A DNA stretch of 64,000 nucleotides from contig NZ_CP116615.1 of NCBI RefSeq assembly GCF_024832785.1, positions 2,914,001-2,978,000 of the forward strand, written 5' to 3'. Below the pieces are notes generated by a model. That model saw nothing but the letters and a program-made list of their open reading frames with translations, had not been told where the DNA came from and did not search any database. How positions within the stretch are numbered: position 1 is the first letter of the stretch; the number at the start of each line of letters is the position of its first letter. Of this stretch, positions 1-64,000 are shown piece after piece. The DNA is from Fontisphaera persica (GTDB taxonomy: Bacteria; Verrucomicrobiota; Verrucomicrobiia; Limisphaerales; Fontisphaeraceae). The position numbers and the translations under genes were made by a program.

Positions 1-1
1 C

Positions 2-1954
2 GTGCTCAACCTGGGTGCGCGCAATCTTTTCCAGACGGCCCACCGTGGCCAAATCAATGGCCAGCCGCTGCTGGCCCAAGGCGCACAGCAACAACTGGCG
101 CGCCTGCGCCCCGGCCCGCCCGGCAGCCGCAGCGGCTTCCACCCGCCGGTGCTCGTGCTCCTGCGCCTGGCGCAACACATGAGCGTGTTGAGCCAGACCC
201 AGCACATCCAGAATCAACGCCACCGTGCCATCGCCCAGCACGGTGGCGCCGGCAAAGACCGGAATGCGTTTGAGGTGTTTGCCCAGCGGCTTGACCACAA
301 TTTCACAGGTGTCATTGATGCAATCCACCACCAGGCCAAACTGCTGTTGGTCGGCCTGCAACACCACAATGTTGACCGCGCCATTGTCCTCCGCCGCCGG
401 CGGAACTTGAAACACGCGGGACAAATACACCAGCGGCAGCAGCCGTCCCCGCAACCGGCATACCGGCGCGCCCATGATTTCCTCGATTTGCCGGCGGCGT
501 TGGTCCGCCTCCACCCGCACCAGCTCCACCAGGTTGACCTGGGGCACGGCGTAGCGCTCCGTCCCGCAGGTAACCAGCAGGGCGGGAATGATGGCCAGCG
601 TCAGCGGGATTTTGATTTTGACTGTAGTGCCCTGGCCGGGCGTGCTTTCCACATCCACCGAACCGCCCAATTTCTCGATGTTGGTCTTCACCACGTCCAT
701 CCCCACGCCGCGTCCGGAAACATTTGTGACTTTTTCCGCCGTCGAAAACCCGGGCAGGAAAAGCAGGTGAAACGCCTCGCGATCAGTCATCCGATGAGCC
801 TGCTCCGCCGTAATCAATCCTTTCTCCAGGGCTTTGGCCTTGACTTTGGCGGCCTGAATGCCGCGGCCATCGTCGCTGACCTCGATGTTGACCTGTCCGC
901 CTTCATGGAAGGCGCGCAACACCAGCCGCCCCATCTCCGGCTTGCCGGCGGCTTTGCGCTCGGACGGCAGCTCGATGCCGTGGTCCAGCGCGTTGCGGAC
1001 CAGGTGCAACATGGGGTCTTTGATGGCCTCGATAATCGCCCGGTCCAGCTCCGTATCCTGCCCAATCAACTCCAACTGCACCTGCCGCCCCAAGGCCATG
1101 GCCGTGTCCCGCACCACACGCGGAAGTTTGCTCCAGGCATTCTGGATGGGTTGCAGGCGCGTTTTCATCACTTCTTCCTGCAACTCGGTGGTCACCAGAT
1201 TCAAACGCTGCGCCACGGTGTTCAACTGGGTGTTTTCCGCATGGTCGCTGAGCTGCAGGATTTGATTCCGGGCCAGCACCAGCTCGCCCACCAGATTCAT
1301 CAACCGGTCCAGCAGGCCCACATCCACGCGCACATGGCTTTCGGCCATGCTGGAAGTAGCCGAGACCGCCGGGGTGGCGGTGGCAGTCTGTTCACATTCT
1401 TTATTGGCCATATTTGCATTATTTGAAGACTCGCAGACCGGCGCGGGCGCCGGCGTGGCCGGTATGGCAGTGACGGCGGCCGCGGCCGGCTCCGCCGGGG
1501 CCGGGGAAGCCGGGGCAGGCAGGGTGGCCTGCGGCGCGGCAGGGGTTTCCGGGGCGGCAGCCGGAGCTGGCTGGCTTTGCAGCAGGCGATTAATTTTGAG
1601 CGCCAAAGGGGCGTGTTGCAAAGCAGCGTCGTTGCCCTGCGCCTCAATAAGCGTCATGGCCTGCTGCAAGGTGTCCACCAGATTTAACAATAAAGTGGTG
1701 ATTTCCTGGCTCACCGCCATCCGCCCATCCCGCAAACGGCTTAAGAGGTTCTCTCCCGCATGAGTCAGCGCCTCCAGCTTTTTCAAGCCCAGAAAGCCGC
1801 TCGCCCCCTTGATGGTGTGCACCGCGCGGAAGATGCGCGACAAAATCTCCCGGTCCTGGGGATTCTTCTCCAATGCCACCAGGTCCGCCTCCACCTGGGC
1901 AAGATGCTCACGCCCTTCGGCGATGAACTCGCGGGTCAAATCAACGTTGTCCAT
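2..1954 (-). CDS. cheA: Chemotaxis histidine kinase CheA (C-terminus cut by window edge)
   Basis: CheA autophosphorylates and passes phosphate to CheY/CheB-type receivers in a chemosensory array. Reading leftwards from the ATG at 1954, 651 codons stay open to the window edge. The HPt domain (residues 1-110) has the phospho-accepting His near residue 46 in FRAVHTIKG. An Ala/Pro-rich linker (about 140-205) stands where a P2 domain would be. Then come the dimerisation helix (LMNLVGELVLARNQI), the ATPase domain with N box HLVRNALDHGIE and G boxes DDGRGI and GRGVGMDVV, and a CheW-like domain. Near the edge LLLCALGQQRLAIDL looks like the start of a second CheW-like domain. A divergent CheX-like gene lies upstream. 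Family assignment is firm; the 3' end is not visible. Confidence 0.95.
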   Translation of the reverse strand, partial: MDNVDLTREFIAEGREHLAQVEADLVALEKNPQDREILSRIFRAVHTIKGASGFLGLKKLEALTHAGENLLSRLRDGRMAVSQEITTLLLNLVDTLQQAMTLIEAQGNDAALQHAPLALKINRLLQSQPAPAAAPETPAAPQATLPAPASPAPAEPAAAAVTAIPATPAPAPVCESSNNANMANKECEQTATATPAVSATSSMAESHVRVDVGLLDRLMNLVGELVLARNQILQLSDHAENTQLNTVAQRLNLVTTELQEEVMKTRLQPIQNAWSKLPRVVRDTAMALGRQVQLELIGQDTELDRAIIEAIKDPMLHLVRNALDHGIELPSERKAAGKPEMGRLVLRAFHEGGQVNIEVSDDGRGIQAAKVKAKALEKGLITAEQAHRMTDREAFHLLFLPGFSTAEKVTNVSGRGVGMDVVKTNIEKLGGSVDVESTPGQGTTVKIKIPLTLAIIPALLVTCGTERYAVPQVNLVELVRVEADQRRRQIEEIMGAPVCRLRGRLLPLVYLSRVFQVPPAAEDNGAVNIVVLQADQQQFGLVVDCINDTCEIVVKPLGKHLKRIPVFAGATVLGDGTVALILDVLGLAQHAHVLRQAQEHEHRRVEAAAAAGRAGAQARQLLLCALGQQRLAIDLATVGRLEKIARTQVEH

Positions 1955-2171
1955 GAGGCCAGCAATTCCAGAGTTAAACCGGCAAAGGCTCCCATGCCAG
2001 GGAGCAGCAACACGCGTGTTATCGGCACTGACCCGTGCAACTTGAGAAAAAACCGCGTGACAACTATCGGCTAAACTTTTGCCGCCCGATGCCGATAAGT
2101 CGGGCGTGATGATGGAAGCCTGTGCCGCGGCCAGGCAGCCATTGCCGGGTCATTTGATGGGAAACCCTGAG
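1955..2171. promoter_or_regulatory. Divergent cheA / cheX-like intergenic region with dyads
   Basis: This 217-bp spacer separates two divergent chemosensory genes. TTATCGGCA at 2019-2027 recurs inverted as TGCCGATAA at 2090-2098, and a partial copy (CTATCGGC) lies near 2065. CGCCCGA at 2083-2089 can pair with TCGGGCG at 2100-2106. These could be operator or hairpin elements; no regulator is identified. An upstream ATG at 2079 is in frame with the right-hand gene but lacks domain content before residue 32. Confidence 0.3.
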
Positions 2172-3425
2172 ATGAATGTTTATTTTTTAGATGACGGCCA
2201 AAGCCTCTGGCCCTTTGTGCGGGACCGGGTCCTGAGCGAATTGACCAGCCGGGGCCATGAAGTGCTGCCTCGGCAGGATGCCCAGGCACTGCTTGACCTG
2301 CTGCGCAACTCGCATGAGCCATCGGTTACGGTCATCGGGCCTGAGCTGCATGGGCTGAAGGGAATGGAGTGGGTGCGCCGGGTGCGCGCCAGCGAATGCG
2401 CAGTGCGGCCCCACCTGTTGCTGGCGCTGGATGACGACGGAGCTCGCGCAGTCATCGAAGCTCTTCAGGCGGGCGCCGATGATTGCCTGCCGGCCCCGTG
2501 GCAGCCGGATGTCTTTGCCGCGCGGGCCCTGGCCGCCGTCCGCCTGGCCACGCATCAGCGGCAGTTGTTGGACGAGATCAAACAACGGGATCATGTCCTT
2601 TCCCAGATGGTTTCCCCTCTCAAAGGGGAAAACAAAGAAACGGCCGCCAGCATAATTGCCGAAGCGCCCCCTGCCGCGCCTGCCAACGTCAAAGCCACTA
2701 ATGGCGCTTCCGTTAAACACGATCCAAAACAGATACTGGCGGAAATCATGCCCGCCGAGGGCGTGGAGCAGTTGGTGGCAGAAACGCTTTTCTCCATGGG
2801 CTTCAGTGAAAGTGAGCCGGAAATCCGGCCAGACCGCTCGCTGGAAAATCCTTTCAGCCTGGTCCATTTTCTCATCCTGCCGGGAAAAACCTTGTGGCTG
2901 GACCTGCTCCTTGAAGCCGACCGCCCGTCCAGCCGCAAATTATTTGAGGCCTTCAGCGGCATGGATGCCGAAGGCGCTGCTGACAGCGATTTCATGGATG
3001 CCTTGGGGGAGACGTTGAATCTCATTCAGGCCGCCTTGAAAGCCCGTTTCAAAGCGGCCAAGTACGATATTCTGACGCCCATTGTGCCGCAATACGTGCC
3101 GCCAGATAAGTTGCCGCCGGGCATTCATCAATCCATTTACAGCCGCCATTTGTATGCCATGGGCGATATTGAGTTACGTTTCACGTTGTATGTCCATGGC
3201 CGGCCGGTGACCAAAAAGCCGCTCAAGGCGCTGACCCTTGGCGATGTGCTGGTGGAACCGCTGCGGCCGGATGAAGAGTCGGACCTGGTCATCATCAACA
3301 AGGGCACCCTCCTGGCCGGGCGTTATCTCGAAAAAGCCGCCGGCGTGGCCGAAAACGCGCCCCAAAAACTCTACCAGCCCATCGTGGAACCCTCCCTGCT
3401 GGGGCTGGCCGTGTGCAAAAAATAA
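2172..3425 (+). CDS. Degenerate receiver fused to a CheX/CheC-type phosphatase-like domain
   Basis: The product is 417 aa from the chosen ATG; in-frame ATGs at 2079 and 2157 are alternatives. Residues 1-120 align with a receiver: the N-terminal acidic pair is kept (VYFLDDG), but the phospho-acceptor Asp is Gly (TVIGPELHG) and the Lys loop reads DCLPAPWQP, so it probably cannot be phosphorylated. After a linker, nt 2997-3020 encode DALGETLN, matching the DxxxExxN signature of CheC/CheX/FliY phosphatases, with the expected Pro 23 residues after the Asn. The C-terminus (LTLGDVLVEPL onward) vaguely recalls SpoA/FliN-like folds. Its position opposite cheA suggests a phosphatase or adaptor in the same pathway. 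The motif match is seen directly; the function is inferred. Confidence 0.7.
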   Translation: MNVYFLDDGQSLWPFVRDRVLSELTSRGHEVLPRQDAQALLDLLRNSHEPSVTVIGPELHGLKGMEWVRRVRASECAVRPHLLLALDDDGARAVIEALQAGADDCLPAPWQPDVFAARALAAVRLATHQRQLLDEIKQRDHVLSQMVSPLKGENKETAASIIAEAPPAAPANVKATNGASVKHDPKQILAEIMPAEGVEQLVAETLFSMGFSESEPEIRPDRSLENPFSLVHFLILPGKTLWLDLLLEADRPSSRKLFEAFSGMDAEGAADSDFMDALGETLNLIQAALKARFKAAKYDILTPIVPQYVPPDKLPPGIHQSIYSRHLYAMGDIELRFTLYVHGRPVTKKPLKALTLGDVLVEPLRPDEESDLVIINKGTLLAGRYLEKAAGVAENAPQKLYQPIVEPSLLGLAVCKK

Positions 3426-3441
3426 GCGGGGCCTGGCGCAG

Positions 3442-4161
3442 TCAAACCCCCGCGGCTGGCTCGCCGAAAACCTGGCCATCGCGCAGTTCCACCACGCGCC
3501 CCGCCCGCGCCGCTATGCTGGCGTCGTGCGTGGCAATCACCAGCGCCGTCCGGTGCTCTCGCTGCAGTGAAACCAGCAAATCAATAATCTGCCCGCCGGT
3601 CTGGCTGTCCAGATTGCCCGTCGGCTCGTCCGCCAAAATCACGTCCGGCCGGTTGATCAAGGCCCGCGCCAGGGCCACCCGCTGTTGCTCGCCGCCTGAG
3701 AGCTGCCGGGGGCGATGCCGCCAGCGTTCACTCAATCCCACCCGCGCCAGCAGCTCGCGCGCGCGCGCCTCCGCCTCGTCCGCGGGCAACCGCGCCAGCC
3801 GGGCCGGCAGGCAGACGTTTTCCAGAGCATCCAGCTCAGGCAGCAGATGATACGCCTGGAAAACCAGGCCGATATGGCGGTTGCGCATGGCCGCCAATTC
3901 GAGCGCCGACAGCCGATGCACAGGCAGTCCGCGAAAAAAGATTTCTCCCGCGGTGGGCTGGTCCAGGCCGGCCAGCAGATGCAATAACGTGCTCTTGCCC
4001 GCGCCGGAAGCGCCGCGCACGGCCACAAATTCACCCGGTTGCACCTCCAGTGTCACGCCCCGCAGCACCGGCACGGCCTGGCCGTCCACGTGAAAGGTTC
4101 GGCGCACCTCGCGCGCTGCGAGCAACGGCTGGCGAGCGGGGGGCGGGGCAAGCTCACTCAT
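3442..4161 (-). CDS. lolD: Lipoprotein-releasing ABC transporter ATPase LolD
   Basis: LolD drives extraction of outer-membrane lipoproteins from the inner membrane for handover to LolA. The 239-aa protein has all the ABC ATPase motifs: Walker A GASGAGKST, Q-loop VFQAYHLLPELD, signature LSGGEQQRVALARAL, Walker B VILADEPTGNLD and the switch His in VIATHD. The ATG at 4161 overlaps the stop of the upstream permease by 8 bp, so translation is probably coupled. An in-frame extension to 4227 would lie inside the permease and carries no domain. The LolD/MacB/FtsE families are similar, but pairing with a LolC/E permease supports LolD. Confidence 0.9.
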   Translation of the reverse strand: MSELAPPPARQPLLAAREVRRTFHVDGQAVPVLRGVTLEVQPGEFVAVRGASGAGKSTLLHLLAGLDQPTAGEIFFRGLPVHRLSALELAAMRNRHIGLVFQAYHLLPELDALENVCLPARLARLPADEAEARARELLARVGLSERWRHRPRQLSGGEQQRVALARALINRPDVILADEPTGNLDSQTGGQIIDLLVSLQREHRTALVIATHDASIAARAGRVVELRDGQVFGEPAAGV

Positions 4162-5431
4162 ACCGCAGGGCCTCCACCGGATGCAGGCGCATGGCCCGCC
4201 ACGCCGGCAACAAACCGGCGGCCACACACAGCAGCATGGCGCTGCCGCAAATCATCAGCACGTCCCAAGGCATGGTCAAAGCCGGCAGCTCATGAAAGGC
4301 GTAAATGCTCGAAGGAAACAAATCCATGCCGGTGGCCTGATTCATGAAGCGCAAGAATTCATTGCGCCACCGCAACAAGCTCAGCCCAAAGCCCAGGCCG
4401 GCCGCCACGCCCAGCACGCCCACCAACAGGCTCTGGCTGAAGAACAGCCACGCCACCTGACGGTGGGTGGCGCCCAGGCTCTTCAAAATGCCAATCTCGC
4501 GCGTCTTTTGGTACACAAAGGCAATCTGGGTGCCCGTAATGCCAAAGGCCGCCACAATCATCACCACAAACAACACCACAAACATGGCCTGTTTTTCGAC
4601 GGCCAGCGCATTGAGAATCACCGAGTTTTCCTCCATCCAGGTGGAGATGGCCAGCTCGCCCCCCAGCCGCGAGCGCAGCTCCGCCCGCACCCGGTCAGCC
4701 TCCATCGGATTATGCAACATCACCAGCAGCCCGTGCACCAGGTCATCCAAATCATACAAGTCCTGCGCGTTCTCCAGCGACGTGGCAATCACCGTGGCGT
4801 TGTATTCGTAATGGCCCACGTCAAAAATGCCCGTGATGGTGTAATCGTCCGGCAAGATCGCCTGCTCATTGGTCTGGCCCAGGCTCTGGCGCATTTTCTG
4901 CAGATTGCGCGGGGAATACACCGCCAACCGGTCACCCACCGTCACCCCCAAACTGTGGGCGCACTCGCTGCCGATGACCAGGGTGCGTCCCTCCAGATTA
5001 AATTCGCCTGAGCGAATGCTGGCCGGCAGGCGGCTCACCGTCTTCTCCAATGCCGGCTCCACGCCGCGCACATACGGCGTGAATACGACCGGATTACGAT
5101 TGCTGTCCCCCGTCTGCGTTTCCACCAAGACCGGGCCCAACACAAAAGGCGCAACCCCGCGCACATCCGGACATTGCAGAATTTGCTCGCGCAGCCGCTC
5201 CCACCCCCCCAGCGGGGCCTGCGGATGAAAGACCTTGAGATGCGCGTTGAAGCCCAGAATCTTGTCGCGCAGCTCGCGGTCAAAGCCGCTCATGACGCTG
5301 ATGACCACAATGAGCATGCCCACCGCCAGCATCACGCCCACCACCGCGATGAGCGTGATGACCGACACATAGGTACCCCGGGGGCGGAAATACCGCAGCG
5401 CCAGAAACAATTCAAACGGCAGCCTTGACAC
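4154..5431 (-). CDS. LolC/LolE-family lipoprotein-releasing permease
   Basis: This is the integral membrane partner of LolD, 425 aa, about the usual length. The architecture is that of LolC/E: one N-terminal membrane helix (about 22-48, starting VSVITLIAVVG), a large periplasmic domain (about 50-275), then three helices near 278-302, 320-347 and 385-405. The C-terminus WRAMRLHPVEALRYE is the typical FtsX/LolC ending. Only one permease is present, so it probably acts as a homodimer (LolF-like), as in bacteria lacking separate LolC and LolE. It is upstream of and overlaps lolD. Confidence 0.88.
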   Translation of the reverse strand: MSRLPFELFLALRYFRPRGTYVSVITLIAVVGVMLAVGMLIVVISVMSGFDRELRDKILGFNAHLKVFHPQAPLGGWERLREQILQCPDVRGVAPFVLGPVLVETQTGDSNRNPVVFTPYVRGVEPALEKTVSRLPASIRSGEFNLEGRTLVIGSECAHSLGVTVGDRLAVYSPRNLQKMRQSLGQTNEQAILPDDYTITGIFDVGHYEYNATVIATSLENAQDLYDLDDLVHGLLVMLHNPMEADRVRAELRSRLGGELAISTWMEENSVILNALAVEKQAMFVVLFVVMIVAAFGITGTQIAFVYQKTREIGILKSLGATHRQVAWLFFSQSLLVGVLGVAAGLGFGLSLLRWRNEFLRFMNQATGMDLFPSSIYAFHELPALTMPWDVLMICGSAMLLCVAAGLLPAWRAMRLHPVEALRYE

Positions 5432-5587
5432 AGCCCCGTAGCGTCCAAAGCCAGCGCCTTTGTGGCAAGCTTAATGTGTGCCGCGCCGGCGGGAGCCAAC
5501 CGGCAGACAGGCGCTTTCTCCCCTATTGCCTGCATCGCTTCCCTAGTTCCTGCTTGCCCCGTCCGCCCGACAGGGTAGAGTAATTGT

Positions 5588-7900
5588 ATGCGAGAAATGC
5601 CACGAATTTTCCCGGCCAGCGTGTTGTTCTTGAGTCTGTTACTGCCGCTTGCGGCGCAAATCCCCCAGCCCGGCAGCGAGGGCCGAGCCAAACTGCCCTG
5701 GTTGTCCAGTTACACCGAAGCCCTGAAACGGGCCGAGCGCGACAAAAAGCCCATCCTGCTCGATGTGACCACCGACTGGTGCAGTTGGTCCAAGAAAATG
5801 GAGCGGGAGACCTTTGCCGACAAGGAAGTGCAAAAAGAGATGAGCGATTTTCTGCTCGTGCGGCTGAATGCCGAGGAGGAAGCCAACGAAAGCGTGGTCA
5901 AGGAATTCAAGGTGAGCAGCTATCCCACGCTGCTGGTGCTCAATTACAAAGGCGAAGTGGTGGGGCAAGCGGAGGGCTTTCTGGACGTCAAGGACATGAA
6001 GGTGTTTTGCCAGAAATACAAGAGCGTCTTCAAAGGCAATCCCCTGGGCTACAAGGAAGTGCAACTGCCGCCGGAGGACCCCCTGTTTGCCGCGTTGGAA
6101 AAGGCGCGCAAACTCTCGGACAAAGCCCGGGAGCAGGGGTATGCGCAAGTGCTGGATTATTATGAGTGCAAAATTCAGGCCGATGGCCGGGACCGCGCGC
6201 TGATTCGCTCCACCTATTGGGTGCTGGATGACGAGGCGTTCGGGCTGCCTGAACCCGAACGAGTCTATGATTCCGCCCGCTTCAAAATCACCTTAAAATC
6301 CGTGCGCATCCTGAACGAGCGCGGCCAGGGCCGCGAGGTGGATACGCGCCTGGCAAAAATCGAGAATGTGTACTCCGAAGAAAGCATTTATTGGGATGTC
6401 AAACGCATCAGCCTGGACATCCCCGCCGTGAAAAAAGGCCAGATTCTCGACATCATCGAGGAATGGGAGCGGCAGCCTATCATGCCGGGCGAATACTTTA
6501 TGCGCTGGAACACCGGCCTCAAGGTGCTGGTGGACTCCGACATCATCCTCACTTTTCCGAAAAATTTTCCCTTGAAATACAAGGCGCAACGGTGCCCCAC
6601 GCCGGTGGAGGAAAAAATCCTGCCGGATGGATGGGTGCAATGGCGGTTGAAGACCTCCAACTTGGAACCCGCGGAGGTGGAGCCGTACATCTCGCCGCTG
6701 GATTTATGGGAGGGAGTCATTTTTCACACCCGCCTGACGCCGGATGACCTGGCGAAGTGGTACACGGGCCTGTGCAAGGGCCGGGACCAACTTCCGCCGG
6801 AGGCGAAGACGCGCCTGCGGGAAATCCTGGCCAAACACCAGGGGGCTGAAGAGCGGTTGCAGGCCATCATGGATTGGGTGACCAAGGACATTCGCTATGT
6901 CAGCCTGGCGTTCAAAGACTCCACCCATCAGCCGCATCCGGTGAAAGATACCTTGGGCCGCAAATATGGCGATTGCAAAGACCAGTCGCTGCTGGTGATG
7001 GCCCTGTGCCGCGAGGCGGGTTTTCAGGCGCATCTGGTGCTGCTGGGACAGGAGTTTGGGGAGGAGCCGGACCCGGAGACGTTGGCGGTGGAAAAATTTG
7101 ACCATTGCATCGTGCAGGTCAAAACCAAGGAGAAAATCTACTACCTGGACCCCGCCGCCGGGCCGCGAAAAGTCGGCCAAATCGTCAAGCAGTATGCCAG
7201 CCACCCCGCATTAGTCATTGAGGGCAACAAGGGCAGCATCGTGACCCTGCCCCCCTATGACACACAGGCCAATAAGGAGCATACACACGCCATTTTTGAG
7301 ATTACGCCTGAAGGCGGCGGCGTCATCATTGAAAAAATGCGCCGGGAGGGCGAGGCCGCCCGCCGGAGCAAGGAGGAAATCAAGGATACCGGCGTGGACA
7401 AAGTGCGGCGCGTGCTGGAGGAGCGGTTCAAATCCGCCGGGGGCAAGGTGCTGGAGTTCACCATGACCAAACCGACGGATGAAGGCGATGTGTTTGAAAG
7501 TTACTTGAAGGTGCGGTTGCCGCGGGTGGGCATGAAACTGGCCGACGGCCTGATGCTGCAACTGGGCACCACGCCAGCCATTAATCCGGAAATTATCGGG
7601 GAAGAGCGGCAGTACCCGTTTCGGTTTCACGCCACGGACCCCTTGAGGCGCACCTTCGAAATCATCCTGCCTGAGGGAGCCAAACTGGCCGACCCGCCCG
7701 AGTCCATTGAAATCAATGAGCCGTTTCTCAAGGCGTTCCGCAAATTCAAAGTGGAGGACAACAAGATTACCCTGGAGGAGCACTTTGAGTTTCTCACCGC
7801 CCGGTTGCCGGCGTCCGACAAGGACAAGGTGCGTGAAACATTCCGGCGCTGGCATGAAAACCGCACCATGGCCCATCGGATTTCTCTGCCGAAAAAGTAA
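5588..7900 (+). CDS. Secreted thioredoxin-fold / DUF3857 / transglutaminase-like protein
   Basis: The product is 770 aa. A signal peptide occupies residues 1-23 (hydrophobic FLSLLLPLAAQ). Residues 40-140 form a thioredoxin-like domain with cis-Pro motif SSYPTLLVL, but the active site reads WCSWS, so the second Cys is missing and disulphide exchange is unlikely. A DUF3857-like beta domain follows (about 200-390). Then a transglutaminase-like core shows a plausible triad: Cys in YGDCKDQSLL, His in KFDHCIVQV and Asp in YYLDPAAG. DUF3857-transglutaminase proteins are common envelope proteins of unknown substrate; the thioredoxin-like front end is less usual. An in-frame ATG three codons in is also possible. 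It converges on the lamin-tail gene. Confidence 0.8.
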   Translation: MREMPRIFPASVLFLSLLLPLAAQIPQPGSEGRAKLPWLSSYTEALKRAERDKKPILLDVTTDWCSWSKKMERETFADKEVQKEMSDFLLVRLNAEEEANESVVKEFKVSSYPTLLVLNYKGEVVGQAEGFLDVKDMKVFCQKYKSVFKGNPLGYKEVQLPPEDPLFAALEKARKLSDKAREQGYAQVLDYYECKIQADGRDRALIRSTYWVLDDEAFGLPEPERVYDSARFKITLKSVRILNERGQGREVDTRLAKIENVYSEESIYWDVKRISLDIPAVKKGQILDIIEEWERQPIMPGEYFMRWNTGLKVLVDSDIILTFPKNFPLKYKAQRCPTPVEEKILPDGWVQWRLKTSNLEPAEVEPYISPLDLWEGVIFHTRLTPDDLAKWYTGLCKGRDQLPPEAKTRLREILAKHQGAEERLQAIMDWVTKDIRYVSLAFKDSTHQPHPVKDTLGRKYGDCKDQSLLVMALCREAGFQAHLVLLGQEFGEEPDPETLAVEKFDHCIVQVKTKEKIYYLDPAAGPRKVGQIVKQYASHPALVIEGNKGSIVTLPPYDTQANKEHTHAIFEITPEGGGVIIEKMRREGEAARRSKEEIKDTGVDKVRRVLEERFKSAGGKVLEFTMTKPTDEGDVFESYLKVRLPRVGMKLADGLMLQLGTTPAINPEIIGEERQYPFRFHATDPLRRTFEIILPEGAKLADPPESIEINEPFLKAFRKFKVEDNKITLEEHFEFLTARLPASDKDKVRETFRRWHENRTMAHRISLPKK

Positions 7901-7944
7901 ACGCCCACGGCGGGCGCAGGGACGACAGGAGGGCTGCGGTCCCG

Positions 7945-10900
7945 CTATGGATTGAGGAGGACGCGGTAGAAGCGGCGGGGGCGCCCCGTGGTGTCGTCCA
8001 CCACTTCCACTGTGCCGCTGCCAATTTGGGCGGGGCGCAGCGGTGTCCACTGCGCCGCGCGAAGGTCTTCCGTGTACTCAATCAAGTAGTTGACCGGCGC
8101 CGGCAGTTGGAAGGCAAAGCGGAATTGTCCGCTATTTTGCCACTGAAGGGCGAATAGTCGCGGGGCCAGCGCCGGCGGGGCCAGCCGATTGGGCAGCCCG
8201 GGTGTGGGATAGTTGAAAAAGGCCAGTGTGGCGGCGCCGTCAGGCAAGCGGCCCTGGCTGACATCATTGGTCTGTGGTCCAAAAGTTAGGGTATCCAGCG
8301 CGGTGATGCCATCGGGAGCGAACAGGCCGATGGCTTCGCCCGCCTGGCGCAGGGCAAAATTCACGTGCAACCCGGCACCCAGGGCATTCTGGCCGGTTTC
8401 ATTGTCGGCCCAGACGAGCAGGAAGCCGCGGGCGGGGATGACAAAACCATCGGGGATGCGGTACTGGCGCGGATTGGCCAGGTTGTCCGTCAAGTAATAA
8501 CCCGCCAAATTCACGGGGGAATCGCCGGGGTTGTGCAGCTCAAACCAGTCTTCAAAGTCCCCATCGGCCGGGTCAGCCACCGTCCGGTTGTTGGCCGCCA
8601 TCCATTCGTTAATAAAAAGGACGGGCAGCGGCTCGCGGGCATCGTTGGGCGCGCCAGGGCTGGGGTAATGGAAGGTCTGGCGGTAAAAGAGCTGTCCATC
8701 CGGCCACGCGCCATGCGAGCGGTCCGGGGCCAGGCGGTCGTAACGCAGCTCATCCAGCACCACGGTGGCATTGGAGGCAACCAGGGTCAGCACCACCACG
8801 CCGCTGGTGGGGGACAATCTGAAGTTCGTGTGCCATTCCCCCGCGGTGCTCTCGCCGGCCTCGCCGTCCGCCCAAACCAAGCGGAACTCTCCCGGCTGGA
8901 GCACGGCCCCCGTGGGGAAGGACCAGCGTTTCAGATGCTCCGGGTCCTCCGAAAGCCAGCATTGGGCCAGATTCACCGGCTCCGTGCCAGCATTATAAAT
9001 CTCAATCCATGGTTCGCGCTCGCCCATCCTGTCCACCGGTCCCGACCGGTTCTCCGCCTGCACTTCGTTGAGATAAATAGGCGGCAGCGCGGGCAAGGCC
9101 GCGAAGACGGAGTTTGACAAACCGGGGGTCAGGCGGGCAGTGCTCCCGGAGCCTGAACCGAGCGGCAAAGTCACGCGGAAACCCGCATTCACGTACAAGT
9201 TGAGCGTGCCGCGCCCGTCGGAGCGATACCAGAAACTGAGGGTGCCAACGGTGTTGGGCGGCAACCCGCCCGCGATGACGTTGGTCAGAGTCTGGTAAAA
9301 ATGGGATACACTGCCGGAGCCGACAGCATTGTGGAAACGCAGGCTCGCAGCGCCCGTGTGCGCCATGCCATTGGTGAGGTAGCTGTTGGTGGCAAGGCCG
9401 GAGGGGCTGACCATCCAGGTCGGCGCCAGGGGTGATTCAAAGCCGGCATTGGCCACATAATTGGTGCCGGCCTCTGGTGTGTCGCCCACCACCAGGGCAA
9501 GGTCATCCAGCAGGACTTCACCGCCGTTGTCGAAATAGAGGGACAACCGGCTGAAACGATTCACACTGCCCAGGTTGCCGGTGTAACTGAAAAACCGCCA
9601 GAGAGGGGTGTTGTCGCTCCAGTTGCCGGGTCGGCTGTTGTCCTGCGAGGGGTCCATGAGTTGCAGGGCGGCCCCCTGCCCCGCCGCGCCCGCAGGCCAG
9701 GGCGGCAGCGGACTATAACGCACGCGGTCCACGATGAGGTCAGGGGCGGGCGGGAGGCCGGGCTTTAACAAGGTCAACGTTTCGCCGTCCCCTTGCAGAT
9801 TGCCCGCAAACTGGCCCACAGCGGGCGCATTGATTCCGTAAGCATTCCAATAGGCATGCAAATCTTTGGTGACCACCACGTAGGCACCCGGCGCAATCCA
9901 GGCGCCCGGCGGGAAGGTGTAATCCAGGCCGTTGATGCGCCAACCCGACAAATCAAACCCGCTGGAGGAGGAGGCATTGTACAGCTCCACGTACTCCGCC
10001 CCCGACCAGGCGGGTTGATACATGATTTCGTTGAACAGGATTTTGCCCACCGGCGATTCCGGGGCCGCCTGGTACTCCACGGTCACCAGAGCGGAAGCGC
10101 CGGGTCTGGGGTTGCCCCAGCGATCCACGCCCTGAACTTGCAACGTTTGCACGCCCTGCGTCAAAGCCACGCGCAGCGTCCAGTTGGAAACCGTCGTCCA
10201 CGTCACCGGCCACGGAATGCCGTTCACCAGCAGGCGCTCCACTTCAATAGGCGCCGTGCCTGAGATGGTCAGCAAATTGGTCTGGGAAAGGAGGTTAGTG
10301 GGGGTGGTGACCGCAAAAACACTGCCGGCCTCGGCGGCGGCCTGGGTGAGGATTTGGTTGCGGCGGGCAGCCAGGTAATTCTTGATGGGCTGCGGCGAGC
10401 TTACCGGCGCGCCATTGGTTTGGAGGGCGGCGTAACGCGGGTCCAGCCAGGCATCGGCATTGGCGGGCAGGAAGGGACCGTTGGCCAACTCCAGCAAGGC
10501 CCGCCAGTAGGCGCGGCGATAAACCGGCACGGTGTACAAACCGGCCAGCACGGGGTCGGAGGAGCGGAATAAATCTGAGGTGGGCGGGTCGCTGGGAGCG
10601 GAGCCGAGCAGGATATCGGCGTCCACCGGCAACAAAATCCAGGGTTGTCCCTCCGGCCGGGTGAGGAAGACGTTTTGCCCGTTGTTGTTGCCCCAGGAAT
10701 CCCAGTTGCCAACAGCATGCTCAAAAGCAAACAACCGCATCCACTTGTCCGCATCCGCCAGCATGCTGAAGCGCGACTCCACCACGGAGAGGGGGAAGTT
10801 GGCCGCGTCCACCAGCGCAAACAGGTTGGTATAGGCCACCGCCGACTCCGGGTTGCCGCGCTGGGAGAAAATCCAGCGGTACCGCGCCAATTTTTTGGCG

Positions 10901-13900
10901 CCGCCGGTGGTGGTGAAGTTCTGGAGCGTGGCCTGGGTGGTCACATACGTGGCAGCGTTGTCCTCAAATTCATGCCACATGGTGACCTTGTATAATTCGC
11001 CGTCTCCACCGGTTTCCGGCCAGAACGACTCCATCAAGTCCGGGTCGGGAGTTTGGGCGTCCTCCAAAATTGTGCCGCGTCGCTGGCCATTAACGAAGAA
11101 GTGCACGTAACGGTGATGGTTGAAGGGGAGGCCCAGCAGTTCGCAAAGCCACAAGCCGAATTGTTCGCGCAGGGCGGTGGCGTCATCGGCATCGTTGCCG
11201 GGGAAAAAGATGCGGAAATCCGTGGCGCCGAGCAGCCGGTCATCCGAGGGCATGAACAGGGCATAATTACACCAGTTGCCCAGGGGGGAATCATAAAACT
11301 GGCTGTGCCAAGGGCTGCCGCTGAACTGGGCGCCAGCATTGTAAATGACGCGATGCCGGCCATAGGCAAAAGTGGCGTCCAAGGGGTCATTACTGAGCTT
11401 CTCACGGCGCACCCATTCTTCCAGAGTGGCGCGAGTGAACCACAGACGATACACCCCCAAAGCCCCGGCCTGCTCCGGCTCACCCCAGCGCACGAGGCAC
11501 TCACGGGCGATTTCGGCCGGAAAGCGGCTGACGGCGGGTGGCTCGCCGGCATCCCCTGCAGTGATGTAAAAGGCGGCCAGGGTACCGGCGGCCTGGCCGG
11601 GGATTTCCGCTGCATAGCATCCCGCTCCCCGGTATTTCATGGGCAGGACGGACCAATTGGTGGAGGGGTCCAGGCGATAGTGCAAAAAGACATAAGCCAA
11701 GGGGTCCGCATCGCTCACCTGCGCAGCCACCGTTACGGTTTCCTGACTGGCAGGCAACACCGGCCAGTGATTGACGCCGGTGATGGCGGGGCCGGCGTTG
11801 GGACGCGCCTGGGAATTGGGCCGGCCGGGCGTGCCCATGGCGGTGGTGGTCAAGGCATTGCCCACGGCCTCGAGCCAGTTGCCCCGCAGGCGCAGCAGGA
11901 TTTGTGGCTCGCCGCGCAGCCATTTGACCCGCGCCCGCAGGGTGGCAGTCTGGCCAGGGCTTAGGGCAGCAGTCAAGCGGGTGCGGATGCGGTTGGCGCC
12001 GGTGTCACCGCGGTCGGAGGCCACCACATGCAGGGAGCGGGCGCTTTGATAGCCCTGGGTGGTCTCGAGGTAAGTGTACTTGAAAGCCCCCTGGGCATAC
12101 CAGCCGTCGAGACCGCTTTCAAAATCGGGATTGCGCACCAAATTGCCCCCGCCAGCGGGGATGACCTCCACGTTGTCCACCAGACATTCCCCCGGCCCCA
12201 GGAGCAGGATTTGGAGGGAATCAGCCGGGCCATTGCCATGGTCAAGCAAGCCGGTGGTCTCGATGGTGGCCCAGCCACTGGTGGCGGACTCATCACTATC
12301 TGTCCAGGCCGGCGCCAGGCGTTTGTCTGCGCGGGCATCCACCAATTCCAGGCTGCTGCCGCCGCCATCGGCCCAGCGGCCCCAGCGTCCGCCGTCGCGA
12401 TAAATCAACTCGTCCACCACCACCATCAAGGTGTTGGTCACCGGCACGCCGGTTTCCACACTCACGGAAGGCACCGGACGCGCCAGTTGCAAACGTTCGC
12501 CTTGATTGCTTAATTGGCCGCTGAAGTCGCCCAGGATGAGGTTGGGAGACAGCCCCGGATGCAGGCCCCGCAACCGAGCGGCATTGCGCGCAATCACCAG
12601 GTGCCCGTAAGGAGGAAGAATGACGTGGGATGGGATGAGATAGCTGATGCCGCCCCGCAATTGCCAGCCGCTCAAGTCCACTGGCTGGCTGATGCGGTTG
12701 TATAATTCAATGAATTCATCATCGGGGTTGCGGCTGATGGGGTTGAACATGATTTCGTTGATGACCACCTCGCTGAGGCGGGACGGAGCATTGGGCAGAC
12801 CGGGTGAAGAAGCCGTTAGACGGCTAAAATCGGGCGCACCATCAGGATAACGCCCCCAAGTCACCCCCTGCTCTTGTGCGCCAAAGCGGACCGCTTCCAA
12901 AACCAAAGCACCATCGGGCGCCTTGAGCCAGAGGGTATCGCCGCCGGTTTTGAGGCCGAAACCCAGCGTGGTTTGATTCACCACAAGGAAATTTTGCGGA
13001 GGCACCAAAGAGCCAGGGGGAAAAACGTATTTATTGGTTTCGGGGTTGTCCGTGAGCACGCAACCAGCCAAATCCACCGCCTGCGTACTGTAATTAAACA
13101 ACTCCACAAAATCCACTTCGCCGGTGGGAGCGTTGGCCAGGAGTTCATTCACCCGCACCCATGCCAAGCCACCCAAAGAGGGCAGCGCAGGCTCGGCTGC
13201 GCCGGGGGAGCCACCGGGTGCGCGGCTGGCGCCCCAGGCGCGGGCGTCGCGCTCCCCGTAGCTGGGGCGGCGCAGGACCAAGGAGTGCCCGCCACCATCG
13301 GCGGCCACGGGCCAGGGGTCGCTGTCCTCGTACTCGGTCTCCCACATTACAGCCCCCTGACGATGATGCAGGCGGAGCGTGCCGCGGTCATTGGGGAGGC
13401 TTTGGCCCAAGCCCCACGGGCCATAAACGCCAGTAATCCCATAAATGGCCTGCACATCCGCCGGCACCGCCGCCACCACCACAAAGCCCAGGGCTGGCAC
13501 GATGGTATTGGAGGGGAATGTGTAGTCCACCGCGCCGGACAGATAATAACCGCTCAGGTCTTCCGGCCACGGATTGCTGTTGAATATTTCAATGAACTCG
13601 GCGTTGCGCCCGTCAGCGCGCCCCGGCGGATGGTAATGGATTTCGGAGATGACCCAGGAGGTTCGGCGACTGGAAGGTCCCAGCGGCTCGTCCACGGACG
13701 GCTCCTGCCAGGGCCGGCCTTCACGGGCCAGCGGTTGATGACCGGGGATGAAAGTGGCCTGGGCGCCGGCGGCAATGAGGTTGCGCGCCGCACTCTGGTC
13801 ACGCACGCCATTCACCGTGACAGTGCAGGCGAGGCCCGGGGCCAAGGGCGTGGTTTCCAACACCACCGCGCGGCCGCCAGCCGCCAGGCGGGCGGCCAGA

Positions 13901-15138
13901 ACTTGAGCGGCGCCGTCCAAGGTATAATGGGCGGCATTAGTGGCGGAAGCCGGTTCCAGCGGTTCGGAAAACAGAAGCGTGACTTGATTGGGCTGGCCGA
14001 ACCATTGGGCTTCCAACAAGGCGGGCGGGGTGGCATCTGCGGCCACGCTCAGCAAGGCCACGCGGCTGGTGACGGAATAGGTTAGGCCGCTCACCACATT
14101 GGCCGCCACCACGTGAAATTGGGCCAGGTGGTCTTCCACGCCCACAGGACCAAAAGCCAGTGTGGTCTGTTGGGCGCCGCTGAGGGGTAAGCCATTGCGG
14201 TACCACTGCACATTCCAGGGAGGCTGGCCCCCGCATTGCACGGTAAAAACGGCCGTGCCGCCTTCGGCCACCGTGACATCCGCAGGCTGGGCCAGGATGC
14301 TGACGGCGCGCGGCGCAGCCCAGGACCAGAGCAGCTCAGGGATGCTCAGAGCAGTGTCGCTGATGCGGACTTCATCGAGCCGGCCATTGAAGCTGTCGGT
14401 GGGATTGCCATTGTACATGCCGCGGCCAAGCGTCCATGAGCCGCCCTGGGAGGCCATAGGCCCCATCCAGGTGGTGGAACCTTCCACCACATAGGTGCCC
14501 TGGGTTTCGTCATAGCGCAGGAGGGTCAGGGTGCGATTGGTCGCGTTGGCCACCGCCGCAAAGTGGTACCACCGTCCCGGCTGGACCGGCGCCTGGCTGA
14601 ACACAGAACGAAACACGTTGCCGCTGTCCATGATTTTGCAGCCGACATGATTCTGGCGGCCGCTGTCCTGGACCATTTGGAAATACAGGGCCGCAAGCGG
14701 ACTGAAATTGGCGTCGCGTCCCACAAAAGTTTGCCAGGTGCCCAGGCCGTCAAACATGACGCTGGCTTCGATGGTGAAGCTGGAAAGCGAGGCCTGATTT
14801 AGGGAGGTGGTGGTGTACAAATCCCGCACGGGTCCGCCGGGGCCGGTGTACAAACTGAAACGATTGGGCGCGCCGGTCTGAGGAATGGTCAGGCCGGGCA
14901 CTGCATCCGAGTAACTGGCGGAGTTTTGGAGGGAAAAGGAGTTGCCATGATGGCCATTGCCGGAGGTGTCCACGGAGTAGCGGGTGGGGTTGTTATAGAC
15001 CAGCGCCCCCGCCGGGCCTTCTTCAAACCGCCAATAGGCCAAGGTGGCCGCGGACAAGGGTCCCGCCAGCCACAACCAGGCGCAGGCCAGGCCAAGGCCG
15101 GCCACATGCGCCCGCCATTCCCGCCAGTTGGATTTCAT
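7945..15138 (-). CDS. Giant secreted lamin-tail / CotH-kinase-like surface protein
   Basis: The product is 2397 aa with an N-terminal signal peptide (residues 1-30). Seen in order: a LamG/concanavalin-like domain beginning ATLAYWRFEEG; an Ig-like domain (ILAQPADVTVAEGG); a bacterial Ig-like domain (TPPALLEAQW); and lamin-tail domains recognisable by I-NE-x(n)-EFIEL/WFEL cores (ISEIHYHPP, VNELLANAP, VINEIMFNP, LFNEIMYQP, YLNEVQAEN, FINEWMAANN). The middle contains a CotH-like region (DFRIFFPGNDADD and WILLPVDADILLGS). The C-terminus ends RRFYRVLLNP. Such proteins are typical of Verrucomicrobiota and are presumed to act at the cell surface or outside; the substrate is unknown. The reading frame is intact over 7.2 kb. 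Confidence 0.88.
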   Translation of the reverse strand: MKSNWREWRAHVAGLGLACAWLWLAGPLSAATLAYWRFEEGPAGALVYNNPTRYSVDTSGNGHHGNSFSLQNSASYSDAVPGLTIPQTGAPNRFSLYTGPGGPVRDLYTTTSLNQASLSSFTIEASVMFDGLGTWQTFVGRDANFSPLAALYFQMVQDSGRQNHVGCKIMDSGNVFRSVFSQAPVQPGRWYHFAAVANATNRTLTLLRYDETQGTYVVEGSTTWMGPMASQGGSWTLGRGMYNGNPTDSFNGRLDEVRISDTALSIPELLWSWAAPRAVSILAQPADVTVAEGGTAVFTVQCGGQPPWNVQWYRNGLPLSGAQQTTLAFGPVGVEDHLAQFHVVAANVVSGLTYSVTSRVALLSVAADATPPALLEAQWFGQPNQVTLLFSEPLEPASATNAAHYTLDGAAQVLAARLAAGGRAVVLETTPLAPGLACTVTVNGVRDQSAARNLIAAGAQATFIPGHQPLAREGRPWQEPSVDEPLGPSSRRTSWVISEIHYHPPGRADGRNAEFIEIFNSNPWPEDLSGYYLSGAVDYTFPSNTIVPALGFVVVAAVPADVQAIYGITGVYGPWGLGQSLPNDRGTLRLHHRQGAVMWETEYEDSDPWPVAADGGGHSLVLRRPSYGERDARAWGASRAPGGSPGAAEPALPSLGGLAWVRVNELLANAPTGEVDFVELFNYSTQAVDLAGCVLTDNPETNKYVFPPGSLVPPQNFLVVNQTTLGFGLKTGGDTLWLKAPDGALVLEAVRFGAQEQGVTWGRYPDGAPDFSRLTASSPGLPNAPSRLSEVVINEIMFNPISRNPDDEFIELYNRISQPVDLSGWQLRGGISYLIPSHVILPPYGHLVIARNAARLRGLHPGLSPNLILGDFSGQLSNQGERLQLARPVPSVSVETGVPVTNTLMVVVDELIYRDGGRWGRWADGGGSSLELVDARADKRLAPAWTDSDESATSGWATIETTGLLDHGNGPADSLQILLLGPGECLVDNVEVIPAGGGNLVRNPDFESGLDGWYAQGAFKYTYLETTQGYQSARSLHVVASDRGDTGANRIRTRLTAALSPGQTATLRARVKWLRGEPQILLRLRGNWLEAVGNALTTTAMGTPGRPNSQARPNAGPAITGVNHWPVLPASQETVTVAAQVSDADPLAYVFLHYRLDPSTNWSVLPMKYRGAGCYAAEIPGQAAGTLAAFYITAGDAGEPPAVSRFPAEIARECLVRWGEPEQAGALGVYRLWFTRATLEEWVRREKLSNDPLDATFAYGRHRVIYNAGAQFSGSPWHSQFYDSPLGNWCNYALFMPSDDRLLGATDFRIFFPGNDADDATALREQFGLWLCELLGLPFNHHRYVHFFVNGQRRGTILEDAQTPDPDLMESFWPETGGDGELYKVTMWHEFEDNAATYVTTQATLQNFTTTGGAKKLARYRWIFSQRGNPESAVAYTNLFALVDAANFPLSVVESRFSMLADADKWMRLFAFEHAVGNWDSWGNNNGQNVFLTRPEGQPWILLPVDADILLGSAPSDPPTSDLFRSSDPVLAGLYTVPVYRRAYWRALLELANGPFLPANADAWLDPRYAALQTNGAPVSSPQPIKNYLAARRNQILTQAAAEAGSVFAVTTPTNLLSQTNLLTISGTAPIEVERLLVNGIPWPVTWTTVSNWTLRVALTQGVQTLQVQGVDRWGNPRPGASALVTVEYQAAPESPVGKILFNEIMYQPAWSGAEYVELYNASSSSGFDLSGWRINGLDYTFPPGAWIAPGAYVVVTKDLHAYWNAYGINAPAVGQFAGNLQGDGETLTLLKPGLPPAPDLIVDRVRYSPLPPWPAGAAGQGAALQLMDPSQDNSRPGNWSDNTPLWRFFSYTGNLGSVNRFSRLSLYFDNGGEVLLDDLALVVGDTPEAGTNYVANAGFESPLAPTWMVSPSGLATNSYLTNGMAHTGAASLRFHNAVGSGSVSHFYQTLTNVIAGGLPPNTVGTLSFWYRSDGRGTLNLYVNAGFRVTLPLGSGSGSTARLTPGLSNSVFAALPALPPIYLNEVQAENRSGPVDRMGEREPWIEIYNAGTEPVNLAQCWLSEDPEHLKRWSFPTGAVLQPGEFRLVWADGEAGESTAGEWHTNFRLSPTSGVVVLTLVASNATVVLDELRYDRLAPDRSHGAWPDGQLFYRQTFHYPSPGAPNDAREPLPVLFINEWMAANNRTVADPADGDFEDWFELHNPGDSPVNLAGYYLTDNLANPRQYRIPDGFVIPARGFLLVWADNETGQNALGAGLHVNFALRQAGEAIGLFAPDGITALDTLTFGPQTNDVSQGRLPDGAATLAFFNYPTPGLPNRLAPPALAPRLFALQWQNSGQFRFAFQLPAPVNYLIEYTEDLRAAQWTPLRPAQIGSGTVEVVDDTTGRPRRFYRVLLNP

Positions 15139-15170
15139 AGTAACACTTTCGTAACATTGACCTTATCGAA

Positions 15171-15201
15171 AAAGCCGCCGGGCGCTGCGCCCGGCGGCTT
15201 T
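15171..15201 (-). terminator. Rho-independent terminator of the PATR gene
   Basis: A perfect 14-bp stem (15171-15184 with 15188-15201, loop CTG) lies just past the PATR stop codon. Read on the minus strand it is followed by a short T run (CTTTTTCG), as expected for an intrinsic terminator. Confidence 0.8.
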
Positions 15202-15254
15202 AACATGGTTGCCCGGTACCGGCGGCCGGCCTGGGCCGCGTGGCCGGGACATCC

Positions 15255-18200
15255 TCAAGGCTTCACCGTGCGGAAGTAACGTTGCGGGAACTCCGCCGTG
15301 TTGGTGAGGATGTAATTAAACCGCCCGTTCACCAGGTCAGCCACATTGGTGCTGATGGTCTGCCACACCGTGTTGGTGGAGAGCTGGGTGGCACCCTGGA
15401 TCCAGTAGGTTTGGCCCTGCTGCCCGGTGAACTCCAGGGTCAGGGTGTTGTTGTTGCGGTCCAGCAACCAGCCACTGATGACCGGTGGCACCGTGACCAC
15501 CCGGATGACCTGCAGGATGCCGGTGGCTTCCAACGCCTCAATGTCCCACGCCAAGCCAGGCTCCAATTCCGGCAGTACCACCTCGGCGAACGCGCCACTG
15601 AAGGACGCCGCATCGAAGAGCCAGAAGGAATCGCCCAGACGAGCAGGCCCGCCGAGGTTGCGCACCACCAGGCGGCCGCCGAAGGTCACGCTGGGCGTGC
15701 CAAAGATGCGGTCGGCGTCCATCTGGTCAGGATTGATGTCCAGGTAGAGGGTACCCTGCAGGTTCAGCGCCCCTTTAACTTCCAGGTCTTCCAAGGCCGG
15801 ACCCAGGTCCAGCGCGCCGCCGTTGGCCACCGTAACGGAGCCGGCAAAGGAGCCGTCATGCACCAGCGTGCCCCCCTGCACCAACACCGGCCCGGTGAAG
15901 GTATTGGCGCCGGTGAGGGTGAGCCGGCCTTCGCCGAGCTTGGTCAAACCGCCGGAGACATTGTCCCCCAACACGGCGGTGGCGCTGGCGCCCGTGCCGC
16001 CGCCGCCGGAGAGCGTCACATTGACCGTCGTATAACCGCGGCCCGGAGAGGTCACGATGATGTTGGTGACGGTGCCCGACAGCGGGTCAATTTCAGCCAC
16101 CGCCGTGGCGCCGGTGCCGTCGCCGGTGATTTGGACGATGGGCGGCCCCAAGTACGCGCTGCCCGGGTTGTCCACCGTGATGCTCACCACACCCTGACCA
16201 TCCGGGGCGAGGAGGGGCTGCGGGATGACAATATCATAACCGGCGGAGTCAATCACGGCGCCGCCAGCATAGACGTAGGCGGCCGTCAGGTTGGCAATAA
16301 AGCTGGCCTCGCTGTTTTTGGCCTTGAGGATGCCGCCGTTCAGGTTCAGGAAGGAGGTGGCGCCCACATCCCGCATGGAGACGCTGGGCGTTGCCAAGGT
16401 GCCGCCATTGAGGTTCAAGATGCCGTACCCGGCAAAGCCACCATAGTTCAGGCCAATCCAAATCCCCGCCGCCGTGTCCATTTCGGCAGTGCCGGCGAGA
16501 GTGAACTCGCCACGGCCCTGCTCGGCCACAATCACGCGCTGGCCCGGCAGGACGTGCAGGAATTTGCCACCCGTCACGTAGCCCACGCCATAACCATAGC
16601 TGGGGCTGCCGCCAAATCGCCCAAAGGCCGTCCAGCCGCCCTGGTAGTTGGTGCCGCCGGTCTGGTAATAGACGCCCTGGGCATAAGCGCCCACCTGCCA
16701 ATTGTTCACCACGTTGGAGAACACGCCGCCGGAGAGCTGATAGAACCCGTAGGCGCCCACGTCACCCGTGCCCCACTGGCCGCCGATGCGCCAGTCGCCA
16801 AACCAATTGGCGCCATTGCGGAGGACACCCGCGGTCTGGTAGGCCACGCCCACGCAGTTGGCGGGCTTGCCGATGTCGAAGGCGTTGCAGACCACCTCGG
16901 CCTCGTCGCTAATCAGGTAGAAACGGGCGCGCGAGGGCGTCACGTCGCCGATATTGAAGTCGTGCGCCACGTTCAGGCGGGTATTGCCCGCGATGACGAG
17001 CGCGCCGTCCGCGTTGGCCGAGCTGGCCACGCCGCTCCAGCGGTTGACCGAGAGGTTGGCGTTGCTCAACACCAAGGTGCCGCCGTTGACAAAGAAATGC
17101 GTGGCATCCGCAAAGGCCGTCGTGCCCGCGTACACCATGGTGCCCGGGCCGGTCTTGAAGAAGTAGGTGTCCGCGCCGGCGCCGCTCATGCTGCCGGTGA
17201 AAAGCGCCACCTGGCCTTCATCCACGGCAAAGGTGCCGCCATTCCAGGCCGCCGTGCCAAACCAGATGTTGCGCGAGGACGCAAAGGCATTGGTGCCGGT
17301 CACGCGCAGGGTGCCGCCGGGATTCAGGTCAATGCGGCCCGCCCCCAGGTTGGCGTCTTCCGTCACCACCACCGCGCCGCCGTTGCCCACCACGGTGTTG
17401 CCGCCGTAGGTGTTCTGGGCGGCCAGCACGAGGGTGCCCCCATTCACCACGGTGGCCCCAGCCTGCGACAGCACGCCGTTGACGGTCACCGTGCCGCCGC
17501 CGGACTTGGTCACGTTGCCCGGGCCAGCCAGGTTGGCATTGACGGTGCCGCTTTGCAGGTTGAAGGAAGGCGCCGTCAAGGTGCCGCTGCCCGCCAGGGT
17601 GCCGTCCGTCAACGTCACCGCCCCGGCAGCCTGGTCATTGGTCAGAATGTCCAGCGCGCCGCCGGAGACTTGCAGGGCGCTGTTGGGAGAGAGGGTGTTG
17701 GCAGCGGCTGCCACCAGGGTGCCCCCCGAAATCAAGGTGGGACCGGCATAGGTGTTGTTGCCGCTCAAGGTCAATACTCCCGGGGTGGTCTTGGTCAGAC
17801 CGCCCGGGCCGGCCAGGTTGGCGCTGATGGCGCCGGCCTGCGCCTGGAAGCTGCCCGCCAGCAAGGTGCCGCCGGAGCCAGCAATCGAGCCGCTGGCCAG
17901 ACTCACCTGCGGCACGGTCTGGTTGTTGCCCAGGATGTCCAGGACGCCGCCAGCCACTTGAACCGCGCTGTTGGACGACAGCACATTGGGCGCCGCCGCG
18001 CGCAGGAGGCCGTCGTTGATGGCGGTCACGCCCGCGTAGTCATTGCCGCCGGTGTTGGACAACGTCAGGGCGCCCGCGCCATTCTTGGTCAGACCCGTCG
18101 CGCCGCTGATTTTGCCTTCGCCGGTGAGAGTGTAATTGAGGTTGCTGTTGTTGACGATGACGGAAGCCGGTTCCACCGCCGCCATCAGGTTGACCGTCGT

Positions 18201-20666
18201 GGTGCCGGGCGCGCTGTCATCAAACAACACGCCATCGCCGTTCTGGAAAACCATCGGGTTGCCCGTGGAGGCCCCCACCCAGTTGGTGGTCAGGCCAATG
18301 TCCCAGGCGCCGCCGGGCACCATGCCGGCCCACTTGGGCGCTTCAATGGAAGTCACGCGGACATCAATGGATTGATTGGCCTGGTTGTCCACCAGCTCCG
18401 CCACCACCCGCGGCGGCAGGCTGCCCAGCATGACCTGGCCCACGCCGGTCTTGGTGCCGTAGTGAATCAGCGGGAATTGCCCCACGGTAAGGCTGGCCGC
18501 GGAGAGGTTGACCACCACATCCGCATTCAGGGTCAGCGTGCCGGCAACTTCCACCGGCGCCACCGCCGGATTGCCAAACGCGCCCAAGTCCACTTCGAGG
18601 GTGGACCAGATGGCCTCGCCCAGGGTGAGGTTGGCGGCGGTCAGCCGGCTGTTGGCAGCGGCGACTTGCACGCCCAGCGTGGCATTGTCGGCCACGGACA
18701 CATTGCCGAGGTTGGTGGTGGCGGTGGAGAACACCAGGCGTCCCGCGCTCACCAGGGTTGGGCCGCTGTAGTTGTTCGCGCCGCTGAGCACCAAAGCCCC
18801 CGAGCCTTGCTTGGTCAGGCCGCCGGCGCCGGAGATGTTGCCGGAGAACACCGTGGAGGTGTTGTCGCCACCACTGGTCAAAGAGGCGGTGCCCAGCAAA
18901 ACCTGGCCCGCCCCGCTCAGAGAACCCACGACCTGATCGTAACCATTCAAATCAAACGTCGCTCCCAACGCCACCGTCAGACCAGCGCCCGCCGCCAACA
19001 CATTCAGGCGGTTGGCGCGCAGCGTGCCCGCCTGCACCAAAGTGGAGCCGGTGAAGGTGTTGGCCCCGCCCAGGGTCAGAATCCCATTGCCCAACTTGGT
19101 GACGCCCCCGCTTTGGTTGGGCGCCAGCGTGGCCACATCCAGCGTGGCCGGGGTGACCGGCAGGCCGCCGTTCAGGTTGACCGTCGGCGGCAGGGTGTAA
19201 TCGCGTCCCGGGCAGGTGACGAGAATGGAGCGCACCCGGAAGGTGCCGTTGCCCGTGCCGTCATCCTCCATGAGGGCCACCGCGGTGGCGCCAAAACCAT
19301 CGCCCACAATCTCCACCCAGGGCGGCCCCATGTAACCGCTGCCGCCATCCACCACGGGAATGCTGGCCACACCGTTGCCGGTGGGTGCAACCAGCGGTTG
19401 ATTCACGCCGATGTTGAAGCCGGCCGTGTCAAACACCGCGCCGCCGGCGTACACCCGGGCCTCGGTCATGTTCTCAAAGAAAGCGCCTTCATTGGCCTTG
19501 GCCTGGACCACGCCGCCGTTGAAGCTCACATAAGCCAGCCCGCCAGGGGCATCACCCCAGCGCTCAAAGCGCGGCACCTGCACGCGCCCGCCATTAATGT
19601 TGAGATAACCTTTGCCCGTGGCCCCACTGTAAGCATGAGCCACCACCAGCCCCAGGTTGCAATCCACCACCGCATCCCCATAAACGTTGACTTCGCCCCG
19701 GCCTTGTTCCGTCACAAACAGGCGCGTGCTGGCGCCGGTGTGATTGACGCGCCCGGAGGTCAGATACACCACGCCGCGCCCGCTGGCGTAACGGCCAGGC
19801 GCGGTCCAGCTCCCCCAGGTGGTGGTGCCGCCGGTCTGATACCAGAGGCCGATGCCGCTGGCGCCAATGTGCAGGTTGTTGGGGTTGTTGAAAGTGCCCG
19901 CCGCCATCCAGTAGAAACCATAGGCGTTGCCGCCCTCGCCAATCCGCCATTCATTGGCGGTGGGGGTGAAACCCTGCAGGGTGCCGCCGCGCTGCACCAT
20001 CACGCCGGCGGTGTCGTTTTTGCCCACCCAGAAGCGGCGCACCTCGATGCGCGCGTTGTCCTGCAGGTACATCCAACCGCGGCCCGTGCCCCAGTCGCCA
20101 ATGTTGAAATCCCGGCCGTCGGCCAGCAACAGGCGGGCGTCGTCGCGCATGAAAACCCAGCCCCAGCCGCCCTCGCCATTGCCCACGCCAAACCAGCCGC
20201 CATTCACGTTGACGGTGCCAGTGCCGGCAATGGTCAACGTGCCGCGGCAATTGTTAATGTCCCCCACCAGGAAGCCGTCCCCGGCCTTGTTCACGATGCC
20301 GTTGTGGACAATCAAATGGCTCATGGGGGTAAAACCGGACCCCGCGCGCCCGGAAACCAGCCAGTTGGCCACCGTGAGCACGCCGCCGTTGGTGACGACA
20401 ATGATCCCGGGGACGCCACTGTTGCCGGCCCAGGCCTCACTCACCCGCGGCACGGCGGTGCTGATGATGGCCATGCCATTGGTGACTTCGGCAATCGCCC
20501 AGCCATCGGCGTCATCAGGCAGGACGCCATTGCTCCAATTGGTTGGCTCATGCCAGGGTCCGGACGGTCCACCCACCCAGCCGCCGGAAGCGGCCTGGAG
20601 TGAGCTGGTGAAGAAAGAAAGGCCTGCACAGAGGCAAGCCAGGGCGAGGAAACGCACGGTTTTCAT
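15255..20666 (-). CDS. Giant secreted autotransporter-strand (PATR) repeat protein
   Basis: The product is 1803 aa with a clear signal peptide (residues 1-26, ending SSLQAAS). It contains many PATR-type beta-helix repeats with the GGLTKxGxGxLxLxGxNTYxGxT pattern (for example LTLSGNNTYAGPTLISGG). Two related large segments, about residues 130-560 and 1130-1600, flank the central PATR array and share blocks such as DFNIGD, EQGRGE, VYAGGAV and LGPP/MGPP, which indicates an internal duplication. No C-terminal beta-barrel is visible, so it is not a classical autotransporter. The C-terminus FPQRYFRTVKP resembles the end of the neighbouring giant protein. It is expected at the cell surface or secreted; the ligand is unknown. 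A terminator follows. Confidence 0.88.
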   Translation of the reverse strand: MKTVRFLALACLCAGLSFFTSSLQAASGGWVGGPSGPWHEPTNWSNGVLPDDADGWAIAEVTNGMAIISTAVPRVSEAWAGNSGVPGIIVVTNGGVLTVANWLVSGRAGSGFTPMSHLIVHNGIVNKAGDGFLVGDINNCRGTLTIAGTGTVNVNGGWFGVGNGEGGWGWVFMRDDARLLLADGRDFNIGDWGTGRGWMYLQDNARIEVRRFWVGKNDTAGVMVQRGGTLQGFTPTANEWRIGEGGNAYGFYWMAAGTFNNPNNLHIGASGIGLWYQTGGTTTWGSWTAPGRYASGRGVVYLTSGRVNHTGASTRLFVTEQGRGEVNVYGDAVVDCNLGLVVAHAYSGATGKGYLNINGGRVQVPRFERWGDAPGGLAYVSFNGGVVQAKANEGAFFENMTEARVYAGGAVFDTAGFNIGVNQPLVAPTGNGVASIPVVDGGSGYMGPPWVEIVGDGFGATAVALMEDDGTGNGTFRVRSILVTCPGRDYTLPPTVNLNGGLPVTPATLDVATLAPNQSGGVTKLGNGILTLGGANTFTGSTLVQAGTLRANRLNVLAAGAGLTVALGATFDLNGYDQVVGSLSGAGQVLLGTASLTSGGDNTSTVFSGNISGAGGLTKQGSGALVLSGANNYSGPTLVSAGRLVFSTATTNLGNVSVADNATLGVQVAAANSRLTAANLTLGEAIWSTLEVDLGAFGNPAVAPVEVAGTLTLNADVVVNLSAASLTVGQFPLIHYGTKTGVGQVMLGSLPPRVVAELVDNQANQSIDVRVTSIEAPKWAGMVPGGAWDIGLTTNWVGASTGNPMVFQNGDGVLFDDSAPGTTTVNLMAAVEPASVIVNNSNLNYTLTGEGKISGATGLTKNGAGALTLSNTGGNDYAGVTAINDGLLRAAAPNVLSSNSAVQVAGGVLDILGNNQTVPQVSLASGSIAGSGGTLLAGSFQAQAGAISANLAGPGGLTKTTPGVLTLSGNNTYAGPTLISGGTLVAAAANTLSPNSALQVSGGALDILTNDQAAGAVTLTDGTLAGSGTLTAPSFNLQSGTVNANLAGPGNVTKSGGGTVTVNGVLSQAGATVVNGGTLVLAAQNTYGGNTVVGNGGAVVVTEDANLGAGRIDLNPGGTLRVTGTNAFASSRNIWFGTAAWNGGTFAVDEGQVALFTGSMSGAGADTYFFKTGPGTMVYAGTTAFADATHFFVNGGTLVLSNANLSVNRWSGVASSANADGALVIAGNTRLNVAHDFNIGDVTPSRARFYLISDEAEVVCNAFDIGKPANCVGVAYQTAGVLRNGANWFGDWRIGGQWGTGDVGAYGFYQLSGGVFSNVVNNWQVGAYAQGVYYQTGGTNYQGGWTAFGRFGGSPSYGYGVGYVTGGKFLHVLPGQRVIVAEQGRGEFTLAGTAEMDTAAGIWIGLNYGGFAGYGILNLNGGTLATPSVSMRDVGATSFLNLNGGILKAKNSEASFIANLTAAYVYAGGAVIDSAGYDIVIPQPLLAPDGQGVVSITVDNPGSAYLGPPIVQITGDGTGATAVAEIDPLSGTVTNIIVTSPGRGYTTVNVTLSGGGGTGASATAVLGDNVSGGLTKLGEGRLTLTGANTFTGPVLVQGGTLVHDGSFAGSVTVANGGALDLGPALEDLEVKGALNLQGTLYLDINPDQMDADRIFGTPSVTFGGRLVVRNLGGPARLGDSFWLFDAASFSGAFAEVVLPELEPGLAWDIEALEATGILQVIRVVTVPPVISGWLLDRNNNTLTLEFTGQQGQTYWIQGATQLSTNTVWQTISTNVADLVNGRFNYILTNTAEFPQRYFRTVKP

Positions 20667-21065
20667 AGTTAGTTTAGTTAATTAATTAACTCTAATTCCA
20701 CTCCTTGAGGCAAGGCAAACAAAATCGGCGCCACTCCGCCAGAGTGGCGTATTCCCTACATCCATGGTTACAGGCATGTTATAAATATGCCACGCTCACC
20801 CCCAGCCTTCCATGAGGAATTGGAGCAAAAACTTAAGAAATCGGGTCTCACGACAAACGGCTTTCCTGGCCGTTCTGCCAACTCCTGGAGCGCAAGTTCC
20901 CCTGTCCCGGATATGAGAGTTAATGCCCAAATAACAAGGCATTCCGGGGAAATGTCCTCGTGTTGCGCCGTCTCGCGCCCAGCCGGGCAAGCAGGGCAAT
21001 TTTTGCTTTTACCGGTGTCCTGGATGCTTTACGGTGGGTCTGAGTTAAAAAATCTGGATAGCCCC
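20667..21065. promoter_or_regulatory. Intergenic region between divergent PATR gene and XylR-like regulator
   Basis: About 400 bp separate the two divergent genes. CGCCACTC at 20729-20736 pairs with GAGTGGCG at 20742-20749 (8 bp, 5-nt loop), so it could be an operator or an RNA hairpin. AT-rich TTAATTAATTAA lies at about 20680, next to the PATR start. The regulator frame is open from 20787, but the first 93 codons look unlike the family and are treated as non-coding here. Confidence 0.35.
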
Positions 21066-22256
21066 ATGGTTACGGTTAAAAACCACCGCCGCCAGCGCCC
21101 GCATGTGGCCCTGATTGTGGAGACCTCCCTGGCCTCGGGGCGGGCCATTTTGCGGGGGGTGGCGCGGTATGTGCGCCGGCACGGGCCGTGGGCCTTGTTC
21201 TACCAACCCCGCAGCCTGGAGGAGGCGGTGCCCAAGTGGCTGCGGCAATGGCGGGGTGACGGCATCATTGTGCGGGTGCAGAACCGCAAAATTGCGGAGG
21301 CCGTCCTGGCCGCGGGCCTGCCGGCGGTGGACGTCCTGGGCGTGGTGCCGGGGCTGCCCCTGCCCCTGGTGCATGTGGACGACGCCCAGGTGGCCCGCCT
21401 GGCCGCCGCCCACCTGCTGGAACGTGGTTTTCAGCACTTTGGCTTTTTCGGCATCGAGGGCGAGAACTGGTCGCACAACCGCGAGCAGGCGTTTGTGGAG
21501 GCGGTGCTGCGAGAGGGCGGCAGCGCCCAGGTGTATAATTTGCCGCGGGGGGTGGAGACATTTGGCTCGTGGGAGGCGGTGGAGGACGACCTGGCGGCGT
21601 GGATTACCCGCCTGCCCAAGCCCGCCGGCCTCATGGTCTGCTCCGACCAGCGCGGCCCCCTGCTGTTGGAAGCCTGCCGCCGCGCCGGCGTGGCCGTGCC
21701 CGATGAACTCACCATCATCGGCGTGGACAATGACGAGCCGCTCTGCGAGGTCTGCAATCCCCCGCTCTCCAGCGTGGTGCCCAATCACGAACAGGTGGGC
21801 TACGAGGCCGCCGCCCTGCTCGAACGCCTCATGGCCGGCCAGGCCCCGCCGGAAAAACCCGTGCTCGTGGCGCCGGCGGGAGTGGTCACGCGGCTTTCGA
21901 GCGACACCCTGGCCATCGAGGACCGCCAGGTGGCGGCGGCGCTGCGGCTCATCCGCGAGCACGCCTGCGAAGGGCTGAAAGTCAATGCCCTGGCCCGGCA
22001 GGTGGGGTTGTCGCGCACGGTGTTGCAGCGGCGATTCCGCGCCGTGCTGCGCAAATCGGTGCATCAGCTCATCATCGAGGCGCGCTTGAAACGCGCCCAG
22101 GATTTGATTGTGAACACGGATTTGCCGATGATTGAAATTGCCGAGCGCTGCGGATTCAAGCACGTGGAATACCTGTGCGCCGTCTTCAAACAACGCCTGG
22201 GCATGCCCCCCCGCCAGCTCCGCCGCCCCCAAAAACCAACCCCCGCCCGCACCTGA
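21066..22256 (+). CDS. XylR-type AraC-family transcriptional regulator
   Basis: The product is 396 aa from the ATG chosen because the family-like sequence starts just after it (RRQRPHVALIVET). The N-terminal 270 residues form a LacI/periplasmic-binding-like sensor (ILRGVARYVRRHGPW; LMVCSDQRGPLLLEACRRAG; ELTIIGVDND). The C-terminal 100 residues are an AraC double HTH (VNALARQVGLSRTVLQRRF and IEIAERCGFKHVEYLCAVFK). This matches the XylR arrangement used for sugar-responsive control. The divergent PATR gene is a plausible target, which is inference. An upstream in-frame ATG at 21024 cannot be excluded. Confidence 0.85.
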   Translation: MVTVKNHRRQRPHVALIVETSLASGRAILRGVARYVRRHGPWALFYQPRSLEEAVPKWLRQWRGDGIIVRVQNRKIAEAVLAAGLPAVDVLGVVPGLPLPLVHVDDAQVARLAAAHLLERGFQHFGFFGIEGENWSHNREQAFVEAVLREGGSAQVYNLPRGVETFGSWEAVEDDLAAWITRLPKPAGLMVCSDQRGPLLLEACRRAGVAVPDELTIIGVDNDEPLCEVCNPPLSSVVPNHEQVGYEAAALLERLMAGQAPPEKPVLVAPAGVVTRLSSDTLAIEDRQVAAALRLIREHACEGLKVNALARQVGLSRTVLQRRFRAVLRKSVHQLIIEARLKRAQDLIVNTDLPMIEIAERCGFKHVEYLCAVFKQRLGMPPRQLRRPQKPTPART

Positions 22257-22352
22257 CCCCACCCAGCCCCCCACTACGCCGCCAGCGCCCCCGAATCCGC
22301 CCCATCAGCCGCTCGCCATATGCAGCAAAACCGCCCCGAGCCCATTCCCTGC

Positions 22353-22380
22353 TTGACAACACCCATGTCTGTACTACAGT
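22353..22380 (+). promoter_or_regulatory. Candidate sigma70-type promoter at the island's left end
   Basis: A perfect -35 (TTGACA, 22353-22358) is followed after 16 nt by TACAGT (22375-22380). It would start transcription close to the ATG at 22389 and could serve the defence genes downstream. Based only on consensus likeness. Confidence 0.3.
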
Positions 22381-22388
22381 CCCTGCCA

Positions 22389-22604
22389 ATGGCAGACTAC
22401 CAGCAAATTATTGATTCTCTTCGCGAAATGCATTTAGACGGCAACCGCCTTTGGCTGGTCGGCTACGGCGGCAGCAGAGACAGAATATTGGTCTACGCTT
22501 CAACAAATAATGCCAGGGCGCAGCGGAGGGCTAAGAACGCGCCACGGTTGAAGCACTCCCAAATGAGCAAACAAGCCCTGCAAAAGGGAGCTTGTCCACA
22601 TTGA
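22389..22604 (+). pseudogene. Probable decayed N-terminal fragment of a DndC-like sulfurtransferase
   Basis: This short frame (71 codons) begins with residues that resemble the start of DndC, the PAPS-reductase-like enzyme of DNA phosphorothioation. REMHLDGNRLWLVGY parallels the family's pattern of an acidic residue, a Trp and VGY just before the PP-loop. Where DndC has SGGKDS, this frame reads GGSRDR, so the nucleotide-binding loop would be dead, and similarity stops soon afterwards. It is best read as a remnant of a former phosphorothioation locus. The call rests on a short stretch from memory of the family and could be coincidence; a small unrelated protein is the alternative. Confidence 0.3.
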
Positions 22605-22652
22605 CTGCAAGCTTCCGGCGGGCGCAGCCTTCAAACCGCATGTCACGAGACA

Positions 22653-23680
22653 ATGAATTCTGCAGGCAACGGAACCCCAGTCAAAGTCGGCTCGCTGTTC
22701 GCTGCAATTGGCGGATTTTGCAGGGCTTTCATAGAAGCAGGCGCAACCGTTGTTTGGGCAAATGAAAAGGACAAATTGCAGGCTGAAACATTCCGCCTGA
22801 ACTACCCCAACGTCCGATGTCTCAACAAACCTATAGAAGAATTAACGGTCCTTGGCGATTGCCTTGAGGAAGTTGACGTATTAACGGCTGGATTTCCATG
22901 CCAACCTTTTTCAATAGCAGGGGAAAGGCGAGGTTTGAAGGATGAAAGAGGGCTGCTGTTTTTCCAAATAATACGAATTATAAAGGAGTTTGGCCGCAGA
23001 AAGCCCAAGGTGCTGCTGCTGGAGAATGTCAAACATTTCAAATCACATGACCAAGGCCGGACTTACAAGCGGGTTCAGACAGAAATTCAGAAGGCAGGTT
23101 ATTGGTTCGGGGATAGCAACGCAAAATTATGAACACACTGGAATACACAGTGATCCCCCAAAACCGAGAGCGTATCTTTATGGTCGCATTAAGCTGTGAC
23201 CATTTTGCAGCAAACCATTTCGAATTCCCAGAACCACTGCCAGACGGCTCACTGCGCAGTGTGCGCGAGTTTCTCGATTTAGACCAGAAAGCACCAGAGT
23301 GTTTTTACTTCAAGCCTTCCTCTAAATACTATCAGATGTTCGCCGAAGCTATGGCCTCAGGTGGAAGCGACTCGATATATCAACTGCGGCGAAACTACGT
23401 TAGGAAAAACATGACAGGCACGTGCTTTACGTTAATGGCCAACATGGGTGACGGAGGGCACAACCAGCCAGTAATTAGAGACCACTGGGGGATTCGAAAG
23501 CTGACCCCGCGCGAATGCGCACGCCTTCAAGGTTATGAGGACTCTTGGTTCAAAATTCCCGAGACACTCTCCAAGAGGCAAATATACAAGCAAATCGGCA
23601 ACTCCGTCACAGTGCCGTTAGTTGTTCGCATAGCTAAAAGATCATTGAATGCATGCACAATTGCGCTTAAAATGATTTGA
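22653..23680 (+). pseudogene. dcm: DNA cytosine-5 methyltransferase (Dcm family), single frameshift
   Basis: The enzyme would transfer a methyl group from S-adenosylmethionine to C5 of cytosine. The first frame (22653-23132) holds the SAM-binding motif (GSLFAAIGGF), the catalytic GFPCQPFS and the ENVK motif. The second (23129-23680) holds PQNRERIF, the LTPRECARLQGY target-region boundary and QIGNSVTVPL. Together they give about 342 aa, normal for the family. The frames join at TTATGA near 23127; restoring one base gives a continuous K-L-M-N-T-L-E-Y. The junction also forms an ATGA stop/start overlap, so a genuine two-subunit enzyme (as known for M.AquI) is possible. Similar deletions in the neighbours make a deletion, real or technical, more likely. 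First gene of a defence operon. Confidence 0.85.
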
Positions 23681-23690
23681 GGAATTTCTT

Positions 23691-25565
23691 ATGCCTGAAC
23701 TACGGTGGTTTTTCCCAAAAAACGATGGGGGCGCGATAGCGGGCTTCATGACGCCGGGGTTGAAACGTTCAAAGGAAATTTTGACCGCTACCTAGCGCGT
23801 GAAATGATACAGAACAGCCTTGACGCCAGGCATGACCAGTCTAAGCCGGTGGTTGTCGTATTTGAGCATTTGGTACTTTCGCGAAATGACATACCAGACA
23901 TGGATGGGCTTTCAAATGCTCTTGAACTATGTAGAGAGTACTGGCAACACGATAAGAAAGCCGAAGATTTTTCCGTCGCGCTGTGGATGTTTCTAGAAGA
24001 AATATAATTCCCGCGCTTCGAATAGGAGACTACAACACAACGGGCGTGCTGGGCAGTGACATGGACGAGATCTAAGAATTGGTATAATTTGATTCGATGT
24101 GCCGGCTCTTCCTCAAAGGGTGAAGGCGAAGGTGGCTCGTTTGGCATCGGAAAGAACGCGCCATTCGCTGCTAGCTTGCTCCGGACAGTTCTCTATACTA
24201 CGTTTAACACGGATGAGGAGCATGTATTCCAAGGAGTAGCAACGCTTGCGTCACACCGCCATCCGGCAGGTGGCACTTTGCAACCAACGGGGTTTCTCGG
24301 CGAGCCTAACGGAGCTTCAGTAAGGAGTTTTGAGAACATTCCAGCTATCTTTCGTCGCTTACGGCATGGAACGGACGTAATTGTTCTTGGCTTTCCCGAC
24401 TCCTACAATTGGCACAATGATCTTCTATATTCAGTTCTGGATAACTTCTGGCCGGCTATCTATTATGGCGATTTGGAAGTGAAAGTGGGCGACATGCAAG
24501 TTTCGAAAAACAACTTGCAGAACCTGTTAGAAACTTTTATTCCAATGGAGGGCTTCACTGCTCATCAATTTTACAAGGCCTTTACTAACCCAACTCACGA
24601 ATATTCAGAATGTTTGACTTGTTTGAAAGAAGTCTCGCTTAGAATTATTGCAGGGGACCCCGAACTGCCGAAGCGCATCGCAATGGTTAGAAAAACCGGC
24701 ATGAAAATATTTGAGAAACATTTTCGTTCAATAGTTCCTTTCTGTGGGGTCTTTATGTGCCGCAATGATATTGGCAATAAGCTGCTGCGAGAAATGGAAC
24801 CGCCCCGCCACGATGCCTGGGATCCTGATCATCCTGAAAAAGGTGCAAATCGAAGAATTGAGTCTGAATACGTTAACTTTATCCGTGAATGCATACGCAA
24901 GCTGTCGCAGCCTGACGACGCTAAAGTTATCTCCGTCCCTGATCTTAGCCGTTTCCTGCCCGACGATGACGAAACGCCTGAGGAGTCTTTCGATCTCAAC
25001 TTGAGCGGCACCTCTAGCACACCATCGGCTCCTGAAGTGATTAAGGGGCGCAAAATTGAAAGGGACAAAATGTCCATGCAGGAGGACCACATGTCGCCAT
25101 CCGATGGAGACCAAGAAACCCAAGAATGGAGTTACGGCAGCATGGAAAACTCGCCTAAAGGCAATAGTACGTCTGATGATAGATCTGAAGGGGCCGGAAG
25201 CAGAAGCGGCTCCAATAACGCAGCCGATTCATCAGCTTCACATGGCGGCGAAAACTCGAAACCAGCTATAAAGATACGTTATCGCACCTTTGTCCGGGAC
25301 TCCACTTCCGGCGAGTATCGCGTTACAGTGACACCATTAGAACAGCCAAGCAAAGAAGTTGAGCTTTCGATTTCGGCAGTCGGAGATGACCAAAAGTTGC
25401 TGCCGAAATAAAATCGGCGAGAATTACGGGTGGAGAGAATATTGCCATTAAGAAAACAGGCATTCTCGGCCCTCTGAAGTTACAAAAGACCAGCGCGTGG
25501 TTTTAGACATAGTACTGTCAGAGCCGCTGCGCGTAGCTATGGAGGTCTCCGCACATGAAGCTTAG
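23691..25565 (+). pseudogene. GHKL (MutL/MORC-like) ATPase of a restriction-modification island, multiply frameshifted
   Basis: The rebuilt protein is about 626 aa starting at the ATG at 23691 (ELRWFFPKNDGG). It shows an N box (REMIQNSLDA), then ALRIGDYNTTG matching the second ATP-binding motif, and GSFGIGKNAPFA, the lid/G2 box. These define a GHKL ATPase as in MutL, MORC and Hsp90. The frame is broken at five places: G-run 23727-23731, T-run 23968-23972, about 24073 (2 bases), A-run 25392-25395 and about 25496. Each is repaired by restoring 1 or 2 deleted bases, and no nonsense codon was found in the rebuilt frame. The longest single open piece is 24056-25411. The repaired stop overlaps the next gene by 11 bp. 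GHKL ATPases next to dcm and vsr are known from R-M neighbourhoods; the exact role is unknown. Confidence 0.75.
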
Positions 25566-26397
25566 CCAACGATCATATCCCCATCCAGTTGTCGGCAATC
25601 GCGATGATGTTCCAAACGTTGCTTTTCAGGCAGCCGTCGAAATGTCGTCGGACAAACAATATTATTACATTAAGTTGGAGATCAAATGCAGCAGCGTTAC
25701 AATCAATCAAATGCTCATAAATGAAGAGGCCAAATACGTTCTGCACGTAGAGTGCAGCAACACGCTGTTTCGCAAGGCCTTTATGTTTTCCAAGTCCCAG
25801 CATCGAATTAGCATACCTGCAGATTGCCTGTACAACACCGTTGAAGTGAATGTTTTTGTTTGTTCCTGTATTGATAATTCGGGTTATTCAGTAGAGGGAG
25901 CGCACCAAGAATATGAAGACGCTACATTTCAAATTCGTCTCGGAGATATACTCGCTGTAGCCGAAGGCTACGAATTCAATATCGAGGACTCTTTTGACTC
26001 GACAAGACGAATCGGGTCAATAATGCAAATCGAAGAGGCCCGCGAAGAAGGCGACCTCCCAATGCGCGTTGACTTCAACGCAGATAAAATTCGGATCATT
26101 TTATCAAAAAGCGATTTTGGAGATTATAAATTACTTAAAGCTCAAGAAGGTGTTTCATCCGCGCTGACAGCTACTATCGTGCTGCCAGCCCTTGTAGAGG
26201 CACTGCATTGCTGCAAGGCAGAAGAAGCTGGCCAGAGAGATGACAGCTTGCGCTGGATGCGTTTGTTGCGTAAGCGCATTACACTGCTCAACTTGGAATC
26301 GGAAACAGATAATTTAGTGCTCGCCCAAAAATTACTTGAATTGCCATTGCGGCGCGCATTAACTGCATCGAAGCAGGTATTGGAGGCCGCATCATGA
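25555..26397 (+). CDS. Uncharacterised protein of the dcm-ATPase-vsr island
   Basis: The product is 280 aa and is the only undamaged gene in this operon. I do not recognise a named domain. The N-terminus has a distinctive YPHPVVGNRDDV stretch. The first 180 residues look beta-rich with alternating hydrophobics (YYYIKLEIKCSS; KYVLHVECS). An acidic stretch (IEEAREEGDLP) precedes a helical C-terminal third (RWMRLLRKRITLLN). It has no signal peptide or membrane helix, so it should be cytoplasmic. The start overlaps the ATPase end by 11 bp and its stop overlaps the next start by ATGA, so the genes are tightly coupled. It is probably a partner of the ATPase or of the restriction step, from position only. 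Confidence 0.8.
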   Translation: MKLSQRSYPHPVVGNRDDVPNVAFQAAVEMSSDKQYYYIKLEIKCSSVTINQMLINEEAKYVLHVECSNTLFRKAFMFSKSQHRISIPADCLYNTVEVNVFVCSCIDNSGYSVEGAHQEYEDATFQIRLGDILAVAEGYEFNIEDSFDSTRRIGSIMQIEEAREEGDLPMRVDFNADKIRIILSKSDFGDYKLLKAQEGVSSALTATIVLPALVEALHCCKAEEAGQRDDSLRWMRLLRKRITLLNLESETDNLVLAQKLLELPLRRALTASKQVLEAAS

Positions 26398-27178
26398 AAG
26401 AGCTTACATTATTTAAGGAAACGTTTGTGAACAGCCTGCGAGGGAGCGTGCGGCAAAATTTGAACAATTACTATTCAGATACTATTTGGGTATCCGACCA
26501 AGTACCGAAGAACCAGCTTATTCTGACCTCATTCGAGTTAAAAGACACACTTGAGTTTGTGGAACCGGCCGATGGCGACCTCAAAGACATTGAAAATGCC
26601 ATTCGTATTCACAAAGCCATGCCGCACCTTACGCCGCTGCAAGCTCGAGATCCCCGCCTATGGACCCGGCTGACGCATGATGAAGGATGGTCTTATATGC
26701 GAAAGCGCTGGCCGGCAGACAAGTATAGGGAAGACGTAAACAAGGCGGTCAAGTTCATCGAGTCGCGATATTTTATCACCCAGGCACAGGGCAGGGCACT
26801 ACTGAGGAACGGCATTGCCCGTTTGTGGTGGACAGCCAGCCTGTCCCACGATCCTGCACGCGACAATCCATATGAACTCACGGCAATATTATTGTCTAGA
26901 CTGGACATTACGCAGCAGATTTTGGAGCGTGGAATTGGCCGTTCGCGGCAAGTATTGGTTGGTTTTTAGAATTTCTAAAGCGCCACAAGGCTCTCTTGCT
27001 TGAAGACGGAAATAACAGCCGTTTACGCGTTCGTAAGCTCGCAAAGTTTCTTAATATGCATGGAGGCGTTTGTATTCTGGATTGCTTGAGCGAAAGGCAG
27101 GTCATGGATCTCCTTGATGCAGAACTGTCAAGAATTCAAGCAATTGAAGCGACCTCTTCTCAGCATCCAGATGGGTAA
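26394..27178 (+). pseudogene. DUF6339-like protein, one frameshift
   Basis: Restoring one base in the T5 run at 26963-26967 joins two frames (26394-26969 and a continuation through GWFLEFLKRHKALLLEDGN to 27178) into about 261 aa. The protein is helical and charged, with no catalytic motif I recognise. From memory it resembles a family labelled DUF6339, which occurs beside dcm and vsr; this was not checked. Its start overlaps the upstream gene by 4 bp (ATGA) and its stop overlaps the vsr start (TAATG), which marks it as an integral part of the operon. It could be the restriction component, but nothing in the sequence shows nuclease residues. Confidence 0.6.
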
Positions 27179-27624
27179 TGGACGTGTTTAGCAAGCGTGA
27201 GCTCGCAAATTATGTCGCGCATTCGGAGTTGTGAAAACGCAACCACCGAGATTCGTCTTATTCAACTTTTTCGAATCCACAAAATCAAAGGCTGGAGGCG
27301 AAACCAAAGACTTCCTGGTAAACCTGATTTTGTCTTCCCTAAAAGTCGTCTCGCTGTATTCGTTGACGGTTGTTTTTGGCATGGTTGCCCTCGCTGTTAT
27401 CGCCGTCCTCTTTCAAACCAACAATATTGGGACGCGAAAATTCTTCGAAACCGCCAGCGAGACGTTGACGTGAAAAGGTGCCTAAAAAACTCGGCTGGCG
27501 TGTTGTTCGTATTTGGGCACACGAGCTTAAGAAGCCAGCGCGCGCGCTTGCTCGCATTCGTTTGTATCTTGAGCCGTCTTTGGGGAGCGTTCCTTCTGCA
27601 CGCACCCCGCCTAAAGGCAGTTAA
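27178..27624 (+). pseudogene. vsr: Very short patch repair endonuclease (Vsr), two frameshifts
   Basis: Vsr nicks beside T:G mismatches that arise when 5-methylcytosine deaminates, so it is the natural companion of a Dcm enzyme. The ATG at 27178 overlaps the previous stop (TAATG) and gives MDVFSKRE. Restoring two bases near 27202 continues into SQIMSRIRSCEN and the catalytic-region pattern GKPDFVFPKSRLAVFVDGC followed by FWHGCP. Restoring one A in the run 27473-27476 continues into KLGWRVVRIWAHELKK, the typical Vsr C-terminal strand, and a stop at 27622-27624. The repaired length is about 149 aa, normal for Vsr. The uninterrupted central piece is 27197-27646 in a frame that runs past the true end. 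Confidence 0.8.
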
Positions 27625-27712
27625 AAATGTGATGTTCGTGTTATAGAAGTACCAATCAAATTTTGGTCTTCATGATCAAACATTCTTTCAACATTCTGCT
27701 AAGCAATGCCGC

Positions 27713-28083
27713 TCAAACCTTAAGTAGGCATTTTATTTTTTCAACGCCTGTAGTCTCATTTTCTTTTCTCCTTTTGTATGCATCAAGGAGCCTGGCGATT
27801 TCGCATTGAAGTTTTTCGGGGGCGTCTGAATATTCGCGCCAATTTCTATTTCGTCGTTTGAGCCATGCCTCAGTCCTTTTACGCCACGGGCAGCCAGTTT
27901 CGGGTCAAGGCGGGCGAAGTTACACAGCTTAAGCGCAACTGCGCTTGGGGTTCTGCCAAGTAGAGCGGCGAGTTCGATGACTTCTGGAGTGCGGCTATGC
28001 ATCTGGCCGAACGGTATTTTTCGGTAAAGGCTAAGGGCTAGAGTAAGCTCCTCGCGGCTCCACTTCTTATTTTTACCAGCCAT
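27713..28083 (-). pseudogene. N-terminal domain of an HNH-type restriction nuclease, truncated and frameshifted
   Basis: The start (KKWSREELTLALSLYRKIPFG, then GRTPSAVALKLCNFARLDP and ARGVKGLRHGSNDEIEI) matches the helical N-terminal region common in HNH endonucleases of R-M and defence loci. One lost base near 27841 shifts the frame; repairing it gives WREYSDAPEKLQ and a stop at 27713, about 123 aa in all. The HNH catalytic part, which normally follows, is absent. It converges on the dcm operon and begins 3 bp after the vapC stop. It is probably a remnant of the restriction partner; a stand-alone short protein is possible. Confidence 0.55.
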
Positions 28084-28086
28084 AAT

Positions 28087-28495
28087 TCAATCATTCAGCC
28101 AGTTAATTTTAACCTCGCTTTCCAAAGCTTTGAATCTGGGGTCGCCGGTGACGAGGGTGGCCTTTTGGTTTTGGCCAGGGCGGCGGCAAAGCCGTTGGCA
28201 TAGGCCATTTTGTGGGCGGCCTTGAAAACCGCCGCCTGCCTCACCAGGGCCAGATCGTCGCCCACACCGACAATCTCGATGGGAAGCGCAGCGATCTCGC
28301 GCGCCATTTGCTCCGCCGCCTCCTGGGAGATCTTGCGCATGGTGTTGTAGTAGATTTCGCCCCAGTTCACGGCGCTCAGCAGCAGCTTGTGCCGCCCCGC
28401 CGCCGCCTGAGCCAGCAGTTTTTCCACCGCCGCCGCCGCCGGTTCATCTTCAAAAAGGCCAGGAGCGCCCAGCCATCGAGGACAAAAGCAGCCAT
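28087..28495 (-). pseudogene. vapC: VapC-type PIN-domain toxin, two frameshifts
   Basis: Rebuilt, this is about 136 aa of PIN fold, an RNase that cuts structured RNA when its antitoxin is lost. The start gives AAFVLDGWALLAFLK (first acidic residue). Restoring one base near 28448 continues into EPAAAAVEKLLAQA and VNWGEIYYN (second acidic residue). Restoring one A in the run at 28169-28172 gives ATLVTGDPRFKALE (last Asp) and a stop at 28087-28089. The third acidic site usually reads YAD but is YAN here (MAYANGFAAA), which may weaken metal binding. The start follows the vapB stop by one base. The longest single open piece is 28095-28427. Confidence 0.75.
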
Positions 28496-28496
28496 G

Positions 28497-28741
28497 TCAC
28501 AGCTCCCGTTCGGCCTGGCGATCCTCCATCATGGCCTTGAGCACGCCGCGGCCCTTGAGCGAGCCGCGCAGCCTGCGGATGTATTTGGGGGTGATGGGGC
28601 GCAGGAGGATGCCTTCCGGCGTGGCCTCCACATGCGCGCGCGTCCCCTCCTCGATCTCGAATCCCGCCGCAGGCGGCGGGGAATGACCACCTGGCCTTTG
28701 ACCGAGAAGCTCACGGTTTCCGCTTTGGCCTCTTGATTCAC
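28497..28741 (-). pseudogene. vapB: VapB-type AbrB-fold antitoxin, one frameshift
   Basis: The N-terminus (ETVSFSVKGQVVIPRRLRR) is a classic AbrB/SpoVT DNA-binding strand pattern from a GTG start at 28741. One missing T near 28660 shifts the frame; repairing it gives IEEGTRAHVEATPEGILLRP and a C-terminal helix, 81 aa in total, ending one base before the vapC start. In this class the antitoxin neutralises VapC and represses its own promoter. An AT-rich inverted stretch (CTTACATGATAAAAAAAGTAAG, about 28750-28771) just upstream may hold the promoter and operator. Confidence 0.72.
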
Positions 28742-28969
28742 GTATCTAGCTTACATGATAAAAAAAGTAAGTCAAATGGAATTTTGTAGGAAACCATGGT
28801 TTGAGTGTACCACAACGTTTTTTGAAGGATTCATGGCCGGCACGGTCCCCACTTGGAAGCAAACCGCCCGGCGTGCCCCGGAGTCCTTTTGCAGGAGGAG
28901 GGTGGCCTTTAGAGGGCGTGGTGCGGCCCAGGAGTGCGCCTCTTGAGGGTTGATGGGGGCCAGCGGGGG

Positions 28970-30823
28970 TTATTCGACGGTGACGGATTTGGCGAGGTTG
29001 CGGGGTTTGTCCACGTCGCAGCCGCGGGCCACGGCGATGTCGTAGGCCAGGAGCTGCAGGGGCAGGACGGCCAGGAGGGGCCAGAGGCATTCGGGGGCGC
29101 GAGGGAGCAGGAGGACTTCATCGGCTTTCTGGGCCAGGGTGGTGTCGCCCTCGGTGCCGATGGCGATGATGGGGCCGCGGCGGGCCTTGATTTCTTCGAG
29201 GTTGGCGACGGTTTTTTCGTAGAGGCTGTCGTGGGGGGCGAGGATGACGGTGGGGGTGCGTTCGTCAATCATGGCGATGGGGCCATGTTTCATTTCGGCG
29301 GCGGGGTAGCCTTCGGCGTGGATGTAGCTGATTTCCTTGAGTTTGAGGGCGCCTTCCAGGGCCACGGGGAAGTTGAACTGGCGGCCCAGGAAGAAGAAGT
29401 CTTCGGCCTGGGCAAAGCGGTGGGCGATGCGGCGGACTTGTTCGCGCAGTTGGAGGACGGTTTGCATCTGGGCGGGGATGGCTTCCAGGGCGGCCAGCAG
29501 GCGGCGGGCGTGGGCGGCGCCCAGCATGCGCATGCGCCCCAGGAGGACGGCCAGGAGGGTGAGGACGGTGACCTGGGCGGTGAAGGTTTTGGTGGCGGCC
29601 ACGCCAATTTCCGGGCCGGCGTGGAGGTAGATGCCGCCGTCGGCCTCGCGGGCGATGGTGCTGCCGACGACGTTGCAAATGGAGAGGACTTTGTGGCCGC
29701 GGCGGCGGGCTTCGCGGAGGCCGGCGAGGGTGTCGGCGGTTTCGCCGGACTGGGTGATGGCCAGGACGAGGGTGTGTTTGTTGATGGGGGCGTTGCGGTA
29801 GCGGAATTCGCTGGCGTATTCGACTTCCACCGGCAGGTGGGCCAGCTCTTCCATGAGGTACTCGCCCAGGAGGGCGGCGTGCCAACTGGTGCCGCAGGCC
29901 AACATGACCACCTGGTCAAATTCGCGCAGTTCGCCGGGGCTGAGGTTCAGGCCGCCGAAGCGGGCGGTGGCCTCTTCGGGGTCCAGGCGTCCGCGCAGGG
30001 CATTGCGGACGGTTTGGGGCTGCTCAAAGATTTCCTTGAGCATGAAGTGGGGGAACGCGCCGCGTTCGGCGGCGGCGGTGTCGAATTCGAGGCGGCTGAT
30101 TTCGACGCGGGAGGCTTCGCCCTGGAGGCGGTGGACTTCATGGCGCTGGGGGGTCAGGAGGACGAGGTCATGGTCCTGCAGGTAGATGACGTCGCGGGTG
30201 TGGGCGACGAGGGCGGCGGAGTCGCTGGCCAGGAAGTGCTCGCCCTGCCCCAGGCCCACAATCAGGGGCGAGCCGCGGCGCGCGCCCACGATGAGGCCGG
30301 GATGATCGGCGCAGAGCACGGCGATGCCGTAGGTGCCGATGACTTCGCGGAGGGCATCGGCCACGGCCTGGGCCAGGGGGTGGAGGTCGCCGCTGGAGCC
30401 GCGCCGGGCCTGATAATGCCAGCCAATGAGGTGCGCCAGCACTTCGGTATCGGTCTCCGAAAGAAACTTGTGGCCGGCGAGCTGGAGGCGGTTTTTGAGG
30501 AGGGCGTAATTTTCGATGACGCCGTTGTGGACGACGACGATGCGGCCGGAGGCGTCTGTGTGGGGATGGGAGTTGGCATCGGTGGGGGGGCCGTGAGTGG
30601 CCCAGCGGGTGTGGCCGATGCCGTTGCTGCCCTGGGGAGGGGCTGTTTGCACGAGGCGGGCCAGGCCTTCGTCAATCTTGCCGGCTTTTTTGCGGATTTC
30701 GAGTTGTTCGCCCAGGACCGCCAGGCCGGCGCTGTCGTAGCCGCGGTATTCCAGGCGCCGCAGTCCGTCCAGGAGCACGGGTGCCGCCTCCTTGAACCCC
30801 ACATAACCAATGATGCCGCACAT
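28970..30823 (-). CDS. glmS: Glutamine-fructose-6-phosphate aminotransferase (isomerising)
   Basis: GlmS makes glucosamine-6-phosphate from fructose-6-phosphate and glutamine, the first step towards peptidoglycan and LPS amino sugars. The start is set at the ATG of MCGIIGYVG because the Cys must become the N-terminal nucleophile; the frame continues upstream and another ATG lies 9 bp earlier. The product is 617 aa: the glutaminase domain (to about 240; RWATHG, HNGVIEN) then two SIS sugar-isomerase domains (ACGTSWHAALLGEY; TQSGETADTLAGL). The C-terminus ends DKPRNLAKSVTVE, the typical GlmS ending. It is intact, in contrast to the broken genes just downstream. Confidence 0.96.
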   Translation of the reverse strand: MCGIIGYVGFKEAAPVLLDGLRRLEYRGYDSAGLAVLGEQLEIRKKAGKIDEGLARLVQTAPPQGSNGIGHTRWATHGPPTDANSHPHTDASGRIVVVHNGVIENYALLKNRLQLAGHKFLSETDTEVLAHLIGWHYQARRGSSGDLHPLAQAVADALREVIGTYGIAVLCADHPGLIVGARRGSPLIVGLGQGEHFLASDSAALVAHTRDVIYLQDHDLVLLTPQRHEVHRLQGEASRVEISRLEFDTAAAERGAFPHFMLKEIFEQPQTVRNALRGRLDPEEATARFGGLNLSPGELREFDQVVMLACGTSWHAALLGEYLMEELAHLPVEVEYASEFRYRNAPINKHTLVLAITQSGETADTLAGLREARRRGHKVLSICNVVGSTIAREADGGIYLHAGPEIGVAATKTFTAQVTVLTLLAVLLGRMRMLGAAHARRLLAALEAIPAQMQTVLQLREQVRRIAHRFAQAEDFFFLGRQFNFPVALEGALKLKEISYIHAEGYPAAEMKHGPIAMIDERTPTVILAPHDSLYEKTVANLEEIKARRGPIIAIGTEGDTTLAQKADEVLLLPRAPECLWPLLAVLPLQLLAYDIAVARGCDVDKPRNLAKSVTVE

Positions 30824-31154
30824 GGGCTTCATGGATAACAATGGTTGGGCTGGAGGACGAGCAGAAAATGGCGGGGGGCGTTGGCAGGAGGGAAGGGAGG
30901 CCGGCGTGGTGTCTTGCGGCGTGCAAGGTAGGTTTTCCCGCAGAAGGCGCCGGCGGCTTGGGGAGTGGGGGGTTGCGAGGAGCGGTTTTGCGCAAAGTTT
31001 TTTGACAAAGGCCGTAAAAACTGGCAAAGATAGGCCGCAACGTCAGCCTTTTGCGCCCATCTCTAATGCGGTTGACGAGCACAACACCGCAGCAGCTTGA
31101 ATCGGCCCGCCGGCACGCACGCAGTGCGGGACCCAGGCGCCAACACGTGAGCGG
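30824..31154. promoter_or_regulatory. glmS / TIR-WD40 divergent intergenic region with candidate promoter
   Basis: This 331-bp gap separates glmS (minus) from the TIR-WD40 gene (plus). TTGACA occurs at 31002-31007 on the plus strand, followed after 17-18 nt by a weak -10 (AAAGAT, 31026-31031). Nothing else stands out, and no glmS-type ribozyme sequence was recognised. Confidence 0.3.
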
Positions 31155-34100
31155 ATGAGCACTGAGGATTCATCGGGCGAGTTTAAGTACTGGGCCTTTA
31201 TCAGTTACAGCCACGCCGACAGCAAGTGGGCGGACTGGCTCCATCGCGGTCTGGAGACGTATCGCGTGCCGGGGCGGCTGGTGGGCAAAAAAACGCGCAG
31301 CGGTGTCATCCCCAAGCGGTTGTTTCCGGTTTTTCGGGACCGGGATGAATTGCCGGGGTCGGCCAATCTGGGCGAGAATCTGACGCGCGCCCTCAAGGAA
31401 TCGCGTTATCTCATCGTCATCTGCTCGCCGCGGGCGGCGCAATCCCAGTGGGTGGACCAGGAGGTGCGCATTTTCAAGTCGCTGGGGCGGGAGGACCGGG
31501 TGTTGTGCCTCATTGTGGACGGCGAACCCAACGCCACCAATCACCCGGAATTGGGGCTGCAGGAATGTTTTCCGGAGTCCATCCGCTACTGGGTGGACGC
31601 GGAGCGGCGGATTACCAACATTCCCACCGAGCCGATTGCGGCGGACGTCCGGAAGGGGAAGGACGGCAAGCACAACGCGCTGCTCAAACTGCTGGCGGGG
31701 GTGCTGGGAGTCAATTTTGATGACCTCAAGCAGCGGGACCACGAGCGCGCCCAGCGGCGCCTGCAAATCATCCTGGCGGGCGTCAGCTCGCTGCTGGTGC
31801 TGTTTCTGTTTCTGCTTTTCCAATTGTTCACGGAGCAACAGCGGGCGCGGGATGCCGAACGCACGGCCAAGGCCAACGAGCAGCAGGCCAAAACCGAGCG
31901 CATGAAGGCCGAAAAAGAGCGCCAGATTGCGATGGAGGAAAAACGCAAGGCCGAAGAGGCGCTCAAGGGCGAGCTGGCCGCCAAAGCGGCCCGCGACCAG
32001 GCGTTGCGCGAAGCGGAAAAGGCCCGGGACAACGCCCTGGAGCAGCAGCGCAAGGCCGAAGAGGCATTGCAGCGGGAAAAGGAGGCGCAGCAGGGGCGCA
32101 TCGAGGCCTTGAAACTGGCCGAGGAACGCCGGGCGCGCGCGGAGGAATCGGAACGCCGGGCGCTGGCCGCGCAAAAAGAGGCGGAGGCCAAGAAACGCGA
32201 GGTGGAGCGCGCGCTGAGCATGGCCGACTTTAATACCGGGGCGCGGCTGGCCGAGGACCAGAAGGAAAGCCGCGCGCTGGCCTACCTGGCCCGCGCCCTG
32301 CGCTGGAACCCGGAGAATGAATCCGCCGCCGCCCGTTTGCGTTCGTTGTTGGACAACCGGAATTGGGCGCTGCCGCGGGTGAATGTGTTGGAGCATCCGG
32401 CGCCGGTGCTGGCGGCCGCTTTCAGCCCGGACGGCCGGCGGCTGGCCACGGCGTCCACCAACGGCGTCCAACTGTTTGATACGCAGACGGGGCAGGCGGT
32501 GGGGCAACCACTGCGGCACAAGGGCAACGTGCTGGCGGTGGAGTTCAGCCCGGACGGACGTTGGCTGGTCACAGCCAGCGCTGACCGCACGGCCCAGTTA
32601 TGGGAGGCGGCCAATGGCAAGGCGGTGGGGCCGGCCCTGCCCCATGAGGACTGGGTGCGAGTGGCGCGCTTCAGTCATGACGGGAAGAAACTGGCCACCG
32701 GCACGCAAAACCGGCAGGCGCGCATTTGGAATGTGGAAAATGGGCAGCCGTTGACCGAACCGCTGCCGCATGAGGGGCCGGTGATGGATGTGATGTTCAG
32801 CCCGGATGACCGCGTGCTGGCCACCACGGCGGCCAATGCGGCCTACTTGCTGAATGCCGAAACGGGCAAACCTGTGACCCCCCAGCCACTTCAGCACAAT
32901 GGCGGCGTGGTGAGCGTGCGTTTCCGTCCGGACGGCAGGCAAGTGGTGACGGCCTCGGGCGACAAAACGGCGCGGGTATGGGATGCCACCACCGGGCAGC
33001 CGGTGACTGAACCGCTGGTGCATGAGGATTGGGTGTACCAGGCAGTGTTCAGCCCCAGCGGCCTGCGGGTGGCCACGGCCTCGCGGGACCGCACGGCGCG
33101 GATATGGGATGCGGTGACGGGCAAGCCGCTGACCGCGCCGCTGGCGCACGGGGACGCAGTGAATAGCGTGGAGTTCAGCCCCCATGAGCAATGGTTGCTG
33201 ACCGCCTCGGACGATCGGACCGCGGTAATTTGGAATGTGGCCACCGGCGAGGCTTATGCCGAGCCGCTGCGCCATGAAGGCACGGTAAAGGTGGCGCTGT
33301 TTCGGCCGGACAGCCGGCAGGTTCTGACGGCCGGCAGCGACGGCACGGCCCGGTTGTGGGACAGCCTGCGGGGGCGTCCCCTGCCCACGGTGCTGGCGCA
33401 TCGGAGTTTTGTGGAAGTGGCCGCCATCAGTCCGGACAATCGGTGGGTGGTGACGGGCGGGCAGGATCGCAACGCCGTGCTTTGGGACCTCGCCACCGGC
33501 TTGGCGGTGGCCAGCCTGCCCCATGAGAAGCCGGTGCGCGTGGTGCATTTCAGTCCCGACAGCCGGCGCGTGGCCACCGGCTCGGAAGACTACACGGCGC
33601 GCATCTGGGAGGTGCCGACCGGCAAACCGGTGGGCAAACCGCTGCAACATCAGGGGTGGATTGTTGCGCTGGATTTCAGCCCCGATGGCCAGCGAGTCCT
33701 GACCGCCTCGGAGGATCGCACGGCGCGGCTCTGGAATCCCGAAAATGGCCAGCCGGTGGGAGAAGTCATGACCCATGACCGGGCGGTGCGCGTGGCCCGC
33801 TTCAGCGCCAATGGCAAGGTCATCGTCACCGCTTCCGGGGATCGCACGGCGCGGATATGGGACGGCCAGACGGGCAAGGCCCTGGGCGCGCCGCTGGCGC
33901 ATGGCGGCGAGGTGCGGGACGCGGACATCACGGCCGATGGCACATTGGTGGCCACGGCCTGCGAGGACCGGACCGCCCGCATCTTCCGGGTGGACGGCAC
34001 GCCCGTGACGGAGCGGTTGCGCCATGATGGGCCGGTCAACAGCGTGAGCTTCAGCCGGGATGGGCGCCTGCTGGCCACCGGCGCAGAGGACCAGAGCGTG

Positions 34101-35348
34101 CGCATCTATGATACCCGCACGGGCTTGCCAGTGACGGAGCCGCTGCGGTTGGAGGCGCCGGTGCGCCAGGTGGTTTTCAGCCCGCAAGGGCACATTCTGC
34201 TGACCATCAGCCGCGAAAAAGCAGCGCGGGTGTGGGACGCCGAGCTGGGTCTGCTCATCGCCGAGCCGTTGATGCACGAAGACTTGGTGCGTTTTGGGGC
34301 GTTCAGCCCGGATGGCAAGTTTGTCATCACCACCGGCAATGACCGGGCAGCCCGGCTGTGGCTCGTCAGCTTCCCGGCCAAAGCGCCGGCATGGCTGCCG
34401 GAACTGGCCGAAGCGGTGGGGGGCTACCGCATCAGCGACGCCGGTGGCAGCGAGAGCCTGCCGCGCTCCGGGGAATTGCTGCGTCAACTGGAGCAAAAAA
34501 TCCGGCAGGCCAGGGGGGACAACCCGTTTGATGACTGGGCGCAGTGGTTTTTGGCGGCCCGCGACTCCCGGCCCACCTCGCCGTACAGCTCGCTCAAAGT
34601 GCCGGAGTTTGTGCAACGCCACGTGGAGGCAGGCGAGGAGGCCCACCTGCCCACCGTGCTGGAGCTGGCGCCGGACCACGCGCTGGCGCTGACCAAACTG
34701 GCTCTCTCGCGCCTGAGCCGCGCGCCGGCGGAAGCGGAGGCGCTCACCACGCTGGCGATGAAATATGACAGCCGCGCCAGCGAAGTGCTCTGGGGGCGGG
34801 CGCAGGTGTTGCACGCGCAAAAACGGTTTGAGGAAGCCTATCCCATCATGGAGAAGGCGCTGGCGGCGGATGTGCGTTTTGTCAACACGCTGGGGCCGGA
34901 AGGGCGTGAGCTGCAAATCACCAACCAGGAAACGGTGGTGGCGGGCTGGCTGCCCAGAGGATGGTCGGAGCGGGTGGGTGGGTTGTCCGGCACGCTGACC
35001 TTGGGCAAAACTGACGACCCGGTCACTGGGGCTAGAGTGTGGCAGTTGACCACCAGCGAAGGCCGCGGGCAGGCGGTGCTGCGTGGGCCGCGGTTCATCG
35101 GCAAGGCAGGCCAGCGGTTCATCCTGCAGGGAAATGTGCGCAGCCTGCGCGGCTCCAGTGTCACGGTGGGGGCGGTTTCCCAGTGGGATACCCAAAAACT
35201 GGCGGAGCAATCCATCCGGGCCACCGACCGCTGGCGGCCGTTCAAGATTCCCTTCACAGCCAGCGCCGATTTTGCCGCCGAATGGATGTTGAGCCTGCTG
35301 CCAGAAGCTTCAGTGGAGTTCACTGACCTCACGGTGGTGAAAGAGTAG
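31155..35348 (+). CDS. TIR domain - transmembrane - coiled coil - WD40 protein
   Basis: The product is 1397 aa. Residues 10-150 form a TIR domain (WAFISYSHADSKWADWL, then SQWVDQEV, whose Glu fits the position of the catalytic Glu of NAD-cleaving TIRs). A membrane helix follows at about 207-224 (AGVSSLLVLFLFLLFQLF), then a highly charged coiled coil to about 360. About 16 WD40 repeats run from residue 415 to 1080 (cores like FSPDGRRLATAS and TARIWDA). A TPR-like helical part (about 1155-1250) and a beta-rich, carbohydrate-binding-like C-terminal domain end the protein. TIR-WD40 proteins may be signalling or anti-phage effectors. The gene stands alone beside the defence island; its role is inferred only. 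Confidence 0.85.
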   Translation: MSTEDSSGEFKYWAFISYSHADSKWADWLHRGLETYRVPGRLVGKKTRSGVIPKRLFPVFRDRDELPGSANLGENLTRALKESRYLIVICSPRAAQSQWVDQEVRIFKSLGREDRVLCLIVDGEPNATNHPELGLQECFPESIRYWVDAERRITNIPTEPIAADVRKGKDGKHNALLKLLAGVLGVNFDDLKQRDHERAQRRLQIILAGVSSLLVLFLFLLFQLFTEQQRARDAERTAKANEQQAKTERMKAEKERQIAMEEKRKAEEALKGELAAKAARDQALREAEKARDNALEQQRKAEEALQREKEAQQGRIEALKLAEERRARAEESERRALAAQKEAEAKKREVERALSMADFNTGARLAEDQKESRALAYLARALRWNPENESAAARLRSLLDNRNWALPRVNVLEHPAPVLAAAFSPDGRRLATASTNGVQLFDTQTGQAVGQPLRHKGNVLAVEFSPDGRWLVTASADRTAQLWEAANGKAVGPALPHEDWVRVARFSHDGKKLATGTQNRQARIWNVENGQPLTEPLPHEGPVMDVMFSPDDRVLATTAANAAYLLNAETGKPVTPQPLQHNGGVVSVRFRPDGRQVVTASGDKTARVWDATTGQPVTEPLVHEDWVYQAVFSPSGLRVATASRDRTARIWDAVTGKPLTAPLAHGDAVNSVEFSPHEQWLLTASDDRTAVIWNVATGEAYAEPLRHEGTVKVALFRPDSRQVLTAGSDGTARLWDSLRGRPLPTVLAHRSFVEVAAISPDNRWVVTGGQDRNAVLWDLATGLAVASLPHEKPVRVVHFSPDSRRVATGSEDYTARIWEVPTGKPVGKPLQHQGWIVALDFSPDGQRVLTASEDRTARLWNPENGQPVGEVMTHDRAVRVARFSANGKVIVTASGDRTARIWDGQTGKALGAPLAHGGEVRDADITADGTLVATACEDRTARIFRVDGTPVTERLRHDGPVNSVSFSRDGRLLATGAEDQSVRIYDTRTGLPVTEPLRLEAPVRQVVFSPQGHILLTISREKAARVWDAELGLLIAEPLMHEDLVRFGAFSPDGKFVITTGNDRAARLWLVSFPAKAPAWLPELAEAVGGYRISDAGGSESLPRSGELLRQLEQKIRQARGDNPFDDWAQWFLAARDSRPTSPYSSLKVPEFVQRHVEAGEEAHLPTVLELAPDHALALTKLALSRLSRAPAEAEALTTLAMKYDSRASEVLWGRAQVLHAQKRFEEAYPIMEKALAADVRFVNTLGPEGRELQITNQETVVAGWLPRGWSERVGGLSGTLTLGKTDDPVTGARVWQLTTSEGRGQAVLRGPRFIGKAGQRFILQGNVRSLRGSSVTVGAVSQWDTQKLAEQSIRATDRWRPFKIPFTASADFAAEWMLSLLPEASVEFTDLTVVKE

Positions 35349-35650
35349 GCGGAGCCCGGCAGCAGGGCTGCGAAGGCGCGATTAAACTCAAAAAAGGGGG
35401 TTACCCTGATGCCCCCAGAAAATGAAAACCAAGGAAATCCGGCAAACGTGGCCCCGCCGACCTCCCTCGCTCCCGTTTCATGAAGGGCCTTTCTCTCCCC
35501 TAGCCCAAGCAGCCCAGTAAAGCTGGACGCGCCCGCGCACCGCCTCAATGGCCCGCAACTACTGCTCTCCTTCCCGTCCACAGAGCGGGATTCAGCCCGC
35601 GTCCCGCAGGCCAAGAGGCCAAGAGCAGGATAATCCGTGCAGCTAATAGT

Positions 35651-35739
35651 CCTCCCTCTCCCCCCGGGACAGGGCCAAGGTGAGGGCATGTAGCGCAGGC
35701 GTCCTCGCCTGCGGGTTCACGGAGCCTCCCGGCTCCGTG
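35651..35739 (+). repeat. Composite dispersed repeat, copy 1
   Basis: It starts with an imperfect CCCTCTCC...GGGACAGGG hairpin followed by CCAAGGTGAGGG, then a 50-nt block (35690-35739) of two hairpins: GCAGGCG-TCCT-CGCCTGC and CACGGAGCC-TCC-GGCTCCGTG. The 50-nt block is identical to that of copy 2, 235 bp to the right. Confidence 0.8.
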
Positions 35740-35888
35740 ATTGCAGAACTGATAAGGTCAAGCGGATGCGCCCAGAAGCACCAGTCTGCTCATCAATCTT
35801 TCATTCCCCATAGCGCAGGCGTCTCGCAGGCCGAGTGTGCTTAGGGGCCGGCGGTATCGGAGACAGAATGATGCGATTAGCTACCTTC

Positions 35889-35974
35889 CTCCCTCTCCCG
35901 CTGGGAGAGGGCCAGGGTGAAGGTGTAGCGCAGGCGTCCTCGCCTGCGGGTTCACGGAGCCTCCCGGCTCCGTG
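35889..35974 (+). repeat. Composite dispersed repeat, copy 2
   Basis: It has the same order as copy 1: CTCCCTCTCCC-GCT-GGGAGAGGG, CCAGGGTGAAGG, then the 50-nt two-hairpin block at 35925-35974, identical to copy 1. The shared order implies the two parts move or duplicate together. Confidence 0.8.
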
Positions 35975-36312
35975 TTTGCTTAATTGCCGCAGTCCAGCGG
36001 CTACGCTTGAAAACACCAGGCCGCCCGTCAATCTCTCCTGTGCTATTACTCAGGCCTTCAGCAGGCCAAGGGGAACTCTTGACTAGGGCAGGACAATCCG
36101 CGCAGCTACCATTCCTCCCTCTCCTATTGAGAGAGGGTAAGAGTGAGGGGGCTTTTCTTGCTCTTCGTTCTCTTCGTTTCCTTCTGTTCAAAATTCGTGT
36201 CCCTTCGTGTTCATTCGTGGTTGGTATTATCCCCTTTCACGCGCTCTGCCTCCCTTTTCCCGCAACCCCGTCTTGGAAAAGGGCGAAGGTGAGGAACAAT
36301 AGAGTCCATGTC

Positions 36313-36576
36313 GCCCCTACGGGGCTAAATAATTCGGAAGGGACCGTTTTCTATAAACATTTCGTCCCTACGGGACTGGCCCGAAGCAAAGCAAAGCTCG
36401 CTTGACCGTCGAATAGATCATTTCGTCCTTACGGGACTAGCGGGAGTTTTCAAATTAGCCTTGGGCTATCGCGCCTAGGATTTGTCCGCCTGGCACTGGC
36501 CTTAAAAAAAACAGCCCCAGCGGGGCGGTATGTTTTTAGAATCAGGCTGACCAATCCGCTCAAGCCCCGTAGGGGC
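36313..36576. repeat. Cluster of five short GC palindromes (5-bp arms)
   Basis: Five hairpins with 5-bp arms and 3-nt loops: GCCCC-TAC-GGGGC (36313-36325), GTCCC-TAC-GGGAC (36364-36376), GTCCT-TAC-GGGAC (36425-36437), GCCCC-AGC-GGGGC (36514-36526) and GCCCC-GTA-GGGGC (36564-36576). Two are preceded by ATTTC. Spacing is irregular (about 38-77 bp) and the intervening DNA differs in length, so this is not a CRISPR array. Confidence 0.7.
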
Positions 36577-36910
36577 GACATGATTATTTTCCCTTGTAAC
36601 CCCTACGGCTTGCACCGAAGGCAGGCGTGCTGGGATGTTTTGGTTTTAATTAACGCCAAGGCGCAGAGGCGCGAAGGCGCGAGGTTGGAGTTGACTTCGG
36701 CGGGACGCCGAAGTCGGCCTGCGGGACGCAGGCGCTCCCCGAGACCAGAAGTTCAGGTCTTGGACGAGGGTGATCAAGCTGGGTTTGGCCTGCGGGACGC
36801 AGGCATTATCCCGCTGCGCGGGACGAGACGCCTGCGCTACGAAGCAGGAAAATTTGACGGGCGGATTGGTGCTTATAGCGGCGTCTATTTAGCAACGGTA
36901 ATTCAGCCAT

Positions 36911-36959
36911 CACGGAGCCGGGAGGCTCCGTGAACGCGCAGGCGGGACGCCTGCGCTAC
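36911..36959 (-). repeat. Composite dispersed repeat block, inverted copy 3
   Basis: This is the reverse complement of the 50-nt block in copies 1 and 2, with one base missing and a couple of substitutions (CACGGAGCCGGGAGGCTCC onward, ending GCGCTAC). A further partial unit (GGGACGCCTGCGCTACGAG) follows directly at 36963-36981. Confidence 0.75.
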
Positions 36960-37002
36960 ATGAGGGACGCCTGCGCTACGAGACTCCATACGTCCCTAAC
37001 CT

Positions 37003-37200
37003 CTACGGTGGGGATGGGAGAATGAAACGCAGACACCGCCTTGCGATGATAGTGGATAACTCGACCAGTGCGGTGATGATTTGGCTCTTGGGCGCCTTGG
37101 CCGCGCGACTGTAGCGCTCCCACTTCTGGACCAGCCCTTGCTGGCGTGTGTTCTCGCTCATGGCGGTGAGCATGTCCGGTAACACCGACTTTTGGCACAA
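37003..37200 (-). other. Short unidentified coding fragment
   Basis: A 65-codon minus-strand frame contains a protein-like stretch (SENTRQQGLVQKWERYSRAA, then KAPKSQIITALVEL) with basic and helical character, beside the repeat zone. It may be the remnant of a mobile-element gene, but I do not recognise the family. No ribosome binding site or conserved ends are visible. Confidence 0.25.
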
Positions 37201-37331
37201 CGACCTGTTTCCGCCAACTGATTATCCCTGCGCGGGTAACAATCTTTTTGGCGCAAATCGGTCAAATCGGGCGGACTTTCTTGGCGGAAAAGTCCTTGCA
37301 GTCAAGCGACCTTCTTTTACTTTAAGCATGA

Positions 37332-38153
37332 ATGCCGTTAATTACGGATCGCACATGGTTTCTGGCGGCGGTGATCGTGTACGGAATTGCCCTGGTGTAC
37401 TCAGTGTTTCTCTGGCGGCGGGGTTTCCGGCGGGATGACCGCATTCATTATTTGATTCTGGTGGTCGCGTATGGGCTACATTTGCTGGCCATGATGAAGC
37501 GGGGATATTCCCTGCAACGCTGTCCCACCTCCAACCTGTACGAGGCCACGGTGTTCATCGGTTGGGCGATGATGTCAGCCTGCCTGGGGCTGGCGCTGGT
37601 GCAGCGGTTTCGGTTTCTGCCGGTGTTTGCCAATCCGGTGATGGTGGGGCTGGGAGTTTTTGCGATGATGCCGGGTCTGGACACCCCCGGCGGGGCCTTG
37701 TCCTACACCGGGGTGATGGTAAGCCTGCATGCGGCCTTTACGCTGCTGGCTTACGGCGCTTTTGGGCTGGGGGCAGCCGCCGGGGTCATGTACCTGAGCC
37801 AGGAACGGGATTTGAAAATGCACCGGAGCCGGATTCTATTTTCGCTCCTGCCGCCCATCACCCGGCTGGAGAAAGTGGTCACGTGGCTGACGCTGGCGGG
37901 TTTAAGTTTGCTGAGTGTGGGGCTGGTGGTGGGTTTTGCCGGCATCACTCCGCCGCCGGGGGTGCGTTATACTCAGGATTTCAAGGTGTGGTGGTCCTGT
38001 GTGGTCTGGGCCGTGTATGCCGTCCTGCTGGGGCTGCACTGGCGTTTTGCGGTGCGGGGACGCCGCTTTGCGTGGAGCGTGGTGGGCTCGTTCGCCTTTG
38101 TCTTGTTGACCTATTGGGGGTCCAACCTGGCCTCCCCCTTGCATCAGCCATGA
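37332..38153 (+). CDS. CcsA/HemX-like integral membrane protein
   Basis: The product is 273 aa with about eight membrane helices, of the cytochrome c assembly (CcsA/CcmC) superfamily. Conserved-looking histidines occur in AYGLHLLAM, VSLHAAFTLLAYGAFG and LGLHWRF, consistent with haem handling. Its stop overlaps the hemA start (ATGA, 4 bp). That gene order is the hemX-hemA arrangement known from other bacteria, where HemX affects glutamyl-tRNA reductase levels. A role in cytochrome c assembly is the alternative. An ATG at 37328 in another frame explains an overlapping shorter frame and is not the start. Confidence 0.8.
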   Translation: MPLITDRTWFLAAVIVYGIALVYSVFLWRRGFRRDDRIHYLILVVAYGLHLLAMMKRGYSLQRCPTSNLYEATVFIGWAMMSACLGLALVQRFRFLPVFANPVMVGLGVFAMMPGLDTPGGALSYTGVMVSLHAAFTLLAYGAFGLGAAAGVMYLSQERDLKMHRSRILFSLLPPITRLEKVVTWLTLAGLSLLSVGLVVGFAGITPPPGVRYTQDFKVWWSCVVWAVYAVLLGLHWRFAVRGRRFAWSVVGSFAFVLLTYWGSNLASPLHQP

Positions 38154-39202
38154 GCATCCTGGTTGTTGGCATCAGTCACCGCACCGCACCCGTGGAGCTT
38201 CGGGAGCGTTTCGCGCTGCCCCCGCCGCGTATTCCCGAGGCCTTGAGCGCGCTGCGTCAGCAGGAGCTGGCCCAGGAAGCCGTGCTGGTTTGCACCTGCA
38301 ATCGCACCGAGCTTTACGTGCAAAGCCAGACCCCCGCGCCGGAGGCCTTTGCCGCGCTGCTCAAGTTCTTTCATCAATTCACGGGGCAGGCCGAGGTAGT
38401 ACAGGAGGCCTTTTACACGCTGAGCGAGCCGCACAGCCTGGAGCACTTGTTCAAAGTGGCCGCCGGCCTGGACAGCATGGTGCTGGGGGAAACGGAAATC
38501 CTTGGCCAGTTGAAAAAGGCCTACGAGCTTGCGCTGCAGGGGCAGTTCACCGGCCCGCGCCTCAACAAGGCCTTCCAGCGCGCCTTCAACACCGCCAAGT
38601 ACTTGCGCACGCACACCAACATCCAGCGCGGCAGCATCTCGGTGGCCTCAGTGGGCGTGGAACTGGCCGAGAAAATTTTTGACACCCTTCGCGGCCGGGT
38701 GGTCATGGTGCTGGGGGCCGGCGATACCAGCGAAAAAGCCGCCCGCGCCCTGCTCTCGCGCGGCGCCACCAGCGTCCTGGTCTCCAATCGTTCTTATGAA
38801 CGCGCCGTGGCGCTGGCCCAGGAATTGGGGGGGCGAGCCGTCCGCTTTGATGACTGGAGCGCGGAGTTTGCGGCGGTGGACATCGTCATCAGCAGCACGG
38901 CGGCGCCGCACTACATTCTGGACCGGGCGAAACTGGCGCCGCTGATGGCCCTGCGCGAGAACCAGCCCCTGCTGCTGATTGATTTGGCCGTGCCGCGGGA
39001 CATCGAGCCCGAGGTGAACTTTCTGGAAAACGTGTATCTCTACAACATTGATGATTTGCAGGAGATTGCGGCGGATTATCTCAAGCAGCGGCAGGAGGAG
39101 GTGGGCCGCTGCGAAGCCATCATCCGCGAACGGGTGCGCGAACTGTTGAACGTGCCGGCGGCCGCCGCCGCCCCCCAGACGCCGCGTCCGGCGGAAGCCT
39201 GA
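38150..39202 (+). CDS. hemA: Glutamyl-tRNA reductase
   Basis: HemA reduces glutamyl-tRNA to glutamate-1-semialdehyde with NADPH, the committed step of C5-pathway tetrapyrrole synthesis. The product is 350 aa; many homologues are about 400-420, the C-terminal dimerisation part being short here. Motifs: GISHRTAPVELRERF at the start, the catalytic Cys in VCTCNRTELYV, LGETEILGQLKKAYE, and the nucleotide-binding GAGDTSEKAARALLSRGA. The start overlaps the upstream hemX-like stop. Downstream there is a hairpin better oriented for eno. Confidence 0.95.
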   Translation: MSILVVGISHRTAPVELRERFALPPPRIPEALSALRQQELAQEAVLVCTCNRTELYVQSQTPAPEAFAALLKFFHQFTGQAEVVQEAFYTLSEPHSLEHLFKVAAGLDSMVLGETEILGQLKKAYELALQGQFTGPRLNKAFQRAFNTAKYLRTHTNIQRGSISVASVGVELAEKIFDTLRGRVVMVLGAGDTSEKAARALLSRGATSVLVSNRSYERAVALAQELGGRAVRFDDWSAEFAAVDIVISSTAAPHYILDRAKLAPLMALRENQPLLLIDLAVPRDIEPEVNFLENVYLYNIDDLQEIAADYLKQRQEEVGRCEAIIRERVRELLNVPAAAAAPQTPRPAEA

Positions 39203-39227
39203 CGCCCCCCTTGAGCGCAAAAGAAAA

Positions 39228-39250
39228 GGGCGCTGTCCATGACAGCGCCC
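39228..39250 (-). terminator. Rho-independent terminator of eno
   Basis: A perfect 10-bp stem GGGCGCTGTC / GACAGCGCCC with loop CAT. On the minus strand it is followed by TTTTCTTTT, a good fit for enolase, which ends at 39293. Convergent hemA may also use it, though the plus-strand T run is weaker. Confidence 0.75.
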
Positions 39251-39292
39251 CTGAAGTTTTCCCGCCGACGGTTGCCAGCCGCGAGAGGAGGA

Positions 39293-40579
<1,287 letters not shown>

Positions 40580-40719
40580 TTATCAGTTTTTTGCAAACCA
40601 GCGGGGGGCACTATAAGCCAGCCTGCCAGTGCGTCAAGGAAGGCTTTTGGAGGCAGGGGCCAACCTCCGCCAAAAAGCGCAAACCCGAGCAGCAGCCGCC
40701 AGCCAGCATGCCCCCCTGT

Positions 40720-41598
40720 TCACTGAATCTTCCGGCGGGCCGCGCGGCCGGTGCGCCAATAATGAAACAAGTATTGTTGGGCGTAACCCGCATGGGGCCC
40801 AAAATGGCTCTGGATGAAGGCCTCCAACCGCCGGGGGGTGGGCCGCCGCCGCGGGAAATAGGCCTCGCGCAAGGCCCGCCGCACCCAAACATCCACCGGA
40901 AAAGCCCGGGGAAAACCATAGGCAAACAACAGGACGCAGTTGGCAATTTTGGGGCCGACGCCGCGCAAAGACATCAATTGCCGCCTGGCGGCGGCTTCGT
41001 CCAGATGCCGCAGAGATTCCAAGTTCAACACACCTTCGGCGACCCGGCAGGCGGCTTCCTGCAAGGCCCGCGCGCGAAAACCCATGCGGCAGCCGCGCAA
41101 AGCCTCCTCTCCTGCCCTGGCCAGTGTGGCTGCCTCCGGAAAGGCATAAACAGGCGCATGGCCGGGGGGCACGCAGACGGGCGCGCCAAATCGCAGGCAG
41201 AGACATTCAATGATTTGCTGAATGTGCGGTATCTGTTTGGTGGAAGAGAGGATGAAGGAGGCCAGGCACTCCCAAGGTTCCTGCCGCAGCAGGCGTAATC
41301 CGAAGCAGGCCTGGACGGCCTTTTGCAGGTGGGGGTCATGGGCGGGGAAGGTTTGCAGAATGTCCTCCAGCCGCACGTGGAGTTGCAAGTAATCAGCCAG
41401 CCATTGCCAATCACTGACCGGTTCGGCACAAAAAGCCTGCAAACCGTCGCGCAAGGGCCGCAGCCGCACCCATTTGCCCGCCACCACGCCTTCCCAACCG
41501 TCGGGAGTGTTGCGCCAGCGAAAGGACTGACCGCAGGACAAAGTAAGGGGCAGGTTGTAATGGCGGACCGGAAACCAATGCTCTGCTGGCGTCCTCAT
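40720..41598 (-). CDS. OGG1-like 8-oxoguanine DNA glycosylase/AP lyase
   Basis: The product is 292 aa. The N-terminus (LTLSCGQSFRWRNTPDGWEG) matches the OGG N-terminal domain. ASFILSSTKQIPHIQQII precedes the helix-hairpin-helix LRGVGPKIANCVLLFAYG, and the following FPVDVWVRRAL carries the catalytic Asp. The catalytic Lys is probably the one in SSTKQIP or PKIAN; I cannot settle it by eye. The enzyme would excise oxidised guanine. Bacterial OGG-type proteins are less common than MutM. It lies downstream of the RsmB-like gene on the same strand. Confidence 0.85.
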   Translation of the reverse strand: MRTPAEHWFPVRHYNLPLTLSCGQSFRWRNTPDGWEGVVAGKWVRLRPLRDGLQAFCAEPVSDWQWLADYLQLHVRLEDILQTFPAHDPHLQKAVQACFGLRLLRQEPWECLASFILSSTKQIPHIQQIIECLCLRFGAPVCVPPGHAPVYAFPEAATLARAGEEALRGCRMGFRARALQEAACRVAEGVLNLESLRHLDEAAARRQLMSLRGVGPKIANCVLLFAYGFPRAFPVDVWVRRALREAYFPRRRPTPRRLEAFIQSHFGPHAGYAQQYLFHYWRTGRAARRKIQ

Positions 41599-41716
41599 GC
41601 CAACGGGTTAAGGTTTGGCGCAGAAGGCGCAGGACAAAGCGCGCTGACCCGAGGAAAGGAAACACCCTCCCGCAGGGTGTAATGCCCAAGGCTCGCTCAT
41701 TTTTCAGCGGAGTCTC

Positions 41717-42907
41717 TCACGTGGACGGCGGCGGGGCGGCCTCCGCTTTGGCCTTGGGAGGCGTTTCCGCGCCGGGCGGAGGACCGGGTTTGCGCCAGGC
41801 GGCCACAAACATGCCGTTGCCGCCATGGAGATGGGGCCAGATGTGCAAGGTGGGGGTGGGCGGCGCCGCAGGGTCAAAAGGATTGGGGAAGGGCAAAGGC
41901 TCAAACTCAGGATGGGCCTCTTGAAAGGCCTTGACCACCTCGCGCGTCTCGGCCCATGTGGTGGTGCAGACGGAATAAACCAGTTTGCCGCCGGGTTTAA
42001 GCGCGGCAACGGCGTGGTGAAGCATTTCCTTTTGTTTGGCCGCAAGTTCCAAAACGTCCTGGGGCAAAGTGGTCCAGCGGGCATGTGGGTTGCGCTGCCA
42101 GGTGCCCACTCCGCTGCAGGGAGCGTCCACGAGGATGCCGTCAAATTTCAAGTCGGTGGGCAGCTCAGGGCCGCCCTCCCAAAGGGCAATGCGGTAATTG
42201 AAGACCTGGCAGCGGCGGGCGCGAAGCTTAAGGCGTTGCAGGCGCCAGTCGGCGCGGTCGGTGGCCCAGACGGAGCCTTTGGTACCCATCAGGGAAACCA
42301 GGTGCAACATTTTGCCGCCCTCGCCGGCGCAGGTATCCCACCAAAGTTGCTTCGGCTGGGGGGCGCAAATCCAACCCACCGCTTGAGAAGCAATGTCCTG
42401 CAATTGGAATTCGCCCGCCTGGAATTCCGGGATGCGAAACAGGTCCTCCCGGCCCGTGTAGAGGAGGGAATCTGGCAGGGGGCCGGGTTTGGTGCTGCCC
42501 AGCAATTTGGCCACCGTTTCGGCCTGTCCCGGCTTGGTACGCAGCCAGAGTTTCACGGGTTGCTGGAGGGAGGCGAGCCAATCGTCGGGGACTTCCGCAT
42601 GTTCAAAAATCCAGGCCGGGACCGCCTTGCGCAGCTCAGTGGGGCTGAACAAACCGGGGTTGTTTTGGAATTCGGCGTCCAGCTCCAGGGCGCGCTCAAT
42701 GCGTTTAGCTGGCGGGTCTTCGGGATTCAACCAGCCGTACCACCGAAAATGAGAGTACACCAATCGGCTGATGTGCCAGCTTTCCTCGCGAGTGATGTCT
42801 TTGCGACCACGAAACTCACGGCGCAAAATGGCATCCGCAGGATGCTCGCGGTCAAACTGAGAGATAACCCGGACAGCAAAATCTCGCAGCCTTTTGTTGT
42901 TACTCAT
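41717..42907 (-). CDS. RsmB/NOL1-like RNA (cytosine-5) methyltransferase
   Basis: The product is 396 aa. An N-terminal RsmB/NusB-like helical part (RDFAVRVISQFDREHPADAIL) is followed by a SAM-dependent methyltransferase core: binding motif DTCAGEGGKMLHL, catalytic-region motif VDAPCSGVGTWQRNPHARW and the nucleophile-Cys motif KLVYSVCTTTWAE. This is the RsmB/NSUN pattern, methylating C5 of cytosine in rRNA or tRNA. RsmB proper is about 430 aa, so the exact target is uncertain. It starts 21 bp after acnA ends and may be co-transcribed with it. The Pro/Ala-rich tail is not conserved. Confidence 0.87.
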   Translation of the reverse strand: MSNNKRLRDFAVRVISQFDREHPADAILRREFRGRKDITREESWHISRLVYSHFRWYGWLNPEDPPAKRIERALELDAEFQNNPGLFSPTELRKAVPAWIFEHAEVPDDWLASLQQPVKLWLRTKPGQAETVAKLLGSTKPGPLPDSLLYTGREDLFRIPEFQAGEFQLQDIASQAVGWICAPQPKQLWWDTCAGEGGKMLHLVSLMGTKGSVWATDRADWRLQRLKLRARRCQVFNYRIALWEGGPELPTDLKFDGILVDAPCSGVGTWQRNPHARWTTLPQDVLELAAKQKEMLHHAVAALKPGGKLVYSVCTTTWAETREVVKAFQEAHPEFEPLPFPNPFDPAAPPTPTLHIWPHLHGGNGMFVAAWRKPGPPPGAETPPKAKAEAAPPPST

Positions 42908-42928
42908 GAGAGAGTAGTTGTCGGCATA

Positions 42929-45640
42929 TTAACCGGACGCGGCCAATTGGCGCAAGACAAAAGGCAGGATGCCGCCGTGCTGGTAGTACTCAATCTCAAT
43001 GGGCGTATCAATGCGGCACTGGACGGGCACTTCTTCCACCCGTCCGTTGGCGCGGGTGATGCGCAAGGTAAGCTGCTGTTGCGGGCGGAGTTGCGCCGTA
43101 AGGCCCAGCACATCGTAGATTTCCGTGCCGTCCAGACCGAGGGTTTGGGCGCTGACCTGTTCGGGGAATTGCAGGGGCAGCACGCCCATGCCCACCAGAT
43201 TGGAGCGATGGATGCGCTCAAAACTGCGGGCCACCACGGCGCGCACGCCCAACAACCGGGTGCCCTTGGCAGCCCAGTCGCGGGAGCTGCCGGTGCCGTA
43301 CTCGTGCCCGGCCAGAACCACCAGCGGCACCTGCTCGCGGGCATAGCGCATGGCGGCGTCAAAAATGCTCATCTGCTCGCCGCTGGGTTGATGGAGGGTC
43401 ACGCCGCCTTCAACGCCGGGAACCATCAAGTTCTTGATGCGCACGTTGGCGAAGGTGCCGCGCGTCATGACGCGGTCATTGCCGCGGCGCGAGCCGTAGC
43501 TATTGAAATCGGCAAAGGCCACCCCGTGCTGCAACAGGTATTGCCCGGCCGGCGAGGCCTTCTTGATGGCGCCCGCGGGCGAGATGTGGTCGGTGGTGAC
43601 GCTGTCGCCGAAAATGCCCAGCGCCCGCGCGCCCCGGATTTCGCTGATGACCCCCGGTTGCAGGCTGAAGTTCTCGAAGAAAGGCGGCTCCTGAATGTAG
43701 GTGGATTGGGCATCCCAGGCAAACACCTCGCCCACCGGCGCGGGGATTTCATTCCACTTGGGATTCTGGCTGGCGAAGTCCTGATACAGGCGGCGGAAGG
43801 TCTCCGGTTTGAGGGCCGAAGCAAGTAGTTGGCGGATTTCCTCCAAGGAAGGCCAGACATCGCGCAAGTACACCGGCCGCCCATCGCGGCCCTGACCCAG
43901 AGGCTCCCGGGTCAAATCCACCTGCACGCGGCCGGCCAGGGCAAAAGCCACCACCAGCGGCGGGGACATCAGGAAGTTGGCCTTGATGTTTTGATGGATG
44001 CGCGCCTCAAAGTTGCGGTTGCCGCTGAGCACGGCGGCGGTGACCAGGTCATGCTTGACCACCGCCTCCTCGAGGGGAGCCGCCAGCGGGCCGGAATTGC
44101 CGATGCACGTCATGCAACCGTAGCCCACCAGGTGGAAGCCCAACTGGTCGAGATAGGGTTGCAGGCCGGTGTCGCGCAGGTATTCGGTGACGACGCGCGA
44201 GCCGGGCGCCAGCGAGGCTTTGACACCGGGCGGGGTCCGCAAGCCACGCTCGACGGCCTTCTTGGCCAGCAAGCCGGCGGCAAGCATGACGGTGGGGTTG
44301 CTGGTATTGGTGCAACTGGTGATGGAGGCAATCAACACGGAGCCATGTCCCACCTGGGCCTTGCCCTGGCCGTTGAGGGAGACTTCCACCTTCACCTGGT
44401 CCAATTCCTGGGCGGGCTTGCCGTAACCGCTCTCAGTGATGGGTCGGCTGAAGGCGGCCTGGAAAGTCTCCTTGAGCTTGGGCAGCTCGATGCGGTCCTG
44501 AGGGCGCTTCGGGCCGGCCACGCTGGGGGTGACGCTGCCGAGGTCCAATTCCAGCACTTGCGAATAATCCACCTGCCCGGCTTGCGGAATGCCCCACAAG
44601 CCCTGCGCTTTGTAATAGTTCTCGTACATCCGGCAGTGCTCCTCGCTGCGGCCCGTCTGCCGCAGGTAGGCCACAGTTTCCTGGTCCACGGGAAAGAAGC
44701 CCATGGTGGCGCCGTATTCCGGGGCCATGTTGGCAATGGTGGCGCGGTCCACCACGGGCAGCGCCGCCGCGCCGGGGCCGAAGAACTCGACAAACTTGCC
44801 CACCACCTTCGCCTTGCGGAGCATTTGCGTGACGGTGAGCGCCACGTCGGTGGCGGTGACACCCTCGCGCAAGCTTCCGGTCATATGCACGCCCACGACG
44901 TCTGGCGTGAGGAAGTACACCGGCTGTCCCAACATGCCCGCCTCGGCCTCGATGCCGCCCACGCCCCAGCCCACGATGCCCAGGCCGTTAATCATGGTGG
45001 TGTGGGAGTCGGTGCCCACAAGGGTGTCGGGATAATAAACGCCGTCCTGCTCCAGGACCCCCTTGGCGAGGTATTCCAGATTGACCTGGTGAATGATGCC
45101 AATGCCCGGCGGCACCACCTTGAAGGTCTTGAACGCCTGCATACCCCACTTGAGAAGCTGATAGCGCTCACGGTTGCGCTCAAACTCCAATTCCAGATTC
45201 CGGGCAAAGGCGTCCGGCGTGCCTGCAAAATCCACCTGCACGGAATGGTCCACCACCAAATCCACCGGCACCAGCGGCTCGATGCGTTTGGGGTCGCGTC
45301 CCATGCGCGCCATGGCCGAGCGCATGGCGGCCAAATCCACCAGCAGCGGCACGCCGGTGAAATCCTGCAACACGATGCGGGCCACGACGAAGGGAATCTC
45401 AGCTGTGCGCGGCGCCTGCGGCTGCCAGTTGGCCAAATCGCGCACGTTCTGCTCGGTCACGCGGCGGCCGTCACAGTGGCGCAGCACCGCCTCCAGCACC
45501 AGGCGCAACGACACCGGCAGGCGGGAGATGCGGCCAACGCCAGCCTGTTCCAAGGCGGGCAGGGAGTAAAAAATGCCTGTGCGACCGTTGCCCAGGTCAA
45601 AGCTCCGGCGCACACCAAACGGATCATGCAATAAACTCAT
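42929..45640 (-). CDS. acnA: Aconitate hydratase (AcnA type)
   Basis: Aconitase isomerises citrate to isocitrate in the TCA cycle with a [4Fe-4S] cluster. The 903-aa length fits AcnA/IRP1-type enzymes. Cluster-ligand cysteines appear in [13 protein letters not shown] and in [13 protein letters not shown]. Other family stretches are [37 protein letters not shown] and [19 protein letters not shown]. The C-terminal swivel domain has [18 protein letters not shown]. It is followed closely by the RsmB-like gene. Confidence 0.97.
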
Positions 45641-45754
45641 AACTTAAAATTAACCAACTGATGATGGGCCGCCATGCGCGTCCATTCCGGTCATAGTGGT
45701 GGGCAGGTGCGGTGATGTCAAGCCGCCCACGGGCCCAATCCGGCATTCTCCGGC

Positions 45755-46510
45755 TTAGGTGGAAAGGCCGCAGCCGGCCAGAAAGTCCTGCCGTAAATCT
45801 GGGGTCAAGGTCAGTCCGGGCGGGTCTTCCCGCAGGGGCACCACGCCATCCAGTTCCAAAAGCTGGGCCGCCACGCGGCTGACATCCAGGTGGGGATGGG
45901 CGGCCACGATTTCCGCAAAACTCACCTTTTTAATCTTGCCGAGCATCATGCTGATGATGGTGGCCGCGGCGGCGGTGTCGAGCTCCCGGAGGCGCCGGGC
46001 GCGGCGCAAATCCTGCAGGCCAGCCCACATTAACTGCGGACTGATGAGACAGAGGGCGGCAAGCAAGCGTGTCACGCTGCGCAAAGTTTCGGGGTGAAAT
46101 AGTTGCACATTGGTGAGCAAACCCACCGGCGGGTACCAAATGCAAAAAGGGGGTTTGTCGTCCCGCGTCTCCACTTTGATTTCCGCCAGCTCCTCGACAT
46201 GGGTGCGCGCGTGCAGGACATAAAGCCCCACCACGATGCCCAGCGCCAGCAGGCGTTTGAGCCAGTAAGGGAGGGTGAACAGCCAGCCAGTAACCAACCC
46301 GAGCACCGCAAAGGCAATCCAATACGTCACCACGGCTGCCACGAGGGCCAACCCACAAATCAACAAGCCGCCGGTGAAATTGGCGGTCACGGCCTCTTGA
46401 ACCTTCTGGCGGAGGGTGTCTTCGACAGCCGCGTGAAAGCTGGTGGGGTCAGCGGGGGCAGGGCGCGGTGGGACGCGCACACGGATTTTGGGACGCGGGT
46501 CCTTTTGCAT
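45755..46510 (-). CDS. Membrane protein of unknown function
   Basis: The start is the ATG at 46510 because GAGGAG sits 8 bp upstream, overlapping the previous gene's stop; a frame from 46519 is less likely. The product is 251 aa: a basic, Pro-rich N-terminus (KIRVRVPPRPAPADPT), two or three membrane helices (about 45-75 and 80-100; GGLLICGLALVAAVVTYWIA), and a C-terminal part (ISMMLGKIKKVSFAEIVAAH) that looks like a small winged-helix-like or degenerate regulatory domain. No family recognised. It is translationally linked to the 115-aa gene upstream. Confidence 0.75.
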   Translation of the reverse strand: MQKDPRPKIRVRVPPRPAPADPTSFHAAVEDTLRQKVQEAVTANFTGGLLICGLALVAAVVTYWIAFAVLGLVTGWLFTLPYWLKRLLALGIVVGLYVLHARTHVEELAEIKVETRDDKPPFCIWYPPVGLLTNVQLFHPETLRSVTRLLAALCLISPQLMWAGLQDLRRARRLRELDTAAAATIISMMLGKIKKVSFAEIVAAHPHLDVSRVAAQLLELDGVVPLREDPPGLTLTPDLRQDFLAGCGLST

Positions 46511-46522
46511 GAGCAGCACTCC

Positions 46523-46870
46523 TCAGGCTTCCGGGCCGTGCCATTTCAATTCCGCCCGCCGCTCTTTGGGCACCAGCCGAAACAACTCGGCGATAAGCTG
46601 GCGGTGATAATCGTAGTTGCGGCAGAGGGCCGGGCTGGCTTCGCTGAGGTAGGTCCGGGCATGGTGATTCAGAAACCAGAGGTCGTTGTCGGTAAAATCC
46701 TCGTCGAGAATGGAATTGGGCAGGGTGTGCAACAACTGCGCTTCCAGCAGCGCCGAGCGGTCTTTGAGCCGCGCCCAGCCGCCCTGGGCCAGCGTGTCCC
46801 GGATATAAGGGAGTCCCCAGCGCAGCATTTCTTTGTAGATTTCCTGTTTCCGGCTCACGCGGTGGAGCAT
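46523..46870 (-). CDS. Small conserved-looking protein of unknown function
   Basis: The product is 115 aa, soluble and helical, rich in aromatic and charged residues (EMLRWGLPYIRDTL; NDLWFLNHHARTYL). It has no motif I recognise. Its stop codon provides part of the ribosome binding site of the membrane-protein gene that follows 12 bp later, so the two form a two-gene unit. It may be a cytoplasmic partner of that protein. It diverges from the SDR gene. Confidence 0.7.
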   Translation of the reverse strand: MLHRVSRKQEIYKEMLRWGLPYIRDTLAQGGWARLKDRSALLEAQLLHTLPNSILDEDFTDNDLWFLNHHARTYLSEASPALCRNYDYHRQLIAELFRLVPKERRAELKWHGPEA

Positions 46871-46961
46871 AACCCGCCGCGGGCCGGCCGGAAAGCGGCA
46901 AATCAGAAACCCCCGCCGCGAGGTTGAGCGGCACGGGGCTTTGTGGTTGAATCAGCGCCCT

Positions 46962-47720
46962 ATGGAAAGCATTTCACTGGCGGGCAGGACGGCGGTCATC
47001 ACGGGCGCAAGCAAAGGGCTGGGCAAGGCGATGGCGCTGGCACTGGGGCGGGCCGGGGCGCGGCTGGCGCTGGTTTCCCGCGATACCCGTTTGCTGGAAC
47101 AAACGGCCACGGAGGCCCGCGCCCTGGGGGCGGAGGCCCGCGTGTATGTGGCCGATATTACGCAGGAAGAGGCGGTCAACGCTTTGGGACGCCAACTGGC
47201 TGCCGACTTTGGGAAGGTGCAAATCCTGATCAATAATGCGGGCGTCAATGTGCGCAAGAACGTCACCGACTTCACGCTGGCCGAGTGGCGGCTGGTGTTG
47301 GACACCAACCTGACCGGCGTTTTTTTGATGTGCCGCGCCGTGGTGCCGTTGATGACGGGCCAGGGGTGGGGCCGCATCTTGAACATGACCTCCATCATGA
47401 GCCATGTGGCGCTGGCCGGGCGCTCGGCCTACGCGGCCAGCAAGGCGGGGCTGCTGGGCTTTACCAAAGCCCTGGCGCTGGAGCTGGCGCCGGAGGGCAT
47501 CACGGTCAACGGCATCAGCCCCGGCCCGTTTGCCACGGAGATGAACCGTCCCCTGCTGACCAATCCGGAACTGAGCCAGTTTTTCCTGAGTCGCATTCCA
47601 CTCGGGCAATGGGGCCAGGTGGAGGACATTGGGGCGCTGGCGGTGTTTCTGTGCTCAGAGCACGCCCGCTTCATCACCGGCGCGGATATTTTGGTGGACG
47701 GCGGCTGGACGGCCCAATGA
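46962..47720 (+). CDS. Short-chain dehydrogenase/reductase (classical SDR)
   Basis: The product is 252 aa from the ATG just before ESISLAGRTAVITG; the frame extends 7 codons upstream without family sequence. Rossmann motif TGASKGLGKA, NNAGV, and the catalytic Ser-Tyr-Lys set (SIMSHVALAGRSAYAASKAG) are all present. The ending FITGADILVDGGWT is typical of 3-oxoacyl-ACP reductase/gluconate-5-dehydrogenase-like SDRs. The substrate cannot be told from the sequence; FabG-like or sugar-acid oxidoreductase activity are the likely options. Confidence 0.88.
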   Translation: MESISLAGRTAVITGASKGLGKAMALALGRAGARLALVSRDTRLLEQTATEARALGAEARVYVADITQEEAVNALGRQLAADFGKVQILINNAGVNVRKNVTDFTLAEWRLVLDTNLTGVFLMCRAVVPLMTGQGWGRILNMTSIMSHVALAGRSAYAASKAGLLGFTKALALELAPEGITVNGISPGPFATEMNRPLLTNPELSQFFLSRIPLGQWGQVEDIGALAVFLCSEHARFITGADILVDGGWTAQ

Positions 47721-47732
47721 GGGCAACGCAAT

Positions 47733-48545
47733 TCAAAATGACTGACCGGCAAAGAAGCGTTTCTCCCATTTTTCCAGGTCTTTTTTGACCTTGTCCACCT
47801 TCACGTTGGCGGGAAGGAAATAAGCGGTCCAGGCAGGACGTTGCGGCATTTTGTCAATGGCATCGTAGAGGGCCTTGATGCCTTCCACTCCCAGGCCGGC
47901 ATCCAGTGCGTTGCGCGCGCCCCACTTGAGCGATTCCTCCCATTCGGCGGGGGTCAGAAAATTGTTGATGGGCAGGGTCTTGCCCTGAGCGTCCTCAAGC
48001 TTGCTCTTATACTTTTTGTAGTGCCCCAGGTAGTGATGCGTCAATTCAATGGCCACCACCATGCCCACCATCTGATTGAAATTACTTTTTTGCTCATTGA
48101 GCATGTCATCCGTCCAGTAACGTTTGTCCTTGAAATTCGGCAGCTCACGCAGCTCCTTTTCGCCGGTTTCCTGGGCCAGGGAAACAATGTATTTCTGGAA
48201 ATACCCCTTTTCGATGCGGTCAATGGCGCGCGCATGGGCGACATAATTCATCAAATCAATGAATCCCGCCGAAATAAACACCGCCCGCATGGGTTCGGGT
48301 TCGTCGTCGTATTCCACCAGCTTGATGCTGGGCATCATGTCCGTCTCCAGGAAGATGGGCTGTTTATGAATAATTTTCTGGTATTTCTTGTCGAGGGATT
48401 TGTGCAGGTCCGCCCCCAGCGACATGATAACCGCGTAGCCGGTGCGATAGGTAATGCCATCCGGGCTGCCGGGCTGGGCCAGAAGAGCCACGCCGCCCAC
48501 GCCCAAAGCCAAAATCACCATCCAGGCCGTCCATTGAGCTTTCAT
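47733..48545 (-). CDS. Secreted protein of unknown function with HHYLGH motif
   Basis: The product is 270 aa with a signal peptide (residues 1-23, ILALGVGGVALLAQ). The body is helical and charged. AIELTHHYLGHYKKY near residue 170 recalls a metal site of peptidases, but the canonical HExxH order is absent, so no protease call is made. The Asn/Asp/Lys-rich middle (NEQKSNFNQMVGMVVA) and ending are unfamiliar. It converges on the SDR gene, leaving a 12-bp gap. Probably periplasmic. Confidence 0.7.
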   Translation of the reverse strand: MKAQWTAWMVILALGVGGVALLAQPGSPDGITYRTGYAVIMSLGADLHKSLDKKYQKIIHKQPIFLETDMMPSIKLVEYDDEPEPMRAVFISAGFIDLMNYVAHARAIDRIEKGYFQKYIVSLAQETGEKELRELPNFKDKRYWTDDMLNEQKSNFNQMVGMVVAIELTHHYLGHYKKYKSKLEDAQGKTLPINNFLTPAEWEESLKWGARNALDAGLGVEGIKALYDAIDKMPQRPAWTAYFLPANVKVDKVKKDLEKWEKRFFAGQSF

Positions 48546-48686
48546 AAGAATAATTTACCATAGCAGCATTGAAGCGAAATGCCAACTGGGCCCACGGCCC
48601 GGCCATTGCCCCCGGGCGCGGCGGCAGCGCGATTTCCCCCAACCAAAGATTGAAGCGCGGCCCGGCTCTTGGCAAACTGACCGCTT

Positions 48687-49862
48687 ATGGGTCACGCGCT
48701 GCGTGAATGGATAGAAAAAGTTGAGACCTACGTCCTGGAGGTCATCGTCGGCGAACGACGGGGTGGATGGACGCCGGTCTTGCGTGGCCTTTTATATGGC
48801 TTGAGCCGGGTGTTTGGCGTGGCGGTGCGCCTGCGGCGGTGGCTCTACAACATGCGCATCCTGCGCGACACCACGCTGGGGGTGCAGGTGATTGCCATTG
48901 GCAACCTCTCGGTGGGCGGCACGGGCAAGACGCCCGTGGTGGAGCGCTTTGCGCGGGAGCTGCGCGATTTGGGGCGCAACGTGGCCATCTTGTCCCGCGG
49001 GTATCGCTCGCGGCCGCCGCCCCTGCGCCAGCGTTTGCTCAATAAAGTGTTGTTGCGCGAAGACCAAACCCCGCCGCGGGTGGTCTCGGACGGAAAAAAT
49101 CTGCTCCTCGATTCGGAAACCGCCGGGGATGAGCCTTACATGCTGGCCTCCAATTTGCGTGATGTGGTGGTGCTGGTGGATAAAGACCGCGTGAAGGCCG
49201 GCCGCTACGCCATTGAGAAGTTTGGGTGTGACACGCTGCTGCTGGACGACGGCTTTCAATACTGGGATTTGCGGGGCCGCCGGCATGATGTGGTGCTGGT
49301 GGACTGTCAGCAGCCCTTCGGCAACGGGCACCTGTTGCCGCGGGGCACCCTGCGCGAGCCGCCCAGCCATCTGGCGCGGGCGAGCACCATTTTCATCACC
49401 AAGAGCGACGGCAACACGGCTGACTTGCGGGCACACATTGCCCGGTTCAACCCGCACGCGCCCATCATCGAGTGCGTGCATCATCCGCTGTATTTTGAGG
49501 ATGTCTTCACCGGCGAGCGGTGCGGTCTGGAGTTAATCAAGGGCCGCAAAATCGCCGCGCTCAGCGGCATTGCCCAGCCGGAAAGCTTTGAGGCCGGGCT
49601 GGCGCGGTTGGGCGGGCTGCTGGTGTATGCCAAGCGTTTCGCGGACCATCACCGCTTTACGCAGCAGGAAGTGCTCAACGTGATCAACCGCAGCAAAAAG
49701 CGCCAGGCGGAAATGATCATCACCACGCAAAAGGATGCGGTGCGTTTTCCCAAATTGGACCGCCGGGACCTGCCCATTTATTTCATGCGGGTGGAAATCA
49801 AGATTATCGCCGGCGCCAAGGACTTTAACGATTACGTGCGCCGGATTTGTTTCCTGCGCTAA
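48687..49862 (+). CDS. lpxK: Tetraacyldisaccharide 4'-kinase
   Basis: LpxK phosphorylates the 4' position of the lipid A disaccharide precursor at the inner membrane. The product is 391 aa, slightly longer than E. coli LpxK (about 330), with an N-terminal membrane-associated region and the Walker A motif VIAIGNLSVGGTGKTP. Further family motifs are ILSRGYRSR, SDGKNLLLDSETAGDEPYML and LLLDDGFQYWDLRG. It is the first gene of a run lpxK-lpxL-waaF, with lpxL 8 bp downstream, so LPS synthesis is implied. The start is an ATG 24 bp past a gene-free stretch. Confidence 0.93.
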   Translation: MGHALREWIEKVETYVLEVIVGERRGGWTPVLRGLLYGLSRVFGVAVRLRRWLYNMRILRDTTLGVQVIAIGNLSVGGTGKTPVVERFARELRDLGRNVAILSRGYRSRPPPLRQRLLNKVLLREDQTPPRVVSDGKNLLLDSETAGDEPYMLASNLRDVVVLVDKDRVKAGRYAIEKFGCDTLLLDDGFQYWDLRGRRHDVVLVDCQQPFGNGHLLPRGTLREPPSHLARASTIFITKSDGNTADLRAHIARFNPHAPIIECVHHPLYFEDVFTGERCGLELIKGRKIAALSGIAQPESFEAGLARLGGLLVYAKRFADHHRFTQQEVLNVINRSKKRQAEMIITTQKDAVRFPKLDRRDLPIYFMRVEIKIIAGAKDFNDYVRRICFLR

Positions 49863-49870
49863 ATTGACTT

Positions 49871-50788
49871 ATGGATTTTTGCCTGTACTGGCTGGCGCGT
49901 GCCGTGGTGGGCTTGCTGCAATCCCTGCCCCTGGGGTGGGTGGCCCGCCTGGGACGGGCGGGGGGCGGGCTGGTGTATCTGCTCGACGCCCGCCATCGGA
50001 AAATGGCGCAGCGCAACCTGGCCGCCGCTTTCCCGGAACTGCCCGAGGATGAAATCAGGCGGCTGGCCGCGGAAAATTTCCGGCGCATTGGTGAAAACTT
50101 CGCCTGCGCGGTCAAAACCGCCGCCATGCCGGACGAGGCGCTGGCGGCGCATCTGGAGTTTGGGGAGGTGGGGGAACTGCCCGCGGTTTTGCACCAGCAG
50201 CCGCGCTCGGTGGTGTTTGCCATTGGGCACTTTGGCAATTTTGAACTGTATGCCCGCGCGCGGCGGCTGCTGCCCGGCTGGCAGATGGCCACCACCTACC
50301 GCGCGCTCCGGCAGCCGCGATTGAATCAATTGCTGCAATCCCTGCGGGAGCGGACGGGCTGCCTGTATTTTGAACGGCGGACGGAGGGGGAGCTGCTGCG
50401 GCGCAAGTTGCAGCAGGAGCGTCTCATTTTGGGGCTGCTCAGCGATCAACACGGCGGGCGGCGCGGTTTGCGCCTGCCGTTTTTTGGCCGGGACGCCGCC
50501 ACCAATCCGGCCCCGGCCATTTTCGCGCTGCGGTATCGTCTGCCGTTGTTCACCGGCTATTGTTTCCGCATCGGCCCGGCCCGCTGGCGGCTGGAGGTGG
50601 GGGAGCAAATTCCCACCGTGGCCAACGGCAGGCCGCGCCCCGTGGAAGAAATCATGCGCGACGTCAACCGCGCTTTTGAGCAGGCCATTCGCCGCGACCC
50701 GGCCAACTGGTTCTGGGTGCACAACCGGTGGAAAACACCGGGCCGCGCCCCGGCGCCGGCCAAGGCAATGGCCAAGGCAGTCGAGTGA
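49871..50788 (+). CDS. Lipid A biosynthesis lauroyl/myristoyl-type acyltransferase (LpxL/HtrB family)
   Basis: The product is 305 aa with one N-terminal hydrophobic segment (FCLYWLARAVVGLLQSL). The catalytic HxxxxE motif is in VFAIGHFGNFELY. Further family sequence: ERTGCLYFERR and LLSDQHGGRRGLRLPFFG. The enzyme adds a secondary acyl chain to Kdo-lipid A at the inner membrane; which chain is not evident. It sits between lpxK and waaF, and its stop nearly abuts the next start. Confidence 0.9.
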   Translation: MDFCLYWLARAVVGLLQSLPLGWVARLGRAGGGLVYLLDARHRKMAQRNLAAAFPELPEDEIRRLAAENFRRIGENFACAVKTAAMPDEALAAHLEFGEVGELPAVLHQQPRSVVFAIGHFGNFELYARARRLLPGWQMATTYRALRQPRLNQLLQSLRERTGCLYFERRTEGELLRRKLQQERLILGLLSDQHGGRRGLRLPFFGRDAATNPAPAIFALRYRLPLFTGYCFRIGPARWRLEVGEQIPTVANGRPRPVEEIMRDVNRAFEQAIRRDPANWFWVHNRWKTPGRAPAPAKAMAKAVE

Positions 50789-50793
50789 AGGTT

Positions 50794-51903
50794 ATGCCGC
50801 CAATTGCCCAGGCATTTCAGAACGCCCGGCACATCCTGATTCGGGGCGTGAACTGGCTGGGGGACGCCGTCATGTCCACGCCGGCAGTGATGCGGCTGCG
50901 GGAGGCTTGTCCGCAAGCCAGCCTGACGCTCCTGTGCCATGAAAAGCTTGGGCCGCTCTGGCAGGGGCATCCGGCCGTCAACCAGGTGCTGACTTTTTCC
51001 TCGGAAGACAGCGCCTGGAAAGTGGGCCTGCGGCTGGCCCGCGAGAGGTTCGATGCCGCCGTGATTTTTCCCAACTCCCCCCGCTCGGCATTGCAGGTGT
51101 GGCTGGCGCGCGTGCCGGTGCGGGTGGGCATGGCCGCGCCGTGGCGCAACTGGATGCTGACCCATCCGCTGCCCCCACGCCCGGGACACGTGACCATGCG
51201 CAAACGCACGCCCGAGGAGATTCACCGACTGCAAGCCGCCGACAAACCACCAGGACCGCCACCGCCCCCCGCCGCCCATCACCTCTATCATTATCTGCAT
51301 ATTGTTGCCGCTGTAGGGGCTCGGGCGGAGCCACTGGCCCCCACGATTGCCGTGGCGCCGGAGGTGGAGCAACACATCCAAAACCGGCTGGGGACGTTGG
51401 CGGGGCCGCTGGTGGGATTATGCCCCGGCGCGGAGTATGGCCCCGCCAAACGATGGCCCAGGGAGCAGTTCATCGAGCTGGCCAAAGCCTTGCAAACGCG
51501 ATGGCAGGCCGAAATTATTCTGTTGGGCGGACATCATGATGCGCCCATCACCGGCGCGATTGCCAAAGCAGTGGGCGGCCGCTTGCGGGATTGGGCCGGG
51601 CAAACCTCGCTGGCGGAGCTGGCGGCCGTGCTGAAATTGTGCCGGGTGGTCGTGGCGAATGACAGCGGCCCGATGCACCTCGCCGCTGGCGTGGGCACGC
51701 CGGTGGTGGCGTTGTTTGGCAGCACGTCCCCTTATTTGACCGGCCCGGGTCTGCCGGGCGAGACCAGACACCAAGTGCTTTACCGCCAGGCGCCTTGCTC
51801 GCCCTGTTTCCTGCGCGAATGCCCGGCGGATTTCCGCTGCTTGAAGGAGTTGAGCGCACCGGAAGTCCTGCAAGCGGTCACGAAGGTTTTGGGGGGCGGT
51901 TAA
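50794..51903 (+). CDS. waaF: Lipopolysaccharide heptosyltransferase (WaaF/GT9 family)
   Basis: This GT9 enzyme adds heptose to the LPS inner core. The product is 369 aa from the ATG at 50794. A GTG at 50785 overlapping the lpxL stop (GTGA) would add three residues and is equally plausible. The N-terminal ILIRGVNWLGDAVMSTPAVM and the C-terminal LCPGAEYGPAKRWPREQFIELA and VANDSGPMHLAAGVGTPVVALFG are the hallmark GT9 motifs. The CSPCFLRECP stretch near the end is also usual. It is the third gene of the LPS run; nadA converges on it. Confidence 0.9.
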   Translation: MPPIAQAFQNARHILIRGVNWLGDAVMSTPAVMRLREACPQASLTLLCHEKLGPLWQGHPAVNQVLTFSSEDSAWKVGLRLARERFDAAVIFPNSPRSALQVWLARVPVRVGMAAPWRNWMLTHPLPPRPGHVTMRKRTPEEIHRLQAADKPPGPPPPPAAHHLYHYLHIVAAVGARAEPLAPTIAVAPEVEQHIQNRLGTLAGPLVGLCPGAEYGPAKRWPREQFIELAKALQTRWQAEIILLGGHHDAPITGAIAKAVGGRLRDWAGQTSLAELAAVLKLCRVVVANDSGPMHLAAGVGTPVVALFGSTSPYLTGPGLPGETRHQVLYRQAPCSPCFLRECPADFRCLKELSAPEVLQAVTKVLGGG

Positions 51904-51992
51904 TTCCCCTGCCCTCTCGCCCGCCGCTGGGACCTGGCAACCCACACATCAAAGCCTGCGGGCGGATTGCAGCAAGGGCGCCGCAGGGTGGG

Positions 51993-53006
51993 TCAGGGCA
52001 ATTGTTGCAGGGCGCCAGACGAAACCTGCAACATGCGCTCGATGGGCACGCGGGCGCGCTCGATGATTTCCCGGCTCAGCTCCACCCTGGGCTCAAGCTG
52101 CAACAGGCAGTCCAGCAGCTTTTCCAGGGTGTTGAGCTTCATGTATTTGCAATTGTTGCAGGCGCAACGTTCGGTGGGAGCTGCCACGAAAACCTTGTCC
52201 GGGCATTCCTTCTGCAAACGATGAATCATGCCTGGTTCCGTGGCCACGATAATGCACCGCGCCGGGGATTGCTTGCAATAGCTCACCATTTTTTCGGTGG
52301 AGCAAACCTCGTCGGCCAGCATGCGTACCGAGCGCGGGCATTCTGGATGGGCCACGATGGGGGCGTCGGGAAATTGTTGGCGAATGCGGACGAGCGCTGC
52401 GTGAGTCCATTCCACGTGCACGTAGCAGTTGCCCTTCCACAACGTCATGGGGCGGCCGGTTTTTTCCATGACCCACGCGCCCAGGTTTTCATCCGGCACA
52501 AACAGAATGTCGCGTTGCGGCGGGCAGGCCCGCACAATCTGCTCGGCGTTGCCACTGGTGCAAATCACGTCGCTGAGCGCCTTCACGGCCGCGCTGCAGT
52601 TGATGTAGGAAACGGTGTAGAAATTGGGGTTGGTGGCCTGCAACGCCTGCAATTTGTCCGCCGGGCAGCTTTCCTCGAGCGAGCAGCCAGCATCGCGGTC
52701 CGGCAGAATTACCAATTTGCCGGGGTTCAGGATTTTGGCCGTCTCGGCCATGAAATGTACGCCGCAAAAGACGATGATGTCGGCATTCGTCCGCGCCGCC
52801 TGCTGGGACAAGCCGAGGGAATCGCCCACAAAATCCGCCACGTCCTGAATTTCGGGCACCTGATAATTATGGGCCAGGATGACTGCCTTGAGCCGGCGCT
52901 TAAGGTCCAGGATTTCCCGGGACAAGGCGTCCAAATTGGCCGGCGGCGGCGGGGCGCAGGCGCGCACCCGCAGCTCGGGCGGCGTTATGGTGATGGCATC
53001 ACGCAT
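51993..53006 (-). CDS. nadA: Quinolinate synthase
   Basis: NadA condenses iminoaspartate with dihydroxyacetone phosphate to quinolinate, a step of NAD synthesis, using a [4Fe-4S] cluster. The 337-aa product shows VILAHNYQVPEIQDVADFVG, the Cys motifs IIVFCGVHFMAETA and ICTSGNAEQIVRACPP, and CACNNCKYMKLNTLEK with the likely third ligand. GCSLEESCPADK and HPECPRSVRMLAD are also family sequence. The start is an ATG just right of a GC-rich leader. No nadB/nadC lie next to it. Confidence 0.95.
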   Translation of the reverse strand: MRDAITITPPELRVRACAPPPPANLDALSREILDLKRRLKAVILAHNYQVPEIQDVADFVGDSLGLSQQAARTNADIIVFCGVHFMAETAKILNPGKLVILPDRDAGCSLEESCPADKLQALQATNPNFYTVSYINCSAAVKALSDVICTSGNAEQIVRACPPQRDILFVPDENLGAWVMEKTGRPMTLWKGNCYVHVEWTHAALVRIRQQFPDAPIVAHPECPRSVRMLADEVCSTEKMVSYCKQSPARCIIVATEPGMIHRLQKECPDKVFVAAPTERCACNNCKYMKLNTLEKLLDCLLQLEPRVELSREIIERARVPIERMLQVSSGALQQLP

Positions 53007-53107
53007 TCAAGAAAGCCTATCCCGGCTCCAGCCCATCGTCAACCGGGCGGACCGGGGCGTGACGAATGTCTTGGCAAACTAGAACAAGCGGCGCATCTTT
53101 GCTGCGC

Positions 53108-53662
53108 ATGAGCGTGGTGACCAAAAAAGGCGACGGCGGCCAGACGGCGTTGATGTATAATCGCTGCGTGCCCAAGAATCATCCCCGGGTGGAGGCCTAT
53201 GGCAGTGTGGATGAACTGAATGCCGCGCTGGGTCTGGCGCGCGCCACCGCAGCAGAAAGGTTCATCCAGGAAGTGTTGCTGGGGGTTCAGCAAGATTTAA
53301 TCGCCGTGATGGGTGAGTTGGCCACGCTGCCGGAGGACCTGGAGCGCTACCACGGGGAGGGGTACCCGCGCGTAACCCCGGAGATGACGGCGCGTCTGGA
53401 AGCGTGGGTGAAGCAAATTGAGGCCCAGAAGATTTCCTTCAAGGGGTGGGCCACCCCCGGCGCCAATCTCAACGCCGCCGCTCTGGACGTGGCCCGCACC
53501 GTCTGCCGCCGGGCGGAGCGCCGCGTCTGTGATTTGGCGGAGAGCCAGCAGCTCCCCAATGCGGAAATCCTGATTTTTCTCAACCGGCTGGGTGATTTAT
53601 TGTGGTTATTGGCGCGGTGGAATGAAACCCAGGCGGCCGCGGAAGGGCAAGCTATGGCATGA
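53108..53662 (+). CDS. Cob(I)alamin adenosyltransferase, PduO type
   Basis: The product is 184 aa from the ATG of MSVVTKKGDGG; the frame is open 14 codons upstream. It transfers the adenosyl group of ATP to cobalamin. Family motifs: TKKGDGGQTALMYN (ATP-binding N-terminus), VEAYGSVDELNAALGLA, the helical core RTVCRRAERRVCDLAE, and the ending FLNRLGDLLWLLARW. It forms the trimeric PduO fold. No other cobalamin gene is near. Confidence 0.9.
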   Translation: MSVVTKKGDGGQTALMYNRCVPKNHPRVEAYGSVDELNAALGLARATAAERFIQEVLLGVQQDLIAVMGELATLPEDLERYHGEGYPRVTPEMTARLEAWVKQIEAQKISFKGWATPGANLNAAALDVARTVCRRAERRVCDLAESQQLPNAEILIFLNRLGDLLWLLARWNETQAAAEGQAMA

Positions 53663-53664
53663 AA

Positions 53665-53814
53665 AGAACAGCGGGCACCGGTTTTCAGTGCCCGCTGCAA
53701 CCCAAACAACCAAACGCCTCCTTTGGACTTGCGTCCAATGCAGGTGCTCCGGTTTGCCGGAGGGTGACTGCTGGCGATATGGTGGGACTCGCTCAACAGT
53801 CTCCAAACACTTGG
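53665..53814 (-). ncRNA. Candidate structured RNA between convergent genes
   Basis: Between the stops of two convergent genes (53662 and 53967) several hairpins lie in a row: CCAA-ACAC-TTGG (53803-53814), an 8-bp arm pair 53766-53773/53794-53801, CTCCGG-TTTG-CCGGAG (53747-53762), TTGGAC-TTGC-GTCCAA (53723-53738) and a 9-bp stem at 53670-53696. On the minus strand the loops read CAAA and GCAA (GNRA) and the last stem is followed by GTTCTTTT, which suits a minus-strand transcript with a terminator. The structure is seen in the sequence; no known RNA family was recognised. Confidence 0.3.
53670..53696. terminator. Terminator-like hairpin after the PduO gene
   Basis: A perfect 9-bp stem AGCGGGCAC / GTGCCCGCT with a 9-nt loop lies just after the PduO stop. 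No T run follows on the plus strand; on the minus strand it is followed by GTTCTTTT. It could end the PduO transcript weakly or a minus-strand RNA. Confidence 0.45.
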
Positions 53815-53966
53815 ACGAATGGGAGTGGTTTCATGTTCAAGCAAAAAATGAAAAATAAATTGGGGACAAGCCGGCACGGCTGTTAGACCTTCCCTAAATT
53901 CGTCCGCCCAAGTTATTTACGCAAAGGACGATGGGCGTCAGCAAACCCTTCCCTCCCCCCGGAGAT

Positions 53967-54686
53967 TCATCCCCATTTTTCCACCTTCATCTGGCGTTTG
54001 TCGGCTTTTAATTCATTGAGCACCAAGGCTTTGAGGGCATCCACCATTTCATTGGAGCCGCAGGCGTAAAAGACGGTGTTGGGCAAATCAGTAATTTGTT
54101 CCTTAATCCAGTCGAGGGTGATGCGCCCGCGCCGGCCAGTCCAGGAGGGGTCTCCCTCGGGCACGCGGGTGCAGGTGACCAGAAAACGGAAGTGCGGATA
54201 AGCGGCCGCCAGGGCTTCAAAGTCTTTTTTGAAGATGATTTCGTCGGGCGTCTTGACGCTGTAAAGCACAGTAATGCGGGTGGTAAGCTGGCGCAGCCAG
54301 GCTTCGCGGACAAACCCCCGGAACGGCGTGACGCCGGAGCCGCCAGCCATGCAAAGCAGGTGTTTATCAGGCTCATACACCGGCAAGAAAACGCCGGTGG
54401 GCGGGAGCACCATGAGCCGGTTGCCCACCTCGGCCCAATCCACCAGGCGCGTGCCCATTTTGCCTTCGCGCTTGACGGTCACCTCGTAATAACCGCGGTC
54501 CAAAGCGCAGGAGGAGAGGCTGTAAGCGCGCTTGTAATGGGGGCTGTCCGGCCAATGGAGCGTGATGAACTGGCCGGTTTTGAAGTCCACGTCATAGCCT
54601 GCCGGCCACTTCAATCGCACAGACTTGACTTCTGGCGTTTCCTGGGTGACCGCCTCGACCACCATTTCCACAGCTTCACGTGCCAT
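53967..54686 (-). CDS. Ferredoxin/flavodoxin-NADP reductase-like oxidoreductase
   Basis: The product is 239 aa, a two-domain FNR-type flavoprotein. The FAD-binding motif is KRAYSLSSCALD, followed by YYEVTVKREGKMG. The NAD(P)-binding half has LLCMAGGSGVTPFRGFV and the C-terminal FYACGSNEMVDALKALV. There is no ferredoxin domain, so it needs a separate electron partner; the pathway is unknown. The start is the first in-frame ATG and the gene diverges from trpS. Confidence 0.87.
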   Translation of the reverse strand: MAREAVEMVVEAVTQETPEVKSVRLKWPAGYDVDFKTGQFITLHWPDSPHYKRAYSLSSCALDRGYYEVTVKREGKMGTRLVDWAEVGNRLMVLPPTGVFLPVYEPDKHLLCMAGGSGVTPFRGFVREAWLRQLTTRITVLYSVKTPDEIIFKKDFEALAAAYPHFRFLVTCTRVPEGDPSWTGRRGRITLDWIKEQITDLPNTVFYACGSNEMVDALKALVLNELKADKRQMKVEKWG

Positions 54687-54871
54687 AATTAAGTGGTTAA
54701 ACTAGCGCAGATGAGGCGCGGCCACAAATGGGAGAAACCCCCGCAGGGGGCCGGGGAGCCATAGCAGCACGGCCGGAGGGACTCAGGGGCGGCAGTGCCA
54801 GGCCAGACCGGGGGCCGTTTTCCTCCAAGTCACACTTGAAACCTGGCCCGGCGCCACTATTGTTTCCCCCC

Positions 54872-55837
54872 ATGCGGATACTTTCAGGCATACAACCGTC
54901 CGGCGCGCTGCATCTCGGCAATTACTACGGGATGATGAAGCCGGCCATTGAGTTGCAGGACAAAGGCCAGGCGTTTTATTTCATCGCCGATTACCACTCC
55001 ATGACCTCGCTCTTCGATGCGGAGGAGCGGCGGCGCAACACGATGGAAGTGGCGCTGGATTTTCTGGCCTGCGGGCTGGACCCGCAGAAGACGGTGTTTT
55101 TCAAGCAGTCGGACATACCCGAAGTCACCGAGCTGACCTGGCTGTTGCATACCGTGACGCCGATGGGGCTGCTGGAGCGTTGCCACAGCTACAAGGACAA
55201 AGTGGCCAAAGGCATCAGCTTCAACCACGGCCTGTTTGCCTACCCGGTGCTGATGGCGGCGGACATTCTCATTTACGATTCCAACCTGGTGCCCGTGGGC
55301 AAAGACCAGAAGCAACACCTGGAGGTCACCCGGGACATCGCCATCAAGTTCAATGAACTCTACGGCAAAACCTTCCTCCTGCCCGAGCCCATGATACGCG
55401 AGGAAACCGCCGTGGTGCCCGGCATTGATGGGGAGAAGATGAGCAAGAGCTACGGCAATGCCATCGAGATTTTCGGCGAGGAAAAAGTGCTGCGCCAGAA
55501 AATCATGAGCATCAAGATGGACAGCCGCTCGGTGTCCGAGCCTAAACCGGATGCCGACCAGAATCTGGCCATCCGGCTCATGAAACTGGTGGCGCCGCCC
55601 GAGGTGGCCCGTGATTACGAGGAACGCCTGCGGGCCGGCGGCCTGGGTTATGGGGAGCTGAAAAAGGCCCTGTTTGAACACTACTGGAATGCTTTTGCCC
55701 CCGCCCGCCAGCGCCGGGCCGAGCTGGTCAACAATCTGGATTACGTCCGCGAAGTCCTGCGTAAAGGCGCCGAGCGCGCCCGGGTCGAGGCCGCCAAAGT
55801 CCTGGCCCGCGCCAAGCACGCGGCCGGGCTGGATTAA
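54872..55837 (+). CDS. trpS: Tryptophan-tRNA ligase
   Basis: TrpS charges tRNA(Trp). The 321-aa product starts at the ATG of MRILSGIQPSGALHLGNY; an in-frame extension back to 54728 has no family sequence. The class I signature HIGH appears as HLGN and KMSKS as GEKMSKSYGNAIEIFG. Further family sequence: SHKDKVAKG-like SYKDKVAKGISFNHG and VGKDQKQHLEVTRDIA. Length and order are normal. Confidence 0.95.
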   Translation: MRILSGIQPSGALHLGNYYGMMKPAIELQDKGQAFYFIADYHSMTSLFDAEERRRNTMEVALDFLACGLDPQKTVFFKQSDIPEVTELTWLLHTVTPMGLLERCHSYKDKVAKGISFNHGLFAYPVLMAADILIYDSNLVPVGKDQKQHLEVTRDIAIKFNELYGKTFLLPEPMIREETAVVPGIDGEKMSKSYGNAIEIFGEEKVLRQKIMSIKMDSRSVSEPKPDADQNLAIRLMKLVAPPEVARDYEERLRAGGLGYGELKKALFEHYWNAFAPARQRRAELVNNLDYVREVLRKGAERARVEAAKVLARAKHAAGLD

Positions 55838-55852
55838 GCGCGGCGCGGGTGC

Positions 55853-56863
55853 TCAAGGGCAACGCAGGACGATTTTGCCCGCCAGCACACCCGTTTTGCG
55901 GAGGGTATTGTCCTCCTGCAATTGGTGGGCTTTCGCAGCTTCGGCCAGCGGCAGCACACGGTCAATGCGCGGTTGCAGGCGGCCCTCGGCCAGCCAGCGG
56001 CTGATGTCTTTGGCACAGGCCTCCTGCTCCTCCGGAGTGGCGTTGAACATGACAAAGCCATGGAGGGAGCAGTCCTTGACGTAAAACGGGCCCACCGGGA
56101 AAGGCGGCCGAGCCTCCCGCCCCGCCATGACCACCATCCGGCCCCGTTGAGCCAGACAACTTATGGCGCGGTCAAAATCCGGGTCCCGCTGAGTCTCCCA
56201 CCAAATCTGGACGCCGTTGGGCGCGAACTGGCGGACGGCCTGCACGACATCCTGTTTCTGGTACTCGATGACGTAGTCCGCCCCCAAATCCCGGCAGATT
56301 TTCGCCTTGGCCTCCGAGCCGGCGGTGGCAATCACGGTGGCGCCGGCAATTTTGGCCATTTGCAAGACCATCGAGCCTACCCCCCCACTGCCGCCGTTGA
56401 TGAACAGGGTTTCTCCCGCGCGCAACTGGGCGTTGCGAAACAGCCCCAAATGCGCCGTGATGCCCACCAGCGCCGCGGCGGCCAGTGCTTCGTCCTCCAC
56501 GTCCGCAGGGGCGGGGTATAGCCAGCACTCGTCCACGGCAGCGAACTCGGCAAAAGTGCCCTGACGTCCCAGCAACCCCTGATTGCTGCCCCAGACGCGG
56601 TCGCCGGGCCGGAAGCGCCGGACTTGGGGGCCGACGGCTTCCACCACTCCGGCCAGGTCGCAACCCGGGATGTAGGGCATGGGCAAGGGCATGGGCACCG
56701 CGCCGGCGCGCAGGTAGGTGTCAATGGGGTTAACTGATACCGCCTTGACCCGCACCAACACTTGATGGTCTTTGACGGCGGGCACCGGCAATTCGCCGTA
56801 ACGAATGACCTCCGGGGGGCCCGTCCGCTCAATAAAAGCCGCTTTCATGGTGTTTGATTTCAT
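55853..56863 (-). CDS. NADPH:quinone oxidoreductase-like MDR protein
   Basis: The product is 336 aa, or 331 if the second ATG (56848) is used, as AAFIERTGPPEVI is the usual beginning. It belongs to the zeta-crystallin/QOR branch of the medium-chain reductases, which lacks the structural zinc. Key stretches: VSVNPIDTYLRAGAVP, IPGCDLAGVVEAVG, the Rossmann motif INGGSGGVGSMVLQMAKIAG, and GADYVIEYQKQDVVQAV. The C-terminal half ends LRKTGVLAGKIVLRCP. The substrate is not predictable. Confidence 0.88.
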   Translation of the reverse strand: MKSNTMKAAFIERTGPPEVIRYGELPVPAVKDHQVLVRVKAVSVNPIDTYLRAGAVPMPLPMPYIPGCDLAGVVEAVGPQVRRFRPGDRVWGSNQGLLGRQGTFAEFAAVDECWLYPAPADVEDEALAAAALVGITAHLGLFRNAQLRAGETLFINGGSGGVGSMVLQMAKIAGATVIATAGSEAKAKICRDLGADYVIEYQKQDVVQAVRQFAPNGVQIWWETQRDPDFDRAISCLAQRGRMVVMAGREARPPFPVGPFYVKDCSLHGFVMFNATPEEQEACAKDISRWLAEGRLQPRIDRVLPLAEAAKAHQLQEDNTLRKTGVLAGKIVLRCP

Positions 56864-56941
56864 GGCTTCAAATTATGCCTGCGCCCCCCCACGATGCAAC
56901 TGGCAAAGGAGTTGTCCCCAACAGGTCTGAGGGCATGAAAA

Positions 56942-56971
56942 AACCGGCGATTCCCGCAGAAATCGCCGGTT
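56942..56971 (-). terminator. Rho-independent terminator of gap
   Basis: An 11-bp perfect stem AACCGGCGATT / AATCGCCGGTT (8-nt loop) lies 24 bp beyond the gap stop codon. On the minus strand it is followed by a T run (TTTTCATG), the classical form. Confidence 0.82.
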
Positions 56972-56994
56972 CTGATAATGAATGCAACGACCGC

Positions 56995-59350
<2,356 letters not shown>

Positions 59351-59367
59351 TGAATTAGAAAATATTT
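59351..59367 (+). repeat. Target-site duplication, right copy (17 bp)
   Basis: An exact copy of the 17-bp sequence at 58147-58163, directly abutting the IS right end. Confidence 0.9.
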
Positions 59368-59545
59368 TGGTGCGGCGCGTGATCCCGGCGTTTTCCGGCA
59401 AGTTTGTCAGGTTTTGTTCTGGCCTCGTCTAGCCCCCCGTCCGCCGCCCCAAAGACGGCAAGGGGGCCGCCGGGGTGAGGGCCACACTTTCCCCTGGCGA
59501 ATGGCGATTGACGGCGCGGCCAGTCTTCACAATCATGCCGGCCAT

Positions 59546-61249
59546 ATGCTGGCCTTCCCCATGGTGTTGCGGGAAATGCAGGAGGCTGCGCGCCGCCGCG
59601 GCACTTATTGGGCACGCCTGGTGACGGTGGTTTTCGCCCTGCTCATCATCCTGATTATCTTGCTGATGACACGTTTGATGAGGGATTCAGAGTCCCGCAG
59701 CACTGCTATCTTTGTGGGGTTGGCCTTGTTGGGATGGCTGCTGGCGTTGTCGAGCGGTCTGTGGCTGACGGCGGACAGCATCAGCGCCGAGAAACGCGAA
59801 GGAACCTTGGGACTGCTCTTTCTTACCGATTTGCGGAGCCATGACATTGTGCTGGGCAAGCTGGCGGCGCATTTATTGCAGGGCCTCACTTGCCTGCTGG
59901 CACTGATTCCCATCATGTGCCTGCCGCTGCTCATGGGCGGACGCACGCCGGAGGAAGTCGGACGGGTGGCCCTGGCCATTGGGGCCACTTTTTTATTTTC
60001 CCTGTCGGTTGGCTTGGCGGTTTCGGCCTGTCTGGTGCGCATCCGGACCACGTTTGTCGTCACCGCCATCCTGCTGGCATGGTTTGCCTTTCTCTCACCC
60101 TGGCTGGGCTATGCCCTGATGGAGTCCCAACGCGGGACAGGGGTGGAGGTATTTGCAGGCTATCTGTTGTATCGTCCCGGCCTGGTCATAGGAATCTGGC
60201 ATAGCTTTGATTTTTCCTTCTCTGGAGCCGAACTTTTCTGGACCCCCATTATTCACAGCCAGGCATTGGCCTTGGTGGCCTTGATGGTAACCTGGTGGAG
60301 GCTGCCGCGCTCCTGGCAGGACACGGGAAGCAGCTTCCGCCAGGGAAGCTGGCGGGAGAAGTGGCATCGCTTCCGGGCGGGCAGCCAACGCTGGCGGAGA
60401 GCTTTTCGGCAAAAAGCGCTGGAAATCAATCCCTGTTATTGGCTGGCCAGCCGCAATCGGTGGGAGCCTTGGGTAGTGTGGTTTCCCCTCATCATTGCGG
60501 CGGTCTGGTGGGCGTATGGATTTTGGGAGGAAGGCACGTATTGGATAGATGACGAAGTGCTGTTCACCACCGCTTATTCCCTTACCGCTTTTTACAAGTT
60601 GTGGTTTGCCTGGCGGGCCGCCCTTTTTTTGGGTGAGGCCCGCCGCGAGCAGACCCTGGAGTTATGGCTGACAGCGCCGGTGCATCCGGAACAGGTGCTT
60701 TGGGGGCAGTGGCAGGCTTTATGGCGGATGTTTCGCGGCCCCTTTACGTTCATGGTCTTGCTCTATATCACCTTTGGCATCCTTTACCTTCTAGATAATT
60801 ACGACCTGAGCGAAACGCATTGGGCATATATCCTTATCTATTACGAAATCGATCATAACGACCTGTTTGGTTTATATTATTATGGGGTGGTTTCCCTTTT
60901 CGACATGGCGGCGTTGGGCTGGCTCTCCATGTGGCTGAGTTACCGGCTGGCCCATCCGCATCGGGCGGCGCTCATGGCGATTCTTTCAATCATGAGTCTG
61001 CCCTGGATTCTTTGGGCGGGAGGGGCCATTATCTTGGAATTGCTCCGCCAGATGGATGCCTTCGACTTTTTACTAAACAACTCACCGCGTGGGGATATCA
61101 TGGTTTTGATGCGTATCGGCCTTTTCCTGGCCATTCATATTGGGGTGGACTTGCTGGCCCTCTATTACGCGCGCTGGCGGTTGCGTCGCTATTTCCGCCT
61201 GGTGGCCGCCACACCGGTGGGCGTCAAGCCAAGCTACCGAACCGGCTAA
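59546..61249 (+). CDS. ABC-2-type permease, paralogue 1
   Basis: The product is 567 aa from the ATG at 59546 (59561 possible). It has about 11-12 hydrophobic segments, with long charged loops near residues 275-310 (QRWRRAFRQKALEINPCYW). The conserved stretch SAEKREGTLGLLFLTDLRS occurs after helix 2 and is shared with the next gene; it is typical of ABC-2 (NatB/GldF-like) permeases. No ATPase or substrate-binding gene lies in the window, so its ABC partner must be elsewhere. The substrate is unknown. The start follows 180 bp after the IS right flank. Confidence 0.8.
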   Translation: MLAFPMVLREMQEAARRRGTYWARLVTVVFALLIILIILLMTRLMRDSESRSTAIFVGLALLGWLLALSSGLWLTADSISAEKREGTLGLLFLTDLRSHDIVLGKLAAHLLQGLTCLLALIPIMCLPLLMGGRTPEEVGRVALAIGATFLFSLSVGLAVSACLVRIRTTFVVTAILLAWFAFLSPWLGYALMESQRGTGVEVFAGYLLYRPGLVIGIWHSFDFSFSGAELFWTPIIHSQALALVALMVTWWRLPRSWQDTGSSFRQGSWREKWHRFRAGSQRWRRAFRQKALEINPCYWLASRNRWEPWVVWFPLIIAAVWWAYGFWEEGTYWIDDEVLFTTAYSLTAFYKLWFAWRAALFLGEARREQTLELWLTAPVHPEQVLWGQWQALWRMFRGPFTFMVLLYITFGILYLLDNYDLSETHWAYILIYYEIDHNDLFGLYYYGVVSLFDMAALGWLSMWLSYRLAHPHRAALMAILSIMSLPWILWAGGAIILELLRQMDAFDFLLNNSPRGDIMVLMRIGLFLAIHIGVDLLALYYARWRLRRYFRLVAATPVGVKPSYRTG

Positions 61250-61253
61250 CCCG

Positions 61254-62996
61254 ATGATGTTTACCACCATCGCCTGGCGCGAATTGACCCTCAGGGCGCG
61301 GCAGGAAACGACCTTTTTGCAGCGCTTGTTATTGGCCGCCGTGGCCATGGGCTTGCTGGTCACGCTGCTGATGGTTGGCGAGATGATGCGCAATCCCCGC
61401 AGCATGGGCGAGTTCATGTTCAAGTTCATGGGTTGGACTGGCATGATTCTGGGCGGCCTGGAGAGCGTGCGGCAAACGGCGGACAGCTTGAGCCGGGAAA
61501 AACGGGAAGGCACGCTGGGACTGCTGTTCCTCACCCACGTGACGAGCCTGGATGTGGTGCTGGGCAAGTGGGTGGTGCGGGCCTTGACGGTGTTTTACCA
61601 TTTGCTGGCCGTGTTCCCGGTGCTGGCCGTTCCTTTCGTTCTGGGCGGAGTTACCTTTGGAGAATTTGCCCGCCTGCTGCTGTCGCTGGTCAATATAATG
61701 TTTGTTGGGCTGGCCTTGGGCATGCTGGTCAGTGCCTGGGGGCGTGAGGAGCACGAGGTCTGGGCCAGCGGCCTCGCCTGGCTGGGGCTGCTGGAGGCTG
61801 GGCCGTTGTTGTGCAATATCCTGCCCGTGTTTGCGGGCGCCGCCTGGCTCGTGCCGATGGTGGCGGCGCTCAGTCCCTTGCAACCGTGGCTGCTGTCCCC
61901 CCATGCGGCGTACAGCATGTCTCCGAGTTCCTTCTGGAATGCCCTGGCCCTGTCCCATTTGCTGGGCTGGCTGCTGCTGGTAATGGCCGGGTGGAGCATG
62001 GCCCGGGTGTGGCGGCAAATGGCCCTGGCCACCCCGCCGCGCAAAGCGGGTTATCTGGAAAGGCTGGTCCGCCCCGTGGTGCGGGCTTTGCAATGGTTCG
62101 AGCAATCAGCGTGGCAGCAGAAGCTGAGATTCCAGCCCCCCTCCATTCACGCGCAGTTTCTGGCCAGTTACCAGCCACCCCCCGTCTTGATTTTAACGGT
62201 ATTGTTCAGCGCCGCCATAGCGGTGGCCATGGTGGTGGCTACGGCTGCCACAACCTCCTGGCTGGCCTTCCTGCCCGTCCTCATCTTTTATGCGCTGCAC
62301 TGGGTGGTGCGCCTATGGGCCGCGTCGCATTGCAGCGAGGTGGTGCGAAAATTGCGGGATACAGGATGGCTGCATGTGTTGTTGACCACCCCCCACCAAC
62401 GCCATGAGATACCCCGGGCGCTGATGTTCAGCCAAAAACCAGCTTTGCGGATGGTCTTTACCCTGGTGATGGGCCTGGAAGTGTTCGCCTTGATGGTTGC
62501 CATTTATTTGTGGCCCAATCTTTGGACAGGACCGCTATTGGCCATAGTGTTTTTGTGGCTGGGCGCCGGCATCGTTTTTTGGGCGGACTTGCATGCCCTC
62601 AATGCCGCGGCGTTGTACCATGGTCTGACCCGGCCACACGCCCTCTCCGCCGCGCGGCGCGCCATATTTCAAGTGCTGTTGCTGCCCTTGATCTGCGCGC
62701 CCTTGGGCCTTTTTTGCATGAGCCTGGCCCTGCCACTAATCTACGTGCTGAAATCGGCTGTTATTCATCAATATTTCCGCGAGCGTCTGGAGCAGGATTT
62801 TGCCGCAGCGCTGGAGCGCAGCCAGGACATGGCCCCGCAGTTCTTAACGGAGAGATGGCGCTCGATGCTCAATCTGCATCCGAAACCGCCGCAGGTCGCC
62901 GAACCCTCCCCGCAGTGTGTATCCTGCGGCCGTGGGGTGGGTAACGCGATGTATTGCCCGTTTTGCGGATATCGCCAGCCGGGCATAGAAGTCTGA
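61254..62996 (+). CDS. ABC-2-type permease with C-terminal zinc ribbon, paralogue 2
   Basis: The product is 580 aa from the ATG at 61254, 4 bp after the previous stop; the frame is open from 61140 without family sequence. Helix arrangement and the stretch SREKREGTLGLLFLTHVTS match paralogue 1. The last 30 residues form a two-CxxC zinc ribbon (CVSCGRGVGNAMYCPFCGY), which is absent from paralogue 1 and would lie in the cytoplasm. The two are likely a heterodimeric permease; the ATPase is not in view. Confidence 0.82.
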   Translation: MMFTTIAWRELTLRARQETTFLQRLLLAAVAMGLLVTLLMVGEMMRNPRSMGEFMFKFMGWTGMILGGLESVRQTADSLSREKREGTLGLLFLTHVTSLDVVLGKWVVRALTVFYHLLAVFPVLAVPFVLGGVTFGEFARLLLSLVNIMFVGLALGMLVSAWGREEHEVWASGLAWLGLLEAGPLLCNILPVFAGAAWLVPMVAALSPLQPWLLSPHAAYSMSPSSFWNALALSHLLGWLLLVMAGWSMARVWRQMALATPPRKAGYLERLVRPVVRALQWFEQSAWQQKLRFQPPSIHAQFLASYQPPPVLILTVLFSAAIAVAMVVATAATTSWLAFLPVLIFYALHWVVRLWAASHCSEVVRKLRDTGWLHVLLTTPHQRHEIPRALMFSQKPALRMVFTLVMGLEVFALMVAIYLWPNLWTGPLLAIVFLWLGAGIVFWADLHALNAAALYHGLTRPHALSAARRAIFQVLLLPLICAPLGLFCMSLALPLIYVLKSAVIHQYFRERLEQDFAAALERSQDMAPQFLTERWRSMLNLHPKPPQVAEPSPQCVSCGRGVGNAMYCPFCGYRQPGIEV

Positions 62997-63103
62997 GGGA
63001 GCAGCCATGGTCCCGCCCCCCCTGGGGCAGGCAGCCGAAGCAGGAGCCCGTTCGAGCACTTGCGGCGACCCGGGGCTGGTTTGAACCGAGACGGGACGGA
63101 AGG

Positions 63104-64000
63104 TCAGGCCATCCAGGCGCGGTCGCGGTTTTGGGCGGCCTTGATGACGCGGTTGGCAATGGCCACGTTTTCAGCCACCTGGAAGTCAAACATGCCCACG
63201 AGACAAAAATCTGCGCCACTCTCGAAGGCATATTTGAAGCCGACGTTGGGATGGATGGCCCCAGCGGCAAGGACTTTATAAGCAATCCACGGACGATTGA
63301 CTTCCTGCATGTAGCGCACCGTGGCCTCCGGCTCGAGGCACCAATAGTTATCCACCGAGTAATTATCAATGACTTCCTTGTTCTGGTCGGGCCGCCGCTT
63401 GGACCAGTAATTCTCGTTGTGCAGGGTCTTCATGTAGAAGTCGGGCTGGATGCCCGCCTTTTCCACCGCCTGGATGGTGCGCAGCTCATGGCCGGCCACG
63501 CCAGCAATCATGCCGTGGTCCTTGACGATGCCAACAAACTTGCCGATTAGTTCCACCTTGTTTTCGCGCGTCCAGGCATCGCCGTAGTTGCCCACCAGCA
63601 ACGCGCCGACCGCCCCGGCATCGGCGGCCTCTTTAATGTTGCGGGTCAGGTCATTGGGATTGGGGTCCAACTGCGCCATATATTGAATCTTGCCGCCCCG
63701 CTGGCGGTACAGTTTCAAGGTGTTCACCGCATTGGGGTCATGCGGATTGAAAATCATGGTGTTGACGCCGTGCTCCTCGCAAATGGCCCACGTCTCCATG
63801 ATTTTTTCCGGGGTAAAATAGGCCTTGAGCAGCTTGGAAACGTAAATGAGGTCGCGGCTGTGGGCGTAACCACTAATCAGGTTGCCGCCGCAAATCAACC
63901 GGCTTATGGTCACCTTGCCTATCTTGCCGGTGGGACAGGTGGCCTTGGAGCCGGGCACCGGCGGCGCCGAGACGGGACGCGCCTCTTGCGCGGCCAGGTT
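63104..64000 (-). CDS. Aldo/keto-reductase-like TIM-barrel protein (5' end outside window)
   Basis: The frame is open from the right edge to the stop at 63104, giving 299 codons; an internal ATG at 63958 is not the true start because similar sequence (VSAPPVPG) continues upstream. The body looks like the aldo/keto reductase-type barrel used by Verrucomicrobiota (ISRLICGGNLISGYAHSRD; MVFNPHDPN-like TMIFNPHDPNAVN; ADFCLVGMFDFQVAEN). The upstream residues suggest a signal peptide further right, as such proteins are often secreted. The assignment is by general resemblance; substrate and cofactor are not determined. Confidence 0.55.
   Translation of the reverse strand, partial: NLAAQEARPVSAPPVPGSKATCPTGKIGKVTISRLICGGNLISGYAHSRDLIYVSKLLKAYFTPEKIMETWAICEEHGVNTMIFNPHDPNAVNTLKLYRQRGGKIQYMAQLDPNPNDLTRNIKEAADAGAVGALLVGNYGDAWTRENKVELIGKFVGIVKDHGMIAGVAGHELRTIQAVEKAGIQPDFYMKTLHNENYWSKRRPDQNKEVIDNYSVDNYWCLEPEATVRYMQEVNRPWIAYKVLAAGAIHPNVGFKYAFESGADFCLVGMFDFQVAENVAIANRVIKAAQNRDRAWMA

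Follow-up and report, generated by a model that had tools for sequence, protein, structure and literature searches.

Five closely packed genes in the genome of Fontisphaera persica raise the question of what is conserved there: one fixed five-gene restriction-modification (R-M) system, as the preliminary description proposed, or a smaller unit in changing surroundings. All five lie on the + strand within 22653-27646 of the 64,000-nucleotide stretch analysed (the window), and in order they are dcm, a GHKL ATPase gene, the gene of a 280-amino-acid protein, that of a DUF6339 protein and vsr (Table 1).

Table 1. Features of the locus, in window coordinates.
Feature	Coordinates	Strand	Basis and state
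C5 cytosine DNA methyltransferase (dcm)	22653..23680	+	PF00145; two frames, break near 23124
paraMORC2-type GHKL ATPase, PDC-M33A	23691..25565	+	PADLOC; start and end read from sequence; about four or five breaks
PDC-M33B, 280 amino acids	25555..26397	+	PADLOC, E 3.2e-63; only uninterrupted gene
DUF6339 protein, PDC-M33C	26394..27178	+	PF19866, PADLOC; one frame break near 26961
Vsr-type endonuclease	27178..27624	+	PF03852; end as in the preliminary description; broken near 27491
HNH restriction endonuclease, N-terminal remnant	27733..28083	-	PADLOC PDLC04132; HNH domain absent

The five genes are borne out by profile matches, and their four short or overlapping junctions by direct reading, provided that the frames are taken after repair. 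Two pieces of dcm, 22653-23132 and 23129-23680, match PF00145 with E-values of 2.4e-39 and 1.9e-21; the best PADLOC model is PDLC03272 (MTase_II), and this is the sole PF00145 gene found in the genome. PDC-M33A is matched by 23705-24007 (E 2.9e-29) and 24056-25411 (E 2.1e-97). The DUF6339 protein matches PDC-M33C (E 3.7e-47), and PF19866 over 26394-26966 (E 2.2e-40; ORF to 26969), its C-terminal piece continuing in another frame up to about 27178 (E 4.1e-4). A Vsr domain is present in 27197-27646 (PF03852, E 2.2e-15), yet the match to TIGR00632 (E 2.9e-21) stays under the model cut-off because the gene is broken. The middle three genes thus encode together, in the order A-B-C, the components of PDC-M33, a candidate phage-defence system in PADLOC (hereafter M33A, M33B and M33C, or the trio), two of the three genes being broken. 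From the dcm stop, which ends at 23680, to the ATG at 23691 there are 10 bp; A and B overlap by 11 nt, ATGAAGCTTAG; B and C share ATGA, and C and vsr meet at TAATG. Since relatives keep similar overlaps, these spacings are not due to chance: of 80 loci, 38 have an A-B overlap of 11 nt and 73 one of 11-17 nt, and B and C most often overlap by 4 nt (22/73).

The ATPase had been described as of MutL/MORC type in an m5C R-M context, an assignment supported by its GHKL motifs, by an ExxxH motif and by the surrounding dcm, vsr and HNH genes. In the window gene the N-box (REMIQNSLDA), a G-box (GGSFGIG) and ExxxH (EPPRHDAW) are still legible. The relatives possess the N-box, D-box and G-boxes of GHKL ATP binding, residues E37, D114, G153, G155, R344, E381 and H385 being present in 90 of 90 and N41 in 89; E381 and H385 belong to ExxxH. 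Proteins with these features, the paraMORC2 GHKL ATPases, were linked to R-M in 2008 by Iyer, Abhiman and Aravind, who place ExxxH in the paraMORC2 S5 domain and report a GhXhhpXXRhl motif in the S5 domain of the MORC family proper (PMC2292703). The expected neighbourhood of DNA methyltransferases, Vsr and RE-fold nucleases is likewise present. Judged by its ExxxH and GHKL sequence motifs the window ATPase is of paraMORC2 type; no MutL family model of Pfam or NCBIfam matched the pieces of the broken gene at E <= 1.

Frameshift-aware alignment to relatives reveals seven to nine frame breaks in total, spread over four of the five genes. There is one in dcm (against both L076 and L093), five in the ATPase gene when compared with one relative, or four plus two in-frame stops when compared with another, and one each in the DUF6339 gene and vsr; the 280-amino-acid gene has none. 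A further probable break near the start of vsr was read by eye. What remains is a decayed PDC-M33 cassette inside a likewise degraded m5C R-M island (dcm, vsr, HNH remnant); to judge from its reading frames, the operon would hardly be functional in its present state. That the breaks are instead sequencing or assembly errors, the operon being intact in the organism, we consider unlikely. They do shift the frame by one or two bases, several lie near homopolymers of A, T or G, no isolated nonsense change is conspicuous, and the M33B gene is intact. However, all 38 full-length ABC-transporter domains of the same genome lie in one frame, and four neighbour genes, which in 13.1 kb contain 62 homopolymers of at least five bases, are single open frames, allowing that GC-rich DNA here yields long frames by chance too; the neighbouring HNH gene, moreover, is truncated. 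Given the transporter and neighbour frames, a uniform sequencing error is not favoured as the cause, while a local fault could still account for the breaks.

On the other strand, only the N-terminal third of the HNH gene is left. The remnant matches PDLC04132 (E 3.7e-30, positions 25-124 of 286) and is 47% identical to residues 3-82 of a 263-residue HNH enzyme in L010, where the HNH_2 domain occupies 152-202 and the intact gene follows the trio in the order A-B-C-HNH-dcm. As to the suggestion that restriction may need this gene, it is R-M related, by its PDLC04132 match and its L010 homologue, but the window copy retains only about residues 3-82 of 263. For a type II m5C R-M system the window thus offers a C5 methyltransferase gene (PF00145), itself broken, and in place of an intact cognate restriction endonuclease only a remnant without the HNH domain.

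What is conserved elsewhere is the A-B-C unit and not the five genes. The trio is complete in 88 of 93 loci (including the best 80 of 249 relatives), and the incomplete ones have technical causes, four of the five being contig ends. The 80 genome loci are the best of 249 relatives found with a query from Bacillota, so that the sample is biased towards this phylum and misses divergent trios. Among 398 Bacilli genomes, a set that includes the centre genome, picked because it bears a trio, there were 16 with A, 14 with B, 10 with C and eight with all three. A and B occur without a C match in four genomes, A and C in one and A alone in three, the A matches of these last four being weak and partial; one genome has B and C, with stops, without A, and one has a partial B alone. 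Across the phylum, M33B was found in one of 194 genomes, the window's own, and a scan of viral contigs with the window ATPase alone gave no match.

The trio is strongly associated with C5 methyltransferases. By clustering, one lies within 4 kb in 47 of the 93 loci (best 80 of 249 included) and within 8.5 kb in 50; none was found in the other 43, some of which are on short contigs. Their density falls from 17.6 per 100 kb in the nearest 1 kb to 0.6 at 6-8.5 kb from the trio. Counted by genome, 28 of the 47 with a trio carry one within 4 kb, where uniform placement would predict 0.29, a figure that ignores the clustering of defence genes in islands and treats as independent 47 genomes that are not. 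In 10 of the 15 genomes having a single C5 methyltransferase it adjoins the trio, and in nine of the 47 none was found (PF00145, E <= 1e-10). The linked enzymes belong to several PADLOC subfamilies (PDLC03272, PDLC03378, PDLC03225), and the window dcm is 52-57% identical to those directly upstream of A in L076, L078, L084, L086, L090 and L093. Fourteen upstream C5 methyltransferases were checked by eye. A Mantel test of co-evolution between methyltransferase and A (r 0.79 for 14 upstream-called loci, 0.68 for 36 others) was dropped because shared ancestry explains the correlation and the position filter may take downstream genes as upstream.

Other neighbours vary. By clustering, 12 of the 93 loci (best 80 of 249 included) have Vsr no more than 4 kb away, and a thirteenth, annotated in L007, is absent from the underlying gene calls. 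All twelve have a C5 methyltransferase and trio genes as well, so that the five genes do co-occur in other genomes; in six (L009, L039, L040, L056, whose contig ends inside B, L062 and L065) everything is on one strand. Vsr or an HhH-GPD glycosylase occurs near 19 trios, every one of them with a C5 methyltransferase, leaving 74 of the 93 loci (again by clustering, best 80 of 249 included) with neither repair gene. A 985-residue HHH protein directly follows C in 10 of its 11 loci, and further neighbours include DUF3427 helicases, McrC, GmrSD, Z1 and MZA genes, AbiD, AbiGii and DndB. In L044, L048, L049 and L064 the trio stands beside housekeeping genes with no adjacent R-M gene. A minimal arrangement, a C5 methyltransferase directly before (S-)A-B-C, is found for example in L070, L093 and L073 (the whole of a 6.7-kb contig), with no recognised nuclease among the scanned neighbours.

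One fixed five-gene operon is rejected, as the R-M genes beside related trios differ. Along the M33A tree, C5 linkage switches state no fewer than 16 times, and in the eight locus pairs compared the homologous DNA stops at the trio edges or close to them. In six pairs the aligned block with the trio begins no more than about 110 bp from the first base of A (or of S, in L008/L012) and stops near the end of C. In L019/L020, 99.6% identical, upstream DNA is common as far as the L019 contig end and divergence follows C, and in L028/L038 the shared block reaches some 490 bp upstream. The flanks, too, can have sequence in common: several pairs share a DUF3427-helicase stretch, at other distances. 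L019 and L020 form a natural pair, with near-identical cassettes and different R-M neighbours. We read the trio as a cassette plugging into R-M loci because homology ends near its edges, its R-M genes differ and nine of the 47 genomes gave no C5 methyltransferase; these comparisons of intact relatives suggest that it moves between different R-M systems as a unit.

No nuclease is recognised in the trio from its sequences. The statement that Vsr is the only recognised nuclease among the five proteins held in profile, PDB and fold searches, and the two proteins left without a role, those of 280 residues and DUF6339, match the PADLOC candidate families M33B and M33C. The A, B and C profiles gave no PDB sequence match, B and C no PHROGs family, and there is no nuclease among the fold matches listed for M33B and M33C. 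An AlphaFold2 model of M33B (mean pLDDT 92.4, pTM 0.72) predicts a beta-sandwich in the N-terminal half and a helical C-terminal part. Its residues 2-147 resemble Ig/FN3-like sandwiches, the best VIA Z of 8.3 (rmsd 2.7, 81 residues) falling where unrelated folds score too and the C-terminal helices being barely tested. M33C, modelled on the L065 homologue in place of the window copy, is predicted to be all-helical; Foldseek found nothing like this model in PDB or BFVD at E <= 0.001, and its best VIA Z among 162 chains compared was 4.9 over 72 residues. Its conserved charged residues are D68, E90, R91, R108, R133, R142, D152 and D228.

How might such a cassette act? We judge it about an even chance that it is an ATP-gated, MORC-like DNA clamp working with B, C and neighbouring nucleases against invading DNA. 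By analogy with MutL and MORC, M33A dimers would close on DNA upon ATP binding, B and C serving as adaptor and/or loader; MORC2 forms a DNA clamp and compacts DNA (PMC12216690). The closed clamp would mark or bridge DNA seen as foreign, and would either recruit or activate a neighbouring nuclease (Vsr, MutH/Sau3AI type or HNH) or retain the DNA until it is destroyed. The foreign cue could be unmethylated DNA where the partner is a C5 methyltransferase and another cue elsewhere; methylation cannot be the general cue because of the nine genomes without a PF00145 match. The minimal operons, and the many conserved charged residues of M33C, might suit a dedicated R-M system in which dcm protects the host, A-B-C itself restricts by means of a nuclease hidden in M33B or M33C, and Vsr only repairs deaminated m5C. 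The resemblance of the window dcm to the six upstream methyltransferases points the same way. We think this rather unlikely in view of those nine genomes, of the several subfamilies of linked methyltransferase and of the PDB and fold searches.

The stand-alone trios, the genomes in which no C5 methyltransferase was found and the varied defence neighbours would be natural for an independent anti-phage, possibly abortive-infection, system residing in defence islands, its methyltransferase linkage functionless. It is a minor possibility in our estimation: the roughly 30-fold drop in C5 methyltransferase density with distance, together with the single enzyme beside the trio in 10 of 15 genomes, is steeper than island membership alone suggests. 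A repair aid, in which the MutL-like ATPase would load Vsr or MutH-type nucleases at G:T mismatches from m5C deamination and limit mutations and not phages, is barely credible. Vsr and MutH are indeed partners of MutL in E. coli (PMC2292703), and the 19 trios near a repair gene all have the methyltransferase, but most loci have neither repair gene and trios exist where no C5 methyltransferase was found. The cassette could conceivably be a nuclease-free, methylation-aware silencing device whose MORC-like clamp entraps and compacts unmarked invading DNA, which we regard as very unlikely. Where the operon is minimal, with a C5 methyltransferase and a small S protein besides A, B and C, self would be marked by the methyltransferase, M33C, a protein of putative new fold, would load the clamp, and the trapped DNA would be neither transcribed nor replicated. 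Such a device would be a bacterial counterpart of plant and animal MORC transposon silencing, portable as an R-M add-on.

Among the known systems close to this one is the paraMORC2 family, with which the locus shares ExxxH, the GHKL motifs and an R-M neighbourhood with DCM and Vsr, whereas B and C partners and exchange between R-M systems are not described in the part of its 2008 account drawn on here (PMC2292703). VcSduA, a Shedu protein with an N-terminal GHKL ATPase, resembles the trio in that the ATPase is proposed to control a defence nuclease, but it carries ATPase and nuclease in one fused protein, and no nuclease is recognised in the trio (PMC12137116). PDC-M33 itself (PADLOC-DB 2.0.0) is matched strongly by window A, B and C in the same order; it differs in being a database candidate of putative function, and the window copy is broken. 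A search of PMC full text for 'PDC-M33' or 'DUF6339' found no paper. Because the trio already has a name as a candidate and the link of its ATPase family with R-M dates from 2008, the window cassette is of a known kind and not a new type of system. What the comparison adds is a sharp experimental unit: three genes whose translational overlaps are conserved and which pass between R-M loci as a cassette, including one protein without a fold match found (M33C) and natural pairs such as L019/L020, so that the role of a MORC/MutL-like ATPase in R-M becomes directly testable.

The MZA defence system comprises MzaB, MzaC/Z1 and others. It too combines a MutL-like GHKL ATPase with DNA methyltransferases in one defence operon, and none of the window proteins scanned (22320-28741) matched Z1, MzaB or another Mza protein. 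MZA genes adjoin the trio in L076, and Z1 with the same MzaB-like cluster does so in L078, L086 and L090; in all four loci, however, M33A and the MzaB-like GHKL protein are encoded by separate, adjacent genes.

The three middle proteins of the locus correspond to a phage-defence candidate, PDC-M33, the PADLOC models assigning the GHKL ATPase to PDC-M33A, the 280-aa protein to PDC-M33B and the DUF6339 protein to PDC-M33C (A, B and C, together the trio). A full-text search of the open-access literature, with bioRxiv preprints outside its scope, found no papers on 'PDC-M33' or 'DUF6339'. The GHKL residues E37, D114, G153 and G155 are invariant in 90 full-length M33A relatives, as is the pair E381/H385, and N41 is retained in 89; the protein is predicted to be built for ATP hydrolysis. 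The E381/H385 pair corresponds to the ExxxH that Iyer et al. 2008 (PMC2292703) give, close to the end of the S5 domain, as the mark of paraMORC2 ATPases. They already place this family alongside cytosine methylases and Vsr in restriction-modification (R-M) operons, and propose for it ATP-driven DNA looping. The M33B model (window protein; pLDDT 92.4, pTM 0.72) combines an N-terminal part that weak fold matches suggest to be an Ig/FN3-like sandwich with a helical, barely tested C-terminal part. That of M33C (homologue from locus L065; pLDDT 95.7, pTM 0.91) is almost wholly helical and found no match in fold searches. From these models and fold matches, no nuclease was recognised for either protein.

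The trio was followed through 93 loci, comprising nine from plasmid or phage records, 80 genome relatives (the best of 249) and four viral contigs. A, B and C are complete in 88 of these; four others (L048, L056, L064 and L070) are cut off by the end of the contig, and L057 lost gene C to our own overlap filter. The A and B genes overlap by 11-17 nt in 73/80 loci, most commonly by the 11 nt (38 loci) also seen in the window. In a census of 398 Bacilli genomes (an unbiased draw plus a centre genome chosen for having the trio), A was found in 16 genomes, B in 14 and C in 10, and eight genomes carry the full trio. In 32 of the 93 loci, A is preceded at no more than 400 bp by a helical-looking small gene, S; its product, as in L003-L009, is conserved, 62-91 aa long and without a Pfam family. 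Directly after C, some loci encode a roughly 1000-aa protein with repeats of the helix-hairpin-helix, RpoA-CTD-like and sigma-r4-like types; it takes this place in 10 of the 11 loci having it, and is a candidate fourth subunit in one sub-branch.

To judge from sequence comparison, the exchangeable unit is (S)-A-B-C, around which R-M neighbours are swapped. This rests on label changes on the M33A tree and on pairwise DNA comparison, in which the trio is the shared block. On that tree (quick, with long branches), linkage to a C5 methyltransferase requires at least 16 changes. L025 and L026 share a 96% identical block that starts just ahead of A and stops close to the end of C; the shared block is likewise the trio in L026/L031, L014/L016 and L008/L012, the last taking in S. 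L019 and L020 are 99.6% identical until C ends; beyond that point, C5 methyltransferase and MutH-type genes follow in one locus and a different set in the other.

A C5 methyltransferase lies within 4 kb of the trio in 47/93 loci and within 8.5 kb in 50/93; the density is 17.6 per 100 kb less than 1 kb away and drops to 0.6 between 6 and 8.5 kb. By genome, 28/47 have one within 4 kb against 0.29 expected under uniform placement, a figure uncorrected for island clustering and kinship; where the genome has a single C5 methyltransferase, it adjoins the trio in 10 of 15 cases. Repair genes occur in 19 loci (Vsr, by clustering, in 12; HhH-GPD in 7), all with a C5 methyltransferase. The partners are varied: the methyltransferases scanned fall into at least three PADLOC subfamilies, and the restriction enzymes include MutH/Sau3AI (13 loci), AlwI, HNH and other types. 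A fixed R-M role is argued against by the 9/47 trio genomes without a PF00145 match at E <= 1e-10 and by trios beside housekeeping genes (glyS in L049, rpoC in L064). The DndB-family gene beside the L054 trio indicates that the trio meets sulfur-modification genes too. In Paenibacillus loci such as L076, the trio and two C5 methyltransferases have an MzaB-like GHKL protein and Z1 next to them, which puts two distinct GHKL ATPases within one defence locus.

Beyond the family identification, we infer each step of the mechanism. Eukaryotic MORC2 is described as clamping and compacting DNA (PMC12216690), and MutL as passing DNA on to MutH and Vsr (PMC2292703). Most economically, the ATPase would be an ATP-gated clamp acting on foreign DNA, with B and C as adaptors, and would cooperate with whichever nuclease adjoins the trio. 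On the boldest reading, the clamp alone may silence DNA in nuclease-poor operons.

Features of the window locus and of individual trio loci
Feature	Record	Position	Strand	Remark
Open stretch, 72 aa	window	22386-22601	+	before dcm
dcm, GHKL ATPase, 280-aa, DUF6339, Vsr genes	window	22653-27646	+	
HNH restriction enzyme, N-terminal part only	window	27733-28083	-	opposite strand; without HNH domain
PIN-domain match	window	28095-28741	-	weak (E 0.014)
DndB-family gene	L054	8745-9833		immediately upstream of M33A-B-C
About 1000-aa repeat protein	L058	13502-16459		directly after C
MzaB-like GHKL protein	L076	15453-17033		adjoins trio

In the window, the five genes and the short or overlapping junctions of the preliminary description were confirmed. 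No S-type gene precedes the ATPase, and no C5 methyltransferase gene besides dcm was found in this genome. The window belongs to the arrangement with a C5 methyltransferase directly before A, since its dcm shares 52-57% identity with those of six such loci (L076, L078, L084, L086, L090 and L093; next 42%). The G+C content of the operon, 47.5% versus 64% and 62% in the flanks, is what an acquired island would show. Frameshift-aware alignment to relatives located one frame break each in dcm, the DUF6339 gene and vsr, five in the ATPase (or four plus two in-frame stops, depending on the relative) and none in the 280-aa gene. Two controls were run. Of 45 matches to ABC-transporter domains in the same genome, 38 are full length, all in a single frame, the other seven being partial within long open frames. 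Runs of at least five identical bases are similarly frequent in the operon (21 over 5.0 kb) and in four neighbouring, still open genes (62 over 13.1 kb). We read the locus as a decayed island, local assembly faults being a less likely source of the breaks.

Upstream, the 72-aa stretch shows a weak likeness to the N-terminal end of DndC, a DNA-phosphorothioation protein (PADLOC, E 0.031; Streptomyces dndC by tblastn, E 0.3), and is perhaps what is left of another defence system. Adjoining the island, the PIN-domain match and a small open frame upstream of it are possibly a decayed VapBC-like toxin-antitoxin pair.
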